54,816 nucleotides of DNA. Origin: Fimbriimonadaceae bacterium (GTDB taxonomy: Bacteria; Armatimonadota; Fimbriimonadia; Fimbriimonadales; Fimbriimonadaceae). The notes beneath the pieces are model-generated. The model was given only the letters and a program-made list of their open reading frames with translations. It was not told where the DNA came from and ran no database searches. The stretch lies in assembly GCA_024710805.1 (NCBI GenBank), contig JANJUB010000116.1, positions 1 to 54,816 on the forward strand, given 5' to 3'. Below are positions 1 to 54,816 of the stretch, in pieces. Both the position numbers and the translations under genes were made by a program. Every line of letters begins with the position of its first letter. Positions within the stretch are counted from its first letter, which is position 1.

Positions 1-335
1 TGGTACATGTTTGGCGGCTGATTGACCTTGGCCGCACTGGTGGCGAAGTGGTCGTGCCAGAACAGGGTCATCTTCTCGACCAACGGACGGCGCGTCATGA
101 CCATCCGCAACACCCAGTGGCCCTGAACGGCGGGCATCTGAACGGTGTTGTTGTTGTTCTTGAAGTCGGTAATCGGAGGGATCGGTGCCTCCTCAATCTT
201 GTCGGGATTCAGGAGGATATCGATCGCTCCCTTGACGCCGTCCTTCGCGTAGAAGTCGAGCTCCGCCTCGCTTGCCCCGAATCCGAAGCGCCGCAGGAGG
301 TGCGCTACCTTGTCTCGATCGGTCTGAAACCCCAT
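1..335 (-). CDS. DUF1800 family protein, N-terminal part (runs off left edge)
   Basis: Reading the minus strand from an ATG at 335 gives an open frame to the window edge (about 111 residues seen). It begins MGFQTDRDKVAHLLRRFGFG and continues with RRPLVEKMTLFWHDHFATS. These are the two N-terminal hallmarks of DUF1800 proteins: a helical segment after HLLRRFGFGAS, and the conserved W-H-x-H-F-A-T-S block. The family is secreted or envelope-associated, of unknown biochemical role, and usually paired with a DUF1501 gene, which would lie outside the window. A GTG directly precedes the ATG, so the start is uncertain by one codon. The open frame on the other strand (48-356) shows no family resemblance. 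Confidence 0.8.
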   Translation of the reverse strand, partial: MGFQTDRDKVAHLLRRFGFGASEAELDFYAKDGVKGAIDILLNPDKIEEAPIPPITDFKNNNNTVQMPAVQGHWVLRMVMTRRPLVEKMTLFWHDHFATSAAKVNQPPNMY

Positions 336-376
336 CACACCTGTGTAGACGCGTGAACTCGATCGCAGTTCAGCGA

Positions 377-1726
377 TCAGGCCGCCCGTTGCATCTCTGA
401 GTCCTGCCACTTCCGAGCGCGGAGAGCATCCACGCATGATGCATCCAGTCCGGTTCCTGCCTCGCGATCCATGATGGCGAACACCTCTGGCAGCGGTAGC
501 GCCTCGCGGTAAGGACGTTCTGCGCTGAGCGCATCAAACACATCGGCCACCGCGAGGATGCGCATGTCCAGGTCGAGTTCGCTGGCAGTCAGTCCTCGCC
601 AGTAACCCTTGCCGTCGAGCCGTTCATGATGGGCCGACGCAATGTCGGCAACGCGGTGGAACGCCCGAATGGGCTTGAGAATCTCGAAGCTATGCCTCGG
701 GTGTTGCTGCACCCGCAGGTACTCGTCCCCATCGAGTCGGCCCGGCTTCTCGAGGATCGAGTTCGGCACTCCTAGCTTGCCGATGTCGTGCAATAGAGCC
801 GCCCGACGCAGGGTCCGCAATCGGTCCTGATCGAACCCGAACAGCATGCCAAGCTCGACGGCGACTTCGGTCACGCGAGAGGAGTGAGCGGCGGTGAAGC
901 TCGATTTCGCATCGACGATCATCGCGAACGCGACGCAGATCTGGTCGATGTCGGTCTCATCAGCTTTGGCGGATGCCGCTCCGATCGGGAGGTGCTGGAC
1001 CGACTCCTCGGCGTGGGCGCGGAGAAGCTCCCAAAAGCCGTGGTCGTCGGATAGAGACCGAGCCGCATGAACCGTCTCTGGGTCAAACCAGGTTCCTTCG
1101 CGACGGTTGAGCATGTCCATGGCGGCGGTTAGCCCGAAGGTGGTGAAGAACACTTCGAGGGTCTGCGCTAGGCCGAGGATTCGAGCAAGAAGCGGAATCT
1201 CACTGCCGCGCAAGTGGCGAGGAGAGCCTCGACCATCCCAGTGTTCGTCGAGGTGTTCCACCGCCTGGGCTACGGCCTCCTCGAACCGGAGCTTCCTCGC
1301 GATGGCCGCACCCTGAGTACACCTCGCAAGGGTCACCTCATCCATCACTTTGGCGGGTGGCCCTAAGTTGCCAAGCATCCGTCGAAGCTTCGAGACAACT
1401 CCGTTGCCTCTTTCGGTCGCGCCGATCGCGTACTTGATGGACTCCAGAGGGCTCGACCAATCGACGGTCTTGACGCCCTGCTTGACCAGCATCTCGTCTC
1501 CACCGAAGATCTTGTGGATTCGGGAGGAGTTGCTCGAGCAGCCCGAGTCCTTGAGCAAGGCGGCGAAATAGAGGCTGTCGCGATCGCAATCCGACAGCGC
1601 CATTTCCTCGGCGATTCGCGATGCCAGTAGGCAGGTGCGGACTGCGTGCCCCTTAGGCTGACCTTCGACCAGATCGAGCGCGTGGCTCAAGGCGGCTAGG
1701 ATTTCGGCTTTAGTCGCGCGCTCCAT
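377..1726 (-). CDS. Tandem degenerate HD / HD-GYP domain signalling protein
   Basis: This is a 449-aa soluble protein with two HD-superfamily halves. The C-terminal half (about residues 260-440) has the HD-GYP pattern with H313-D314 (LLHDIGK) and HHERLDGKGYWRG at 367-379, so the GYP signature reads GYW. In the N-terminal half the HD motif is replaced by KDSGC (59-63), although an EHWDGRGSP block remains (161-169). HD-GYP proteins hydrolyse c-di-GMP. The first half is clearly inactive here, and activity of the second is possible but unproven. I start at ATG 1726 because a longer frame would overlap ppk1 by about 120 bp and because a GACAAT box lies 8 nt upstream. It is transcribed in the same direction as ppk1 and ppx. 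Confidence 0.85.
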   Translation of the reverse strand: MERATKAEILAALSHALDLVEGQPKGHAVRTCLLASRIAEEMALSDCDRDSLYFAALLKDSGCSSNSSRIHKIFGGDEMLVKQGVKTVDWSSPLESIKYAIGATERGNGVVSKLRRMLGNLGPPAKVMDEVTLARCTQGAAIARKLRFEEAVAQAVEHLDEHWDGRGSPRHLRGSEIPLLARILGLAQTLEVFFTTFGLTAAMDMLNRREGTWFDPETVHAARSLSDDHGFWELLRAHAEESVQHLPIGAASAKADETDIDQICVAFAMIVDAKSSFTAAHSSRVTEVAVELGMLFGFDQDRLRTLRRAALLHDIGKLGVPNSILEKPGRLDGDEYLRVQQHPRHSFEILKPIRAFHRVADIASAHHERLDGKGYWRGLTASELDLDMRILAVADVFDALSAERPYREALPLPEVFAIMDREAGTGLDASCVDALRARKWQDSEMQRAA

Positions 1727-1734
1727 TAGAGGGG

Positions 1735-1740
1735 ATTGTC
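1735..1740 (-). promoter_or_regulatory. -10-like box for leaderless HD-GYP gene
   Basis: GACAAT lies 8 nt before the ATG at 1726, with no Shine-Dalgarno sequence between. It fits the pattern seen at about ten other genes in the window. It lies inside the end of ppk1, so it would be an intragenic promoter. Confidence 0.35.
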
Positions 1741-1770
1741 GGAGCGCGACTGCAGCCTCCCCACCGAAAA

Positions 1771-3858
1771 CTAACTTTCCGGGCTCGGGAACAGCGATCT
1801 CGTCGTCGGATGAGCCATGAGGTAGTTCTGCACGGAAAACACCCGCTTGCCCGGGATGCGGCGCTCGTAGTGCCCATCGGCGTGCAGCACCCACGCGTTC
1901 GTGTTGTCCTCGAGATACTTCGCGAGCAGTTCGTCCCGAAGATAGGCAATCTGCTCGGGTCGCCTCACCGGCGCGAGCACTTCGATCCGCCGGTCAAGGT
2001 TGCGGCGCATCAAGTCTGCGCTGCCCAGCCAGACCTCAGGTTGGCCCCCGTTCTCAAAGTAGAGCAACCGGCTGTGCTCGAGGAAGCGGCCCACGACCGA
2101 AACCACGTGGACGCCCGCACGAGGACGCAGGCAGCAGATACCGCGGATGATCAGGTCCACCTTCACGCCCGCCTCCGCGGCTTCGTTCAGCGCATCGACC
2201 AACTCGGGATCGACGAGCGAGTTGAGCTTGAACATGATCCGCGCCGGCGCTCCGCGCCGGGCGATCGTGGTTTCTCGCCGGATGCGTTCCAACACGCCCG
2301 TACGCAGGTTGATCGGAGCGACCATGAGCCGTCGATACACCCGCTGCTTTGAGAACCCGGTGAGGTAGTTGAAGAGTTCCGCGACGTCTTGGGTGATTTC
2401 CGGGTCGGCGGTGAAGAGGCCGAGGTCGGTGTACAGCCGCGCCGTCGTCGGGTTATAGTTGCCGGTGCCAATGTGGGCGTAGGTGGCGATGCCCTCTTCC
2501 TCGCGCCGTACCACCAAGCACAGCTTGCAGTGGGTCTTCAGCTCGGGGAAGCCATAGGTGACGTGGACACCGGCGCGCTCCAGGGCGCGAGCCCACACGA
2601 GGTTGTTGCTCTCGTCGAACCGGGCTTTGAGTTCGACCAAGACCGCAACTTGCTTGCCTGACTCGGCCGCCTTCAGTAGCGACTCGACAATCGGCGACTC
2701 GCGACCTACTCGGTACAGCGTCTGCTTGATGCCAATCACGCGAGGATCCTGGGCGGCGGAGTTGACAAACTCCTCCACGGTGCGGAAGCTATCAAAGGGA
2801 TGGTGGACGATCACATCCGCTTCCTTGATCGTGCCGAATAGCGTGCGGTGGCTGGATAGGTTCTCGGCGAGGAATGGATGGTGAGGACGGTAGCGCAACG
2901 AGGGCTTGTCGATCGCGGCAATCTGCCAGAACACATCGAAACCCAGAATGCCCTGCACCTGGAACGTATCGCTCTCCTCCAGGTTGAGCAAGTGCATCAG
3001 TTTCCGGCGGACCTCTTCGGGCATCTCCTGATCGACTTCGAGCAAGACCGGATCGCCGAATCGGCGCAGTCGGATCGTCTGCTCGATCGATTCAATCAAA
3101 TCTCCAGCTTCCAACTCTCGGATTTCGATATCCGCATCCCGGATCACCCGAAACTGGTGGGCGGACACGATGCTCACCCCCGGGAACAGCTGGGCGAGAT
3201 TGTGGCGGATGACGTCTTCGAGCAGGACATACTCGTGACGCCGCTTGGAAACGCGAATCGCGCGGGGTGTTACGTCGGGGATCTTGACCCGAGCGAGACG
3301 CGCTCCACCGGCTTCGTCGGCGAGGACCACCGCCAGATTCAACGACCGGTTCGAGATGAACGGCACCGAGGGCGCAGGATCGAGAATCAGGGGGGTGCAG
3401 ACGGGAAAGATCTCCTGCCGAAACAGAAGGTCAAGGTCGGCTCGCTTCGTCTCCGGAAGGTCCTGGTAGGCGACGATGCTGACCCCTTGTTCCTTCAGCA
3501 ACGGGCGGAGTTCGCTCTCCCAAAGCGCGGCCGCAGCTTGGCGCAGCGGATACGCTTCGTTCGAGATGAGTTCGAGCTGCTCGTTAGGGCTGAGGCCATC
3601 GGCGGACGGCTCGACGACGCCACTCTCGTACTGCTCGATGAGACCCGAGACACGAACCATATAGAACTCGTCGAGGTTCGATTCGAAAATCGCAAGGAAC
3701 TTGAGCCGCTCGAGCAGGGGGTTGTCGGGATTCTTGGCCTCTTCGAGCACCCGGCGGTTGAACTGGAGCCAGCTCGATTCGCGATTGAAGTACTTCTCGT
3801 TGATCGCCGGTCGCTTTCGCTTCGCGTTCTTGGTCATTCCAGTTGCCCCTTCTGTCAT
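1771..3858 (-). CDS. ppk1: Polyphosphate kinase 1
   Basis: The 695-aa product matches the full length of PPK1, which reversibly polymerises the ATP gamma-phosphate into polyphosphate. The N-domain start (NRESSWLQFNRRVLEEA) and the FLAIFESNLDEFYMVRV block are typical. Both phosphohistidine regions are present: KTHCKLCLV followed by AHIGTGNYNPTTA, and FLEHSRLLYFENGG. A GGAGTGG ribosome site precedes the ATG at 3858; a second in-frame ATG lies seven codons later (MTKNAKRKR). The downstream neighbour is the HD-GYP gene and the upstream neighbour is a Ppx/GppA phosphatase 64 bp away on the same strand, so polyphosphate synthesis and turnover are probably co-regulated. Confidence 0.97.
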   Translation of the reverse strand: MTEGATGMTKNAKRKRPAINEKYFNRESSWLQFNRRVLEEAKNPDNPLLERLKFLAIFESNLDEFYMVRVSGLIEQYESGVVEPSADGLSPNEQLELISNEAYPLRQAAAALWESELRPLLKEQGVSIVAYQDLPETKRADLDLLFRQEIFPVCTPLILDPAPSVPFISNRSLNLAVVLADEAGGARLARVKIPDVTPRAIRVSKRRHEYVLLEDVIRHNLAQLFPGVSIVSAHQFRVIRDADIEIRELEAGDLIESIEQTIRLRRFGDPVLLEVDQEMPEEVRRKLMHLLNLEESDTFQVQGILGFDVFWQIAAIDKPSLRYRPHHPFLAENLSSHRTLFGTIKEADVIVHHPFDSFRTVEEFVNSAAQDPRVIGIKQTLYRVGRESPIVESLLKAAESGKQVAVLVELKARFDESNNLVWARALERAGVHVTYGFPELKTHCKLCLVVRREEEGIATYAHIGTGNYNPTTARLYTDLGLFTADPEITQDVAELFNYLTGFSKQRVYRRLMVAPINLRTGVLERIRRETTIARRGAPARIMFKLNSLVDPELVDALNEAAEAGVKVDLIIRGICCLRPRAGVHVVSVVGRFLEHSRLLYFENGGQPEVWLGSADLMRRNLDRRIEVLAPVRRPEQIAYLRDELLAKYLEDNTNAWVLHADGHYERRIPGKRVFSVQNYLMAHPTTRSLFPSPES

Positions 3859-3922
3859 GTTCCACTCCCGGTCGTTGGATCAGGAGTATGTCTGGCAAAT
3901 CGCGATGTGAAAGTTAAGACGG

Positions 3923-4846
3923 TTAGAGCGCCCGGCCCGGGATGGTTCCCTTCGCCATGCCGAGGATCGCGCCCTCGCGCACCCCGAATCGACTGATCGT
4001 GAACTCGTTGAATCCGTAGCGCCGCATGAGTGTGCGGTAGACCGTCGCGCCGGGAAGCAGGGTAGCCGCGCGCTTTGGCTTGACGGAAAACCGATCGCCG
4101 ATGATAGCTTGCGGCAACCGACGCGCCGACCAAACTAAGTAATCCAGTTCGGCGGCGGCCATCTCGCGCTCGCCATCGGGGTGCAGTGCCCGCCAAAGTC
4201 CCCGCGCCACACCGCCGCACGCGATCATACGCACCGCGTCGATGGAGGGCAACTCGGCGAACCTCGCCTCGATCTCGGCCTGCAGGGCGGCGTAGACCTC
4301 GTCGCCAACCGGAGCAGCCAGATTGTGATGGGCAATCAGGGTGCCGGTCCCGATCGGAAGTGAGACCTCGTGTTCGATCTTGGGCTGGCCCTTCTTATCG
4401 ACCGAACACAGTGCGACCTGCGCACTGCCTCCGCCGACCTCCACCATGACCAACGGGCCCGGGCCTTCGCAGTCGAGCCAGGCGCCGCGCAAGCCAAGTT
4501 CGGCCTCTTGAGGCCCAGAGATGATGTCCACCTTGATCCCGGTCGCCACTCGAACAGCTTTGAGCACGCGCTCCTGATTGCTCGCTCGGCGCAGCGCCTC
4601 CGTCCCGAACACGTAAATGGCCTCGGCGCCCTGGCTTGCCGCCTGACGACGGAACGTATCAAGGGTCTTGATCAGCCGATCGGCGAGCGCATCGGGAATC
4701 TTGCCCTCGCGCCCGACGATCTCCCCCAGCGAGATCCACTCGTTCGTGTCGCCCAAGCGGCTGACTTGATCGCCATCCACCTCGGCCACGAGCAGATGCA
4801 CCGTGTTGCTGCCGATGTCGGCGCTCGCGAGGATTCGGGGGGGCAT
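3923..4846 (-). CDS. ppx: Exopolyphosphatase / Ppx-GppA family phosphatase
   Basis: This 307-aa protein has the ASKHA fold signatures of Ppx/GppA: ADIGSNTVHLLVAEV (phosphate-1 loop), FGTEALRRASN, SGPQEAELGLRGA (the conserved E-A-E) and VMVEVGGGSAQVAL (phosphate-2). It is the short form without the C-terminal HD-like domain of E. coli Ppx. Members release phosphate from polyphosphate or convert pppGpp to ppGpp. The position just upstream of ppk1 favours polyphosphate as substrate. TATACT ends 6 nt before the ATG and no ribosome site is seen, so the mRNA may be leaderless. Confidence 0.92.
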   Translation of the reverse strand: MPPRILASADIGSNTVHLLVAEVDGDQVSRLGDTNEWISLGEIVGREGKIPDALADRLIKTLDTFRRQAASQGAEAIYVFGTEALRRASNQERVLKAVRVATGIKVDIISGPQEAELGLRGAWLDCEGPGPLVMVEVGGGSAQVALCSVDKKGQPKIEHEVSLPIGTGTLIAHHNLAAPVGDEVYAALQAEIEARFAELPSIDAVRMIACGGVARGLWRALHPDGEREMAAAELDYLVWSARRLPQAIIGDRFSVKPKRAATLLPGATVYRTLMRRYGFNEFTISRFGVREGAILGMAKGTIPGRAL

Positions 4847-4852
4847 GGGATG

Positions 4853-4858
4853 AGTATA
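4853..4858 (-). promoter_or_regulatory. -10 box for leaderless ppx
   Basis: TATACT on the minus strand, 6 nt before the ATG at 4846. No clear -35 hexamer is visible at 17 nt. It lies between ppx and the divergent tRNA-Ile. Confidence 0.5.
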
Positions 4859-4872
4859 TCGGTGGGTTAGGG

Positions 4873-4878
4873 TACAAT
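4873..4878 (+). promoter_or_regulatory. -10 box of tRNA-Ile promoter
   Basis: TACAAT lies 12 nt before the first base of tRNA-Ile, a spacing consistent with transcription starting just before the mature 5' end. No good -35 is seen. Confidence 0.45.
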
Positions 4879-4890
4879 GCCCAACCGTTC

Positions 4891-4967
<77 letters not shown>

Positions 4968-4983
4968 GGATTTTGCTCCTGGA

Positions 4984-6393
4984 TCAGAGATAGCCAAAGC
5001 TCAGGCTGATCTTTCCACTCGCATCCTTCACCTTTCCGCGGACCCAATGGGCGTGGAACCCAGCCGGGAAGCTGTAGGTTGCCAGATCCTTGCCTTTGGT
5101 TGCCAGCGTCTTGATCGTTCGCCACTGGCCGTTGCCGAGGACATCCACCTCGATCTCGACACTTGCTGCGCCCTCGGAGGTCAAGGTCACCGACTTCTGA
5201 TCGAAACCGGTCATCAGGAACGGATCGGAGACGCTCCCCGCCTTTACCGCCTCATCGAACCAGACCGCACCCCAACCGGCCGGCTTGCCGAAGGACCACA
5301 AGTCGTCGATCGTGCCCCACCAAAGCCCGGACTGCGGCTGACCGACCGTGTGGTCGGTTTGGTCTCCCGCCATCACGAAGTAGCCGTTGAAGTGGGTGAA
5401 ATCGGGCACCACGCGGAGGTGCCGCGAGATCGGTTGGACGCCGAAGAACTGGTCACCATAGACCAAGTTGGGCAGGTCGTAGAACAGACCGAAAGCGTCC
5501 ATGAGGTGCCTCTCGGTCTGAGCAAATCGAATCCGCATCCACTCGGTGTTCCAGGTGTGGGACCACGATTGGCTCCCGAAGGGCAGGCGATACCGACGCC
5601 ATTTCCCCTTGTGGAGCACGCGCAGGATCACGCTCGCTCGATCCCAACCGACTGCATAGATCGGTGCGCCGTAGTAGTCGTTCGCGACGGCTCGCTGAGT
5701 GCCGGAGACCTCGATGAAGGCGTTTCGCTCGAGGATCTTCCAACGGCCCTTGCCATCCCACTCGGCGAGCCGTCCGGCATGCCGGGTTCCCAAATGCTCG
5801 GGCTCCTCGTGGGTGTTGTTCGCGACGATCACCCTGCCTTGACCGGTGTGCATCGCCTTGAAGTGGAGATAGGCGCCCTTGGTCCAGTCGAGCTCCTTCG
5901 TCAAGTCGAAGAGATGCTTGACCGCGAGCGTTTCGACGTGAACCTCGAAGAGGATGCCCTCCATGGACAGCACGAGCACCTTCTTGGCATCCGTCAGATG
6001 GGCGGCAGTTGCCGTGAGGCGGTGCTTGACCAGCCCCTCGATCGTGCGGACCTCGCCGGACTCTGAGATCGCATAGGGGCCGATAAACGCCTGCTTCGAT
6101 GGCCAATGGATGTATCGATTTGCATAAGTTCCAGTAACACTTTCTGGACGTTTAGTCCACTTCATGTCCGCCGAGACTTCATAGAGACCCAAACCGCTGC
6201 CTCGGATGTGTGCGACGTATCCGACCGCCCACAGCCGGTCGGCCCAAGGAATCAGCGCGCCAATCCCGGCTTCGCTGTCACTGCCCGTACCCGGCGCTCG
6301 CACGGTCATGGTGGGGTCGACGTGCTGACGAACTTGAGCATTTGCGTGGACAGTGAAGGCAAGGGCGAGAGCGGTGAGGAGGGTGGTTTTCAT
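4984..6393 (-). CDS. Secreted protein of unknown function, coupled to a sulfatase
   Basis: The 469-aa product has a clear Sec signal peptide (MKTTLLTALALAFTVHANA). The mature part is rich in short beta-strand blocks (WADRLWAVGYVAHIRGSG, GKGRWKILERNAFIEVSGT, GDQFFGVQPISRHLRVVPD), suggesting a beta-propeller followed by a C-terminal beta-sandwich. I recognise no catalytic motif. The ATG at 6393 overlaps the stop of the upstream sulfatase gene as ATGA, which implies translational coupling and a shared role, perhaps in sulfated polysaccharide use. A longer frame to 6672 would lie inside the sulfatase gene and is rejected. Confidence 0.85.
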   Translation of the reverse strand: MKTTLLTALALAFTVHANAQVRQHVDPTMTVRAPGTGSDSEAGIGALIPWADRLWAVGYVAHIRGSGLGLYEVSADMKWTKRPESVTGTYANRYIHWPSKQAFIGPYAISESGEVRTIEGLVKHRLTATAAHLTDAKKVLVLSMEGILFEVHVETLAVKHLFDLTKELDWTKGAYLHFKAMHTGQGRVIVANNTHEEPEHLGTRHAGRLAEWDGKGRWKILERNAFIEVSGTQRAVANDYYGAPIYAVGWDRASVILRVLHKGKWRRYRLPFGSQSWSHTWNTEWMRIRFAQTERHLMDAFGLFYDLPNLVYGDQFFGVQPISRHLRVVPDFTHFNGYFVMAGDQTDHTVGQPQSGLWWGTIDDLWSFGKPAGWGAVWFDEAVKAGSVSDPFLMTGFDQKSVTLTSEGAASVEIEVDVLGNGQWRTIKTLATKGKDLATYSFPAGFHAHWVRGKVKDASGKISLSFGYL

Positions 6394-7853
6394 GATCCTA
6401 CTTTCGGTTCGATGGTCTGACCGGCGGCAGTGTCGACGGGCAACTGTGCGCCCATCGACTTCAGACTCGTCCGCAGCCACTCGGCGAGCTCGGCGAGCTT
6501 CTGGGGTTGCTTTAAGCTGATGTCGTTCGTTTCGCCGAGGTCGTTCTTGAGGTTGTAGAGCTCCCATCGGCGGGTGCCATAGAAGAAGATTGCCTTGAGG
6601 TCGCCTTGGCGAACTGACGAGAAGGGCTCCAAGCCTGGACCGCCCCCGCCACGGTGGTGGGGGAAGTGCCAAGCGAAGCCGTCGGTTCGGGGGCGATCGT
6701 CCCCGGCTTGGAGCTGCGAGGCGTGCGAGCGTCCATCCGGAGCCTTGAAGTCGATCCCGGCTAAGCCAGCCAAGGTCGCGGGCAGGTCGGTCGAGGTCAT
6801 CCAGAGCCGCGTGAAGCTCTTGCCGGTTGCGACCCCGGGGCCAGCGAATACGAGAGGCACCCGCGTTCCGCCTTCATAAGCCGAACCCTTGCCGCTACGC
6901 AGAGGCAGGTTGTGCAAGTTCGGATAGCCGCCTCGCGCGACTACGGAGAGCCCTCCGTTGTCGCTGGTGAAGACGATGATCGTGTTCGCAAGTTGACCGG
7001 ACTTTCTGAGCGCCTCCATCAGCGTGCCGAGCCCGCGGTCGACCGATTCGACCAGCGTCGCGTAGGCGGCTTCGCGATCATCCAAGCCGCGGTAGTTCTT
7101 CAGGAGCTTCCTGTTCGGCTGGATCGGCGTGTGGACGGCGTAGGGCGAGTACCAGAGGAAGACGGGTTTCCCGTCGCGCTTGGATTGGGCGATCTCGCGG
7201 GAGGCTTCGCTCGCCAGCGCTTCCTCGAGGAACACATCCTTGCCGTGGTAGGCCTCGAGGCCGGGAACGTCGTTGTGCTTCGGAGTGGTCTCGCCGGGCT
7301 TCCGCCGGGCGGCGAAGTTCTCGAGTCCGTAGTAGCTGCTCGGGTGTCCGGCCGCGTTGCCCGCGATGCTGCGTTCGAATCCGAGGTTGAGCGGGTTCGC
7401 GCCTGGAGTTCCCGCGGCACCGAAGTGCGCCTTGCCGATCTGGATTGTCCGGTAGCCCGCCTGGCGGAAGGTCTCGGGCAATGTGCGCGCATCACCCGGC
7501 TGGAATCCCTTCATGTTCCATCGTGAGAGGTCCAACCCGGGATACGGTGACTCCGTCTCTTGGCCGCTATGGACCCAGGTGGTGATCTTGTTGCGGGCAG
7601 GATTCTGGCCGGTGAGGATCGCGACCCGAGACGGCGTGCATACCGGACTCGCCGAGTACGCCTGATTCACCTGAACACCCCGCTTCGCGAGAGCCTCCAG
7701 ATTGGGGGTGCGGAAGTGCCGACCTACGGTCTTCTCGGCCAATCCGAACGCGAGTGACGTATCTTGCCAACCCAGATCATCGACGAGGATCAGGACGACA
7801 TTCGGATGAGGTGCGGACACCCATGCGATCGCGAGTGAGGCCGCGAGGAACAT
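6390..7853 (-). CDS. Secreted arylsulfatase-type sulfatase
   Basis: This 487-aa protein has a short signal peptide (MFLAASLAIAWVSA), then NVVLILVDDLGWQD with the metal-binding Asp pair. CTPSR in SASPVCTPSRVAILTGQ is the C-x-P-x-R site whose Cys is oxidised to formylglycine. VFTSDNGG and a lysine/histidine-rich centre complete the alkaline-phosphatase-superfamily sulfatase pattern. It should hydrolyse sulfate esters outside the cytoplasm; the substrate is unknown. A TATCAT box ends 7 nt before the ATG. The downstream gene overlaps it by 4 nt. No anaerobic or aerobic sulfatase-maturing enzyme is in the window. Confidence 0.94.
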   Translation of the reverse strand: MFLAASLAIAWVSAPHPNVVLILVDDLGWQDTSLAFGLAEKTVGRHFRTPNLEALAKRGVQVNQAYSASPVCTPSRVAILTGQNPARNKITTWVHSGQETESPYPGLDLSRWNMKGFQPGDARTLPETFRQAGYRTIQIGKAHFGAAGTPGANPLNLGFERSIAGNAAGHPSSYYGLENFAARRKPGETTPKHNDVPGLEAYHGKDVFLEEALASEASREIAQSKRDGKPVFLWYSPYAVHTPIQPNRKLLKNYRGLDDREAAYATLVESVDRGLGTLMEALRKSGQLANTIIVFTSDNGGLSVVARGGYPNLHNLPLRSGKGSAYEGGTRVPLVFAGPGVATGKSFTRLWMTSTDLPATLAGLAGIDFKAPDGRSHASQLQAGDDRPRTDGFAWHFPHHRGGGGPGLEPFSSVRQGDLKAIFFYGTRRWELYNLKNDLGETNDISLKQPQKLAELAEWLRTSLKSMGAQLPVDTAAGQTIEPKVGS

Positions 7854-7860
7854 TGCGCTG

Positions 7861-7866
7861 ATGATA
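7861..7866 (-). promoter_or_regulatory. -10 box for leaderless sulfatase mRNA
   Basis: TATCAT on the minus strand, 7 nt before the ATG at 7853, with no ribosome site between. It lies in the 45-bp gap after the LptC-like gene. Confidence 0.4.
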
Positions 7867-7898
7867 GCGGCCCTCTCAAAACGACCGCAAAAACGCGT

Positions 7899-9311
7899 CT
7901 AACCGCCGCCGGTCGGGGGCGGAGTCTTCTTGTCCTTCGGCAACTCGTCTTCGTCGGCCATGAAAACACCGGTGACCTTGTCGCCCTCCCACTCTTCGTC
8001 GTCTTCCTTGGTCGACACCACAAACCAATCGCCCTTTAGGTCGTCGCCAATCGAGTTGTTCATGCGAACATCGACTTTCTGAGGGGTGCTCTCAAGACGA
8101 AGCGTCTCCACTTCGCCGTCGTAAACTCCTCGGAATGCGTAGATTCGGCGCCATCGTTTGCCGTCGGAAAACTCTTGGTACGCCTCAGGGGAACCGGTGA
8201 TCACCCCGCGGCGACGGCCCTCGGCGTAGACATAGTCGATCTCGGCCGCCTTGACCATCGACGGGTAGTCGCGAACCGTCTTTGAACTGCGGACCGCCTC
8301 GTCCAGATCTTTCTGCTGCTGATCCTCCGCCGACTGGGGGGCCGCCGGACGGTTTTGGGCAATCTCCGTAGGCACTTCCGGTCGGAAGGGCGGGATCTCC
8401 TGCTCGGTCAAATCTACGGCGGATTTCGGCTTGACCAACATGCGGACATTCCCCGTGAGGACGGCCCGCTTCTCTTTGCGGTAGATCACGGCCTTGTCGG
8501 CGACCAAGTTGACCTTCTTCGAGAAGTAGTACACGGGCCCGGTGCAGGTGAGCACCTCGGTCTTGCGATCCTGCTCGATGCGCGGCGCTTTCACAATGAC
8601 CTCTCCATCGGTCGCGCGACCATTCGTCCAAATCAAGGTGTTCTGATTCGACTTGACACCGCCTCCCTCAATATGCCACGGCTTCTTATCCTGAGCGAGC
8701 GGAGTGTCTTGAACTTCCTTGGGAGGGACCCCCTGCCAGCGAATTGGACCGCCGACGAATTCACGCTTGTCCATCGTGTACTTCAGGTTCATCGCCGAGA
8801 CGGTGCCGCCCTTGAGTTGGCCGGTCACCGGGCCGGGAGCCTGAAGGTTCTTATGGAGTTGGCTGAGGTTCAGCTTCGGCGCGAACAGATCGAAGTCATC
8901 GCTCTTCAGCTTGACCCCCGCGCCAAAACGCAGCGACTGCACGATCTGATCGTAGGTCGCCGACGGAGCTTCGAAGTCGATGCGGCCCTCTTTCGAGATC
9001 ACCAAGCCGTTGTGGACCCCCTGGATATCGAAGAACTGCCGATCGCGGCGAACGTCGACTCGGTCGAGATCGGCCTGAGCGACCAACTCGCCCTTTTGGT
9101 ACGAGCGGAAGCCGACGTCCTCCATTCGCACCCCGGTTTCGCCCCCAAGCACCCCTTGGGGCTCGCGATAGCCAGCAAACGCATCCTTGCCGAGGATCGG
9201 AACCACCGCAGTCATCGCCACCAAACCAATAGCGATGCCGCCGACCCACCCGATCACGCGGGCTTTGCGACCCGAGCGATAACCGGAATGATCATTATTG
9301 GAGCGTGACAT
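7899..9311 (-). CDS. LptC/OstA-like LPS-transport family protein
   Basis: The 470-aa product has one N-terminal membrane anchor (about residues 19-40) and then a long beta-strand-rich periplasmic part. The first part (EDVGFRSYQKGELVAQADLD onward) has the LptC style. A later block, VLTCTGPVYYFSKKVNLVADK followed by RAVLTGNVRML, has the OstA/LptA repeat style in which double-strand pairs alternate with TG-N motifs. It ends with an acidic/proline tail. The likely role is as a beta-jellyroll element bridging inner and outer membrane in LPS export, which fits waaA in the same window. The start overlaps the previous gene by 17 bp. Exact family assignment needs a profile search. Confidence 0.7.
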   Translation of the reverse strand: MSRSNNDHSGYRSGRKARVIGWVGGIAIGLVAMTAVVPILGKDAFAGYREPQGVLGGETGVRMEDVGFRSYQKGELVAQADLDRVDVRRDRQFFDIQGVHNGLVISKEGRIDFEAPSATYDQIVQSLRFGAGVKLKSDDFDLFAPKLNLSQLHKNLQAPGPVTGQLKGGTVSAMNLKYTMDKREFVGGPIRWQGVPPKEVQDTPLAQDKKPWHIEGGGVKSNQNTLIWTNGRATDGEVIVKAPRIEQDRKTEVLTCTGPVYYFSKKVNLVADKAVIYRKEKRAVLTGNVRMLVKPKSAVDLTEQEIPPFRPEVPTEIAQNRPAAPQSAEDQQQKDLDEAVRSSKTVRDYPSMVKAAEIDYVYAEGRRRGVITGSPEAYQEFSDGKRWRRIYAFRGVYDGEVETLRLESTPQKVDVRMNNSIGDDLKGDWFVVSTKEDDEEWEGDKVTGVFMADEDELPKDKKTPPPTGGG

Positions 9312-10155
9312 CTCGGCGGACCACCTCGTCGGGGGTGTTGATTGTTGCGGTCGCGTTGGCGGCCAAGGTTCCCTTCTGGAACTCGATGGTATACGTTCCT
9401 GGGCCAGCCCAGAAGAAGTAACTCGAATCGTCGTTCACGGTCGTAATGCGGATCGCCACCCCGGCTTCCTTGAGGGTCACGATCGTGCCCGGCGCTTGTG
9501 CGGTCGGACTCACGCGCCCCCATAGGTTATACGGCAGAGGAGGCGGATTGATATCATCACTTGGCGTCATCAGAATGTCGCCGACGGTGACGACCCCGGC
9601 GATCGCCTGATTCGGTGCCGCGGTCCAGTCAGTACGGAAGAAGCCGGTGCGGTTGGTATTGCCGACGATGCCCCAAAACGCGGTTAACGTGGCTTGCGAG
9701 TAGGCGACATCGCTGAGCGCGAACTGCCCGTTCACGTTGGTCGTGGCGCGTCGCCCAGCGAAGTTCACGATCGCGGCTTCAATCGGTTGACCGGTGGCCG
9801 AACTGACGACGCGTCCCCGAACCTGGACCTTGCCTGGCCCAACCCAGAGATCGCCGACATCGACCGTACCCGACATGGCCGCTGGGAAGGTGTAGGTAAA
9901 TGTTCCCCAAGCGGATCGAGTGTCGATGAGCACCGACGCCGTACCTGCCGGGACGGTCAGTTGGAAGGTGCCATCAGCGCTCGTCAGCGCACTCACCGCT
10001 CCCACTTGAACGCTCGACGAGGGAACGGTGCCGCCCGCAGTCTCGATGCTGAGAACGCGGCCTACCAGCGTTACCGTGGCCGCACCGCCACCCCCACCCC
10101 CGCCGCCGCAGGCAGCGATGATGACGATGGCAATCAGCAAAGCGATCCAGCGCAT
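9295..10155 (-). CDS. Lipoprotein with carboxypeptidase-regulatory-like repeats
   Basis: This is a lipoprotein of about 286 aa: MRWIALLIAIVIIAAC, with the lipobox Cys followed by eight glycines. The rest has three Ig-like carboxypeptidase-regulatory-type beta-sandwich repeats (TLVGRVLSIETAGG, VQVRGRVVSSATGQPIEAAIV, NLWGRVSPTAQAPGTIV), each with the G-x-V opening and a TNVNGQFALSDV-type loop. I use the ATG at 10155, which shares a base with the upstream stop (TAATG); an ATG two codons earlier is equally possible. It is probably surface-exposed and structural or carbohydrate-binding. It is in an operon with the 909-aa gene. Confidence 0.85.
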   Translation of the reverse strand: MRWIALLIAIVIIAACGGGGGGGGAATVTLVGRVLSIETAGGTVPSSSVQVGAVSALTSADGTFQLTVPAGTASVLIDTRSAWGTFTYTFPAAMSGTVDVGDLWVGPGKVQVRGRVVSSATGQPIEAAIVNFAGRRATTNVNGQFALSDVAYSQATLTAFWGIVGNTNRTGFFRTDWTAAPNQAIAGVVTVGDILMTPSDDINPPPLPYNLWGRVSPTAQAPGTIVTLKEAGVAIRITTVNDDSSYFFWAGPGTYTIEFQKGTLAANATATINTPDEVVRRDVTLQ

Positions 10156-12884
10156 TACCATCCCGTGCCTCCGTAAACGTGAACCTCGTAGGTCATTGTC
10201 GGCGCCGTTGCGTTGAAGGCGTGCACTTGTCCGGCTCTCATGAACAGCACCCGCCCGGTGGTTCGATCCACCAGCAAGAACGGCGGCGCTTGACCCTGTG
10301 CCGAACTGAAGGCCAGCTGATAGGAGTTGCCGCGTATCAGGCCCTCCAGACGCACCCGATAGGTGCTCGGCGTATTCAGGCGGCGCATGTCGCGGTAGAG
10401 CGGGGCGGCTCCGTCGATCGTGATCTGCAGCCCGCCCGTGCGTGGGGCCATGGGCGCATCCTCACGAGAGTCGATCAGCGGGGTCGCGGTCGAAGACTGG
10501 CCAAGGAATGCCAGCGCTCGGGTGCCCAGCAAGTTCAGCCGCATCTGCCAGCTGACGGGCGGCGGAAGCGCGGCCCGAGGCGGAACCGGCATCGAGGACA
10601 TCCCGGCGGGGAAGAACACCAAGCTGACCCCCTCGGGTGCCAGGACCCGCACATAGTACGCCTTGGCCGCTTCGAACGCGGTTGCGGCGACCATGGTTCC
10701 AGTCTCAGGGACTCCCGAAGCGGGGTCGTTTGATCCACGGATGAAGCCAAACATCTCGGTGCCCACGTCTCCTCCGCGAACCTCAGTGTATCGTTCGGGA
10801 GAGAGGGTAGTCTTGACCACGAAAACGCGCGAGAACGGCACGTTCTCGTTGAGCGGGTTCGAGATGAGATTCCAGCCCGGCCGCAGCTTCACGACCACTG
10901 GAGTCCGCGGATGGCCGAGCCCTCGCACGGTAAAGGTGGGCTGAGCCATGTTCAGCCGCAGGAAGTAGCCCGCGCCTTGGCTGACCGCACCCGTGTTCGG
11001 ATACAGGTCGTAACTGACGGTGGTTGAATCGTATCGGGCAAGCTGAACCTGATTTGCAGGGAGACCGAGGATCTCGGCGGCGTCGCTGGCGTAGGGCTCG
11101 AACGGGATTCCGATGGTCTGGATTCCGCGCAAGAGTCCGCCAGGGGGCGCGTAGTTGATTTCGCCGTTCACCCGCAGGTCGAGGGCGAGTTCACCGGGGC
11201 CCTTGTTCACGTAGCGGGTGAGCCGAATCGTCTCATTGGTGCCGGCGACTTCGACCACTTCGACTCGCAGCCGAACGTAGTTCAGATACGAGGCCAACGT
11301 GATGCGTGCGCCGAAGGCACCGCGCGAAACCGGCACATCGGCGATCTGGGTGGTGTTGATGAAGGCGCGGAATCGCGCGGTACTTCCCTGGGGAAGCGCC
11401 AAGCCCGAGACCGTTCCGTAGAGGTTGTTCGGGACGGGATTCGTGGCGGTGGCGATGCTGCCCGCCGGCAGGTACGCCCGAGCAACCTGGTCAGCGACGG
11501 GAATGTCCACCGTCGCCCGATAGGCCGATCCGCCGTAGAGGTTCGGCAAGTTCGGCGTCACCGAGCCATAGGCTCCGGCGATCGGCATCACATCTTCTTC
11601 GGGACCGAGGAAAACGCGGTTGAAGTCGTGGTCCCAGAAGATCGGATAAGCGGTGGCGCTCAGAAGCGATTCATTATTGCCAGCCTGGGACAGGAAGTAG
11701 GTCGCGCTGACGTCGAACACGCCGAAATCTGAGCCGCCGAGCCCGCCGGTGATCGGAATGGGCTGAACCAGCAGACGTCGTCCACGGATCGACCCTGTTT
11801 CGAGGATGTATTGGCGCCGGAACCAGTCAGCGAAGAGCAGGCCTTCCACCCGCGAGTTAGCGAGACCCTTGACGGTGTCGAGAGCGGCTTGGGCGATCGC
11901 GACCAGTTGGGCCGGGTTCGATCCCGCGCCAGGCGTCAGGTAGTAGCGACGATTGAACTCGGCGAGGAATCCCGCGTTCTCAGCGACCAACTTCTGCCAA
12001 GCCGAGCCCGCCATCTGGTAGCGGAGCAAGTACACGCCGCCCAGACTGCCGCCTGCGGGCAGAGGGTCGGGACGCAAGTTGTTGGCGATGAACTGAGGCC
12101 CAGCCAGCGCGCGCTGGTTGAACCAGTCGTAAAACGCGCCGACATCGTAGGTGTTATCCAGCACGCTCTCGACGAGGTTGCCATCCAGCGTCGCCGGCAG
12201 CGCGCCCGGTGTTCGGCAAACCTTCATCGTGGCGGCGCGAACAAGGCCCTCCTGGAACGCATCAAAGCCGTAAGCGTTCGGGCCGATGTAGGCGAGGAGC
12301 AGGCAATGAATGAAGTTGACGGTGGCCGCCTCGCTGCTGGCATACACCGGGAACCGGATCTCGGGCTGGCCGGAGCCGTTGTTCGGCATGAAGTAGCCAC
12401 CGACAACCGCGTCGCGGTCTCCAATGTCGGCGTCGAAGTTCTTCACCAGCACGGGACCCGCTGAGGACGCTTGCCCGAACACCACGTCGAGGGTCGGCTT
12501 AGCGACATCGAACGCGTTCTGAAGCAGATCGCGATACGCCTGTGGGAAAGCCCGATCACCGGCCGCATCAAAGACGAGGCTGATATCGCCCGGAGCGCGA
12601 CGCGCGGGAGCCAAAGCCCGACCTCGCGATGCAAGGTGTACCGTCGTCGGTAGAGCGAACGGGACCCTCGAGTCCCACCGCCCCGCCCGTTGCTGACGCA
12701 GTCTCGGCTTGCGGGTGACGGCGGCGACGTTCCGGCCGAACTGCCGGACCGCCTCATCGACCTGCGCAGCGCGCCCAGCAGGCGACCGGGTTGGGTCGAT
12801 CTCCACCCATAGGCCGCTCTGAGCGACGATCAGCGTCGACGCTAGAGTCAACGCGGCGGCGGCAAGGGTTCGCAAAGTGTTCAT
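10155..12884 (-). CDS. Large secreted protein, possible degenerate metallopeptidase plus beta domains
   Basis: The 909-aa product has a signal peptide (MNTLRTLAAAALTLASTLIVAQS). Residues from about 80 to 350 resemble a zincin-like layout, with NFIHCLLLAY and then DAFQEGLVRAA. In active enzymes these positions would read HExxH and E, so the zinc site looks lost. The C-terminal two-thirds is beta-rich, with LRPGWNLISNP, a block common in large secreted proteins with Por-like or sortable C-terminal domains. Its function is unknown. It is the first gene of a three-gene overlapping series with the repeat lipoprotein and the LptC-like protein. A 97-bp gap separates it from the next upstream gene. 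Confidence 0.85.
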   Translation of the reverse strand: MNTLRTLAAAALTLASTLIVAQSGLWVEIDPTRSPAGRAAQVDEAVRQFGRNVAAVTRKPRLRQQRAGRWDSRVPFALPTTVHLASRGRALAPARRAPGDISLVFDAAGDRAFPQAYRDLLQNAFDVAKPTLDVVFGQASSAGPVLVKNFDADIGDRDAVVGGYFMPNNGSGQPEIRFPVYASSEAATVNFIHCLLLAYIGPNAYGFDAFQEGLVRAATMKVCRTPGALPATLDGNLVESVLDNTYDVGAFYDWFNQRALAGPQFIANNLRPDPLPAGGSLGGVYLLRYQMAGSAWQKLVAENAGFLAEFNRRYYLTPGAGSNPAQLVAIAQAALDTVKGLANSRVEGLLFADWFRRQYILETGSIRGRRLLVQPIPITGGLGGSDFGVFDVSATYFLSQAGNNESLLSATAYPIFWDHDFNRVFLGPEEDVMPIAGAYGSVTPNLPNLYGGSAYRATVDIPVADQVARAYLPAGSIATATNPVPNNLYGTVSGLALPQGSTARFRAFINTTQIADVPVSRGAFGARITLASYLNYVRLRVEVVEVAGTNETIRLTRYVNKGPGELALDLRVNGEINYAPPGGLLRGIQTIGIPFEPYASDAAEILGLPANQVQLARYDSTTVSYDLYPNTGAVSQGAGYFLRLNMAQPTFTVRGLGHPRTPVVVKLRPGWNLISNPLNENVPFSRVFVVKTTLSPERYTEVRGGDVGTEMFGFIRGSNDPASGVPETGTMVAATAFEAAKAYYVRVLAPEGVSLVFFPAGMSSMPVPPRAALPPPVSWQMRLNLLGTRALAFLGQSSTATPLIDSREDAPMAPRTGGLQITIDGAAPLYRDMRRLNTPSTYRVRLEGLIRGNSYQLAFSSAQGQAPPFLLVDRTTGRVLFMRAGQVHAFNATAPTMTYEVHVYGGTGW

Positions 12885-12981
12885 GAGGCTATCTCAAACA
12901 ACGTGATGGGGACCGACTTCTCGTCAGCCCCCACCAATCTCTGGACGTTCGCGTCCGCGACGTAAGTTCTATTCAACCTCG

Positions 12982-14322
12982 TTAGTTTGCCTGGAAACTG
13001 ATCACCGGGCTAACCGAGACCGCGTCGTTGCCATCGCGGGAATCCAGCGCAACGACGAAGTAGTAGTGGGTTCCGGCTCCCAGCGTCGGCCCGGTGTAGG
13101 TTAACGAGGTTCCGGTCGTCGTCGCCGCATCGAACTCGGCTTGAGTCACTGGCCAGAGCGGTGAAACTCCGAAGTCGGGCAAGCGATCGTACACGTAGAC
13201 GATATAACGTTCGGCACCGCTGGCGACATTCCAGTTGAAGCGAAGCGGGTTCTTGGTGACGCTGCGGACGGTCATGTCTCCAATCGGCCGAACGCCAAAC
13301 CGATTCGAGAAATCGCTCTCGCTGTTGAACGTGTCGGGGTAAAGGACGTTCAACGCGGTGATCTCATAGAAGTAGGCGCGGCCCTCGCGAAGATCTTGAT
13401 CTTGGTCGGCGAAGAAGCCAGCCAGCGGATCGCGAAGAAACTCGATGCCTCTCGTCTGCCCTTGGGCATCGACGCCGCGGTAGATGCCGTAGCCAAGCAG
13501 GGAGTCATTGACGATCGGCGTCCAGTAGAGATCGATTTCGATCCAATTGCCCAAGGCGGTGACCATCGGGCGGCGGGTCTTGGCCCGCTCGGCACGCCGA
13601 GGATCGAGCATCTGCTTGATCGCCTCATGCACTCGGGCGGCTTGCGGCGATCGGGTCACTTCCTTCGGGGAAGTCCACGCCACGGCCGACAGATCGTTCG
13701 GCGGGTTGAATCCGACGTCACGCGGATTTGAGAGCAGGAAGTCCTGGCGTCGCTCCTGGCGGATGCCGAACGTGAACGAGTCGGTATCGGAATCGAATCC
13801 GAGCGCACTGGCCTGGATCGTATACGGACGATTCGGGTGAAGCGCGTTAATCGTATAGCGGCCTTCGCGATCCGTGACCGCCATCGAACTGCTCAAATCT
13901 CCCGAGTTCGCGAACACCCGCGCACCCTCGACGGGCTCGCCAAAACGGTTGCGCACGGTGCCGGTGAGCTTCGCCAACTGGTCAGCACGACCCACCGTGA
14001 TGTTGAGGCTCTTGGAAGCCTCGTTCGCGAATACGGCGATAACATTCTCACCGTAGTAGGTGACGCCGTTCTTCGTGATCTCAGCCGAGACGCGCGAGTT
14101 GCCCTCGCGGACGTTCAGCAACAAGTAGGCACCGGTCGAGTTCGTGCGAGTCGACTTTGAGCGATCGCCGTTGGCGAAGATCAGTCCTCCGCGGACCGGG
14201 TTGCCGTCCAAATCCGAGACATTGCCTGCAACCGTTCCACGGCCCCGACTGTCGTCGCCGCCGCCACAAGCTAGAATCACCGCAACCGCCACGAAGGCGC
14301 TCATCCATCTGACTTTGCTCAC
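12982..14322 (-). CDS. Lipoprotein with carboxypeptidase-regulatory-like and fibronectin-III-like domains
   Basis: I start at GTG 14322, which gives a 446-aa protein with a positively charged n-region (VSKVRWMSAFVAVAVILAC) and a lipobox Cys at residue 19 followed by GGG. A longer frame would run into the upstream protease gene. An AAGGAGGGG ribosome site lies about 14 nt upstream. Two Ig-like repeats follow (GTVAGNVSDLDGNPVRGG, LTGTVRNRFGEPVEGARVF). The C-terminal third has the fibronectin-III pattern (NPLRFNWNVASGAERYIVYVY ... GTHYYFVVALDSRDG). It is probably outer-surface anchored. It is 31 bp downstream of the CTP gene. Confidence 0.85.
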   Translation of the reverse strand: MSKVRWMSAFVAVAVILACGGGDDSRGRGTVAGNVSDLDGNPVRGGLIFANGDRSKSTRTNSTGAYLLLNVREGNSRVSAEITKNGVTYYGENVIAVFANEASKSLNITVGRADQLAKLTGTVRNRFGEPVEGARVFANSGDLSSSMAVTDREGRYTINALHPNRPYTIQASALGFDSDTDSFTFGIRQERRQDFLLSNPRDVGFNPPNDLSAVAWTSPKEVTRSPQAARVHEAIKQMLDPRRAERAKTRRPMVTALGNWIEIDLYWTPIVNDSLLGYGIYRGVDAQGQTRGIEFLRDPLAGFFADQDQDLREGRAYFYEITALNVLYPDTFNSESDFSNRFGVRPIGDMTVRSVTKNPLRFNWNVASGAERYIVYVYDRLPDFGVSPLWPVTQAEFDAATTTGTSLTYTGPTLGAGTHYYFVVALDSRDGNDAVSVSPVISFQAN

Positions 14323-14353
14323 GATAGTTGGACGCCCCTCCTTGGAGCGCGTT

Positions 14354-15604
14354 TTACATTTTGCCGCGAATGATCTCCATTGCCTTCTGCAGCTGGGTGT
14401 CGGTTTTGGGGTCGCCGAAGACACCCTCGGCATTCGCACCGAGTTCAGCCTTGACGTCGGGCTGTAGGCCGCCGCTTACGTAGGTGCCATCTTCATCCAC
14501 CTTGCGGCTGATGTCGCGGCCGCTGGGAAGGAAGTATCGTGCGATGGTCAGCTTCACGCTGGCCGAGTCGATCAGCGGAATCACGTTCTGCACGGACGCC
14601 TTGCCATAAGAGTGGTCGCCCACCAAGGTGGCTCGTCGATAGTCCTGCAGCACACCCGCGAAGATCTCAGAGGCACTCGCTGACTCTTCATTCTGGAGGA
14701 CAACGATCGGCAACGTGGCGAAGCGAACGCGGCCGGGATCCGTGGTCACGACCTCTTCGGCCCCGCGACGACCCTTCATCTTCACGACGACCTTTCGCTC
14801 GACGAAGCGAGAGAGCATGTCCTTGGCGACCTCGAGCAATCCACCCGGGTTCCCGCGGACGTCGATGATCAGCCCCTTCATTCCCTGGCGCTCCAGTCGG
14901 TCGAGCATCTTGTCGAACTGCTCGGTCGTCGGCTCCGCGAACTGGGCCACGCTGAGGTAGCCGATCTTCTCGCCTTCGAGGACTCGGCCCTCGACGGTGG
15001 GCGTCACGATGCGCGCGCGGCGGCACGTGATGTCGATCGGTTTGTCCACGTTTGGCCGCATAACCGTAATCTTTACGGTCGTGCCTTCTTTGCCGCGAAT
15101 GCTGCCGACAATCGTGTCGATCTCTTTGCCCGCACAGGCTTCATCATCGACGGCGCTAATCGTATCGCCTGCCTTAAGCCCGGCTTTGAAAGCGGGACCA
15201 TCTTCAAAGACGACCACAACCTTGGCCCCGAGCGCATCGGGAGCAAGCCGCGCGCCGACGCCCACGAAGTTGGCGCGGGTTTCAAGCGAGAACTCTTGGG
15301 CTTGCTTGGGCTCGAGGAAGACGGTGTGCGGATCGCCGAGCGAGGCCATCATGCCGCCCATCGCCGCGTACTTCAGCTTCTTGGCTTCGACCGGTCGGGC
15401 GTAGTCGTTGCTGATCTTGCGGAAAATCTGCTGGAACTGATCGGCCGGGGCCATGCTGCGCCCGTCGGGGGTGACGCCGAGAAGGGTCGTAACCGCCTGC
15501 ATCTTAGGCAGACGGCCGGTCTGGAGGTCGCGCCAAGCGTATCCTAGCGTGAACATCAGGCCAAAGACGACGACGGCTCCAAGAGCGAGTTTCACTTGCT
15601 TCAC
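14354..15604 (-). CDS. ctpA: S41 C-terminal processing protease (active site intact)
   Basis: The 416-aa protein has an N-terminal membrane anchor/signal (LALGAVVVFGLMFTLGYAW), a PDZ domain (about 110-200; VVVFEDGPAFKAGLKAGDTI) and the S41 core. The Ser-Lys dyad is present at the canonical spacing: nucleophile S310 in EESASASEIF, D321, and K335 in GKASVQ. It degrades or trims periplasmic proteins with exposed C-termini. The start overlaps the stop of the upstream paralogue by 4 nt (ATGA), so the two are translationally coupled. The gene downstream is a large lipoprotein. Confidence 0.95.
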   Translation of the reverse strand: MKQVKLALGAVVVFGLMFTLGYAWRDLQTGRLPKMQAVTTLLGVTPDGRSMAPADQFQQIFRKISNDYARPVEAKKLKYAAMGGMMASLGDPHTVFLEPKQAQEFSLETRANFVGVGARLAPDALGAKVVVVFEDGPAFKAGLKAGDTISAVDDEACAGKEIDTIVGSIRGKEGTTVKITVMRPNVDKPIDITCRRARIVTPTVEGRVLEGEKIGYLSVAQFAEPTTEQFDKMLDRLERQGMKGLIIDVRGNPGGLLEVAKDMLSRFVERKVVVKMKGRRGAEEVVTTDPGRVRFATLPIVVLQNEESASASEIFAGVLQDYRRATLVGDHSYGKASVQNVIPLIDSASVKLTIARYFLPSGRDISRKVDEDGTYVSGGLQPDVKAELGANAEGVFGDPKTDTQLQKAMEIIRGKM

Positions 15605-16830
15605 TTCTGCACCTCCGGACGATAGCTCCCCCGGTGCAGGGTGAACCCGCTGCCATCGGGCAGCTTGACCACTTCGGCCAGCGAGGGATCGCCGGCGACC
15701 GAGCCGCCCTCAAGCTTGGCCAGGCCCTTCTCAGCGAGGGCAAGAGCGAGAATTTCGGCCGCACCCGACGTCGATCGATCGACGATGATCGTGTAGGTGA
15801 GCCGGTCGGCTCGCCCATCGGTCACCGAGATCGGGGTTGTTTTGCCCCGCTCATTGGCGAGCACCCCGTAAGTCCCGGTTGGGGCAAGCGCCTTTAGGGC
15901 CTCGTTGAGAGTCGCGCTGTCGGCAAAGGCGTTGTTGCGCAAGTCGAGCTTGACTTGGCCGCTCTTGGGTAGCCGTTCGGTCAGGGCCGCGCCAACGCCG
16001 GCTTGAAGGTGGACGACAAATGTGCCGTCCGCCACCCGGACCGCTTCAACGTTGGTCGAGGACTTCGTCAGCTTGACTTCAACCGGCTTGCCTTGGCGAA
16101 GGACCGTGACTTCGACGGCACCGCTATCTCCGGTCACGAGGCGCTCGCGGGCCCGCATCGGCATCATGCTGCGGTCCATCCGCTTGCGAAGTTCTTCGCG
16201 CATCTTGGTGAGGTCTTCGGCCGGGGCTTCTTTGGCGAGCACCTTCTTCTGCAGGGCGCGAAACTCATCGAGCAAGTCGTTGTTCACAACCCAATGCCCG
16301 TCGACCGAGTCAATGACATCGCCGGGCAACAATCCCGCCTGCGCCGCTGGACCGCCCGGGGCGATCGCCGCGACCGCAAGCCGGGGCACCCGTGAGAAAA
16401 CGTTATCGGTCGCGGTATCGACCTTAGCCGGCATGATCAGCTTGAGGTCGGCGCCAATTCCTTCATACTTTCCTTCTCGAGCCTTCTGAAAAACCGCAAA
16501 CGATTCGGCGTCCATGAAGAGCGACCGCGGATCTTCGAGGCTGCTCACCATGCCGCGCACGGAACCGGCAATGAGCTTCTGGTCGTCGGTGATCGGGTCC
16601 ACGTATTCGCGCTTGAGCAACTCCGACATCTGCTCGAAATACTCGCGCTCGGGGATCTCAGTCAGATCTTGGCTGTTGTCTCGCGAGGCAACGAGCGGGC
16701 CTGCATCGCCGAAGGCAACTCGCTCGACGATCGGCAAGTCCATCCGATCGCGGACGACCATTCCGAGGGTTGCCGAAAGCGCCCCTCCCACCACAATCGA
16801 GGTGGCAATCCAATGATTCTTGGTCTTCAT
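15601..16830 (-). CDS. S41-family pseudoprotease paralogue
   Basis: The 409-aa protein has the same layout as its downstream neighbour: a signal anchor (residues 8-26), a helical S41 N-domain (EYFEQMSELLKREYVDP), a PDZ with an inserted charged helix (about 150-260) and an S41-like core. Aligned on the conserved E359 of SGAAEIL, the nucleophile position is G356 and the lysine position is D381, so the Ser-Lys dyad is missing. It probably acts as a non-catalytic partner or adaptor. TAAGAT lies 11 nt upstream of the ATG. It is the first gene of the coupled pair. Confidence 0.88.
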   Translation of the reverse strand: MKTKNHWIATSIVVGGALSATLGMVVRDRMDLPIVERVAFGDAGPLVASRDNSQDLTEIPEREYFEQMSELLKREYVDPITDDQKLIAGSVRGMVSSLEDPRSLFMDAESFAVFQKAREGKYEGIGADLKLIMPAKVDTATDNVFSRVPRLAVAAIAPGGPAAQAGLLPGDVIDSVDGHWVVNNDLLDEFRALQKKVLAKEAPAEDLTKMREELRKRMDRSMMPMRARERLVTGDSGAVEVTVLRQGKPVEVKLTKSSTNVEAVRVADGTFVVHLQAGVGAALTERLPKSGQVKLDLRNNAFADSATLNEALKALAPTGTYGVLANERGKTTPISVTDGRADRLTYTIIVDRSTSGAAEILALALAEKGLAKLEGGSVAGDPSLAEVVKLPDGSGFTLHRGSYRPEVQK

Positions 16831-16868
16831 GCTATGTCTCTATCTTACGCCGCGAAAATCCGGTGGTG

Positions 16869-19529
16869 TCACGAGCGACCCTTCAACTTCCTTGCCAACG
16901 CCGCAAGTTCTTCAAATCGGCTTGATTCTGCCTGCAGCACCGCGTCGGCGGGAACCGACAGGTTTGCTTCGATCGCGAGCCTAAACCATGCTGCCCAGAC
17001 CCTTGGGTCCCGGCTCTTGACGTCCAATCCCGCCGGGGGATCGGTCTTGGCCGAGGCCATCATGGCCTCAATGCCGGCGACAGCGACAAGCGGATCTTCT
17101 TCGGTCGCGGCGGCAAGGGCAAGACTGCGCTGCGCTGCTGAGGGCGGTGCTTGACGCAACGTCAAGATGCGTACCCATCGACTCGGGTCCTTGGCCGCTA
17201 CGGGCCAAACCCTCGCTCCGATCTTGGTTCCCAGCAGTCGAGCGTTGGCGAGCGCACGCACGCTCTCGCTGAGATCCATTTGGGCGACCGTCTGCAACCG
17301 ACTCAATACCGAGTCTTGTTCCAGGCGAAGGGTTCGCACGACCTCGTAACGCACCCGGGGATCGGTGTCGTTGAGGAAACTCATCAGGATCAGGTCAGCC
17401 TCGGGGAAGCTTTGACGCGAGAGCCCCCTCACCGCGGCGGCACGCCCAGCAGGACTCTTCACATTGAGCAGCAGCGTCATTTCGCCCAAGATCTTCCGGT
17501 CTTCGACTCGAGGCATCGAGTTGGCCGCCATCCCCTTCGTGAAGTCGCCGATACCAAACTGGATCGCGCGGCGCAATCCGTCCGTCGCCACCGATGATCC
17601 GCTCTGAGCGAGCAGTTCGCTCGCCATTTTGGCCGTGCGGGAGTTGAAGTGGCTCGCCAGCGGGACCAGCGGCTCGATGGCGGGAGGGACTTGCTTGCTC
17701 TGAACGAAGAAAGCGAGCGCGTTCTGCTTCACGAAATCGCTCGGGTCTTCAAGCAGCTTGGCAATCACCGCGGCTTGGTCGCGAGAGGCCATGGCGATGA
17801 ACCGCGCTCGGTCCTCCGGCAAGGTGGAGTCGGCCGCCGGCGTGATGGCCTTCGCTGGTGGGGCAATCTCGGTCACCGATGCGGAGGCCGTCTCGCGGAC
17901 TTCAAAGTCGTCCATGAGCAGCGCGGGCGGCGCGGTGCGCGGCATCTGATCGAGAAGTGCACTCGGCGGCACTCGAAGGTAAATCGCCCGGATCGGCCGC
18001 GTGGTGGCTTTGCCGATCTCGATCACGACTCGCTGCCACGCCGGCTCCTCACGCAGTTTCAGCGAGTTGGGGACCCTGCCCAAATCGAGTTCAGCAGGCG
18101 TACCGCCGAACATGCGGAAGGTGACACCCTGCCCATCGCCGGTATCGAGCCAGACATCGAGCGGCCACACGGTAGCGCGCGGCTTCAGCCAGAACTCGAG
18201 GAAGGGCGTCTTGGCGGCATCGACCGCGCCCAGCATGCGAACCCAGCCCGATCGGCGAACCGACAGTTCCCGGATTTCGGCGACGGACCCGCGGTCGGGG
18301 TCGCCTACCGTCTTCACCTCGAACCAACCGCTGACCGGGAGTTTCTCGCCCTGACCAGGACTGAACGACAGACTCTGCGCGTCGCGAATCTGGGGATCGA
18401 GATTCGAGCGACCCGGGGCGACCTCAAGGTCGCGATGCCGATCCTGAAAAACAACATAGGTGCGTCCGGCGAGTTCGACGGTTCCGGAGGCTCGACCGGG
18501 CGAGTGCTTGGCCATCCATTCCGCCAGCGTCGGTGGAACCAGTGATGTATTGACGAGTTGGATAATGCCCGGAACGGCACCTGGGGGCAAGTTCGGCATC
18601 GGGTCCGCCTTCCAGCGAGGAAGTTGCGACCATGGATCGTCGCGAACGGTCTCCCAAGGTTGCGGCTCGGCCCTCAACGGAGGAAGTCGATCTGCAAATC
18701 CCTTGCCCGCTGACGGAGCAAAGAACTCCCCGGGGACCAGCGAGAGATCGGCGATCGGCGCGGGAGCCCCCCAAGCTGGCGCCGGCAGGGGCCAATACAG
18801 GCTGTCGGGCACCATCCAACCCGCTTCGCGCAGGTGATACGGAAGGGTCGCCGCCCAGGCGTTGAACATTGCCCGAGCAACTTGGCCCGGCCGGGCCGCA
18901 TCTGCGTGTCGATAGAAGGCGATCGACGCGAACGGCGTTCCATCGACCTCCCCGAGCACCTCGCGGTCGAGGAAAGCCGGATGCACAACGAGGACGGATC
19001 GGTGGCCATTGGGCAGCAACGGGGTCAGGAGCGACCGAAGCATCTCCGGCCCGACGAGGTCATCATCCCCGCCGAACTGGACATCCTCGTCGAGCGTCCA
19101 GGTCGGAGCGATGCGCACCTTACCCTTGGTCGCAATGCGGACCATGTTCACAAACAGAGCCGTCTCTTGCTCGATCGCGCGCAAGTCGTCGGTGAAGAAG
19201 TCACCCCGGCGCTGCCGCCAAAGGCCGCGAAGCGCGAAGTGATCGGTGCGGTCGATGATGAAGATCTGGGTCGGCCAGACCATTGCCCCCTCGTCGGACA
19301 CCCCCGCGTCGGCGGTGAGTTCCGCCCACGTCGTGCCCTTCATCGAGACGACATGGTTCCCTCGCTCACTCGCAATGAAGTAAGCATCGCCGCTTGTGGC
19401 GGGAGTCTCCAGGGCGGTCCACGTGGGGAGCTTTGGCGTAATGATGCGCTCGCCCAGAGTCACCGGGCGAAGCGCTGGGGTCTGGGCGCTGATCGCGAGG
19501 GCAAAGAGCGTCGTGATCAGCGCGCTCAT
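16869..19529 (-). CDS. Large secreted HEAT-repeat-containing protein of unknown function
   Basis: The 886-aa product has a signal peptide (MSALITTLFALAISAQT). The first half holds mixed alpha/beta sequence (WPTQIFIIDRTDHFALRG; SVLVVHPAFLDREVLG) of no family I recognise. The middle looks like a carbohydrate-binding beta-sandwich (LEFWLKPRATVWPLDVWLD). The last 300 residues contain HEAT-type helical repeats (LILMSFLNDTDPRVRYEVVR; SVRALANARLLG). The ATG follows the mtnP stop directly (TAG-ATG), so it is in that operon. The role is unknown; periplasmic scaffolding is a guess. Confidence 0.85.
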   Translation of the reverse strand: MSALITTLFALAISAQTPALRPVTLGERIITPKLPTWTALETPATSGDAYFIASERGNHVVSMKGTTWAELTADAGVSDEGAMVWPTQIFIIDRTDHFALRGLWRQRRGDFFTDDLRAIEQETALFVNMVRIATKGKVRIAPTWTLDEDVQFGGDDDLVGPEMLRSLLTPLLPNGHRSVLVVHPAFLDREVLGEVDGTPFASIAFYRHADAARPGQVARAMFNAWAATLPYHLREAGWMVPDSLYWPLPAPAWGAPAPIADLSLVPGEFFAPSAGKGFADRLPPLRAEPQPWETVRDDPWSQLPRWKADPMPNLPPGAVPGIIQLVNTSLVPPTLAEWMAKHSPGRASGTVELAGRTYVVFQDRHRDLEVAPGRSNLDPQIRDAQSLSFSPGQGEKLPVSGWFEVKTVGDPDRGSVAEIRELSVRRSGWVRMLGAVDAAKTPFLEFWLKPRATVWPLDVWLDTGDGQGVTFRMFGGTPAELDLGRVPNSLKLREEPAWQRVVIEIGKATTRPIRAIYLRVPPSALLDQMPRTAPPALLMDDFEVRETASASVTEIAPPAKAITPAADSTLPEDRARFIAMASRDQAAVIAKLLEDPSDFVKQNALAFFVQSKQVPPAIEPLVPLASHFNSRTAKMASELLAQSGSSVATDGLRRAIQFGIGDFTKGMAANSMPRVEDRKILGEMTLLLNVKSPAGRAAAVRGLSRQSFPEADLILMSFLNDTDPRVRYEVVRTLRLEQDSVLSRLQTVAQMDLSESVRALANARLLGTKIGARVWPVAAKDPSRWVRILTLRQAPPSAAQRSLALAAATEEDPLVAVAGIEAMMASAKTDPPAGLDVKSRDPRVWAAWFRLAIEANLSVPADAVLQAESSRFEELAALARKLKGRS

Positions 19530-20375
19530 CTAATCGAAGACCTCGAAAAGCCGGATGTCATCCGGGCTTTGGGCATGGCCGTCGCCGCGGCTGAACTCCA
19601 GCCCTTGGCGTGCGCCGAGGGTCGAAAGATCGGCGGGCATCTTGCCAATCAGGTCGAGCACCACCGACTTGATGCGCTCCGCGTTCTTGGTGAACACTTC
19701 AAGCACGTCGTGGGCATTGACCGCTTCGGTTCCGGTGAACACGCCGCTGTCGTAGTCGGTGATCAGCGAGATGTTGACCACCGCCATACCGAGTTCACGG
19801 CAGAGATACGCTTCCGGGTACTGGGTCATGTTGATGACTTCCCAGCCGGCATCGTGGAACCACTTGCTCTCGCTCTTGGTGCTGAACCGTGGACCTTGGA
19901 TTACGACCACCGTTCCACCGTCGTGGCACTCGATGCCGTGCTGGCGGATCGACTCCACCGCCAGATTGCGGAGCACCGGGCTATAGGTTTCCGCGGGCGA
20001 GATGTGGGTGACGATGGGGCCGTCAAAGAACGTGTCGGCGCGGCCGTTGGTGCGATCCACGAATTGGTCGCACACCACGAAGTCTCCGGGCTTGACGTGC
20101 GGTTGCAGCGACCCCGCCGCGCAAGGGCTGATGATCGCCTGGACACCGAGTGAGCGCATCGCCCACACGTTGGCGCGGAAGTTGATCTTGTGCGGCGGAA
20201 GCGTGTGGTTCCGTCCGTGGCGGGGCAGAAAGGCGACGTTACGGCCGTTGACGGTTGCCAACATCAGGCTGTCGCTGGGAGGGCCATAAGGCGTATCCAC
20301 CTTGACTTCCCGAACATCGCTCAAGAGGCTGTAGAAGCCCGAACCACCAAACACGCCAATTTCCGCTTTACTCAT
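19530..20375 (-). CDS. mtnP: S-methyl-5'-thioadenosine phosphorylase
   Basis: The 281-aa product is the usual length for MTAP, which cleaves methylthioadenosine with phosphate to adenine and methylthioribose-1-phosphate (methionine salvage, cytoplasm). It shows GVFGGSGFYSLL at the N-terminus, FLPRHGRNHTLPPHKINFRA (phosphate/purine site), and INMTQYPEAYLCRELGM, where the NMT-x-x-PEA block separates MTAP from inosine/guanosine phosphorylases. LITDYDSG supplies the base-binding Asp pair. A GAGGAAA ribosome site lies 8 nt before the ATG. A BtuF-like gene precedes it by 16 bp. Confidence 0.96.
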   Translation of the reverse strand: MSKAEIGVFGGSGFYSLLSDVREVKVDTPYGPPSDSLMLATVNGRNVAFLPRHGRNHTLPPHKINFRANVWAMRSLGVQAIISPCAAGSLQPHVKPGDFVVCDQFVDRTNGRADTFFDGPIVTHISPAETYSPVLRNLAVESIRQHGIECHDGGTVVVIQGPRFSTKSESKWFHDAGWEVINMTQYPEAYLCRELGMAVVNISLITDYDSGVFTGTEAVNAHDVLEVFTKNAERIKSVVLDLIGKMPADLSTLGARQGLEFSRGDGHAQSPDDIRLFEVFD

Positions 20376-20391
20376 CCAGATTTCCTCGTTT

Positions 20392-21246
20392 CTAACGCTT
20401 GAAGTTTTGTACGAGTTCGCTGACTCGCTTGATGAACCGCTCGACGAACGCGCCCCTGCGCAGCGCCACCGAGGGGTTGGTTCCGTAGACCGTTTTCCGC
20501 TTGACCGCCGACATGTTCTTGAAGCGAGGGTCGTTCAAGAAACCGTCCGGCGCTCCAGCGACAATGATGATGTCGGGGTCCATCGCCATAAAGGATTCGG
20601 CGTTCATCGGCATGAACATCCGCCCCGATGGGCCGAGCGGCTTGCCACCACCCGAACGGATGACATCGGCAATGAAGCTCTCGGTGCCGCTGATCATGTG
20701 CTCGGCCCCATTGCTGGTCATCAGCATCGCGACCGAGACCGGGGGAGTCGGCGCGGATGCCAGCGCGGTGGACCGCTCGCGGATGATCTTGTCCACGTAA
20801 TCTGAGCCAAGCGTCTCAGCAGCCGTGAACTTCGAGAACTCATAGATCATGTTGATGAACTCGTCGACGGTGTCGCCTTGGCCCAACGGGAAGGTATCGA
20901 TTCCCAGTTCCTTGAACTTGTCGATATCGGACTGTTGGAACAAGTCAGGATCGTAGACAACACAATCCGGCTTCAGGGCGACGATCTTCTCGTAGTCGGG
21001 CTTGAGGCCCTTCATCACCACCGGAGCGTCCTTGACATGGCCGGGCTGATCGCAGCTCTCAGACCGACCGAGGAACTCCCGCAAGAAGATCACGCCGGCG
21101 ATCTCGGTCGAACCTGGCGACAAGCTGACCACCCTCTTGTACACCTTAGGAGCAGGTTGGCCGCCAATCCCGGTTTCAGGCTTGGCGCAACCCACCAAGA
21201 GACTCAGCGCAGCGAGTCCGGTGAGCACAAGGGAGACAAGTCGCAT
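20392..21246 (-). CDS. BtuF-like ABC transporter substrate-binding lipoprotein
   Basis: This 284-aa lipoprotein begins MRLVSLVLTGLAALSLLVGC, with the Cys as lipidation site. The mature part has the helical-backbone class III binding-protein pattern: RVVSLSPGSTEIAGVI, VALKPDCVVYD, a long linker helix, and DPDIIIVAGAP. Such proteins bind cobalamin, haem or ferric chelates and deliver them to an ABC permease, but no permease or ATPase gene is nearby. A GTG at 21291 could extend it by 15 residues (MTGSKAPRPRAKIIP). I prefer the ATG because it gives a standard lipoprotein signal, although no ribosome site is visible. Confidence 0.85.
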   Translation of the reverse strand: MRLVSLVLTGLAALSLLVGCAKPETGIGGQPAPKVYKRVVSLSPGSTEIAGVIFLREFLGRSESCDQPGHVKDAPVVMKGLKPDYEKIVALKPDCVVYDPDLFQQSDIDKFKELGIDTFPLGQGDTVDEFINMIYEFSKFTAAETLGSDYVDKIIRERSTALASAPTPPVSVAMLMTSNGAEHMISGTESFIADVIRSGGGKPLGPSGRMFMPMNAESFMAMDPDIIIVAGAPDGFLNDPRFKNMSAVKRKTVYGTNPSVALRRGAFVERFIKRVSELVQNFKR

Positions 21247-21304
21247 AGGAATGATTTTGGCGCGGGGCCGAGGTGCTTTGCTTCCGGTCACGTTCGGAAG
21301 AACC

Positions 21305-22489
21305 TCACGCGGCCTCTGCGAGTTCCCTCAAACCCGTGTCGACGAGGTCGAGTGCCAGATCGACATGCTGAGCCTCAATGATGAGCGGGGGGACGAACCG
21401 TAGGGTGTTATCGTCGGTCGCGTTCAGGATGATGCCCTTGCTCATGCCCCAGCGCACCAGGTCGCGAGCGATCGGGCGATCGAGGACGGCACCCCTCATG
21501 AGACCCTCGCCCCGAACTTCGACAATCGGTCCGCCGATCCGTCGAAGTCCGTCGGCGAGTTGCTGGCCGCGAGCGCGGGCATTCTCCATGAGCCCTTCCC
21601 GCTCGATGGTCTCGAGCACGGTCAGGGCCACCGAGCACACGAAAGGGTTCCCGCCGTACGTGCTGCCATGATCGCCGGGCTCGAGGACGTGGCTCGCCTC
21701 ACCATAAGTTAAGCATGCTCCGATCGGCACCCCTGAACCCAGACCTTTCGCCAGGGCAACGAGGTCGGGCTGGATGCCGAACCGCTGAATGGCCAACCAA
21801 TGGCCGGTGCGGCCCACACCGGTCTGCACTTCGTCAACAATCATGAGCGCACCGACTTCCTTCGTCTTGGCGCGAACGGCGCGAAGGAAGCCCTCGGTCA
21901 AGGTCGCCAGCCCCCCCTCGCCTTGGATGGGCTCGACGATGACCGCCGCCGTACGCTCAGACACCGCGGCCCCCAGCGCGGCCTCGTCATTCGCCGGCAC
22001 CTTGATGAAGCCTGGAACAAGCGGTCGAAACTGGTCTTGGTACTTCGGCTGCATGGTCGCGCTGAGGGCGCCCAGGGTTCTTCCGTGAAAGCTGCGCTCT
22101 AGACACACGATTTCCGTGCGGTCGGGCTGTCCGCGCTTCTTTGCGATCTTAAGGGCTGCTTCGATCGCGGTGGCTCCGCAGTTGGCGAAGAACGACCGGT
22201 CGCAGCCCATGACCTCGTGAAGCTTGCCAGCCAGTTGAGCCTGAGGAGCGGTCAACAAGATGTTCGACGTGTGCAGCAGCGTTCGTGCCTGCCGCTCGAT
22301 AGTCTCGATCATCGCCGGGTGAGCATGGCCGAGTTGATCCACCGCAATGCCGGCCAGCAGGTCGAGATAGCGATTTCCGTCGCAGTCGAACATCCATACG
22401 CCCTCGCCGCGAACGAAAAGCGGGGCTTGTCGCCGGTAGGTGCCAAGCACGTAGTTGGCGTCTAAACTTCGGATGAGAGCGGCATCCAC
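21305..22489 (-). CDS. argD: Acetylornithine/succinylornithine-type aminotransferase
   Basis: The 394-aa class III PLP aminotransferase has the hallmarks FFANCGATAIEAALKIA, ERSFHGRTLGALSAT, IVEPIQGEGG, the DEVQTGVGRTG block and the PLP lysine in ALAKGLGSGVP. The length and the NSGA/NCGA-type loop fit ArgD (arginine biosynthesis), though related ornithine or GABA aminotransferases cannot be excluded. It starts with GTG at 22489. CACAAT lies 7 nt upstream and no ribosome site is seen. No other arg gene is in the window. The next gene, BtuF-like, is 58 bp downstream. Confidence 0.88.
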   Translation of the reverse strand: MDAALIRSLDANYVLGTYRRQAPLFVRGEGVWMFDCDGNRYLDLLAGIAVDQLGHAHPAMIETIERQARTLLHTSNILLTAPQAQLAGKLHEVMGCDRSFFANCGATAIEAALKIAKKRGQPDRTEIVCLERSFHGRTLGALSATMQPKYQDQFRPLVPGFIKVPANDEAALGAAVSERTAAVIVEPIQGEGGLATLTEGFLRAVRAKTKEVGALMIVDEVQTGVGRTGHWLAIQRFGIQPDLVALAKGLGSGVPIGACLTYGEASHVLEPGDHGSTYGGNPFVCSVALTVLETIEREGLMENARARGQQLADGLRRIGGPIVEVRGEGLMRGAVLDRPIARDLVRWGMSKGIILNATDDNTLRFVPPLIIEAQHVDLALDLVDTGLRELAEAA

Positions 22490-22496
22490 GAGTTAG

Positions 22497-22502
22497 ATTG
22501 TG
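22497..22502 (-). promoter_or_regulatory. -10-like box for leaderless argD
   Basis: CACAAT on the minus strand, 7 nt before the GTG at 22489, in the divergent region shared with the small lipoprotein gene. Confidence 0.35.
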
Positions 22503-22579
22503 AGTGACCTGCACACATTTTTGCCGCACCTCTGCAACCCAACGGCCTGGTCTTGCGTCTCAAGGGTAAGCCGGCGGGG

Positions 22580-22608
22580 TTGCAATACGCACTGCGACCG
22601 GGTATAAA
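22580..22608 (+). promoter_or_regulatory. Sigma-70-type promoter of the 41-aa lipoprotein gene
   Basis: TTGCAA (22580-22585), a 17-nt spacer and TATAAA (22603-22608). This is the best-matched two-box promoter in the window. The leader that follows contains a small hairpin (GCGGAT-TT-ATCCGC, 22617-22630) before the ribosome site. Confidence 0.65.
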
Positions 22609-22656
22609 AGGCGGATGCGGATTTATCCGCGTTCAACAGTTAGGAGGTGTGAACAT

Positions 22657-22782
22657 ATGAAGAAGGTTTTCGCGATTCTGCTCGCTTTGACGGCAGTTAG
22701 CGTCGTTATGTCTGGTTGCGGTGGCGGTGAGAAGGCCGAAGGCGGCGATACCACTGCTGCTCCGAAGACCGAAGGCGAGTAA
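22657..22782 (+). CDS. Small lipoprotein (41 aa)
   Basis: An ATG at 22657 preceded by AGGAGG (22642-22647) opens a 41-codon frame: MKKVFAILLALTAVSVVMSGC, then GGGEKAEGG and an acidic/threonine tail ending KTEGE. The lipobox (VMSGC) and the short unstructured mature part (21 residues) indicate a tiny membrane-anchored lipoprotein similar in style to entericidin or Lpp-like peptides. It has its own promoter and terminator, so it is monocistronic and probably highly expressed. Its function is unknown. Confidence 0.85.
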   Translation: MKKVFAILLALTAVSVVMSGCGGGEKAEGGDTTAAPKTEGE

Positions 22783-22799
22783 GTTCGCTTGAGACAACG

Positions 22800-22835
22800 G
22801 GAAGTCCAAGGCTTGCCTTGGACTTCCTTTTTTTT
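22800..22835 (+). terminator. Rho-independent terminator after the small lipoprotein gene
   Basis: A perfect 12-bp stem GGAAGTCCAAGG / CCTTGGACTTCC with a CTTG loop, followed by eight T (22828-22835). It lies just before the stop of the convergent crtB. Confidence 0.95.
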
Positions 22836-22839
22836 ATGC

Positions 22840-23724
22840 TTACTTTCGGGACATCAGCACGCCAACCGCGGCGGTGAGCTTCTCGGTCGAGGTCGTCCGG
22901 GCGCGGCGGTGGAAGACATCATAGCCCGAGGCTTCGATGCGGTTGAGAATGCGGCTGTAGAGCACCCTTGATAACCGAACTGGGCGTTGCATCGCTCGCG
23001 GCAACTCAGGAATCGACCGGTCAGCCACCTCGTACAGTTTCCTGGCCCGCCGAATCTCGAAGTCCATCAGCTCGATAAACTCGGACGACTTCCGGCGGTT
23101 GATGAGGTCCTCCACCGTAACGCCAAACCGGTCCATGTCCTCAAGCGGCAGATAAACGCGTCCGCGACCCAAGTCCTCGCCGACGTCGCGAAGGAAGTTG
23201 GTCAGCTGCATGGCCTCGCCCAGCGCCATGGCGCCCTCCGTGATGGCTGCGGTTCGTTGGACGCCCATAATGTCGCACAGCATGAGGCCAACCGCGCTGG
23301 CGCTGCCCCGCATGTATCTCTCCAAGTCGGCATAGGTGCGATACCGAGTGACCGTCAGGTCGCTCTCCATCGCATCGAGAAAGAGCAAGGGTTCGGAAGG
23401 GGTCATGCCGCACTCGCGGGCCACGTCGAGGAAGGCGCGAAGAACGGGTTCGTTGGGGCGCTGGCCGCGGAAGCCCTCGATCGTCTCGCGGCGGTAGGCC
23501 GCCAACTTCTCAGCCGCATTTGCCCGAAGCGGCGAGGCGTGGTCGACCCACTCGTCGGGGACCCTTACAAAGCCGTACAACGCGTGGACCCGCGGGCGAA
23601 ACGCCCTCGGAAACAACTGGGTGGAGAAATAGTACGTCGTGCCAAAGCGACGGTGCAACGCCCGGCACGCTTCCCAATCCTCCGCGGTTGCCCACGGCTC
23701 TATCGCTTTCGTCGATGACCCCAT
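22840..23724 (-). CDS. crtB: Phytoene/squalene synthase family protein
   Basis: This 294-aa trans-isoprenyl synthase has both aspartate-rich sites: DEWVD (first DxxxD, within YGFVRVPDEWVDHAS) and LTNFLRDVGEDLGRGRVYLP (second, N-x-x-R-D-x-x-E-D). It should condense two GGPP (phytoene) or two FPP (squalene-type) molecules. The RVYLPLEDM block is typical of CrtB. No other carotenoid gene is in the window, so the product is uncertain. The ATG at 23724 has a GGGAAGG ribosome site. A 140-bp gap separates it from the divergent DUF3817 gene. Confidence 0.93.
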   Translation of the reverse strand: MGSSTKAIEPWATAEDWEACRALHRRFGTTYYFSTQLFPRAFRPRVHALYGFVRVPDEWVDHASPLRANAAEKLAAYRRETIEGFRGQRPNEPVLRAFLDVARECGMTPSEPLLFLDAMESDLTVTRYRTYADLERYMRGSASAVGLMLCDIMGVQRTAAITEGAMALGEAMQLTNFLRDVGEDLGRGRVYLPLEDMDRFGVTVEDLINRRKSSEFIELMDFEIRRARKLYEVADRSIPELPRAMQRPVRLSRVLYSRILNRIEASGYDVFHRRARTTSTEKLTAAVGVLMSRK

Positions 23725-23864
23725 CCTTCCCTGCTGATACTCAAGAATACGACGGTTGCCAGCCTGCGTCCGCCGCCGAACTCATGTTTGCCGAAGATGA
23801 CGAGCAAAACCCTTGCACCTCAGCCAGCTTCTACGCACCGCACTCCATCATAATCATCTACTGA

Positions 23865-24161
23865 ATGAAGTGGGATTCGCCGCTCGAGCGGCTCCGATCA
23901 GTCGGCTATTTGGAAGGGACATCATTTCTGCTGCTTTTGGGCATCGCAATGCCGCTGAAGTATCTGGCCGGGCAGCCGCTTGCCGTGACGGTCATCGGCA
24001 CCGCCCACGGATTCCTGTGGATTCTCTACCTGCTCGTCCTCGCGATCGCATGGCGGCACTATGGCTGGACGTTCGGCCGGGTTGTGATGGGCGGGATCGC
24101 CTCAGTCATGCCGTTCGGCCCTTTCGTGTTCGATCGCTCGCTCCGCAACGAGGATAGCTAA
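23865..24161 (+). CDS. DUF3817 small membrane protein
   Basis: The 98-aa product opens with LERLRSVGYLEGTSFLLLL and has three hydrophobic segments (about residues 15-33, 42-62, 70-88) and a TAHGFLWILY motif. This is the pattern of the DUF3817 integral membrane family, of unknown function. A CATAAT box lies 10 nt upstream of the ATG. It converges with, and overlaps by 4 bp, the thioesterase gene on the other strand. Confidence 0.88.
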   Translation: MKWDSPLERLRSVGYLEGTSFLLLLGIAMPLKYLAGQPLAVTVIGTAHGFLWILYLLVLAIAWRHYGWTFGRVVMGGIASVMPFGPFVFDRSLRNEDS

Positions 24162-24586
24162 GCCGTCACGGTCTCGAAAGCGTCGGGGTCGCGTTCGAGC
24201 ATCTCGCGAACCTCGGGCGGAATGGAGATCGCCTTGCGCTCGGAGCCCATCAGCACATGCCAGGTGTACCCCTCGGTCAGAAGACGTCCGTCGCCATCGA
24301 CGATTTGGTAGTCAAATCGCATGGCCGCGCGCTTGATCTCTGGCATCGAGACCTTGACGGTGATCAGATCGTCGTACCGAATCTCGCCCTTGTACCGGGC
24401 GTGAACCTCGACGACGGGCAACAGATAGCCCATGCCCTCGAGCTGCCGGTACGTGAATCCCCGATCGCGACACCACGCTCCGCGAGCCTGCTCGAACCAA
24501 TACAAGTAGTTCGCGTAGTAGGCATGGCCCATCTGGTCGGTCTCGCCGTAGCGCACCCGAATGGACTCCAGAGTGACCGTACGCAC
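24158..24586 (-). CDS. YbgC/FadM-like acyl-CoA thioesterase
   Basis: This 142-aa hotdog-fold protein (4HBT) has the family signature RVRYGETDQMGHAYYANYLYWFEQARGAW, including the catalytic Asp in ETDQMGHAYYANY and the active-site Tyr/Glu. It hydrolyses acyl-CoA thioesters in the cytoplasm; the natural substrate is unknown. It lies 3 bp downstream of the histidine-kinase gene and is co-transcribed with it, and its 3' end overlaps the DUF3817 gene. Confidence 0.93.
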   Translation of the reverse strand: MRTVTLESIRVRYGETDQMGHAYYANYLYWFEQARGAWCRDRGFTYRQLEGMGYLLPVVEVHARYKGEIRYDDLITVKVSMPEIKRAAMRFDYQIVDGDGRLLTEGYTWHVLMGSERKAISIPPEVREMLERDPDAFETVTA

Positions 24587-24589
24587 GGG

Positions 24590-26332
24590 CTAGTGGTTGA
24601 TCGCCTTCGCGTTCTCGATGTCGATCTCGGTCGGGATGCGGAAGAGGAAGGTCGAACCCTTTCCGACTTCCGACTCAACCCAGATCTTGCCCATGTGGAC
24701 AGACTCGACGAGGTGCTTGACCAAGTACAGCCCGAGACCGGTGCCGTAGATCCGCCGATTGTCTTCGTTGTTGACTCGATGGAACTTGTCGAAGACCTTG
24801 GCCTGGTGGTCCTTGGGAATGCCGAGTCCCTGGTCCTCGACGCCGACCAAAAGATGATCGTCCTCTACGACCGCGTGAACGGTGATGTCGCCCCCGTTCG
24901 GCGAGTACTTGATCGCGTTGTTGAGCAGGTTGGTGAGAATCTGGTCGAGCTTGTCCTCATCGGCGATGATCGTCGGGATCTCGCTACGAATGTCCAGCTT
25001 GATCTGGTGCTTGTGCGTCGATTGTCGCTGGATGAGGACGACCTTCTCCAGCAGCGCTTTGGCGTCGACGCGGGTGTAGTTCGGCTTCAGCGACTCACCA
25101 GCTTCAATTCGCGACGTGTTCAGCAGGTCGTTGATGAGGCGCGTCAAGCGGTCGCACTCCTGATCGATGATCATGTAGAACTCACGGCGCTCTTCATTGG
25201 AGAAGCCGTCGTCCATGAGCAAGGTGCTGACAAAGCCCTTGATCGCGGTCAGCGGAGTGCGCAGCTCGTGCGACGCCATCGCGACAAAGCTGGACTTCAT
25301 CTTGTCGATCATCCGAATCTCGGTGACGTCGATGAAGATCGCAACCACGCCGAGGTCCTTGCCCTCGTCGCTGCGAACCTGAGCCGCCTGCACCTGATAG
25401 TGGCGCTCGACGTTTGCGATGTTGACAACGATGTCCTGACTGATGTTCTCGTCGCCGCGCATCGCGGATTGGAGCACTTCCCGGAGCTGATCGCGATTCT
25501 CGTCGCGAATCACGTCCAGGTAGTTCTTGCCCAGCGCCTCAGCGTCGATGCCGAAGATGGCGCGGGCGGACGCGTTGATCTGGCTGATCCGCCCTTCGGG
25601 CGAGACCAGCATGAGGCCGGCGGCCAGAGACTCGAACGTCTGAAGGAGCTCTTCGCGCTCTTCGACGACCTCTCGGTAGAGCTGGAGGTTCGCGATGATC
25701 GAGCCGACGTTTCGCGCCATCCGCTCAAGAAGGCGAACGTCTTCGTCGTTGAAATCCTCGCCGTGGCGCTTATTGAAGGCGTGGAGGACGCCGATCGTCG
25801 TGCGCTCGATGACTCGGTTCTCCTCGTCGCGCTTCTCGATGACGAGCGGGACGGTGATTCCGTTCGAGACATGCAGCAACGAGAACGGATCCTTTTGGGT
25901 GCGAGGATCGTTCGTCGCGTCGTGGAAGATCAGCGGCTCGCTATCGCGGAAAACCTGACCCGAGACGCCTTGCGTAGCTCGGACTCGGAACAAGGACAGA
26001 CGATCCTCTTCGATGCCGTAGGCCGGCGGGATGCCAATCAGTTCGCCGCGCTCGCGGTCATAGAACATGATCGCGATCTTCTCGGCCTGGAGGATCATCG
26101 CGATACGCTGAACAAGCCGGCGCAGGGTGACGTCCGCTTCGTTGATCGGAGTGACTTCAAGCTGTCCTTCCGCTCTCGCGTGTTGCCTACTCTCCGATGA
26201 GAGCCTGGTCTCCAGTTCTTGGATGCGGTTCTTCGCATCTTCGAGCTGCTTCAGCAACTCATTCGGTTCGGGCAGCTCGATGGGTTCCGACATACTCTCC
26301 GTTGCTCCAATCATATCCGACAAATCCCTCAT
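24590..26332 (-). CDS. Soluble sensor histidine kinase (GAF-PAS-HisKA-HATPase)
   Basis: The 580-aa protein has no transmembrane segment. In order: an N-terminal coiled coil (residues ~22-50), GAF (about 60-205), a short coiled coil, PAS (about 228-340), HisKA with phospho-acceptor H355 in AMASHELRTPLTAIKGF, and HATPase with the N box (NLLNNAIKYSPNGGD) and G1/F boxes (VEDQGLGIPKDHQAKVFDKF). It should sense a cytoplasmic signal through GAF and pass phosphate to an unlinked response regulator, as none is adjacent. A GGAAGG ribosome site is 7 nt upstream. The thioesterase gene follows 3 bp downstream. Confidence 0.95.
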   Translation of the reverse strand: MRDLSDMIGATESMSEPIELPEPNELLKQLEDAKNRIQELETRLSSESRQHARAEGQLEVTPINEADVTLRRLVQRIAMILQAEKIAIMFYDRERGELIGIPPAYGIEEDRLSLFRVRATQGVSGQVFRDSEPLIFHDATNDPRTQKDPFSLLHVSNGITVPLVIEKRDEENRVIERTTIGVLHAFNKRHGEDFNDEDVRLLERMARNVGSIIANLQLYREVVEEREELLQTFESLAAGLMLVSPEGRISQINASARAIFGIDAEALGKNYLDVIRDENRDQLREVLQSAMRGDENISQDIVVNIANVERHYQVQAAQVRSDEGKDLGVVAIFIDVTEIRMIDKMKSSFVAMASHELRTPLTAIKGFVSTLLMDDGFSNEERREFYMIIDQECDRLTRLINDLLNTSRIEAGESLKPNYTRVDAKALLEKVVLIQRQSTHKHQIKLDIRSEIPTIIADEDKLDQILTNLLNNAIKYSPNGGDITVHAVVEDDHLLVGVEDQGLGIPKDHQAKVFDKFHRVNNEDNRRIYGTGLGLYLVKHLVESVHMGKIWVESEVGKGSTFLFRIPTEIDIENAKAINH

Positions 26333-26376
26333 AGATTACCTTCCGCATCCCAAAGGGGATTTTGCAGAACGGGCGT

Positions 26377-26382
26377 TATAAT
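26377..26382 (+). promoter_or_regulatory. -10 box upstream of the Lon-domain gene
   Basis: TATAAT lies 11 nt before the ATG at 26394. There is no ribosome site, so the transcript would be leaderless or nearly so. Confidence 0.55.
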
Positions 26383-26393
26383 GCAATACAGGC

Positions 26394-27065
26394 ATGGCCC
26401 AACCGCCACTTGAAGAACTGCCCCTGTTTCCGATCAGCACGGTGCTGTTCCCCTTCGTGCCGATGCGGCTCCATGTGTTTGAAGAACGCTACCGCCAATT
26501 AGTTCACGACTGTTTGCGCGACGACCGCCCGTTGGGCATTGTTTTGATCCGGAGTGGAACCGAAGTCGGTGGTCCGGCCGACCCCCATTTGGTCGGCACG
26601 CTGGTGCGCATCCTCAAGGTCGACAGCTACGACGACGGCACGATGGACATCCAAGTGCACGGCTCCGAGCGATTCCGAATCCGGCGATTGGAGGAGTCCA
26701 AGCCCTATCTGGTCGGGTTCGTCGAGCAGGTCGAGGAGATCGAGCTCGAGGACTCGCCGCGCCGCGATGCACTCGTTATGCGAGCCCGCGAGGACTTCCA
26801 GTCCTGGGTGAAGATGAAGCTGGCGCGGCGGGACATGGAGGTGCGGGTCCGCCTTCCTGACGAACCGTTGCAGCTCTCGTTCGCGATAGCGAACACGCTG
26901 CCGATTTCGAACCTGGACAAGCAGCGGATGCTGGAGATGACCGACACCCTCGACCGCTTGGCGGGGCTGATCCCGCTCATCGACGAGCAGCTGGTGGAAG
27001 GCACCGAACCCGCCGCCCACCGCGTCTCGCCCAGCGATCTCGAAGAGTGGGTGTTCAGGAACTAG
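26394..27065 (+). CDS. Lon N-terminal-like (substrate-binding domain) protein
   Basis: The 223-aa product carries the Lon substrate-binding fold: LPLFPISTVLFPFVPMRLHVFEERYRQLVHDC, then GTLVRILKVDSYDDGTMDIQVHGSERFRI. There is no ATPase or protease part, so it belongs to the stand-alone family often annotated as Lon-like, which may act as a chaperone or adaptor. The C-terminal half is a helical bundle. It is divergent from the kinase gene; the next gene on the same strand is 79 bp on. Confidence 0.93.
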   Translation: MAQPPLEELPLFPISTVLFPFVPMRLHVFEERYRQLVHDCLRDDRPLGIVLIRSGTEVGGPADPHLVGTLVRILKVDSYDDGTMDIQVHGSERFRIRRLEESKPYLVGFVEQVEEIELEDSPRRDALVMRAREDFQSWVKMKLARRDMEVRVRLPDEPLQLSFAIANTLPISNLDKQRMLEMTDTLDRLAGLIPLIDEQLVEGTEPAAHRVSPSDLEEWVFRN

Positions 27066-27144
27066 CCGGAACTCTCGACCCCAACAGGTTTGAGGGCGAA
27101 CGCCTCCACCCTGAAGGAACCACCTCGAACTGCCGACACTACCC

Positions 27145-27336
27145 ATGTCGATGAATATCCAAGGCGCAACCCAAGCCGCCCTGCAGGCCGTGCAGAGTGC
27201 GGACGCGACCGACGGCATGAGAGCCCAACTCCAGGTGGCTCTGCTGAAGAAGTCGCTTCAATCCCAGGAAGCGCAAGCTGCCGAAATGCTGAAGATGCTC
27301 TCGGGCAAGGGGCAGCAAATCGACTTACGGGTTTGA
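27145..27336 (+). CDS. YjfB-family putative motility protein
   Basis: The 63-aa product is helical: MSMNIQGATQAALQAVQSAD, then VALLKKSLQSQEAQAAEMLKML. The LLKKSL-x-x-QEAQ-x-x-x-MLKML pattern matches the YjfB family, found next to or among motility genes in many bacteria but of unknown role. The start may be the second Met (MNIQG). This fits with motA/motB elsewhere in the window. Confidence 0.75.
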   Translation: MSMNIQGATQAALQAVQSADATDGMRAQLQVALLKKSLQSQEAQAAEMLKMLSGKGQQIDLRV

Positions 27337-27361
27337 GTCTGATACCCCCAAGCGGTATACT
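27333..27361 (+). promoter_or_regulatory. Promoter for the small membrane protein at 27370
   Basis: TTGAGT (27333-27338), a 17-nt spacer and TATACT (27356-27361), ending 8 nt before the GTG at 27370. It is one of the few leaderless-type promoters in the window with a recognisable -35. It overlaps the stop of the YjfB gene. Confidence 0.6.
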
Positions 27362-27369
27362 CTTCGCTT

Positions 27370-27756
27370 GTGAGCCGCACCCCTCCCGTTCCCACCTGGT
27401 GGAAGAACACATATTTCTGGATTGCGGCGATCCTGTTTGTAGTCGGGGTTGTCGGGCTGATCAAAGGTCCCGACGCCATTCGTGATCCCGGCCAAAAGCG
27501 TGAAGATCATCTGGTGGTGCTGATCTACTTTTCGGGAGCCGTGTTGATGCTGGTCAACGGCTTGCTGAGCCACCGCCAAACCGTCCAACACTACCGAGAG
27601 GTAGTGGGCGAAACGACCGGCAAGGAAAGTAAAGATGGTTCGATGTTCGTGCGGGAAAGCGATCGAGAAGATTCCGGATTGGATGCAGGGGATCAAGGTG
27701 GAGTTCGTGTGCAACAACTGCCCGAATCGGCAGACGAAGAACATCGCCTTCATTAA
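27370..27756 (+). CDS. Small two-helix membrane protein, hypothetical
   Basis: This 128-aa frame starts at GTG. It has two membrane segments (about residues 15-33, YFWIAAILFVVGVVGLIKG, and 48-66, LVVLIYFSGAVLMLVNGLL) and then a charged tail. The final 41 codons overlap, in another frame, the start of the zinc-ribbon gene. The first 88 codons look genuine; the tail could be an artefact of an overlapping frame or a real long overlap. The function is unknown. Confidence 0.6.
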   Translation: MSRTPPVPTWWKNTYFWIAAILFVVGVVGLIKGPDAIRDPGQKREDHLVVLIYFSGAVLMLVNGLLSHRQTVQHYREVVGETTGKESKDGSMFVRESDREDSGLDAGDQGGVRVQQLPESADEEHRLH

Positions 27757-27856
27757 CTTCGACGAAGCCCTCCACCCCTCAGCCAAGCTCGAAGAGCCCG
27801 AAGCTGAGGTCGAACTCGCTGAAGAAGCGGAAGAAGTCGAAGAAGCCGAAGCCTGA
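27635..27856 (+). CDS. Small zinc-ribbon protein with acidic tail
   Basis: The 73-aa product has CSCGK near the N-terminus and CNNC about 22 residues later, giving a four-cysteine zinc-ribbon knuckle, followed by a Glu-rich tail (EVELAEEAEEVEEAEA). AAGGAAAG lies about 7 nt before the ATG. The stop TGA overlaps the ATG of the next gene (TGATG), implying translational coupling to the sugar isomerase. The function is unknown; nucleic-acid or protein binding is the family tendency. Confidence 0.75.
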   Translation: MVRCSCGKAIEKIPDWMQGIKVEFVCNNCPNRQTKNIAFINFDEALHPSAKLEEPEAEVELAEEAEEVEEAEA

Positions 27857-28731
27857 TGCGCCTCGCGGTCTCGATGTACTCCTACTTTGGGGCGGTCAAG
27901 GATAGCCGTCTTGACTTGCCCGGCTTCATCCATCGCGCCAAGGCGGATGGGGCCGAAGGCGTAGAGCTGCTCGACTTCTTCTACAAAGACAACGGCCGGG
28001 ATGAAGAGGCCCGCAACCACGACCGGGGCTTGGCCGCCTTGGCACTCGCCGAGACCGGGTTGCCGGTTCCGATCTTCTCGGTGGGCAATAATCTCGCCCG
28101 GCCCGATCCGATCGATCGCGAGGCTCAGGTCAATCGCATCCGGTTTGGCGTCGATGAGGCGCTTCACTACGGCGCGGGCGTCGTTCGCGTGTTCGCTGGC
28201 GATGTGCGCGAAGGCATCACATTCGAGGCTGCTCGGGCGTGGATCGTCGAGGGCCTGTGCGAAGGGGCCGACTACGCCCATGAACGGGGCATCAAGCTAG
28301 CGCTGGAGAACCACGGTAAGTTGGCCGGGCGCGGCGAGCAGGTGCGCGCGCTGATCGAAGAAGTGCGCGACCGTACGGGCCACGCGGCCCTGGGCGCGAA
28401 CCCCGACTTTGGCAACTTCGTGCTGGTCGACGATTCGCCGGCCGACGCGGTTCGTGCCGAAGCGGCCTTCGCCTACATGGCGCATTTCAAAGATTTCTCG
28501 GAAGCTCCCGCCGACCACGAGGGCTGGGCGTTCACCTCTTTGGCGGGCAAGCGCTACTTGGGCTCGTGCCTCGGCGAGGGCGTTGTCGAACTTGCGGGTT
28601 GTCTGGCCGCCCTGCGCGAAGCCGACTTCGACGGTTGGCTCAGCATCGAATACGAAGGCACCGAAGACTGCCTGACCGCGGTTCCCCGCTCCATCGCCCG
28701 AGCGAAAGCCCTGCTGTCGGGAACGGCCTGA
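27856..28731 (+). CDS. Sugar phosphate isomerase/epimerase (AP-endonuclease-2-like TIM barrel)
   Basis: The 291-aa TIM barrel has the xylose-isomerase-like family pattern: MRLAVSMYSYFG, GAEGVELLDF, VVRVFAGD, KLALENHGKLAG (the conserved E-N-H), GANPDFGNF, MAHFKDF and WLSIEYEG (metal-binding Glu). Relatives isomerise or dehydrate sugars and inositols; the substrate cannot be told. It is the last gene of the 27370-28731 run, followed at once by the tmRNA gene. Confidence 0.9.
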   Translation: MRLAVSMYSYFGAVKDSRLDLPGFIHRAKADGAEGVELLDFFYKDNGRDEEARNHDRGLAALALAETGLPVPIFSVGNNLARPDPIDREAQVNRIRFGVDEALHYGAGVVRVFAGDVREGITFEAARAWIVEGLCEGADYAHERGIKLALENHGKLAGRGEQVRALIEEVRDRTGHAALGANPDFGNFVLVDDSPADAVRAEAAFAYMAHFKDFSEAPADHEGWAFTSLAGKRYLGSCLGEGVVELAGCLAALREADFDGWLSIEYEGTEDCLTAVPRSIARAKALLSGTA

Positions 28732-28744
28732 GTCCCGCCAGCGT

Positions 28745-28750
28745 CATAAT
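28745..28750 (+). promoter_or_regulatory. -10 box of the tmRNA gene
   Basis: CATAAT, 12 nt before the mature tmRNA 5' end, the same spacing as at tRNA-Ile. No clear -35. Confidence 0.45.
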
Positions 28751-28762
28751 GATCAGACAGTT

Positions 28763-29119
28763 GGGGGCGAACGGGTTCGACAGGGCCGGTTCGACTTTCA
28801 GTTGCGAGCCGAGGCGCCGTTGGCCTCGTTAAAAGCGGCAAAACAAGTAGTTGCGAACAACAATTACGCCTTCGCGGCCTAGTTACTAGGACTGCGGATC
28901 CGCCCTCCTCGAGCCGGTAGGGGAGAGTTCGGGTCTAATCAAATCCGGACCGCTGGGTGAGCTTCTGTTCGTAGCAAGCCTGGTTAAATAAATCGAACTG
29001 AGCGAGTGATCAGCCGGCCCCGGGAGAGATCGCCGCCGAGAAAAGAACAGGGGAGACGCTCGTGGTAACGGAAGGGGCGACGGTTTTGGAAGCGGGTTCA
29101 ATTCCCGCCGCCTCCACCA
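28763..29119 (+). ncRNA. ssrA: tmRNA (transfer-messenger RNA)
   Basis: The 357-nt gene has the tRNA-like 5' end GGGGGCGAACGGGTTCGACA and the matching 3' end with T arm (GGGTTCAATTCCC), acceptor CGCCTCC and encoded ACCA. The tag frame at 28838-28882 reads AKQVVANNNYAFAA then TAG, ending in the usual hydrophobic AFAA degradation signal. It rescues stalled ribosomes together with SmpB (not in this window). It is one-piece, not permuted. A T-rich stretch follows the 3' end. Confidence 0.97.
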
Positions 29120-29120
29120 A

Positions 29121-29127
29121 GTTTTTT
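29121..29127 (+). terminator. T-run following tmRNA
   Basis: G followed by six T directly after the tmRNA CCA. The stable T-arm/acceptor structure in front could serve as the hairpin. It is only a few bases before the next ATG (29133). Confidence 0.4.
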
Positions 29128-29132
29128 CACTC

Positions 29133-29669
29133 ATGTATCGACCCATTGTCCGCGTGTTTCTGGGGGTCAGCCTCGACGGCTTCATCGCGGGGCGGGATCA
29201 CGACCTCTCGTGGCTGGAGTGCGTGAGCACCGATCCGCCGGAGGACACTGGCTACGCGGAACTCATGGCCAAAACCGACGCACTCGTCATCGGACGGAAC
29301 ACTTACGATGCCGTGCGGCACTTCGAGCCGTGGCCATACGAGGGTAAGCGATGCCTCGTTCTTACCCACCGGACGATCGACGATCCGAGGGTCGAGCCTG
29401 TGTCCGGTGGACTCGCCGATCTCCTATGCCGGCTCGCAGATGAAGGCGTGCACGGGGTGTATCTCGATGGAGGTTCGCTCGTGCGGCAGGGCCTCGCCAA
29501 AGGCCTCGTCGATGAGCTAACACTTTCCTGGGTGCCGATGATCCTTGGCCAAGGGGTTCATCTCTTCGAAGGACTACCCGAACTGAAGCAGAAATGGCGA
29601 CTGGTCCAGTCAAGATCCTTTCCCAGTGGTCTCGTTCAGGCGACCTATCGACCCCTTGTCGAAGGTTGA
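29133..29669 (+). CDS. Dihydrofolate reductase / RibD C-terminal family protein
   Basis: The 178-aa product has the DHFR-like pattern VRVFLGVSLDGFIAGRDHDLSWL, DALVIGRNTYDAV (NADPH loop), GVYLDGGSLVRQGLAKGLVDEL and PMILGQGVHLF. These match the RibD_C/YyaP-type reductases, not FolA. It is NADPH-dependent with an unknown substrate. There is little room for a promoter after tmRNA, so it may be transcribed through from it. Confidence 0.9.
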   Translation: MYRPIVRVFLGVSLDGFIAGRDHDLSWLECVSTDPPEDTGYAELMAKTDALVIGRNTYDAVRHFEPWPYEGKRCLVLTHRTIDDPRVEPVSGGLADLLCRLADEGVHGVYLDGGSLVRQGLAKGLVDELTLSWVPMILGQGVHLFEGLPELKQKWRLVQSRSFPSGLVQATYRPLVEG

Positions 29670-29783
29670 GCAAAATCCGTCGCTTGGGCAAGATGTCCTG
29701 CCGACCAGGCCAATGTATGCTCTAGAGACACTGAGCGATCACGGGCTTCTAACCGCTTTGGGTCCTGTGCGCTGGGTGAGGAA

Positions 29784-29813
29784 GGCCTCGGTCGAACACG
29801 AACGACCGGGGCC
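29784..29813 (-). terminator. Hairpin downstream of nuoC
   Basis: GGCCCCGGTCG / CGACCGAGGCC (11-bp stem with one mismatch-type pair), 8-nt loop, about 7 bp after the nuoC stop. There is no T-run, so it may be a Rho-dependent or mRNA-stabilising 3' end. The rest of 29670-29819 holds nothing recognisable. Confidence 0.4.
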
Positions 29814-29819
29814 GATTAA

Positions 29820-30425
29820 CTAGCGGCCAGAGACGTCTTCCGAGCCCGTCTTGCCTTCGAAGCTCTCGCCGGCGTGGGGCATCGAAACATCTTCTACTGC
29901 GGGGCCGCGGTCGCCCTGCGCGAAGTTCACGTCTTCGCCCCCGAGCGGGTACTCCTTGCGGAGCGGATAGCCGATCCAGTCGTCGGGCAAGAGGAACCGG
30001 CCGGGGTGGTCGGTGTTCCCCTCGAACACCACGCCGTAAAGGTCGGCAATCTCGCGCTCGGGATACTCGGCGCCGAGGAAGATGTCTCGCAGCGTCGGAA
30101 TCGTCTGCCCGTCGTCCACCGCCACCTTCACGAAGATGCGCGAGTAGTGCTTCAGCGACATAAGGTTGTAGATGACCTCGAACCGCCCCTCGAGATCGCG
30201 CTCGTGGGTCCACGTGCTGTAATCCGCACCCACGCACTCCGAGAAGTAGCTGTAGTCGAGGTCGGGGTCGTCTTTGAGCAGCGAGATGACCTCGCGGATC
30301 GACTCGCGCCGCACGCAAAGAAACGTCTCGTCGCGGAACGTCTTGACCTTGATCAACGCGTTGGGCAGCTTCTCGCGAACGCGCACGGCCTCCAGCCGCT
30401 CTTCACCCACCATCGGCGCGCCCAT
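29820..30425 (-). CDS. nuoC: NADH-quinone oxidoreductase subunit C
   Basis: The 201-aa product matches the 30-kDa subunit: YSYFSECVGADYSTWTH, RFEVIYNLMSLKH, IPTLRDIFLGAEYPEREIADLYGVVFEGN, and WIGYPLRKEYPLGG with the conserved R-K-E/D-F/Y-P end. It belongs to the peripheral arm of complex I. It lies 3 bp downstream of nuoA. NuoB, normally between A and C, is absent here, and no nuoD follows. Confidence 0.95.
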   Translation of the reverse strand: MGAPMVGEERLEAVRVREKLPNALIKVKTFRDETFLCVRRESIREVISLLKDDPDLDYSYFSECVGADYSTWTHERDLEGRFEVIYNLMSLKHYSRIFVKVAVDDGQTIPTLRDIFLGAEYPEREIADLYGVVFEGNTDHPGRFLLPDDWIGYPLRKEYPLGGEDVNFAQGDRGPAVEDVSMPHAGESFEGKTGSEDVSGR

Positions 30426-30428
30426 CGG

Positions 30429-30887
30429 TTACGAACCCTCCGTCGCGGGCTGAAGGACGGGCTTGGCTTCCAGCTTCGGCAGGACCGTGTCCTCAAGCTT
30501 GGCGGGGTCGAGGGATGTGGTCTCATCCCAGTCGATTGCGCCGACCCGAACCGCATAGATGTAGCCCAGAATCCACGTCGACATGTAAACCAGCATCTCG
30601 ATGAAGCTGAAGAGTTGGAACGAGACATCGGAATCTCGGTAGATGGTCATCCAGCTCCACAGGAAGATGACTTCGATGTCGAACAAGATGAAGAGAATCG
30701 CGACCAAGTAAAACTTGATTGGGAAGCGCTCACGGGCCGAGCCCTCCGGCGTCACGCCGCACTCGTAAGGCGAACTCTTGTAGGGCGTGAGCTTCTTTGG
30801 CCCCAGCACCCAGCTGAGCGAGACCATCGCGACGCAGATAATCGCCGCGACCGCCACCAAGACGAGAATCCCGATGTACGATTCCAC
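30429..30887 (-). CDS. nuoA: NADH-quinone oxidoreductase subunit A
   Basis: This 152-aa protein has three membrane helices (about 6-28, 62-80, 92-112), the loop [21 protein letters not shown] with the conserved E-C-G and the [19 protein letters not shown] helix. The C-terminal extension of about 35 residues (after residue 115) is longer than usual. It starts with GTG at 30887; TAAACT lies 6 nt upstream. The CPBP gene ends 18 bp upstream. Confidence 0.95.
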
Positions 30888-30893
30888 GCGCGA

Positions 30894-30899
30894 AGTTTA
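30894..30899 (-). promoter_or_regulatory. -10 box for leaderless nuoA
   Basis: TAAACT on the minus strand, 6 nt before the GTG at 30887, within the 18-bp gap after the CPBP gene. Confidence 0.45.
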
Positions 30900-30905
30900 C
30901 CGCCG

Positions 30906-32279
30906 TCAAGAAAGGACCGCGAGGGTAAGGGTCAGAATCGCCGCATTGTGGACGCCGTGGAAGATAATCGAAGGCATCAATGAGCCGGTCTGGTAAGTCA
31001 GCATTGCACTGATGAACCCGACCCCCGCCAAGGGCAACCACGCGGGAATCCCAGTTGGGTGGATTGCGGCGAAGCAGAGCGCGGCGATCACCACGCCGAT
31101 CGCGGTGGATCGGAAGAGCTTGGCCATCGCGGGGGTGACTAAGCCACGGAAGATGATCTCCTCGACGATCGGGGCCATGAGCGACGCCGAGACGAACGTG
31201 CCGATCAGGGTCCACAAGTCGGCCCCTTCCGCGAGGCGCACGGTGATTGGGTGCTCGGGAGCTGGGAAGAACTGCTGGAGCGGGTAGGAAATCGCGGCGA
31301 GCACCGCCAGAAGGGGGATCTCGGCGAGCAGCGCACCGACCACCCACAGGCAGTCGCTCTTGCGGCGCGGATGACGCAACCCGACTTGGGCGAAGCTCAG
31401 GCTCCTGCCAAAGATGGGCAAGGTCAACAATGCCAAACTCAGGCCGATCACCAGCAGGGCAAGTACGATGCTGGTTCCCTTCGGCGGCTTGGATCCGACG
31501 ATCATCACGATCACGAAGGGAATCAGGAAGAACAAGGCGAGCAGTTGGGTGGCGCGGCCCGCCATGCGGTCCGCGTTGGGGGAAGAGAGCGGGTCAGCGG
31601 GGTGACCCACGGGTCGCGCCTTGCCCGCCAATCGAGCCACGGCGTAGGCGATCCACGCGGCGACGCCCAGTCCACCGGCCAACATCAGCACGACCGCAAA
31701 GACAAAGAGGCGCTGGCCCCGCTCCGGGGAGACCACTTCGAGTCTCGCGTCCTTGACTCCCAACTCCTCGAGCCGCAAAGACCAAATCAACTGGGAGGCG
31801 AATCGGTCAGGCAGCCGGTCTTTAAGCGCCCGAACCTCAGGCTCCTGCAGGTCGGGATTCTCGAGCAGCACCGCCAACTGGCGCACCTTGGTGTCCTTCG
31901 ACTTGGCCAGTGCGGATAACGAGCTCGGCTTGGGATCGTCGCCCAAAAGGCGTCGCAACGAGATAGCGACCATTGCGGCTTCTTCGCTTGCCTTGGGCTC
32001 CTCCAGGCGCGAGAGCTCGGAGCGCATCCGAGCGTAATCCTCCTTGGGCGCTTTGTCGCCCAGCATGCCGCGGATGCCCGCCATGTACTCCATCGACATT
32101 CGCAGGGAGCGCTCGACATTGGCGGCGGTACGATCGTCGCCCGACCCCTTATCGCGATTCAGGTAGCCATCAAGCTGGACTAGGATGAGCAGGCCAACGA
32201 GGATGAAGAACGCGAACCAGCCCACGCCGGGGCGGTGCGAATCCTGAGGAACGGGATCACGCGTGAGGTCGAACTCCAC
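30906..32279 (-). CDS. CPBP-family intramembrane metalloprotease
   Basis: The 457-aa protein has an N-terminal anchor (residues ~20-40), a helical soluble domain (~50-190), and then several membrane helices. The CPBP (Abi) signature motifs are in order: EEIIFRG (E-E-x-x-x-R), FAAIH (F-x-x-x-H) and HGVHN (H-x-x-x-N). Related to Rce1, these are glutamate-type membrane proteases. The extracytoplasmic helical insert is unusual in length. It starts with GTG 6 bp after the stop of the upstream gene. Confidence 0.93.
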   Translation of the reverse strand: MEFDLTRDPVPQDSHRPGVGWFAFFILVGLLILVQLDGYLNRDKGSGDDRTAANVERSLRMSMEYMAGIRGMLGDKAPKEDYARMRSELSRLEEPKASEEAAMVAISLRRLLGDDPKPSSLSALAKSKDTKVRQLAVLLENPDLQEPEVRALKDRLPDRFASQLIWSLRLEELGVKDARLEVVSPERGQRLFVFAVVLMLAGGLGVAAWIAYAVARLAGKARPVGHPADPLSSPNADRMAGRATQLLALFFLIPFVIVMIVGSKPPKGTSIVLALLVIGLSLALLTLPIFGRSLSFAQVGLRHPRRKSDCLWVVGALLAEIPLLAVLAAISYPLQQFFPAPEHPITVRLAEGADLWTLIGTFVSASLMAPIVEEIIFRGLVTPAMAKLFRSTAIGVVIAALCFAAIHPTGIPAWLPLAGVGFISAMLTYQTGSLMPSIIFHGVHNAAILTLTLAVLS

Positions 32280-32285
32280 GGTTGA

Positions 32286-33068
32286 CTATGGCACACCGGC
32301 GCCGGGGTCTCCAGGACTGTTGGATTGACTTCGTGTTTCCACCCCGGGCACGGCTCGCGGCCCCGTTGCGGCCAGGTTCGTACGCAGGTCCGTGTCGCTC
32401 GACTCCAGCCGCGATTCGAGGCGATCGAAGACATCCCGGAGCAATCGTCTTCGCCGACGACCAGCGGCGATAGTGGCTTGTCGGGCAACCAGGAACGTGA
32501 GCGCGCCGACTGCGAGGAGCGCCAAAACCCCGAACGGGGGTCCCAAGCCCGCCTTGGAGAGAACAGCCACCGTGATGAAGACCGGGAGAAATCCCAAGAG
32601 GTAGGCAATGGTGCCCAAACCTGCTCCCGTGGAAGACGATTTGACGCGCACGGTATTGCCCGATTGTCGAACCGTCACCGTGTTGAAGTCGAGTCCGCCC
32701 CCCGTGCCCGACCACTCGTAGGTCTCACCCCGCCGTTCGACCTTTCCCGGCTCCTCAAAGGCGCGGCGAAGATCGGCAACCGTCTCCTCCCACTGCTCTT
32801 CGGTGAGTATCCCGTTCAGCACACGCTCCGACTCGTAGCGCGTCGGTCCACCCCACAAGTTGGCTCTCGCGGTCGCCTCGGAGGAGTCGGCACTGCTGAG
32901 GGCAGCGGTGATCGCTCCGGGCTCGATCCCGAGTTCGGCCGCCGCAAGGCGTAGCTCGTCTTCAGAAATGCCTTCGCGTCCTGATCGCTCTACTTGGCCG
33001 GATTGAATCTCGACGGCCCTGCGGATGATCTCCGCCATTTGCTTCTCGGTGAACCGGCGCGAACCCAC
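32286..33068 (-). CDS. Hypothetical membrane protein with two transmembrane helices
   Basis: The 260-aa product opens with RRFTEKQMAEIIRRAVEIQ, a helical start seen in a family of uncharacterised small-membrane-domain proteins. It has a helical region to ~60 (EDELRLAAAELGIEPGAIT), a charged beta part and a two-helix membrane hairpin (about residues 155-195, IAYLLGFLPVFITVAVL and VLALLAVGALTFLVA), and ends in a basic helix. I use GTG 33068; an ATG at 33038 is possible. A longer frame would cross the tRNA-Leu and is rejected. The function is unknown. Confidence 0.75.
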   Translation of the reverse strand: MGSRRFTEKQMAEIIRRAVEIQSGQVERSGREGISEDELRLAAAELGIEPGAITAALSSADSSEATARANLWGGPTRYESERVLNGILTEEQWEETVADLRRAFEEPGKVERRGETYEWSGTGGGLDFNTVTVRQSGNTVRVKSSSTGAGLGTIAYLLGFLPVFITVAVLSKAGLGPPFGVLALLAVGALTFLVARQATIAAGRRRRRLLRDVFDRLESRLESSDTDLRTNLAATGPRAVPGVETRSQSNSPGDPGAGVP

Positions 33069-33115
33069 ACCGTGAGGACGCGAACCGGCCCCTCGACGTT
33101 GCACGAAGAAGCGGG

Positions 33116-33198
33116 TCCCCGGGGTGGGACTCGAACCCACACGGCCTTACAGCCAACGGATTTTAAGTCCGCTGCGTCTACCATTCCGCCACCCGGGG
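33116..33198 (-). tRNA. tRNA-Leu (TAA)
   Basis: On the minus strand, acceptor CCCCGGG pairs with CCCGGGG and the discriminator is A. The D arm is GCG..CGC, the anticodon loop CTTAAAA between GCGGA and TCCGT gives TAA, there is a long class II variable arm, and the T arm is GTGGG-TTCGAGT-CCCAC. It is 83 nt without CCA, and CCA is not encoded (CCC follows), unlike the tRNA-Ile here. Confidence 0.95.
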
Positions 33199-33226
33199 CC
33201 GGCGGCGGGAGTATACCGACGGGCCG

Positions 33227-33232
33227 TATACT
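33227..33232 (+). promoter_or_regulatory. -10 box for the FAD reductase-purC-waaA operon
   Basis: TATACT, 8 nt before the GTG at 33241, with no ribosome site between. Confidence 0.5.
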
Positions 33233-33240
33233 CCCCTATC

Positions 33241-34431
33241 GTGAGCGAGCAAGCCCGTTACGTCCTGATTGGTGGAGGCGTGGCCAGCGTCACCGCAGCC
33301 CAAGCCATCCGCGAGCACGATGCCGAGGGTCGAATCTTGATGATTCGAGACGAACCCCACGTGCCCTACGACCGCCCGCCGCTTTCGAAGGGCTACATCC
33401 GAAATCTCGCGGTTGACATCGACGATATCTCCAGCAAGTACGAGAGCTTTTACGAAGAGAACAAGATCGATCGCTGGCTCGGAACCCGGGCGACCGCCAT
33501 CGACCGAGCCGCCAAGACCGTAACGACTGAAGACGGGCGAACCGTGGTCTACGAGAAGCTCCTTCTTGCAACCGGATGCCGGGCCGCCCGACCCGAGTTT
33601 CCTGGCGTCGAACTGGCGCACTGCCTGCGGACGATGGACGATGCCGAAGGCATCCGCAAAGCGCTCCATCCGGCGAGTTCGATCGTCATCATCGGCTCGG
33701 GATACATCGCTGGCGAAGTCGCATCGGTCGCGTTGGGTCTCGGGAAAGCGGTCACGATCCTCTCACGCGATGCCAGCTTCTGGACCAGCTTCGCCAGCCG
33801 GGAGACCGGCGACCGCATCGCCCAGGCGTTCCGCGACGCAGGTGCTGATGTCCAACTCGGGGTGGCCTTCGATCGCATCGAAGCCGGACCGGCCGTTCAC
33901 CTCGCCGACGGTCGCAGCTTTGCTGGCGACCTCGTGGTGTTGGGCACGGGCATCCTGCCTAACGTGGATCTTGCCGCCGCCGCCGGACTCGAGACCGATC
34001 CCCTTCACGGCATCGTCGTGAACGACCACCTCTGCACCGCCGACCCGGCGATTTACGCCTGCGGCGATGCGGCCTTCCGCCCGGGCCATCCGATGGGACT
34101 CAGCGGCGAGCATCACCTCAATGCGAAGTGGCAAGGCACGACTGCCGGCGGCAACATGGCCGGAGGCGATGAAGCCTATGCCAAGGTGCCCTACTTCTGG
34201 ACCGACTTCCTCGATCTGCACATGATCTTGCGCGGCCACCCCGAAAACGCCCAACCCGCCAAGGTCATCGGTGACCGAGCATCGGGTGAGTTCATCGAGC
34301 TCTATGCTGGCGCCGACGGCAACCTCGCGATGGGCATCGCCCTGAGCCACGACGAACCCTCGCTCGATCCCATCTCGGACCGACTCGCCGAACACATCGG
34401 CCAGCCGATCGACACCTTTGAAGCCCCATGA
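33241..34431 (+). CDS. FAD-dependent pyridine nucleotide-disulfide-type oxidoreductase
   Basis: The 396-aa protein, started at GTG 33241, has an N-terminal FAD fold (YVLIGGGVASVTAAQAIREH), an NAD(P)H fold (SIVIIGSGYIAGEVASVALG) and the second FAD motif (AIYACGDAAF). There is no CxxC redox pair, so it resembles ferredoxin/rubredoxin reductases, not thioredoxin reductase. The electron acceptor is unknown. Its stop overlaps the purC start by 4 bp. Confidence 0.92.
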   Translation: MSEQARYVLIGGGVASVTAAQAIREHDAEGRILMIRDEPHVPYDRPPLSKGYIRNLAVDIDDISSKYESFYEENKIDRWLGTRATAIDRAAKTVTTEDGRTVVYEKLLLATGCRAARPEFPGVELAHCLRTMDDAEGIRKALHPASSIVIIGSGYIAGEVASVALGLGKAVTILSRDASFWTSFASRETGDRIAQAFRDAGADVQLGVAFDRIEAGPAVHLADGRSFAGDLVVLGTGILPNVDLAAAAGLETDPLHGIVVNDHLCTADPAIYACGDAAFRPGHPMGLSGEHHLNAKWQGTTAGGNMAGGDEAYAKVPYFWTDFLDLHMILRGHPENAQPAKVIGDRASGEFIELYAGADGNLAMGIALSHDEPSLDPISDRLAEHIGQPIDTFEAP

Positions 34432-35330
34432 CCGAAGCGCTGCTGACCTCGCCGTTGACCCAACTCCCCGCTCCGAAGGGAGTGGGCAAGGTGCGTGAAC
34501 TGTACGACCTCGGCGAAGAGTTGCTGATCGTCACCACCGACCGCATCTCGGCCTTCGACGTGATCATGGCGAACGGCATTCCTGACAAGGGCCGGGTGCT
34601 CAACCTGATGAGCGCGTTCTGGTTCGAGAAGTTTTCGGACCTGTGCCCTAATCACGTCATCACGACCGAAGACGATGCGATTGCCGAGCATGTGGGCGAC
34701 TGGCATCCGAATCTGGCCGGACGATGCACCCTGGCCCGGAAAGCTACGCCGGTCAAGATGGAGTGCGTCGCCCGCGGTTACCTAGCGGGGTCGCTTTATA
34801 AGGAGTATCGCCAGGCCGGCGGCTCCGTCCACGGTCTCTCCTTGCCCGATGGGCTCCGCGACGGCGATCGTCTTCCGGAACCGATCTTCACCCCGGCGAC
34901 CAAGGCGGAATCGGGACATGACGAAAACCTGAGTTGGGCTCAAGCGGTCGACCTCGTGGGTCACGAAGCCGCGGTGTGGTTGCGGGACACGACGCTCACG
35001 ATCTATCAACGAGCCGCGGATGAGGTCGCACGCCACGGCTTGATTCTCGCCGACACCAAGTTCGAGTTCGGCGAGACTGCTGACGGCATCATCTGGATCG
35101 ATGAAGCGCTGACGCCCGATAGCTCGCGCTACTGGAACACCGAGACTTATGCGCCCGGCGGCCCCCAGCCCAGCTACGACAAGCAGTTCGTGCGCGACTA
35201 CTTGGAGAGCATCGGCTTCAACAAGCAGCCCCCCGGACCAACCTTGCCTGATGACATCGTCGCCAAGACCCGCGAGAAGTATCTGGAGGCGTATGCCCGA
35301 ATCGTCGGGCAGCCCCTGCCATGTTCCTGA
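34428..35330 (+). CDS. purC: Phosphoribosylaminoimidazole-succinocarboxamide synthase
   Basis: The 300-aa product is SAICAR synthetase, step 8 of purine synthesis (CAIR + Asp + ATP). Family blocks: GKVRELYDLGEELLIVTTDRISAFDVI (nucleotide binding), PVKMECVARGYLAGSLYKEY, ILADTKFEFGE and DEALTPDSSRYW. The length is in the longer eukaryote/SAR-type range, with the C-terminal QPSYDKQFVRDYLES block. It is coupled by 4-bp (upstream) and 10-bp (downstream) overlaps. Confidence 0.97.
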   Translation: MTEALLTSPLTQLPAPKGVGKVRELYDLGEELLIVTTDRISAFDVIMANGIPDKGRVLNLMSAFWFEKFSDLCPNHVITTEDDAIAEHVGDWHPNLAGRCTLARKATPVKMECVARGYLAGSLYKEYRQAGGSVHGLSLPDGLRDGDRLPEPIFTPATKAESGHDENLSWAQAVDLVGHEAAVWLRDTTLTIYQRAADEVARHGLILADTKFEFGETADGIIWIDEALTPDSSRYWNTETYAPGGPQPSYDKQFVRDYLESIGFNKQPPGPTLPDDIVAKTREKYLEAYARIVGQPLPCS

Positions 35331-36577
35331 TCTATAACCTGCTGGCGCTCATTCTGAGCCCGATCTGGCTCACCTGGATGCTGATCCGATCGAGCCGACG
35401 CGCGGAGGCTCCGAACTGGAAGGAGCGCACCGGCAACTACATGCACGTGCAGATTCCGCGGGACAAACCGGCGATCTGGATCCATGCGGTTTCGGTCGGC
35501 GAAGTCATGGCGGTGCTGCCGATTCTGCGCCAGGTGCGGGCACTGCTGCCGGATCACTTCCTGCTGCTTTCGGTGACCACAAGCAGCGGCCACCACACTG
35601 CGCGCGAGCACGCGGTCGATCTTTACGACGAACTCGTTTACTTCCCCATCGACCTGGCGCGATTCCAGCTTGCGGCGATGAGCCGTGTTCGTCCGAGCGT
35701 GGTCGCGATCATGGAGACCGAACTCTGGATGAACTTCCTCTGGGCCGCCAACGCGATGGGCGCGAAGACGCTGTTGCTGAACGGGCGGATCAGCGACCGC
35801 TCGTTCCGGCGATCTCAGCCCATCAAGTTCTTCTACCGCTCTCTCTTCGGCTACCTCGATCGGGCGCTCATGCAAACCGCGGGAGACGCGGACCGGATCG
35901 CGAATCTGGGGGCGAAGCAACCCGAGGTGTTCGGCAACTGCAAGTTCGATCAGGCGGTCGACGGGCTCGACACCGACCCCGCCGAATGGCGCGCGTTGCT
36001 TGGTCTTCCGGAAGGCGTTCCGGTCGTCGTCATCGGCTCGACCCGGGGAGAAGATGAAGAGCGGTTTGTCGTCAGTGCGCTCGAACCATTGGCCAAAGAG
36101 GTTGCCATCGTGTGGGCGCCGCGTCACTTGGAGCGTGCCGACGCCGTCGCCGCCACGATGGCGCAAGCCTTCGGAGATACGTCGCGCCGCAGCCGGGCCG
36201 AACGGGGTCAGTACCTCGTGCTCGACACCTACGGCGAACTTGCCAAGGTCTATGCACTCGCCGACGTGGTGATTATCGGCGGTGGATTCGGCGACTACGG
36301 CGGACAGAATCTGCTCCAACCGCTCGCTCACGGCAAACCGGTGCTGCACGGCCCGCATATGGCCAACTTCCGCGATGTGGCCAAGGCTTCGCTGGCGCTT
36401 GGGGCATCGCGAGAGGTTGTCACCCCCTCGGAACTCACGAGCGTCCTTCGGGAGTTGCTTCAGGACCGTGGCCGCGCGACCCAGATGGGCGAAGCGGGGC
36501 GGCGGTTTGTCGAGGAGAACGCGGGAGCGAGCCGACGTTACGCACTCGCCATCGCGGAAGCTGCTCGCGAGGGCTAG
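35321..36577 (+). CDS. waaA: 3-deoxy-D-manno-octulosonic acid transferase
   Basis: The 418-aa GT30 glycosyltransferase has an N-terminal membrane anchor (residues 2-22), the acceptor-binding GE motif in WIHAVSVGEVMAVLP, METELWMN, and the C-terminal nucleotide-sugar site (VVIIGGGFGDYGGQNLLQP). It transfers Kdo from CMP-Kdo to lipid A precursors on the inner membrane's cytoplasmic face. This is strong evidence that the organism makes LPS. The first codons overlap purC by 10 bp. Confidence 0.95.
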   Translation: MFLIYNLLALILSPIWLTWMLIRSSRRAEAPNWKERTGNYMHVQIPRDKPAIWIHAVSVGEVMAVLPILRQVRALLPDHFLLLSVTTSSGHHTAREHAVDLYDELVYFPIDLARFQLAAMSRVRPSVVAIMETELWMNFLWAANAMGAKTLLLNGRISDRSFRRSQPIKFFYRSLFGYLDRALMQTAGDADRIANLGAKQPEVFGNCKFDQAVDGLDTDPAEWRALLGLPEGVPVVVIGSTRGEDEERFVVSALEPLAKEVAIVWAPRHLERADAVAATMAQAFGDTSRRSRAERGQYLVLDTYGELAKVYALADVVIIGGGFGDYGGQNLLQPLAHGKPVLHGPHMANFRDVAKASLALGASREVVTPSELTSVLRELLQDRGRATQMGEAGRRFVEENAGASRRYALAIAEAAREG

Positions 36578-37170
36578 AAGAAACCGCTGAACCCGACGAG
36601 CATGAAAATCATGCCTCCGATCGCGGACAGGATGGAAAGCACCAACATCACGATTGAGAAGATGTAGGCCGCATTGCCCTGCGGATGGCCGCTATCGCGG
36701 GCCTTCTTCCCGCTCATTAACCCGGCGATGGCCAGGGCGGTCGCGACAAAGCCCAGCACCGGGAAACACCCGCAGCTGAACACCAGAAAAGCGGCAATCG
36801 AGCTGCAGATCCAGGACGTGGTGAGTTCCGGCGGAGTCGCCGTTGGCCCCGGTCCCTGTCCCGGTCGGTGATAGGATGCGTAGGGAGTCTGCGGCGGCCC
36901 CGCCGAGTTTCCGAACTGCGTTGGGTCGGCGACACCGGGAGGGGCGAAAGGAGGTTGCTGTGCCGCATAGGGCGCGTTAGCCGGGAACTGAAGTCCGCTA
37001 ACCGTCGATGCCGCCATGCGGTTTCCGCCCAGCTCTTCTTCGAGCATCGTGTTGGGCAACACGCGACCCTCCGACACCCACTGCTGGAGGGTCGTCAAGT
37101 CGGCCGGGCCGAACCGCTGGCCATTTGGGGCGTACACGAAGTACCGCACGCTCCATTTTAACCACGACAC
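36574..37170 (-). CDS. GYF_2 / DUF4190 domain membrane protein
   Basis: The 198-aa product begins with a GYF_2-like module (VRYFVYAPNGQRFGPADLTTLQQWVSEGRV), then a Pro/Ala/Gly-rich linker (about residues 60-115). It ends with two membrane helices of the DUF4190 type (SSIAAFLVFSCGCFPVLGFV, ALAIAGLMSGKKAR, AYIFSIVMLVLSILSAIGG). The GTG at 37170 is the longest start; GTG 37149 is possible. The function is unknown, perhaps peptide-binding near the membrane. It converges with waaA with a 4-bp overlap. Confidence 0.85.
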   Translation of the reverse strand: MSWLKWSVRYFVYAPNGQRFGPADLTTLQQWVSEGRVLPNTMLEEELGGNRMAASTVSGLQFPANAPYAAQQPPFAPPGVADPTQFGNSAGPPQTPYASYHRPGQGPGPTATPPELTTSWICSSIAAFLVFSCGCFPVLGFVATALAIAGLMSGKKARDSGHPQGNAAYIFSIVMLVLSILSAIGGMIFMLVGFSGFF

Positions 37171-37198
37171 GCCACAGCCGTTGCTTCCAGCGCGGGTG

Positions 37199-37204
37199 TA
37201 TCCT
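37199..37204 (+). promoter_or_regulatory. -10-like box for the nucleotidyltransferase gene
   Basis: TATCCT, 8 nt before the ATG at 37213. The same sequence and spacing occur at the M29 aminopeptidase gene. Confidence 0.4.
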
Positions 37205-37212
37205 CTTCAGCG

Positions 37213-38130
37213 ATGAAGGGCGTCATTCTCGCGGCGGGCAAAGGCTCGCGACTGTTTCCGGTTACTCACCACATTCCGAAGCCGTTGCTTCCGATCGCGA
37301 ACCGCCCGACCCTGGAATACGCCTTCGATCGACTGAAGGAGATCGGGGTGCGTGAGATCGCTATCGTCGTTGGCGACAATGAACGGGAAATGCGGGCTGC
37401 GCTAGGCGATGGTTCCGCGTTTGGCCTGGAACTCGCCTACGTCCGGCAAAACGAGCCCAAGGGGCTCGCCCATGCCCTGGGGTTCGCCGAGTCGTTCATC
37501 GACCGAGAGCCCTTCGTGATGTATCTGGGTGACGCCATCTACAGCGAGGGCTTCACGCAGCACGCCGCGCGATTTGTGGAGAGTGGCGCGGCAAACTTGA
37601 ACATTGTGAAGCCAGTTGAGGACCCAAGCCGGTTCGGCGTAGCGAATGTGGACGGAGAGCGCATCACCAAGCTGGTGGAAAAGCCGAAGGAGCCCGAAAG
37701 CAATCTCGCGATGGCGGGGCTGTACTTCTTTGGCCCAGAGATCTGGGACGTGCTGCCCGGATTGGCGCCCAGCGCCCGCGGCGAGTATGAGATTACGGAT
37801 GCGATCCAGCGGCTGATCGATGGGGGGCAACTCGTGCTTGCCGGGGTCTATGAAGGCACCTGGTTTGATACGGGCACCCTCGACTCGTTTCTTGAAACAA
37901 GCGCATTCCTCACGGGGGGCAAGTCGCTCGTGGGCGACGCGGAAGTCCGGGGCGAAGTCACCGAAGGCGTGGTGATCGGAGACGGCGCGAAAGTTTCAGC
38001 GACCCGACTCGTGGATTGTGTCGTCCTGCCTGGGGCAAATGTTCAGGTCACCGGGACGATCCGCCATGCCATTCTCGGCGGAACCGTCGTCCGCGAGGGT
38101 GACGTGATGGACGCGATCCTCTGGGACTAG
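37213..38130 (+). CDS. RmlA-like sugar-1-phosphate nucleotidyltransferase
   Basis: The 305-aa protein begins MKGVILAAGKGSRLFPVT with the pyrophosphorylase loop G-x-G-x-R, then PKPLLPIANRPTLEYA, MYLGDAIY (metal Asp), LVEKPKEPES and EYEITDAIQRLID, and ends in a short left-handed beta-helix (VVIGDGAKVSATRLVDCVVL). This is the long-form glucose-1-phosphate thymidylyl/uridylyltransferase layout. It makes NDP-sugars for envelope polysaccharide. It converges with motB (4-bp overlap). Confidence 0.92.
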   Translation: MKGVILAAGKGSRLFPVTHHIPKPLLPIANRPTLEYAFDRLKEIGVREIAIVVGDNEREMRAALGDGSAFGLELAYVRQNEPKGLAHALGFAESFIDREPFVMYLGDAIYSEGFTQHAARFVESGAANLNIVKPVEDPSRFGVANVDGERITKLVEKPKEPESNLAMAGLYFFGPEIWDVLPGLAPSARGEYEITDAIQRLIDGGQLVLAGVYEGTWFDTGTLDSFLETSAFLTGGKSLVGDAEVRGEVTEGVVIGDGAKVSATRLVDCVVLPGANVQVTGTIRHAILGGTVVREGDVMDAILWD

Positions 38131-39071
38131 CGTCCGTCCCAGAAGCCCTTCTTCTTGGGCTTATCCGGGTGCTGCACTGGACTATCCTTGGTGATATCGA
38201 TCGTCGGTCGTAGGTCGATCGCCTTCTCCCTGATGTTGGGTTGAGCGATCTCGGTCATTGCGCCCGGGTTTGCTCCCTGGGGAATAGGCAACAAGATCGA
38301 CACGCGACGGTTAACCGAACTCGTCGGCTTGTCCGGATCGCGAAGCTGTGTATCCGCATAACCCGCGACGCTGAGGAACTGGTCCTGACCGACCCCGCCT
38401 ACCATCAGCTGGCGGCGTAGCGAGTTCGCGCGATCTTGGCTGAGGTCCCAGTTGTCGTAGTCCGTGCGCGCGTACGGCACGGCGTCGGTGTGGCCCTCGA
38501 TCTTCATCGGGCGGCTCGCTTCCGCGAGGATAGGGGCGATCTGGCCGACCAAAACACGGGCCTCTTTCCGCAATGTCGACGAGCCGCTCTCGAAGAAGAC
38601 GGCTCCTTTGTCCTCGCGAAACTCGATGCGAAGCCCTTCGGGAGTCATCTCGATGCTCACGCTGTCGAGCATGGCCTTCAAATCAGCCTGGCCGATGCCC
38701 GCCTCATCGCCCTTCTTGGCCGCCGTTTCCAGCGCTTGCATCACCTTGCCCATGACCATGATGACCTGGCGCTTGTTGTCCTGCATGATCTCAACACCCT
38801 GGTGCTTGACTGTGCCGGATTGGGTGATGGGAGTGCCGGGAAATCGAACGATGTTGCGGCTCATCGGGGCGGTCTTGGAGTAGCCCAACGGGTCGTTAAA
38901 GTAACCCGAAATCTGTGCCTTCGATTCATCGGAGAGGCCGAGAATCCACATCACCATGAAGAACGCCATCATGGCGGTCACGAAGTCGGCGTAGGCAACC
39001 TTCCACGAACCGCCGTGGTGGCCGTGGCCGTGCGCCTTCTTCTTCTTGATGATGATCGGGGTGCCTTCCAT
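38127..39071 (-). CDS. motB: Flagellar motor stator protein MotB
   Basis: The 314-aa product has a basic/His-rich N-terminus (IIIKKKKAHGHGHHGG), one membrane helix with the proton-carrying Asp in VAYADFVTAMMAFFMVMWIL, a plug-like region, and an OmpA/peptidoglycan-binding domain (IEGHTDAVPYARTDYDNWDLS, with the conserved D and R in SVNRRVSILL). It anchors the stator to the cell wall. It is downstream of motA, separated by 145 bp containing a palindromic repeat. Confidence 0.95.
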   Translation of the reverse strand: MEGTPIIIKKKKAHGHGHHGGSWKVAYADFVTAMMAFFMVMWILGLSDESKAQISGYFNDPLGYSKTAPMSRNIVRFPGTPITQSGTVKHQGVEIMQDNKRQVIMVMGKVMQALETAAKKGDEAGIGQADLKAMLDSVSIEMTPEGLRIEFREDKGAVFFESGSSTLRKEARVLVGQIAPILAEASRPMKIEGHTDAVPYARTDYDNWDLSQDRANSLRRQLMVGGVGQDQFLSVAGYADTQLRDPDKPTSSVNRRVSILLPIPQGANPGAMTEIAQPNIREKAIDLRPTIDITKDSPVQHPDKPKKKGFWDGR

Positions 39072-39114
39072 CGTTTAGCCTGTTGGTGGGTTAGCTTGTG
39101 GCGTACTGAATGTG

Positions 39115-39205
39115 GTGTGTCGAGTGTGGGATGTCGCTGGAATCCAGCTGTCGAGTTTCGTCAGTTCTCGCCCGCAACATTCGACATCCAACATCCGACA
39201 CTCAC
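39115..39205. repeat. Imperfect palindromic repeat between motB and motA
   Basis: The left arm around 39115-39136 (GTGTCGAGTGTGGGATGTCG) and the right arm around 39178-39205, read on the other strand (GTGTCGGATGTTGGATGTCG), match at most positions. The internal unit ATGTCG/ATGTTG recurs. It is a REP-like intergenic element that could fold in the motA-motB mRNA and shield the motA 3' end. Confidence 0.55.
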
Positions 39206-39216
39206 GCTCCCGCAGC

Positions 39217-40080
39217 CTACGCCGCCGGTTTCTCCTTCACCGCCGACTCCATCTCGGCGAAGCCAGGGCGGACGGACGGCTCGATGTTGCGGCGAGCGAA
39301 CTCGACACACGTGATCGGCGACTCGCCGCGGGCGAAGCTGAAAAGGGCATAGCGGATGCAGTTCATGTAGCTGCTCTCGGCGGTCAGCCGAAGCTCGATC
39401 GCCTTCGCTAGCGGGGCGAACATGCCGTAGGCGAGGAGAATCCCAAGGAACGTACCGACCAGCGCGGCGGCAACCGATTGGCCGATCGCGGACGGGTCGC
39501 CCTCGGCGATCTTGCCCATCGTGATGATAACGCCCAAAACCGCCGCAACGATGCCGAAGCCCGGCATCGCGTCGCCCACCGTCTGGATCGCCGTCGCCGG
39601 CACCATCTGTTCTTGGTGGGCGGTCTCCAAGTCGATCTCCATCATCTCAGAGAGGTCATGCGGCCCGACTGCGCCGGTCAAGATGACCTTCATCGTGTCG
39701 CAGAAGAAGTCGCGGGCGTGGTGGTTGTTGAGGAACGACGGAAACTTCTTGATGATCTCGCTCTTCTCAGGGTCCTCGATGTGCTGTTCGAGGCCGAGGA
39801 GTCCTTCCTTTCGCGCGACGTTGAACAGCTGGAACATCATCTTCAGCACGTCGAGGTAGGCACCCTTGGTGTAGGGGTCGGGCTTGAGGAGCCCCATCAC
39901 CGCCTTGATCGCCCCCTGGAAGTTCTTCATCCCGTGCGCGGCGAGGAATGAGCCGAGGCCGCAACCGCCGATGATGATGAACTCGGTGACCTGCATCAAG
40001 ACGGCGACTTTGCCACCGTGCATGACGTAGCCCAGCATGGTGGCGACCAGCGCGATGAAGATGCCGATAAACGTGAACAT
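39217..40080 (-). CDS. motA: Flagellar motor stator protein MotA
   Basis: The 287-aa protein has four membrane helices (about 5-22, 33-50, 168-188, 199-220). It has the stator start FTFIGIFIALVATMLGYV, the TM2 region FIIIGGCGLGSFLAAH, DAMPGFGIVAAVLGVIITMG (TM3), and LVGTFLGILLAYGMFAPLA (TM4). With MotB it forms the ion channel that drives flagellar rotation. I start at ATG 40080, where AGGG precedes; a longer frame to 40155 overlaps mutL. A flagellar gene cluster is not present, only the stator. Confidence 0.95.
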   Translation of the reverse strand: MFTFIGIFIALVATMLGYVMHGGKVAVLMQVTEFIIIGGCGLGSFLAAHGMKNFQGAIKAVMGLLKPDPYTKGAYLDVLKMMFQLFNVARKEGLLGLEQHIEDPEKSEIIKKFPSFLNNHHARDFFCDTMKVILTGAVGPHDLSEMMEIDLETAHQEQMVPATAIQTVGDAMPGFGIVAAVLGVIITMGKIAEGDPSAIGQSVAAALVGTFLGILLAYGMFAPLAKAIELRLTAESSYMNCIRYALFSFARGESPITCVEFARRNIEPSVRPGFAEMESAVKEKPAA

Positions 40081-40113
40081 AGACCCTGTCCGCAGCCATG
40101 ACCGCCCCCGGCA

Positions 40114-41973
40114 ATGTTGCGCGGTGAGCGATACAATAGAATCATCGGCAACCAACCCCCGGCTACTCTAACCTCAAGCGAGAATCTGCCTGCGGATTCG
40201 CGCATTCGACTGCTCGATCCGCACACCGTCAACCAAATCGCGGCTGGCGAGGTCGTCGAGCGGCCCGCCTCGGTGGTCAAGGAACTCGTCGAAAACGCGC
40301 TCGACGCCGGAGCGACGCGGGTGATCGTCGAACTTACCGACGCCGGGCGGACCCTCATCCGGGTCAGCGACGACGGTATCGGCATGTCGCCCGAAGAAGC
40401 GCAAATGGCCCTCCAGCGCCACGCGACGTCGAAGATCACCTCGGCGGATGATCTGCTTCTGGTTTCGACGCTGGGGTTCCGAGGAGAGGCCGTCCCCTCG
40501 ATTGCTTCGGTGTCGCGGTTCACGCTCTCGACCGGCACCGACGACAGTGGGCGCACACGCATCAGCGTGGAGGGCGGGACGATCCAAGGCGTTGACCGCG
40601 TCGCCGGACCGCGAGGGACGGAGATCACGGTCGAGGACCTGTTCTTCAACACCCCCGCGCGGCTTAAGTTTCTTAAGAGCGATACAACCGAGCTCTCGGC
40701 CGCGCTCGAGCATGTCACCCGCTACGCGATGGCCTACCCGCACGTGGCGTTCACCGTGATCCACAACGGCCAGCAGGCCCTGGCGACCACCGGCTCGGGC
40801 GATCTACAGGGAGCAGTCGCCGAACTGTGGGGACGGGATCAGGCGCGTGGAATGGTGCCGGCCGAGCTGGTTCACCCGAATCTGCGCGTCCACGGATGGG
40901 TGAGTCCGCCCTACATGACCCGCCCGACGCGCGCCTACCAATACGTCTACGTGAATGGGCGGCCGGTGCGATCGCGCATGCTGACCGCCGCGGTCGACCA
41001 GGCATACCGTGACCTGACCCCCGAGAAGCGGTACCCCGGCGTGGTGCTAATGATCGACGTCGATCCGGCGCGGGTCGATGTGAACGTCTCTCCCACCAAG
41101 AGCGAGGTGCGGTTCCAGCAGGAAGGGCAGGCGTTTGACGCGGTGCGCACCGCCATCCGCGCCGCGCTGATGGAGAGCGGCATGATGCCCGACGCGGCCG
41201 GGATCGCGGCCGCCAATCAGGCCCTCGCCGAGTCCGCGGTCTCTTCGCCGATGAGCACGTTCGGGGCGGGCATCTTTGAAGCGGTGATGGCCGCGCAAGC
41301 TCCGCTCGAGATGCCGGTACCGATGCCGGAGAGCTCAGTCGAGCTTCCCGCGGGAGTCACCGGCGACCGTGAGCGGTTTCCTTTCATCGAACTCCTCGAG
41401 GGGTTGCGGGTGATCGGGCAAGCGATGAACACCTTCATCATCGCGGAGACCGCCCGTGGCATCGTGATCATCGACCAGCACGTGGCCCACGAGCGGATCC
41501 TCTATGAATACCTGTGCGGACTAAAAGGCCCCCATGCCATCGAGCGGCAAACGCTGATGGCTCCGGAGACCCTCCACCTCGACCGTCCTGCGGCGACCAT
41601 GCTCCGCGAACGGCTGCAAGAGGTGGTCGATGTGGGCTTCGACGTCGAGCCGTTCGGCGGGGAGAGCTTTGTGGTGCGGGCGGTTCCCGCCGCGCTGCGC
41701 GGCAAAGATCCGATGCGGGTGCTCAGGGATGTGGTGGATGAACTCGTCGATAGCGCGGTGTCGCGCAAGCTCACCCCCACGCGAGAAGCGATCTGGATCA
41801 TGAGCGCCTGCAAGATGGCGGTGAAGGCCGGCGATCCGTTGTCGCATGCCGAGATGGAGAAACTGATCCTCGACTTGGCGACGACGGAGAATCCTTATCT
41901 CTGCCCCCACGGCCGCCCGATCACGATCACCCTCTCGCGACACGAACTCTTGAAGAAGTTCTATCGGCATTAG
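40114..41973 (+). CDS. mutL: DNA mismatch repair protein MutL
   Basis: The 619-aa product (from ATG 40114) has the GHKL ATPase core: IRLLDPHTVNQIAAGEVVERP, NALDAGAT, VSDDGIGM, ATSKITSADDL and GFRGEAVPSIASV. The C-terminal domain has DQHVAHERILYE (endonuclease DQHA-x2-E-x4-E motif with A to V), ACKMAVKAGDPL, and CPHGRP, so it is the nicking-endonuclease type used where MutH is absent. A TACAAT box lies inside the presumed coding start (40132-40137), so the true start may be later (see findings). It is divergent from motA. Confidence 0.96.
   Translation: MLRGERYNRIIGNQPPATLTSSENLPADSRIRLLDPHTVNQIAAGEVVERPASVVKELVENALDAGATRVIVELTDAGRTLIRVSDDGIGMSPEEAQMALQRHATSKITSADDLLLVSTLGFRGEAVPSIASVSRFTLSTGTDDSGRTRISVEGGTIQGVDRVAGPRGTEITVEDLFFNTPARLKFLKSDTTELSAALEHVTRYAMAYPHVAFTVIHNGQQALATTGSGDLQGAVAELWGRDQARGMVPAELVHPNLRVHGWVSPPYMTRPTRAYQYVYVNGRPVRSRMLTAAVDQAYRDLTPEKRYPGVVLMIDVDPARVDVNVSPTKSEVRFQQEGQAFDAVRTAIRAALMESGMMPDAAGIAAANQALAESAVSSPMSTFGAGIFEAVMAAQAPLEMPVPMPESSVELPAGVTGDRERFPFIELLEGLRVIGQAMNTFIIAETARGIVIIDQHVAHERILYEYLCGLKGPHAIERQTLMAPETLHLDRPAATMLRERLQEVVDVGFDVEPFGGESFVVRAVPAALRGKDPMRVLRDVVDELVDSAVSRKLTPTREAIWIMSACKMAVKAGDPLSHAEMEKLILDLATTENPYLCPHGRPITITLSRHELLKKFYRH
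40132..40137 (+). promoter_or_regulatory. Possible -10 box within the annotated mutL start
   Basis: TACAAT lies 18 nt downstream of the first ATG and 6 nt before an in-frame ATC at 40144, matching the local leaderless spacing. Confidence 0.35.
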
Positions 41974-41990
41974 ATGTGGCCGGGCCGCCA

Positions 41991-42067
41991 TTGTAGCCCC
42001 GGGATGTATTGTGCCCGGGCCACGATGACGCCGTCATGTGAGGGCACAACCCATCCCTCACCCACAA
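41991..42067. repeat. Intergenic palindromic repeat, copy A
   Basis: This ~77-bp inverted repeat has a left arm TTGTAGCCCCGGGATGTATT at 41991, continuing GTGCCCGGG. Its right arm, read in reverse, starts TTGTGGGTGAGGGATGGGTT and continues GTGCCCTC. It is related to copies at 47503 and 54454. The rest of the 304-bp gap 41974-42277 holds a half copy (42124-42160) and no credible gene. Confidence 0.75.
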
Positions 42068-42123
42068 AGCGCCCGGGCTTGTGCTCGCACGAGGCTACGG
42101 TTCTTCCTCGTATGCGCCATGGC

Positions 42124-42160
42124 AGCCCCTGGATGGACTGTGCGGGGGCCACGATGACGA
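42124..42160. repeat. Half copy of the same intergenic repeat
   Basis: AGCCCCTGGATGGACTGTGC here parallels AGCCCCGGGATGTATTGTGC at 41995, and both are followed by a G/C run and an identical GCCACGATGACG. No right arm is seen. Confidence 0.6.
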
Positions 42161-42277
42161 AGCCGGCGTAATCCGACTCGAAGTTGGTTTCAGCGCGGGC
42201 ACGTATCATCCTGCGGCTACGGGAGAATCTGCTCGTTGAAGCGCATTAGGCGAGCGCGGAATCTTCCATGGCGGATG

Positions 42278-43483
42278 TTATCCCTTAACCATCAACCGAT
42301 CCCGCACGCGGCAGAACGCCTTGATCGCGAACTCCAAGTCTTCTTCTGTGTGGGTGGCGTTCGGCATGGTGCGTAATCTCGCCTTGCCACGCGCGACGGT
42401 TGGGAACACGATTGCCAGCGCGTAAACACCCTCATCGAACAGCTGCCGCTCCATCTCTTGGGCGGTCGCCTCATCGCCAACATACACGGGCGTGATCGGC
42501 GTTTCGCTGCCCATCGTGTCGAAGCCATTGTCGGCGAGCATCTGCTTCCACTTGCGGGTGTTGTCCCACAGCTTGCGCATCGGCTCGGGGTCATTCTCCA
42601 TCACGTCGAGCGCAGCGATGAGCGCGGCGGCGACCATGGGCGGGTGGGCGGTTGAGAAGAGGTAGGGACGACCGCGGTTGATCAACCAATCTTTGAGCTT
42701 TGCCGAGCCTGCGATGTATCCGCCGATCACGCCGAGCGCCTTGCTCAGCGTGCCGAGTTGGATGTCCACCCGGCCATACAGCCCAAAGTGGGACGTCGTT
42801 CCCGCGCCGTGTTCACCCAGCACTCCGCTCCCGTGAGCGTCGTCGATCATGACAATTGCATCATGCTGCTCAGCCAAGTTGACGATGTCCGGCATCGGAG
42901 CGATATCTCCATCCATGCTGAACACGCCATCGGTAATGATCAACTTTTTGGCGAATCCCTTCTCATTTGCGAGCTTCAGGGCGCGCTCGAGGTCGTTCAT
43001 ATCCTTGTGGGCGTACACCCAACCTTCGGATTTTCGATACGACGCAGGAGACAGGCGGACGCCGTCGATGATCGACGCGTGGTTGAGTTCGTCGGAGATC
43101 ACCACATCCTTATCGGTGAGCACCGCCGGGATGCAGCCTGAGTTTGCGGTGAAGCCACCCGTGAACACGAGCACGGATTCGGTCTTCTTGAACTTGGCGA
43201 GCCGCTCCTCGAGCTCTTCGTGCACGCTCATCGTGCCGCCGATCCAGCGGACGGCACCGGCACCGACGCCCCAGCGCTCGATGGAATCCAAGGCGGCTTG
43301 CCGCACCTTGGGGTGATTCGCGAGCCCGAGATAGTTGTTGCTCGAAAGGTTAACGACCTCGCGCCCATCCATGCGGACGCGTCCGCCGGCCGGGGTTTCC
43401 AGAATCTTGGGCACCTTATAGAGGTGCTGATCCTTGAGCGTCTGCAGCTGGTCGCCGAGCCAATCTTGAAACCGTGCGTTCAT
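42278..43483 (-). CDS. kbl: Glycine C-acetyltransferase / 8-amino-7-oxononanoate synthase family enzyme
   Basis: This 401-aa alpha-oxoamine synthase (PLP) has NLSSNNYLGLANHP, AGAVRWIGGTMSVHEELE, DELNHASIIDG, IMIDDAHGSGVLGEHG and the Schiff-base lysine in GTLSKALGVIGGYI. The family condenses an acyl-CoA with an amino acid. The length and the R-x-I-G/GT-M-S-x-H block fit Kbl (threonine breakdown) slightly better than BioF, but no tdh or bio gene is nearby to decide. A TACAAT box ends 6 nt before the ATG. The upstream neighbour is the sigma-GGDEF gene 24 bp away. Confidence 0.88.
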   Translation of the reverse strand: MNARFQDWLGDQLQTLKDQHLYKVPKILETPAGGRVRMDGREVVNLSSNNYLGLANHPKVRQAALDSIERWGVGAGAVRWIGGTMSVHEELEERLAKFKKTESVLVFTGGFTANSGCIPAVLTDKDVVISDELNHASIIDGVRLSPASYRKSEGWVYAHKDMNDLERALKLANEKGFAKKLIITDGVFSMDGDIAPMPDIVNLAEQHDAIVMIDDAHGSGVLGEHGAGTTSHFGLYGRVDIQLGTLSKALGVIGGYIAGSAKLKDWLINRGRPYLFSTAHPPMVAAALIAALDVMENDPEPMRKLWDNTRKWKQMLADNGFDTMGSETPITPVYVGDEATAQEMERQLFDEGVYALAIVFPTVARGKARLRTMPNATHTEEDLEFAIKAFCRVRDRLMVKG

Positions 43484-43489
43484 ACGCAG

Positions 43490-43495
43490 ATTGTA
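43490..43495 (-). promoter_or_regulatory. -10 box for leaderless kbl
   Basis: TACAAT on the minus strand, 6 nt before the ATG at 43483, within the 24-bp gap after the sigma-factor gene. Confidence 0.5.
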
Positions 43496-43507
43496 CTGCG
43501 CACGAAC

Positions 43508-44776
43508 TTAAGCGGCTTCGCTGATAATGATCGGCTCCATCACCACGGAGGTGAGAAGCTCCTTACCTGTCCGCCCCGACTCGGGGAACGACGCATGGCC
43601 AATCTCGACCCGTACCGGCGAGTTGCGGGCGTAGCGCTGGTTCACCCAAGATACGATCTTGCCGACCAAGCGGCGCTGGATCAACGGCACGTTATGCCCC
43701 GACGACGGCAAGATGACCCCGAAAGCGCTCTCCTCGTGTCGGCACACCAGGTCGAGACGGCGGACCGAGTCGCGGATGAAGTCGGCGGCGTCAGCGAGAA
43801 AGTCATCGACGCTGGAGGCCCCATAGAACTTGCGCAGCGTCTCCAGTCCAGAGAAGCGAATCACCACGATGCCGACTGCCGCCTCGTTACAGGACGCTCG
43901 GTGGACCTCTTCTTCAAGGCGCGTTCGGAAGAATCCTTCGGTGTAGGCGCCGGTAAGCGGATCGACCACATCATAGTCGATCTCCGAAGCCTGGCGGCGA
44001 AGCAGCCGATCCTGCTCCTGCTCCTTCTGCAGGATCTTCCGGAGCTTGGCGAGCGACTGCCGCAGGATATGGGAGACGTAGTTGCCCGAGATGTCGAGTC
44101 GCGCCGCAATCTCCGTCTGGCTCAGCGAGTCGAAGTGGAACATCACGAGGACTTGCCGCTCGAGATCACGCAGCTGGCTCATCGCCTGCTCGAGAACCAA
44201 GCGATCTTCGACGCTCAGCTGCTCGACGCAGTAGTCGCTGGAATCCAGCCGCTCGACTTCGGATTCGCCGTCGTCGTCGGTCGGCGTCGTGTCCAGCGAG
44301 GAGAGCTTGAGCATCTCTTGAGTCAGGAACACTTCGCGGACCGAGGTCTCGGTGACGCCCAGATGCTCTGCGATCTCGCGCTCCGTGGGTTGGCGGCAGA
44401 GATTCGCCTGCAATAGGCCAGCGGCCTTGGTCACCTTGTGCCGAAGCTCCTGGAGCCAAGCGGGCTGCCGGATGGTTTGCGCCCGGTCCCGAAGGTAGTG
44501 CTTCATCTCACCGGCGACCAGATAGGTCGCGTAGGTGTTGAACCGTACGCCTGCCGTCGGGTCGAACTTGGTCAACGCGTTGAGCAGTCCGATAAACCCG
44601 ACTTGGACGAGATCCTCGAAGGGCTCGATCCCGGCGAAGCGCCGAGCAATCCGCTCGACCATCCCCGAGTACTGCACGAGGACCAGATCCTTCAGGTCTT
44701 CGCGCCGAGTTTCCAGGTAGCGCAGAACAAGCGATTCGCCATCATTGGCCGCATCAAATTCCTTTCCCATTGACAT
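43508..44776 (-). CDS. SigB/SigF/FliA-type sigma factor fused to a degenerate GGDEF domain
   Basis: The 422-aa product starts at ATG 44776, which has GAGGG 5 nt upstream. Residues ~30-100 are sigma region 2 (EDLVQVGFIGLLNALTKFDP, RFNTYATYLVAGEMKHYLRD, which contacts core RNA polymerase and the -10). Residues ~105-165 are region 3 with TEREIAEHLGVTETSVREVF. Residues ~195-250 are region 4 with the -35-binding helix-turn-helix (LSQTEIAARLDISGNYVSHI). After a charged linker, residues ~268-400 follow the GGDEF fold: DPLTGAYTEGFF, VVIRFSGLETL, FLADAADFIRDSVRRLDLVC. The signature is EESAF (348-352) and the metal Asp in strand 1 is lost, but R339-x-x-D342 keeps the c-di-GMP I-site at the standard distance. 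It is upstream of kbl and near pilC, motA and motB. Confidence 0.93.
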   Translation of the reverse strand: MSMGKEFDAANDGESLVLRYLETRREDLKDLVLVQYSGMVERIARRFAGIEPFEDLVQVGFIGLLNALTKFDPTAGVRFNTYATYLVAGEMKHYLRDRAQTIRQPAWLQELRHKVTKAAGLLQANLCRQPTEREIAEHLGVTETSVREVFLTQEMLKLSSLDTTPTDDDGESEVERLDSSDYCVEQLSVEDRLVLEQAMSQLRDLERQVLVMFHFDSLSQTEIAARLDISGNYVSHILRQSLAKLRKILQKEQEQDRLLRRQASEIDYDVVDPLTGAYTEGFFRTRLEEEVHRASCNEAAVGIVVIRFSGLETLRKFYGASSVDDFLADAADFIRDSVRRLDLVCRHEESAFGVILPSSGHNVPLIQRRLVGKIVSWVNQRYARNSPVRVEIGHASFPESGRTGKELLTSVVMEPIIISEAA

Positions 44777-44838
44777 CAATCCCTCGATTTCTTTTCGCGA
44801 CCCAATCCTTGGATCGCGTGCCTCCCAGCCGTAACCAA

Positions 44839-44860
44839 TGGGCCCCGGCCAAGGGGCCCC
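44839..44860 (-). terminator. GC-rich hairpin downstream of pilC
   Basis: GGGGCCC / GGGCCCC arms (44840-44860) with a short loop, about 12 bp after the pilC stop on the minus strand. It has no T-run, so it is a weak or Rho-independent-like candidate only. Confidence 0.3.
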
Positions 44861-44871
44861 AAATCCGATCC

Positions 44872-46074
44872 CTACTTCACGCTGTTGACCAGCTTGAAGA
44901 TGGGGGTCATGACGGAGATCGCGATGAAGCCCACGATTCCGCCCATGAACATGATCAGCGCGGGCTCGATCATGCTCGTCAAACCTTTGACCGTCGCTTC
45001 GACCTCTGAGTCGTAGAAGTCACCGACCTTGACCAACATCTCGGAGAGTCGTCCTGACTCTTCGCCGACGTCGATCATGCACGTCACCATGGTCGGGAAC
45101 AGGTTGGATTTCGCCAGCGGGTCGCTGAGCTTTTGTCCTTCCCGAATGCTGGTGCGCGTCTGGTCGATCGCTTGCGTCAGCACCGCGTTGTTCATCGTCT
45201 CACCGACGATTTCCAAGCTGCGTAGCATGGGCACGCCACTATTGATCAGCGTTCCGAAGGTCCGCGTGAAGCGGGCAATCGACATCTTAAGCGCGAGTTC
45301 GCCAATGATCGGCATCTTGAGCTTCATGTAGTCGAGCTTGTAGCGACCGTTAGGCGTCTTGCCCCACTGCTTGATGCCAAACCAAATGCCACCCGTCGCA
45401 AGGATGATCATCCACCAACTGGACTGCATGAAGTCGCCGAACTTGAACATCGCCGCCGTGACCGGAGGCAGTTCCACATCCATGCCCGTGAAGATCTCCT
45501 TGAACTTTGGAAGCACAAAGGAGAACAGGATGAAGAGCATCAGGATCGAGAACACGAGCACCAGCACGGGGTACATCATCGCGCTCTTGATCTTGCCCTT
45601 GATCTCGGCCTCGTACTCGAGGAACCCGGCCAAGCGGTCGAGAATCAAGTCGAGGATGCCGCCGACTTCGGCCGCTCGGATCATGTTCACGTAGAGCTTG
45701 CTGAAGACCGCGGGGTGCTTCATCAGCGCCTCGTTCAACGCCATACCGCTCTTCACGTCGTTCGTGACGGATTCGAGCGTCTCCTTCATGATCGGGTCCT
45801 TCGCCTGGCCGCTGAGAATATCCAGACAGCGCAAGATCGGAATGCCCGAGTCGATCATCGTGGCGAACTGTCGCGAGAAGACGACAATCGTCTTCGGCTT
45901 CAGCTTCTTGCGACCGACCGAGAACGAGCCGCCCTTCTTGGCGACCTTGATATCGGTGCAGTGCATGGCCTGGTCGCGCAACTTCGACAGCACCAGCGTT
46001 TCGCTGTCTGCTTCCATTGTGCTCTTAACCGTTCTTCCCGACGAGTCGATCGCCGTATAGGCAAACACCGGCAT
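44872..46074 (-). CDS. pilC: Type II secretion / type IV pilus inner-membrane protein (GspF/PilC)
   Basis: The 400-aa product has two GspF domains: FSRQFATMIDSGIPILRCLDIL (first) and FTRTFGTLINSGVPMLRSLEIV (second), with membrane helices around 170-195, 220-240 and 370-395. It begins with the PilC-style MPVFAYTAIDSSGRTVKSTM. It is the platform protein on which pilins or pseudopilins assemble. An AGGAG ribosome site is 11 nt before the ATG at 46074. No ATPase (pilB/pilT) is adjacent. Confidence 0.95.
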   Translation of the reverse strand: MPVFAYTAIDSSGRTVKSTMEADSETLVLSKLRDQAMHCTDIKVAKKGGSFSVGRKKLKPKTIVVFSRQFATMIDSGIPILRCLDILSGQAKDPIMKETLESVTNDVKSGMALNEALMKHPAVFSKLYVNMIRAAEVGGILDLILDRLAGFLEYEAEIKGKIKSAMMYPVLVLVFSILMLFILFSFVLPKFKEIFTGMDVELPPVTAAMFKFGDFMQSSWWMIILATGGIWFGIKQWGKTPNGRYKLDYMKLKMPIIGELALKMSIARFTRTFGTLINSGVPMLRSLEIVGETMNNAVLTQAIDQTRTSIREGQKLSDPLAKSNLFPTMVTCMIDVGEESGRLSEMLVKVGDFYDSEVEATVKGLTSMIEPALIMFMGGIVGFIAISVMTPIFKLVNSVK

Positions 46075-46264
46075 CTGCGTGCTTCTCCTCTGGCCCCCGT
46101 GGAGCCCTGTAGGGATTGTCGGAATCTGCGCTCGGACATCTACACGGACAATTGCCAGGAGAATCGAGTTTTTTCAGACGAGCAGTCTTTTGAATCCAAA
46201 CTGCCGCTTTGGGAGTCTGCTAAGATACAAGCGGTGACAGGGAGTCACCGGAGAGTGATACGCC

Positions 46265-47485
46265 ATGGATCGGCGATTGGGACTTATTGGAATAGCGTTT
46301 GCCGCGCTGCTGTCGGGTTGCAGCGCCCGATCGGAGCTGGCCTTCCCGGATTGGCTCCGCAACTCAGGCTCCACGCCGTCGCCAGAAGGGCGCTACGTCG
46401 CCTATGCCCGCGCGGCCGACCAGGTCGAATCTGCAGCGGAAAAGTACCTCGCCACGGTCTACTTCACCCCCGGCAAGCGCGATGCCTGTCTGAAGCTCAT
46501 CGGGCCCGCTCTGAAGACCCTGTCGCAAGGCTCGACGCGTGCCGAGCTTGGCTGGGGCTTCACGCCCACCTCGGCTCTCGAATCGCCCGACAACGTCGCG
46601 GCATGGCGCTTGCTCGGGCGAGGATTGGTCTGGAAGATCGAGACCGCGGTTCGAGAATCCGACCATCAGACCGCCATTCGCTGCGCGATACTTGCTACGC
46701 GCTTCGGGATGGATCTCGTCGGCGGCGGGGCGATGGAGGGTTCGCTGGGGCTCGCGATTTGTGATGAGGCCCGCCGAGCGATTTCGCCCGCGTTGCCCAA
46801 GCTGACTCCCGAAGAGCTCAGTCAACTGGCAAACGGGATTGGCAACGTCCTCGTGAAGCGGCCCGACCTCTCGGACACCATCGAACACGAGCGGCTGAAC
46901 CTGCTCGCAGGGGTCCAGCAGATTCAAGACGCCTACCGCGACGAAGCCTGGGGGCAGCTGGTCAAGGGGTTCGGCCCCGACGTCCGCGCTGCGGTCGATC
47001 GCCTGAAGGAAATGAAGCTGAAGGAGCCGGCGAGCGCGATCGGGTTCTTCAAGGGGCTCGCCGATGAGGCGGATCAAGAGGCTCGGTACTACGCCACCCT
47101 TGCCGAACTCCCTCGCGGACAGCGCAACGACCTCAACAAGCCCGACCACGATCCCGGCCGACCCTGGCGTAGATTTGCCCGACATTGCGTGGGGACACTG
47201 AGACCGCTCCTCGACCAATACGACAGCACGCTCGCCCGCACCCGATTGCTGGTGCTGGAAGCGGAGCTGCAGAAGCGCGCCCGAGCCGGCGATCCGTTCC
47301 CGCGCGACCTGAAGCAGTTCGGTGCCGACCTAGCAACCGATCCGTACTCCGGCGAACCTTTCCCCTACCGTGCGGATGGGACGGACTACCGCGTGTACAG
47401 CGTCGGTCCCGACCTAAGCGATGACGGGGGCCAGACGGACGAGACGTTCGCGTCGCCGGATGTTCGACTAGAGTCGCGCGCGTGA
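46265..47485 (+). CDS. Lipoprotein, hypothetical, with pseudopilin-like C-terminal motif
   Basis: This 406-aa lipoprotein (MDRRLGLIGIAFAALLSGC) is mostly helical. Its last ~50 residues read LATDPYSGEPFPYRADG and YRVYSVGPDLSDDGG, like the calcium-binding C-terminal end of GspG-type major pseudopilins (DPWG-x-P-Y ... Y-S-x-G-x-D-x-x-x-G). It may be linked to the pilC gene on the other strand. A hairpin GGTGAC/GTCACC (46233-46249) sits in the leader, with TAAGAT just before. I do not recognise the helical part. Confidence 0.8.
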   Translation: MDRRLGLIGIAFAALLSGCSARSELAFPDWLRNSGSTPSPEGRYVAYARAADQVESAAEKYLATVYFTPGKRDACLKLIGPALKTLSQGSTRAELGWGFTPTSALESPDNVAAWRLLGRGLVWKIETAVRESDHQTAIRCAILATRFGMDLVGGGAMEGSLGLAICDEARRAISPALPKLTPEELSQLANGIGNVLVKRPDLSDTIEHERLNLLAGVQQIQDAYRDEAWGQLVKGFGPDVRAAVDRLKEMKLKEPASAIGFFKGLADEADQEARYYATLAELPRGQRNDLNKPDHDPGRPWRRFARHCVGTLRPLLDQYDSTLARTRLLVLEAELQKRARAGDPFPRDLKQFGADLATDPYSGEPFPYRADGTDYRVYSVGPDLSDDGGQTDETFASPDVRLESRA

Positions 47486-47502
47486 TCGAACCCACCCTTG
47501 AT

Positions 47503-47575
47503 TTGTGGGCGAGGGATGAACTCGTGCCCTCGCTGAGTCTGATGAAGCGGGCACGAATCCATCCCGCTCCTACAA
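47503..47575. repeat. Intergenic palindromic repeat, copy B
   Basis: The left arm TTGTGGGCGAGGGATGAACT continues CGTGCCCTCGC. The right arm read in reverse is TTGTAGGAGCGGGATGGATT and continues CGTGCCCGC. The element is about 73 bp and sits just downstream of the lipoprotein gene and before the convergent FHA gene. Confidence 0.75.
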
Positions 47576-47605
47576 TGGGGACCTAGGCCCAGTAGAACGG
47601 CGGCA

Positions 47606-48877
47606 TTAGTCGATCCGTAACTCAGTGCCACCGACCCGTATCCGATCCCCCGAGCGAATCGGAGATTGCGTGATCCGCTGGTCGTTGACGAAGGTGCCGT
47701 TCGTGCTGCCGAGATCGGTGATCATTAGGCCGGACGGACTGAGCTCGATCCGAGCGTGGCGGCGAGACGCGTTGCGGTCGTAGTCAAGCCGAACTCCGGT
47801 CGCCTCCCGGCCGATCTCCAAGGTATCGACAACTCGAACCTGCTGTCCGGTATGGGGCCCATTCAGGATCGTGAGGCTTGCGCCCGACGGAGCGGCTGGG
47901 GCGGACGGCATGACGACTGGCGCGGGAGCGGTAGCCGCGCGCATTTGATCCGGCGGACGAACCGGGGCTCTTCCGCCTTTCAAAGAAAACTCGAGGGTGT
48001 GGGCCCCAATCTGAATCACCGAGCCGTGATTTAGGACCGCCTGGGGCACGCGCTGCCCATCGACCATGATGCCCAGCGGGGTACCACCGTCGTGGATCAC
48101 GTAGTCGCGTCCGTGGCGCACGATGCAGGCGTGCATCGGGGCGATGTTCCCATCGCCGAACAGCGGCACGTGGGCGCGCTCATCTCGGCCGATAAAGGTC
48201 TGCGGGGCATCGACCACCCACTCCCGTCCCTCGTTGCGGCCCAGCCGCAGACGAAGCCATGCCGTCTTCGCAACTTCGCGAGCGAGCGAGACAAACAGCC
48301 CGATCGAGCCTCCCAAGACCACCGCCATCGCTGCTCGGCCGGGCTTTCCGATTTCGTTGCCGCCTTGGGCCAGCTGGGTGAAGCTCTGGAGGGCAACGCT
48401 GAGCGGATCGAAGGCGGCCCCCGCGATGGCTCCGCCGATCGCGCCGCCAATGAGACCCAGCGTGGCTTGCCTAGGCGAGCGCAGCGGCAGGCCAATGGCG
48501 AGGCCGATCAGCGCGCCCAGAGGAGTGATCTGTACAATGCGCCCAGGGAGGGTCGAGACCCCGAGGCCACGGTCAAATCCTGGGAAGAGCGCAAACGCGA
48601 GCCCCCCACCCACGGCGCCGCCGATGGAACCGGCCATCGCCCCGGCGACCAGGCCGATGAGCAACCCGGTGATCATGTGCCGGCGGCTGCCCTGACGATA
48701 GCCGGTGAGCGCCCCTACCGACCCGGCGATGAACGCGCCGAGCAAGACCACAAACACCAGCGACGCCGTCTGCCCGCGAGGATCGCCGTAGATCGGCGGC
48801 ATCATCGGCTCGCTGATGAGCCACGCGCAAAAGCCGCTGAGCGCTCCGACAATGGCGGTGAAGAGGATGTGCCCCAC
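47606..48877 (-). CDS. Membrane protein with two FHA domains
   Basis: The 423-aa product has a Gly-rich multi-helix membrane part (about residues 1-200, with GLLIGLVAGAMAGSIGGAVGG). Two forkhead-associated domains follow: ~218-300 (FIGRDERAHVPLFGDGNIAPMHACIVRH) and ~340-423 (LEIGREATGVRLDYDRNASRRHARIEL, ITDLGSTNGTFVNDQRI). The second has the full G-R...S-x-x-H...N-G-T core; the first is less canonical. FHA domains bind phosphothreonine, so a Ser/Thr kinase partner is expected elsewhere. It starts with GTG. Confidence 0.9.
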   Translation of the reverse strand: MGHILFTAIVGALSGFCAWLISEPMMPPIYGDPRGQTASLVFVVLLGAFIAGSVGALTGYRQGSRRHMITGLLIGLVAGAMAGSIGGAVGGGLAFALFPGFDRGLGVSTLPGRIVQITPLGALIGLAIGLPLRSPRQATLGLIGGAIGGAIAGAAFDPLSVALQSFTQLAQGGNEIGKPGRAAMAVVLGGSIGLFVSLAREVAKTAWLRLRLGRNEGREWVVDAPQTFIGRDERAHVPLFGDGNIAPMHACIVRHGRDYVIHDGGTPLGIMVDGQRVPQAVLNHGSVIQIGAHTLEFSLKGGRAPVRPPDQMRAATAPAPVVMPSAPAAPSGASLTILNGPHTGQQVRVVDTLEIGREATGVRLDYDRNASRRHARIELSPSGLMITDLGSTNGTFVNDQRITQSPIRSGDRIRVGGTELRID

Positions 48878-48968
48878 AGAGGATAAGACGCGTCCGAGTG
48901 AACCTAAGACAAACGATCCTCACAAAAATCGCGTATGTTGAGGGGCGGGTGAAGCACCCGATACCGTC

Positions 48969-49760
48969 ATGAGCACGCCGAACCAAACTCCCCTCGTCGA
49001 CATCCAGAACTCCATCGATGCGCGCAACATCGCGATCGACAAGGTGGGCGTTCGCGGGGTCAAGTACCCGATCGTGGTGCTCGACCGAACCAACGAGCGC
49101 CAGCACACGATCGGCAACTTCACGCTCACCGTCGATCTGCCGCATCACTTCAAAGGCACGCACATGTCGCGGTTCCTTGAGGTGCTGAACGAGAACAAGG
49201 GCGAACTGAGCATCCACGCCCTGCCCAACATGCTGAAGGCGCTGAAGGAGCGGCTGACCGCCGAGCGCGCGCACATCGAAGTGTCGTTCCCGTTCTTTAT
49301 GGTGAAGAAAGCTCCCGTCACTGGCAAGGAAGGCATGATGGAATTCGAGTGCGGCTTCATCGCCGAATCGAACGGAACCGACGACTTTGTGCTGGCGGTG
49401 AAGGTACCCGTCGCCACACTCTGCCCCTGCTCGAAGGAGATCAGCAAGTACGGCGCGCACAACCAACGTGGCCTGGTGACCGCCAAGATCCGCTTCCGCG
49501 ACATGGTGTGGCTTGAAGAAGTGATCGAGATGATCGAGGCCTCGGCTTCGTGTGCGTTGTATCCCGTTTTGAAGCGGCCGGATGAGAAGTGGGTGACCGA
49601 GCACGCTTACGAGAACCCGCGGTTCGTGGAGGACATGGTCCGCGAAGTCGCGCTGAAATTCAACGCCGACGAGCGGATCACGTGGTACGAGATCGAAGTG
49701 GAGAACTTCGAGTCGATCCACGCGCACAACGCCTACGCGTATCTCGAGCGAACGAAGTAG
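48969..49760 (+). CDS. folE2: GTP cyclohydrolase FolE2 (type IB)
   Basis: The 263-aa product matches FolE2, the zinc/manganese enzyme converting GTP to dihydroneopterin triphosphate for folate or queuosine synthesis. Key blocks: VGVRGVKYPIVVLDR, VPVATLCPCSKEISKYGAHNQRG with the metal-binding Cys, and FESIHAHNAYAY near the C-terminus with the conserved Glu-Ser-Ile-His. The leader holds a perfect hairpin (CGGGTG-AAG-CACCCG) ahead of the ATG. Confidence 0.97.
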   Translation: MSTPNQTPLVDIQNSIDARNIAIDKVGVRGVKYPIVVLDRTNERQHTIGNFTLTVDLPHHFKGTHMSRFLEVLNENKGELSIHALPNMLKALKERLTAERAHIEVSFPFFMVKKAPVTGKEGMMEFECGFIAESNGTDDFVLAVKVPVATLCPCSKEISKYGAHNQRGLVTAKIRFRDMVWLEEVIEMIEASASCALYPVLKRPDEKWVTEHAYENPRFVEDMVREVALKFNADERITWYEIEVENFESIHAHNAYAYLERTK

Positions 49761-49762
49761 GT

Positions 49763-49817
49763 CCGGGTTAGCTCGGGTTGGCTCGGGTTGGTTCGGGTTT
49801 GTTCGGATTGGCTCGGA
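49763..49817. repeat. Tandem decamer repeat (GCTCGGGTTG)
   Basis: About five imperfect copies of a 10-bp unit (GCTCGGGTTG, GTTCGGGTTT, GTTCGGATTG) run between the folE2 stop and the transposase element. Confidence 0.7.
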
Positions 49818-49912
49818 GGAGCTTCGTAGGCCCAAAGGGCCGACCATCCAACAGCGAAGGGCGCAGCCCTGGACGCGATCAGCCCCATTGCCCGCGGCCT
49901 GAAAGGTCGCGA

Positions 49913-49918
49913 TACAAT
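49913..49918 (+). promoter_or_regulatory. -10 box for leaderless transposase
   Basis: TACAAT, 6 nt before the ATG at 49925. TTGCCC 19 nt further upstream is a weak -35 candidate. Confidence 0.45.
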
Positions 49919-49924
49919 CCCGGA

Positions 49925-50371
49925 ATGCCGCAGTCCCTCGCCACGGTTTTGGTCCATGTCATCTTCAGCACGAAAGACCGAACCCCCTGGTTGACGTCGG
50001 AGGTCCGTCAAGAGCTTCACCCCTATGTGGTCGGTGTGCTGGCGAACATCGGTTGCCCATCGATTCAAACGGGTGGCGTGGAAGATCACGTCCACATTCT
50101 CTTGCGACTCTCGCGGACGGTGTCTCTCTCCCAGGTGGTCGAGAAGACGAAGACGAGCACATCGAAGTGGATCAAGACCAAGGGCCCTACCGACTTCGCT
50201 TGGCAAGCGGGGTACGGTGCCTTCTCGGTCGGGCCTGCAGAGTCGGATCGGATCATCGCCTACATCAAGGGCCAAGAGGAGCACCACCGCAAAGTCACCT
50301 TTCAGGAGGAACTGCGAGGGCTATTGCAGGAGTCAGGGACGCAGTTCGACGAACGTTATCTCTGGGATTGA
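49925..50371 (+). CDS. tnpA: IS200/IS605-type (Y1, HUH) transposase
   Basis: The 148-aa product has the HUH endonuclease pattern GVEDHVHILLRLSRTVSL (His-x-His) and, further on, FAWQAGYGAFSVGPAESDRI and IIAYIKGQEEHHRKVTF, where Y in AYIKGQ is the likely nucleophile. It nicks and rejoins single-stranded DNA at hairpins. No TnpB gene follows. I use ATG 49925; a longer frame from 49778 lies in repeat sequence. All key residues are present, so it could be active. Confidence 0.9.
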   Translation: MPQSLATVLVHVIFSTKDRTPWLTSEVRQELHPYVVGVLANIGCPSIQTGGVEDHVHILLRLSRTVSLSQVVEKTKTSTSKWIKTKGPTDFAWQAGYGAFSVGPAESDRIIAYIKGQEEHHRKVTFQEELRGLLQESGTQFDERYLWD

Positions 50372-50505
50372 ATCGCGTCCCCACGGGCCGCTCGGCGGTT
50401 CCTGCGCACGCACCAGGGCCACGCCCTTCGCTGTTGGCTTCTCGGCCCTTCGGGCCTCCTTGGCGCTGCAGATCAGTGCCCGCGATCGTGCATGCGGCAA
50501 CCAGT

Positions 50506-50531
50506 CCCTCTCCGCCAGAAAGCGGAGAGGG
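50506..50531. repeat. Hairpin-forming sequence downstream of the oxidoreductase gene
   Basis: A perfect 10-bp stem CCCTCTCCGC / GCGGAGAGGG with a CAGAAA loop. It lies after the stop of the Gfo/Idh gene (minus) with no T-run, so it looks more like a dispersed palindrome than a terminator. Confidence 0.6.
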
Positions 50532-50547
50532 GAGGTTCTGAACTGAC

Positions 50548-51864
50548 TTACAGCGCCCAGCCGGGACGATACACCGGACGGATCAGCGAGTCGTATTCCT
50601 TGCCGCCGCCCTTGACCTGCATCCGCTTCGAGTCCCACTCGAGGCGCGGGCCATCGGCCCACACCGCAAGATTGCCCAAAAGCACGGTCTCGGTCAACGG
50701 ACCCGAGTAGTCAGGGAAGTTCGAGTTGGCCGGCTTGCCTTCCTTGATCGCGCGAGCGAACTCGGCCATGTGGCCGGGGGACTCCACGAAGTCGGTCTCC
50801 GGAATCGGGTCACCGCTCAGAAGGCGCGGATCGCCGCCGTACTCGTTCGGAGCGTACAGCGTGCCCTTCTCGCACACGATCAGGCTGCCGTTACCGCCGA
50901 ACTCGACCCCAGGGGCAAGCTCCGCCGGGGGCTTCTTGCCACCGTCGTACCAATACAGCTTCATCGGAGCGCGATCACCGCGGGCGCCGAACTCGTAAGT
51001 GACAATCGACCACGCCGGGAAGCTGTCACGGTTGTGGCCGGAGGTTTGCGCCTGCACCGAAAGCGGGTCGCGCAGGTCGAGCGCTTGGAACGCAAGGTTG
51101 AAGTTGTGGCAGCCGATGTCGCCGAGCGAACCGGTGCCGAAATCCCACCAGCCGCGCCACGAGAACGGGTGATACCCCTCGGCAAAGGGACGATCGGGCG
51201 ATGGGCCGAGCCAGAGGTCGAAGTCCACGGTCTTCGGCGCGATCTTCGCCTCGGGTCGCGGCACGCCTTGTTTCCACCATCCGCCGGGACGATCGGTCCA
51301 CAGATGAATCTCGATCACCTTGCCCAGCAGACCCTTCTGGATCGCCGCCGCGGTCTTGCGCAGCGGGTTGTGCGACGTGAACTGGTTGCCCATCTGCGTC
51401 TGCACCTTGAACTGGCGAGCGAGTTCCTGCAGTCGGCGCGCCTCCCAAATGGTGCGCGAGAGCGGCTTCTCGCAATACACGTGTAGACCCGCACGCATGG
51501 CGTAAGCGGCGGCGGGAGCGTGGACGTGGTCGGGGGTGCTGATCACCACCGCATCCACCCGGCCGCGCATCGCATCGATCATATGGCGAAAGTCGGTAAA
51601 CGCCGCCGCCTTCGGATGCTCAGCCATACCCTTCGCCCGCGGATTGACATCGATATCGCACAAGGCAACGATGTCGCCGAACTGGGCGGCTTGCTCCATG
51701 CCGCTCCAACCCTTCCCGCCGACTCCGATGATGCCGAACCGGATGGGCTCGCTGTGCAGCCATTTTCGCTGCTGCTCGGCCATTGCCGAACCCACAAGAG
51801 GCACACCGACGGCCGCTACCGCAGCCGTGCGCAAAACTTCACGTCGAGATAATCCTTTGGACAC
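50548..51864 (-). CDS. Gfo/Idh/MocA oxidoreductase with Tat signal
   Basis: The 438-aa product starts (GTG) with a twin-arginine signal, LSRREVLRTAAVAAVGVPL, so it is exported folded. The Rossmann fold IRFGIIGVGGKGWSGMEQAA binds NAD(P), DAVVISTPDHVHAP and the catalytic-lysine motif VYCEKPLSR (E-K-P) are present. Secreted members act on sugars or cyclitols. The C-terminal part is the usual Gfo/Idh beta-sheet. An AGGAGGAAGG ribosome site lies upstream. No sugar gene cluster is adjacent. Confidence 0.93.
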   Translation of the reverse strand: MSKGLSRREVLRTAAVAAVGVPLVGSAMAEQQRKWLHSEPIRFGIIGVGGKGWSGMEQAAQFGDIVALCDIDVNPRAKGMAEHPKAAAFTDFRHMIDAMRGRVDAVVISTPDHVHAPAAAYAMRAGLHVYCEKPLSRTIWEARRLQELARQFKVQTQMGNQFTSHNPLRKTAAAIQKGLLGKVIEIHLWTDRPGGWWKQGVPRPEAKIAPKTVDFDLWLGPSPDRPFAEGYHPFSWRGWWDFGTGSLGDIGCHNFNLAFQALDLRDPLSVQAQTSGHNRDSFPAWSIVTYEFGARGDRAPMKLYWYDGGKKPPAELAPGVEFGGNGSLIVCEKGTLYAPNEYGGDPRLLSGDPIPETDFVESPGHMAEFARAIKEGKPANSNFPDYSGPLTETVLLGNLAVWADGPRLEWDSKRMQVKGGGKEYDSLIRPVYRPGWAL

Positions 51865-52030
51865 GAATCCTTCCTCCTACCCGATGCGCAGTTTAGCCCA
51901 AGCGGCTAAAGCCGAGATTGAAGGTTTCCCCATCCCGATTGGGGAAAACTTCTCGCGGCTTTCTCCGCTTCGTTCGTCGTCCTGACCATAGGGTCGTTGC
52001 GTCCTCGCCACGCCCACGGTTGGAACCCAG

Positions 52031-53158
<1,128 letters not shown>

Positions 53159-53187
53159 TCGGTTTCTTGACCGCTGGTCCAACCTCA

Positions 53188-53215
53188 AGCCCCGCTAACG
53201 CGGGGCTCTTTTTTT
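53188..53215 (+). terminator. Rho-independent terminator of ftsZ
   Basis: An 8-bp perfect stem AGCCCCGC / GCGGGGCT with a TAAC loop, followed by CTTTTTTT (53208-53215). It is placed about 30 bp after the ftsZ stop and just before the convergent aminopeptidase stop. Confidence 0.95.
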
Positions 53216-53218
53216 GAT

Positions 53219-54340
53219 CTACTTGAGGTTCTCGGGGTTCAGGCCCGCAAGCTCAGGAAGCACGAAGAGGCCATCCTTCCGGATCAGCACGCCGTCGAAC
53301 CAGATCTCACCGCCACCATACTCGGGTCGCTGGATCAGCACCTTGTCCCAGTGGATGCCCGACACATTGCCGTTTCCGCCCGGCGGATCGTACGAGTTGC
53401 CGGGGGTGAAGTGCAGCGATCCGGCGATCTTCTCATCGAACAGCGTGTCCTTCATCGGGTGGAGGATGTACGGGTTGAAGCCAATGGCGAACTCGCCAAA
53501 GTAGCGCGCACCTTCGTCGGTGTCGAGACTATCGTTCAGCTTCTGGGTGTTCGCGCCAGCCGATGCCTCGACGATCCGTCCGTTCTTGATCTCATAGACG
53601 ACGTCCTTGAACTCCGTCCCCTGATAAAGCGAGACCGTGTTGTATTGGATTCGGCCGTTGACACTGTCACGAACCGGGGCGCTGAAGCACTCGCCGTCGG
53701 GAATGTTGCGAAGGCCGGTACAGGGCACCGAGCCGATGCCCTTGATGCTCAGCGTGAAGTCGGTTCCAGGAGCGGTGACTCGCACCTGATCCGTCTTGTC
53801 CATCAGTTCTTTGAGCGGCTCACACGCCTTGGCCATCTTCGCGTAGTCGAGCGTGCAGACGTCGAAGTAGAACTTCTCGAAGGCGGGGGTGCTCATATTG
53901 GCCTGCTGGGCCATGCTCGCGGTGGGCCAGCGAAGGGCGACCCACTTCGTCTTCGGCACCCGGACTCCGAAGACGACGGGCTGCGAGTACTCCTTGCTCC
54001 ACATCCGCATGGTCGCTTCGGGCACCTCCGAAAGCTCGGCGTAGTTGTGACTGCCGCGCAGGGCAATGTAGGCGGTCATTTGCTCCATCTCGTGCTTTTC
54101 GACCTCGGCGATGAGCTTGGCGTTGGCTTCAGTCATGCCGAGCATGAGTTCGCGCCGGATCAGGTTGCTCTCGAGACGGACGGCCACTTGGGCTCCTTTC
54201 GACTGTGCGATGCGCACGACCTCTGCGACCGCCTCTTCTGGAATGTCGAAGGCGTGGATGAGCACGTTGTCGGAGGGGCCGAGTCGGGTGGAGTGGCTGC
54301 AAAGCAGCTCGGCAAGCGCGGTGACGCGGGGATCAAGCAT
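53219..54340 (-). CDS. M29 (thermophilic-type) aminopeptidase
   Basis: The 373-aa product belongs to peptidase family M29: MLDPRVTALAELLCSHSTRLGPSDNVLI at the start, GIGSVPCTGLRNIPDGECFSAP (metal Glu), FGEFAIGFNP and EKIAGSLHFTPGNSY with the metal-binding His. It removes N-terminal residues, cytoplasmic. I start at ATG 54340; a frame reaching 54766 would include repeat DNA and is rejected. TATCCT lies 7 nt upstream. It converges with ftsZ. Confidence 0.95.
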   Translation of the reverse strand: MLDPRVTALAELLCSHSTRLGPSDNVLIHAFDIPEEAVAEVVRIAQSKGAQVAVRLESNLIRRELMLGMTEANAKLIAEVEKHEMEQMTAYIALRGSHNYAELSEVPEATMRMWSKEYSQPVVFGVRVPKTKWVALRWPTASMAQQANMSTPAFEKFYFDVCTLDYAKMAKACEPLKELMDKTDQVRVTAPGTDFTLSIKGIGSVPCTGLRNIPDGECFSAPVRDSVNGRIQYNTVSLYQGTEFKDVVYEIKNGRIVEASAGANTQKLNDSLDTDEGARYFGEFAIGFNPYILHPMKDTLFDEKIAGSLHFTPGNSYDPPGGNGNVSGIHWDKVLIQRPEYGGGEIWFDGVLIRKDGLFVLPELAGLNPENLK

Positions 54341-54347
54341 AGAAGTG

Positions 54348-54353
54348 AGGATA
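54348..54353 (-). promoter_or_regulatory. -10-like box for leaderless aminopeptidase
   Basis: TATCCT on the minus strand, 7 nt before the ATG at 54340, with no ribosome site. Confidence 0.4.
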
Positions 54354-54453
54354 CCGGTTGCCCGGACCACCACCCATCCACTGAAGACCTCGACGGTACA
54401 GGTCTCGACCGTTGATTCAGGCTGTGCATGGTCGTCGCGCTCGCCGCACTTCT

Positions 54454-54529
54454 TTGTGGGCGAGGGATGTATCGTGCCCTCGCGCGAAAGCAGACATAAG
54501 TGAGGGCACGACGCATCCCTCACCCACAA
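54454..54529. repeat. Intergenic palindromic repeat, copy C
   Basis: A ~76-bp inverted repeat. The left arm TTGTGGGCGAGGGATGTATC continues GTGCCCTC. The right arm read in reverse is TTGTGGGTGAGGGATGCGTC and continues GTGCCCTCAC. About 26 of 30 arm positions match, making it the most symmetric of the three copies. Confidence 0.8.
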
Positions 54530-54557
54530 GCGATTCAGTGGGAGGCAACTAACGTCG

Positions 54558-54816
54558 TCACTTCCGATACAACGTAGCGAACTCCGCAGGCGTACGTCCA
54601 TCCACGCGAATCCGCTCGACTCGCCCGTCGACTGCGTACTCGACGATGATGCTCCAGGTGTCGGCATATCGAGGAGAGAAGTGATAGACCTCGTGCTCCA
54701 CCGGCTCGGCAGGGCGGCCAAAGAACCGCTGCAGTTCGGACTGGTGCGCCCGGTCCTTCTCAGCACGATCGAGCCACTCCAAGATGACGAGAGCGTTCTT
54801 AGCGTGCCAGTCCCGG
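54558..54816 (-). CDS. Hypothetical protein, C-terminal part (runs off right edge)
   Basis: The frame is open from the right edge to a stop at 54558 (at least 85 residues). It ends SPRYADTWSIIVEYAVDGRVERIRVDGRTPAEFATLYRK, with an N-terminal helix WHAKNALVILEWLDRAEKD. A TTG at 54782 could start a 74-aa version, but codons upstream stay open. I do not recognise the family. Confidence 0.5.
   Translation of the reverse strand, partial: RDWHAKNALVILEWLDRAEKDRAHQSELQRFFGRPAEPVEHEVYHFSPRYADTWSIIVEYAVDGRVERIRVDGRTPAEFATLYRK

Follow-up and report, generated by a model that had tools for sequence, protein, structure and literature searches.

A minus-strand gene (43508-44779) in the window, by which we mean the whole stretch of 54,816 nucleotides analysed here, encodes a sigma factor of 423 amino acids whose C-terminal part is a catalytically dead GGDEF domain that has kept its c-di-GMP inhibitory site (I-site) residues. 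We read the product as a one-component, c-di-GMP-gated sigma factor in which the GGDEF domain would act in cis on the sigma part, with a putative role in surface motility or pili, and from the sequence we put the probability of this reading at about 0.68. Residues are numbered here from the TTG codon that gives the 423 amino acids; the ATG at 44776, one codon further on, is the likelier start, and the residue numbers of the first-pass annotation, counted from that ATG, are ours minus one.

Pfam places Sigma70_r2 at residues 36-100, Sigma70_r3 at 111-170, Sigma70_r4 at 199-248 and the GGDEF domain at 272-410, the last as a match above the cut-off with an E value of 2.9e-16. With regions 2, 3 and 4 all over the Pfam cut-offs and region 1.2 absent, the sigma part (residues 30-250; 44030..44692, minus strand) falls in group 3 of the sigma-70 factors, where Pfam and NCBIfam together mark it as SigB/F/G-like, and the closest solved structure is a SigB-type sigma of S. 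aureus. Among the NCBIfam sigma models shown, only the cut-off of the general sigma-70 superfamily was passed and those of the named subfamilies were not, the scores being 178 bits for SigBFG (TIGR02980, cut-off 234) and 120 bits for FliA_WhiG (TIGR02479, cut-off 190), which indicates a separate subfamily. Nor is the protein the flagellar sigma factor itself, since the genome has another sigma that reaches 236 bits with the FliA/WhiG model, above the cut-off. A defence-system reading of the gene was rejected, its sole support being a weak, sigma-like match to MzaA. Autoregulation through SigB-, FliA- or sigma70-like promoters was also rejected, as the region upstream of the gene scored no better than shuffles, and no promoter motif was found there.

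The joining of the two parts, first proposed from this one sequence, is real and not due to chance: a full-length match is present in 58 of the 61 genomes searched within the order, the three genomes that have none being of 72-86% completeness, and further classes of the phylum have the same architecture at ∼36-44% identity. The orthologue alignment used below holds 101 sequences from one phylum (probably Armatimonadota), all related by ancestry, so that counts taken over it are not independent events and Fisher P values are descriptive only. A contig search with the fusion sequence returned only a same-genus contig, 97% identical (JADZEW010000016.1, our L031), whose title, Methanoregulaceae archaeon, appears to be that of a mis-titled MAG record. 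In one single-contig genome the orthologue match (G102:C1:2834326-2835294) ends near residue 335, just short of the I-site, and a TGA lies in the stretch; this interrupted orthologue is either a pseudogene or a sequencing error.

The GGDEF domain (residues 272-410; 43550..43966, minus strand) is identified by Pfam, by its predicted model and by Foldseek. Modelled alone it reached a pLDDT of 93.9 and a pTM of 0.88, and the Foldseek matches of this model were GGDEF structures, PleD bound to c-di-GMP among them. The first-pass annotation had claimed a GGDEF fold after the sigma part and had named a prediction lacking that fold as grounds for abandoning the claim; the fold is there. In the full-length model (pLDDT 88, pTM 0.48) each domain is confident and their mutual placement is not fixed. 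The final helix of sigma region 4 and the linker are predicted in this model to form one continuous helix (residues 232-266; 43982..44086, minus strand), which joins region 4 to the GGDEF domain. Across the orthologues the spacing between K245 and D273 varies from 21 to 39 residues, mainly clustered at 27-28, 32 and 37-38.

Motif alignment puts EESAF (43721..43735, minus strand) in the position of GG[DE]EF, and an intact GG[DE]EF was found in none of the 101 orthologues. The metal-binding Asp is gone too, as the initial reading had it, leaving the fusion protein with neither of the features by which an active diguanylate cyclase is recognised. The register given for the motif also stands, the HMMER profile alignment matching RRLD-LVC-R-H-EESAF of the fusion to RAID-LPC-R-Y-GGEEF of PleD. 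Residues R313, R359, D362 and R390 of PleD are the reported I-site set, between them holding a c-di-GMP dimer that bridges two GGDEF subunits (PMC7288161), and c-di-GMP cross-links two such subunits through their I-sites (PMC8041772). By the same profile alignment, R294 (43898..43900) is equivalent to PleD R313 of the secondary I-site, and R340 (43760..43762), D343 (43751..43753) and R370 (43670..43672), likewise on the minus strand, to R359, D362 and R390 of the primary I-site. R340 and D343, the R339 and D342 of the first-pass annotation, are kept in 101/101 orthologues, R294 in 100/101 and R370 in 97/101, and all four ligand residues occur together in 96/101. The poor conservation of RxxD that was to have told against a retained I-site is therefore not what the orthologues display.

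This conservation is set in a domain whose mean pairwise identity among orthologues is 31%. All four I-site columns are within the top 7 by conservation of the 153 domain columns, for which the chance with four pre-named columns is P=1.6e-6. As a control, the canonical GGDEF domains of the same genomes were compared: RxxD is present in 30 of 48, so that RxxD taken alone is weak evidence, and all four ligands are present in 5 of 48. The argument draws its strength from the invariance of the whole site after catalysis was lost. Since the domain combines the GGDEF fold and RxxD with the additional arginines equivalent to PleD R313 and R390, all of them marks of an I-site receptor, it probably binds c-di-GMP, and a source of the ligand exists in four further full-length GGDEF domains that the genome encodes. 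In three further proteins of the phylum with a degenerate GGDEF domain (L153, L149 and L152, carrying SGDGF, SGKQF and GTDGF), RxxD has been lost, and their function is perhaps different.

The helix ahead of R294 carries three near-invariant, family-specific residues, R287, E290 and E291 (residues 287-291, window 43907-43921), which lie outside the known I-site ligands and possibly form an interface with the sigma part or between the two subunits of a dimer. These residues bear on an alternative in which the GGDEF domain serves for protein docking and recruits a diguanylate cyclase or some other partner, its arginines being kept for that contact and not for c-di-GMP. A contact in trans between a GGDEF domain and a sigma factor has a precedent in RmdB, whose GGDEF domain binds sigma-WhiG (PMC13232838), and the conserved triad would suit such a surface. 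However, it would be surprising for a docking surface to fall on precisely the four PleD ligand positions, or to preserve the R294-R340 spacing in 96/101 orthologues and the R340-R370 spacing in 98/101, and we regard docking as unlikely.

The protein ends in Ala-Ala (43511..43516, minus strand), an ending that the first-pass annotation did not mention and that the orthologue comparison marks as a candidate ClpXP degron. This ending is found in 89/101 orthologues, as against 11/444 other long ORFs of the same loci, and -[AV]A is found in 95/101. The tail that precedes it is unconserved, varies from 7 to 37 residues in length and is of low confidence in the model (pLDDT about 50), so that the fusion protein has the conserved Ala-Ala on an unstructured tail that is looked for in ClpXP substrates. 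Because each of the four Ala codons and each of the three stop codons occurs among the orthologues, a nucleotide-level effect can be ruled out and selection for -AA acts on the protein. A ClpX gene was found, and the tmRNA tag encoded within the window likewise ends in -AA. For sigma-AntA, an -AA ending in 67/71 orthologues predicted degradation by ClpXP, which was then proven (PMC7142297), and by analogy we infer that the fusion sigma is degraded by ClpXP through its own -AA. RxxD is kept in the deep lineages L099, L101 and L102, which lack the ending, and in the protein of the reduced-genome lineage g29 (L052), and receptor and tail are thus separable.

Control might instead be mainly proteolytic, with c-di-GMP binding by the GGDEF domain serving to gate just an adaptor or ClpX and not the engagement of promoter or RNA polymerase. 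The prevalence of -AA after an unconserved tail and the fate of sigma-AntA are both in keeping with this, as is PopA, a dead GGDEF protein with intact RxxD that delivers CtrA to ClpXP (PMC12564702). The lineages just named speak against it, since they show receptor motif and tail to be separable, and we consider this explanation improbable. That the domain is an inert relic, its RxxD persisting from structural need or shared ancestry, is very improbable: RxxD is indeed common in GGDEF domains generally, but here the I-site is invariant while most other domain columns drift, and the fold does not require the R359 equivalent, which is replaced in 16/48 canonical GGDEF domains and in all three of the other degenerate ones.

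The neighbourhood gives some indication of what the sigma factor may govern. MotA (39217-40155), MotB (38127-39071), pilC and an HD-domain protein (377-1894, first described as HD-GYP) are all present in the window as initially reported; pilC alone proved to be a conserved neighbour, and MotA, MotB and the HD protein are uninformative as context because they were not found near the sigma gene in other genomes. The pilC gene (T2SSF; 44872..46074, minus strand) is directly upstream of the sigma gene here and immediately upstream of it in several lineages, and in other lineages a gene for a pilT-type ATPase lies upstream of pilC. Divergent from pilC in the window is a 406-aa ORF (46265-47485, plus strand) that has no Pfam match. 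At four loci from four genera of family f5, a canonical diguanylate cyclase is divergent to the pilC-sigma pair (L032:5170-6234, L036:2549-3427, L037:7734-8702 and L038:3294-4370).

Within the class, FliF was found in 77/80 high-quality genomes that have the sigma factor and in 0/8 of those that do not; FliF was not detected in the sigma-positive class members G004, G031 and G047. The eight high-quality genomes without the sigma factor are all of genus g19 (G062, G063, G064, G071, G073, G075, G076 and G078) and also have no linked pilC, no PilT orthologue and no FliF; the eight absences may represent a single loss event. Lineages g27 and g29 have kept the sigma factor and flagella and are missing the linked pilC/pilT. 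Beyond the class the association loosens: FliF was not found in several sigma-positive genomes, and some FliF-bearing lineages gave only a weak match to the sigma factor. Of the programmes that the first-pass annotation proposed as being switched, the pilus is thus backed by pilC synteny and motility by co-occurrence with flagella; nothing was found to connect the gene with a sporulation-like programme.

Returning to the reading of a c-di-GMP-gated sigma factor, control of the sigma part by the GGDEF domain in cis is probable, as far as sequence can tell. As for its direction, the likelier choice is that high c-di-GMP turns the sigma factor off. A c-di-GMP dimer would be bound by R340, D343 and R370 from one subunit together with R294 from a second, so that two sigma molecules become cross-linked in the manner of PleD, and the signal would travel through the joining helix to sigma region 4. 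The sigma factor would then be kept off core RNA polymerase or off the -35 element, and/or its -AA tail would become accessible to ClpXP. At low c-di-GMP, free sigma would transcribe type IV pilus genes and other surface-motility genes. The GGDEF domain would in effect be a tethered anti-sigma factor, making a separate one unnecessary; a search of the genome for a small, free-standing RsbW-like anti-sigma found none, and no anti-sigma gene was seen at the locus beside the sigma-GGDEF gene. More tentatively, and at somewhat less than even odds, the family may be a class of sigma factors, spread across the phylum, that double as second-messenger receptors and carry a ClpXP degron, in which c-di-GMP would set both activity and lifetime, for pilus and motility genes.

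The nearest logic among known systems is the RsiG-(c-di-GMP)-sigma WhiG switch of Streptomyces and Rubrobacter. In Rubrobacter this switch has type IV pilus genes under its control (PMC8325347). There too a c-di-GMP dimer controls a group 3 sigma factor, and cyclase and phosphodiesterase genes are among its targets; in contrast, the sensing there falls to an anti-sigma protein distinct from the sigma, a coiled coil that bears ExxxSxxRxxxQxxxD motifs, where here an I-site GGDEF domain lies within the sigma factor. The GGDEF domain of RmdB also touches sigma WhiG (PMC13232838), but does so in trans, from a phosphodiesterase, and antagonises the anti-sigma. Caulobacter PopA and further I-site receptors of the GGDEF type, such as PelD, share the dead GGDEF domain and intact RxxD, and PopA also ties c-di-GMP to ClpXP, although these proteins carry no attached sigma factor and their output is localisation, CtrA proteolysis or exopolysaccharide. 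The product-inhibited cyclases PleD, WspR and DgcR have the same fold and I-site, in PleD with the same four residues and the cross-linking of two subunits; unlike the fusion family, which has no GG[DE]EF, they are enzymes that retain it. Sigma-AntA of Streptomyces has orthologues ending in -Ala-Ala and no dedicated anti-sigma (PMC7142297), but is an ECF sigma without a c-di-GMP domain.

No paper describing a cis sigma-GGDEF fusion was found in the literature searched, which was mostly open-access, and the fusion places a known receptor type on a new output. In the searchable literature c-di-GMP controls sigma factors through separate proteins, whereas the putative receptor of this family is a domain of the sigma factor itself. 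As one gene holds the receptor, the receptor, switch and output could be tested with a single purified protein and RNA polymerase. If the reading is true, the messenger may switch gene expression directly, without an intermediary protein, and the fusion would provide a ready c-di-GMP-responsive sigma factor for laboratory gene circuits. It would also show how the transcription machinery can acquire a regulatory domain from a dead cyclase, and would constitute a central motility and surface switch for the phylum.
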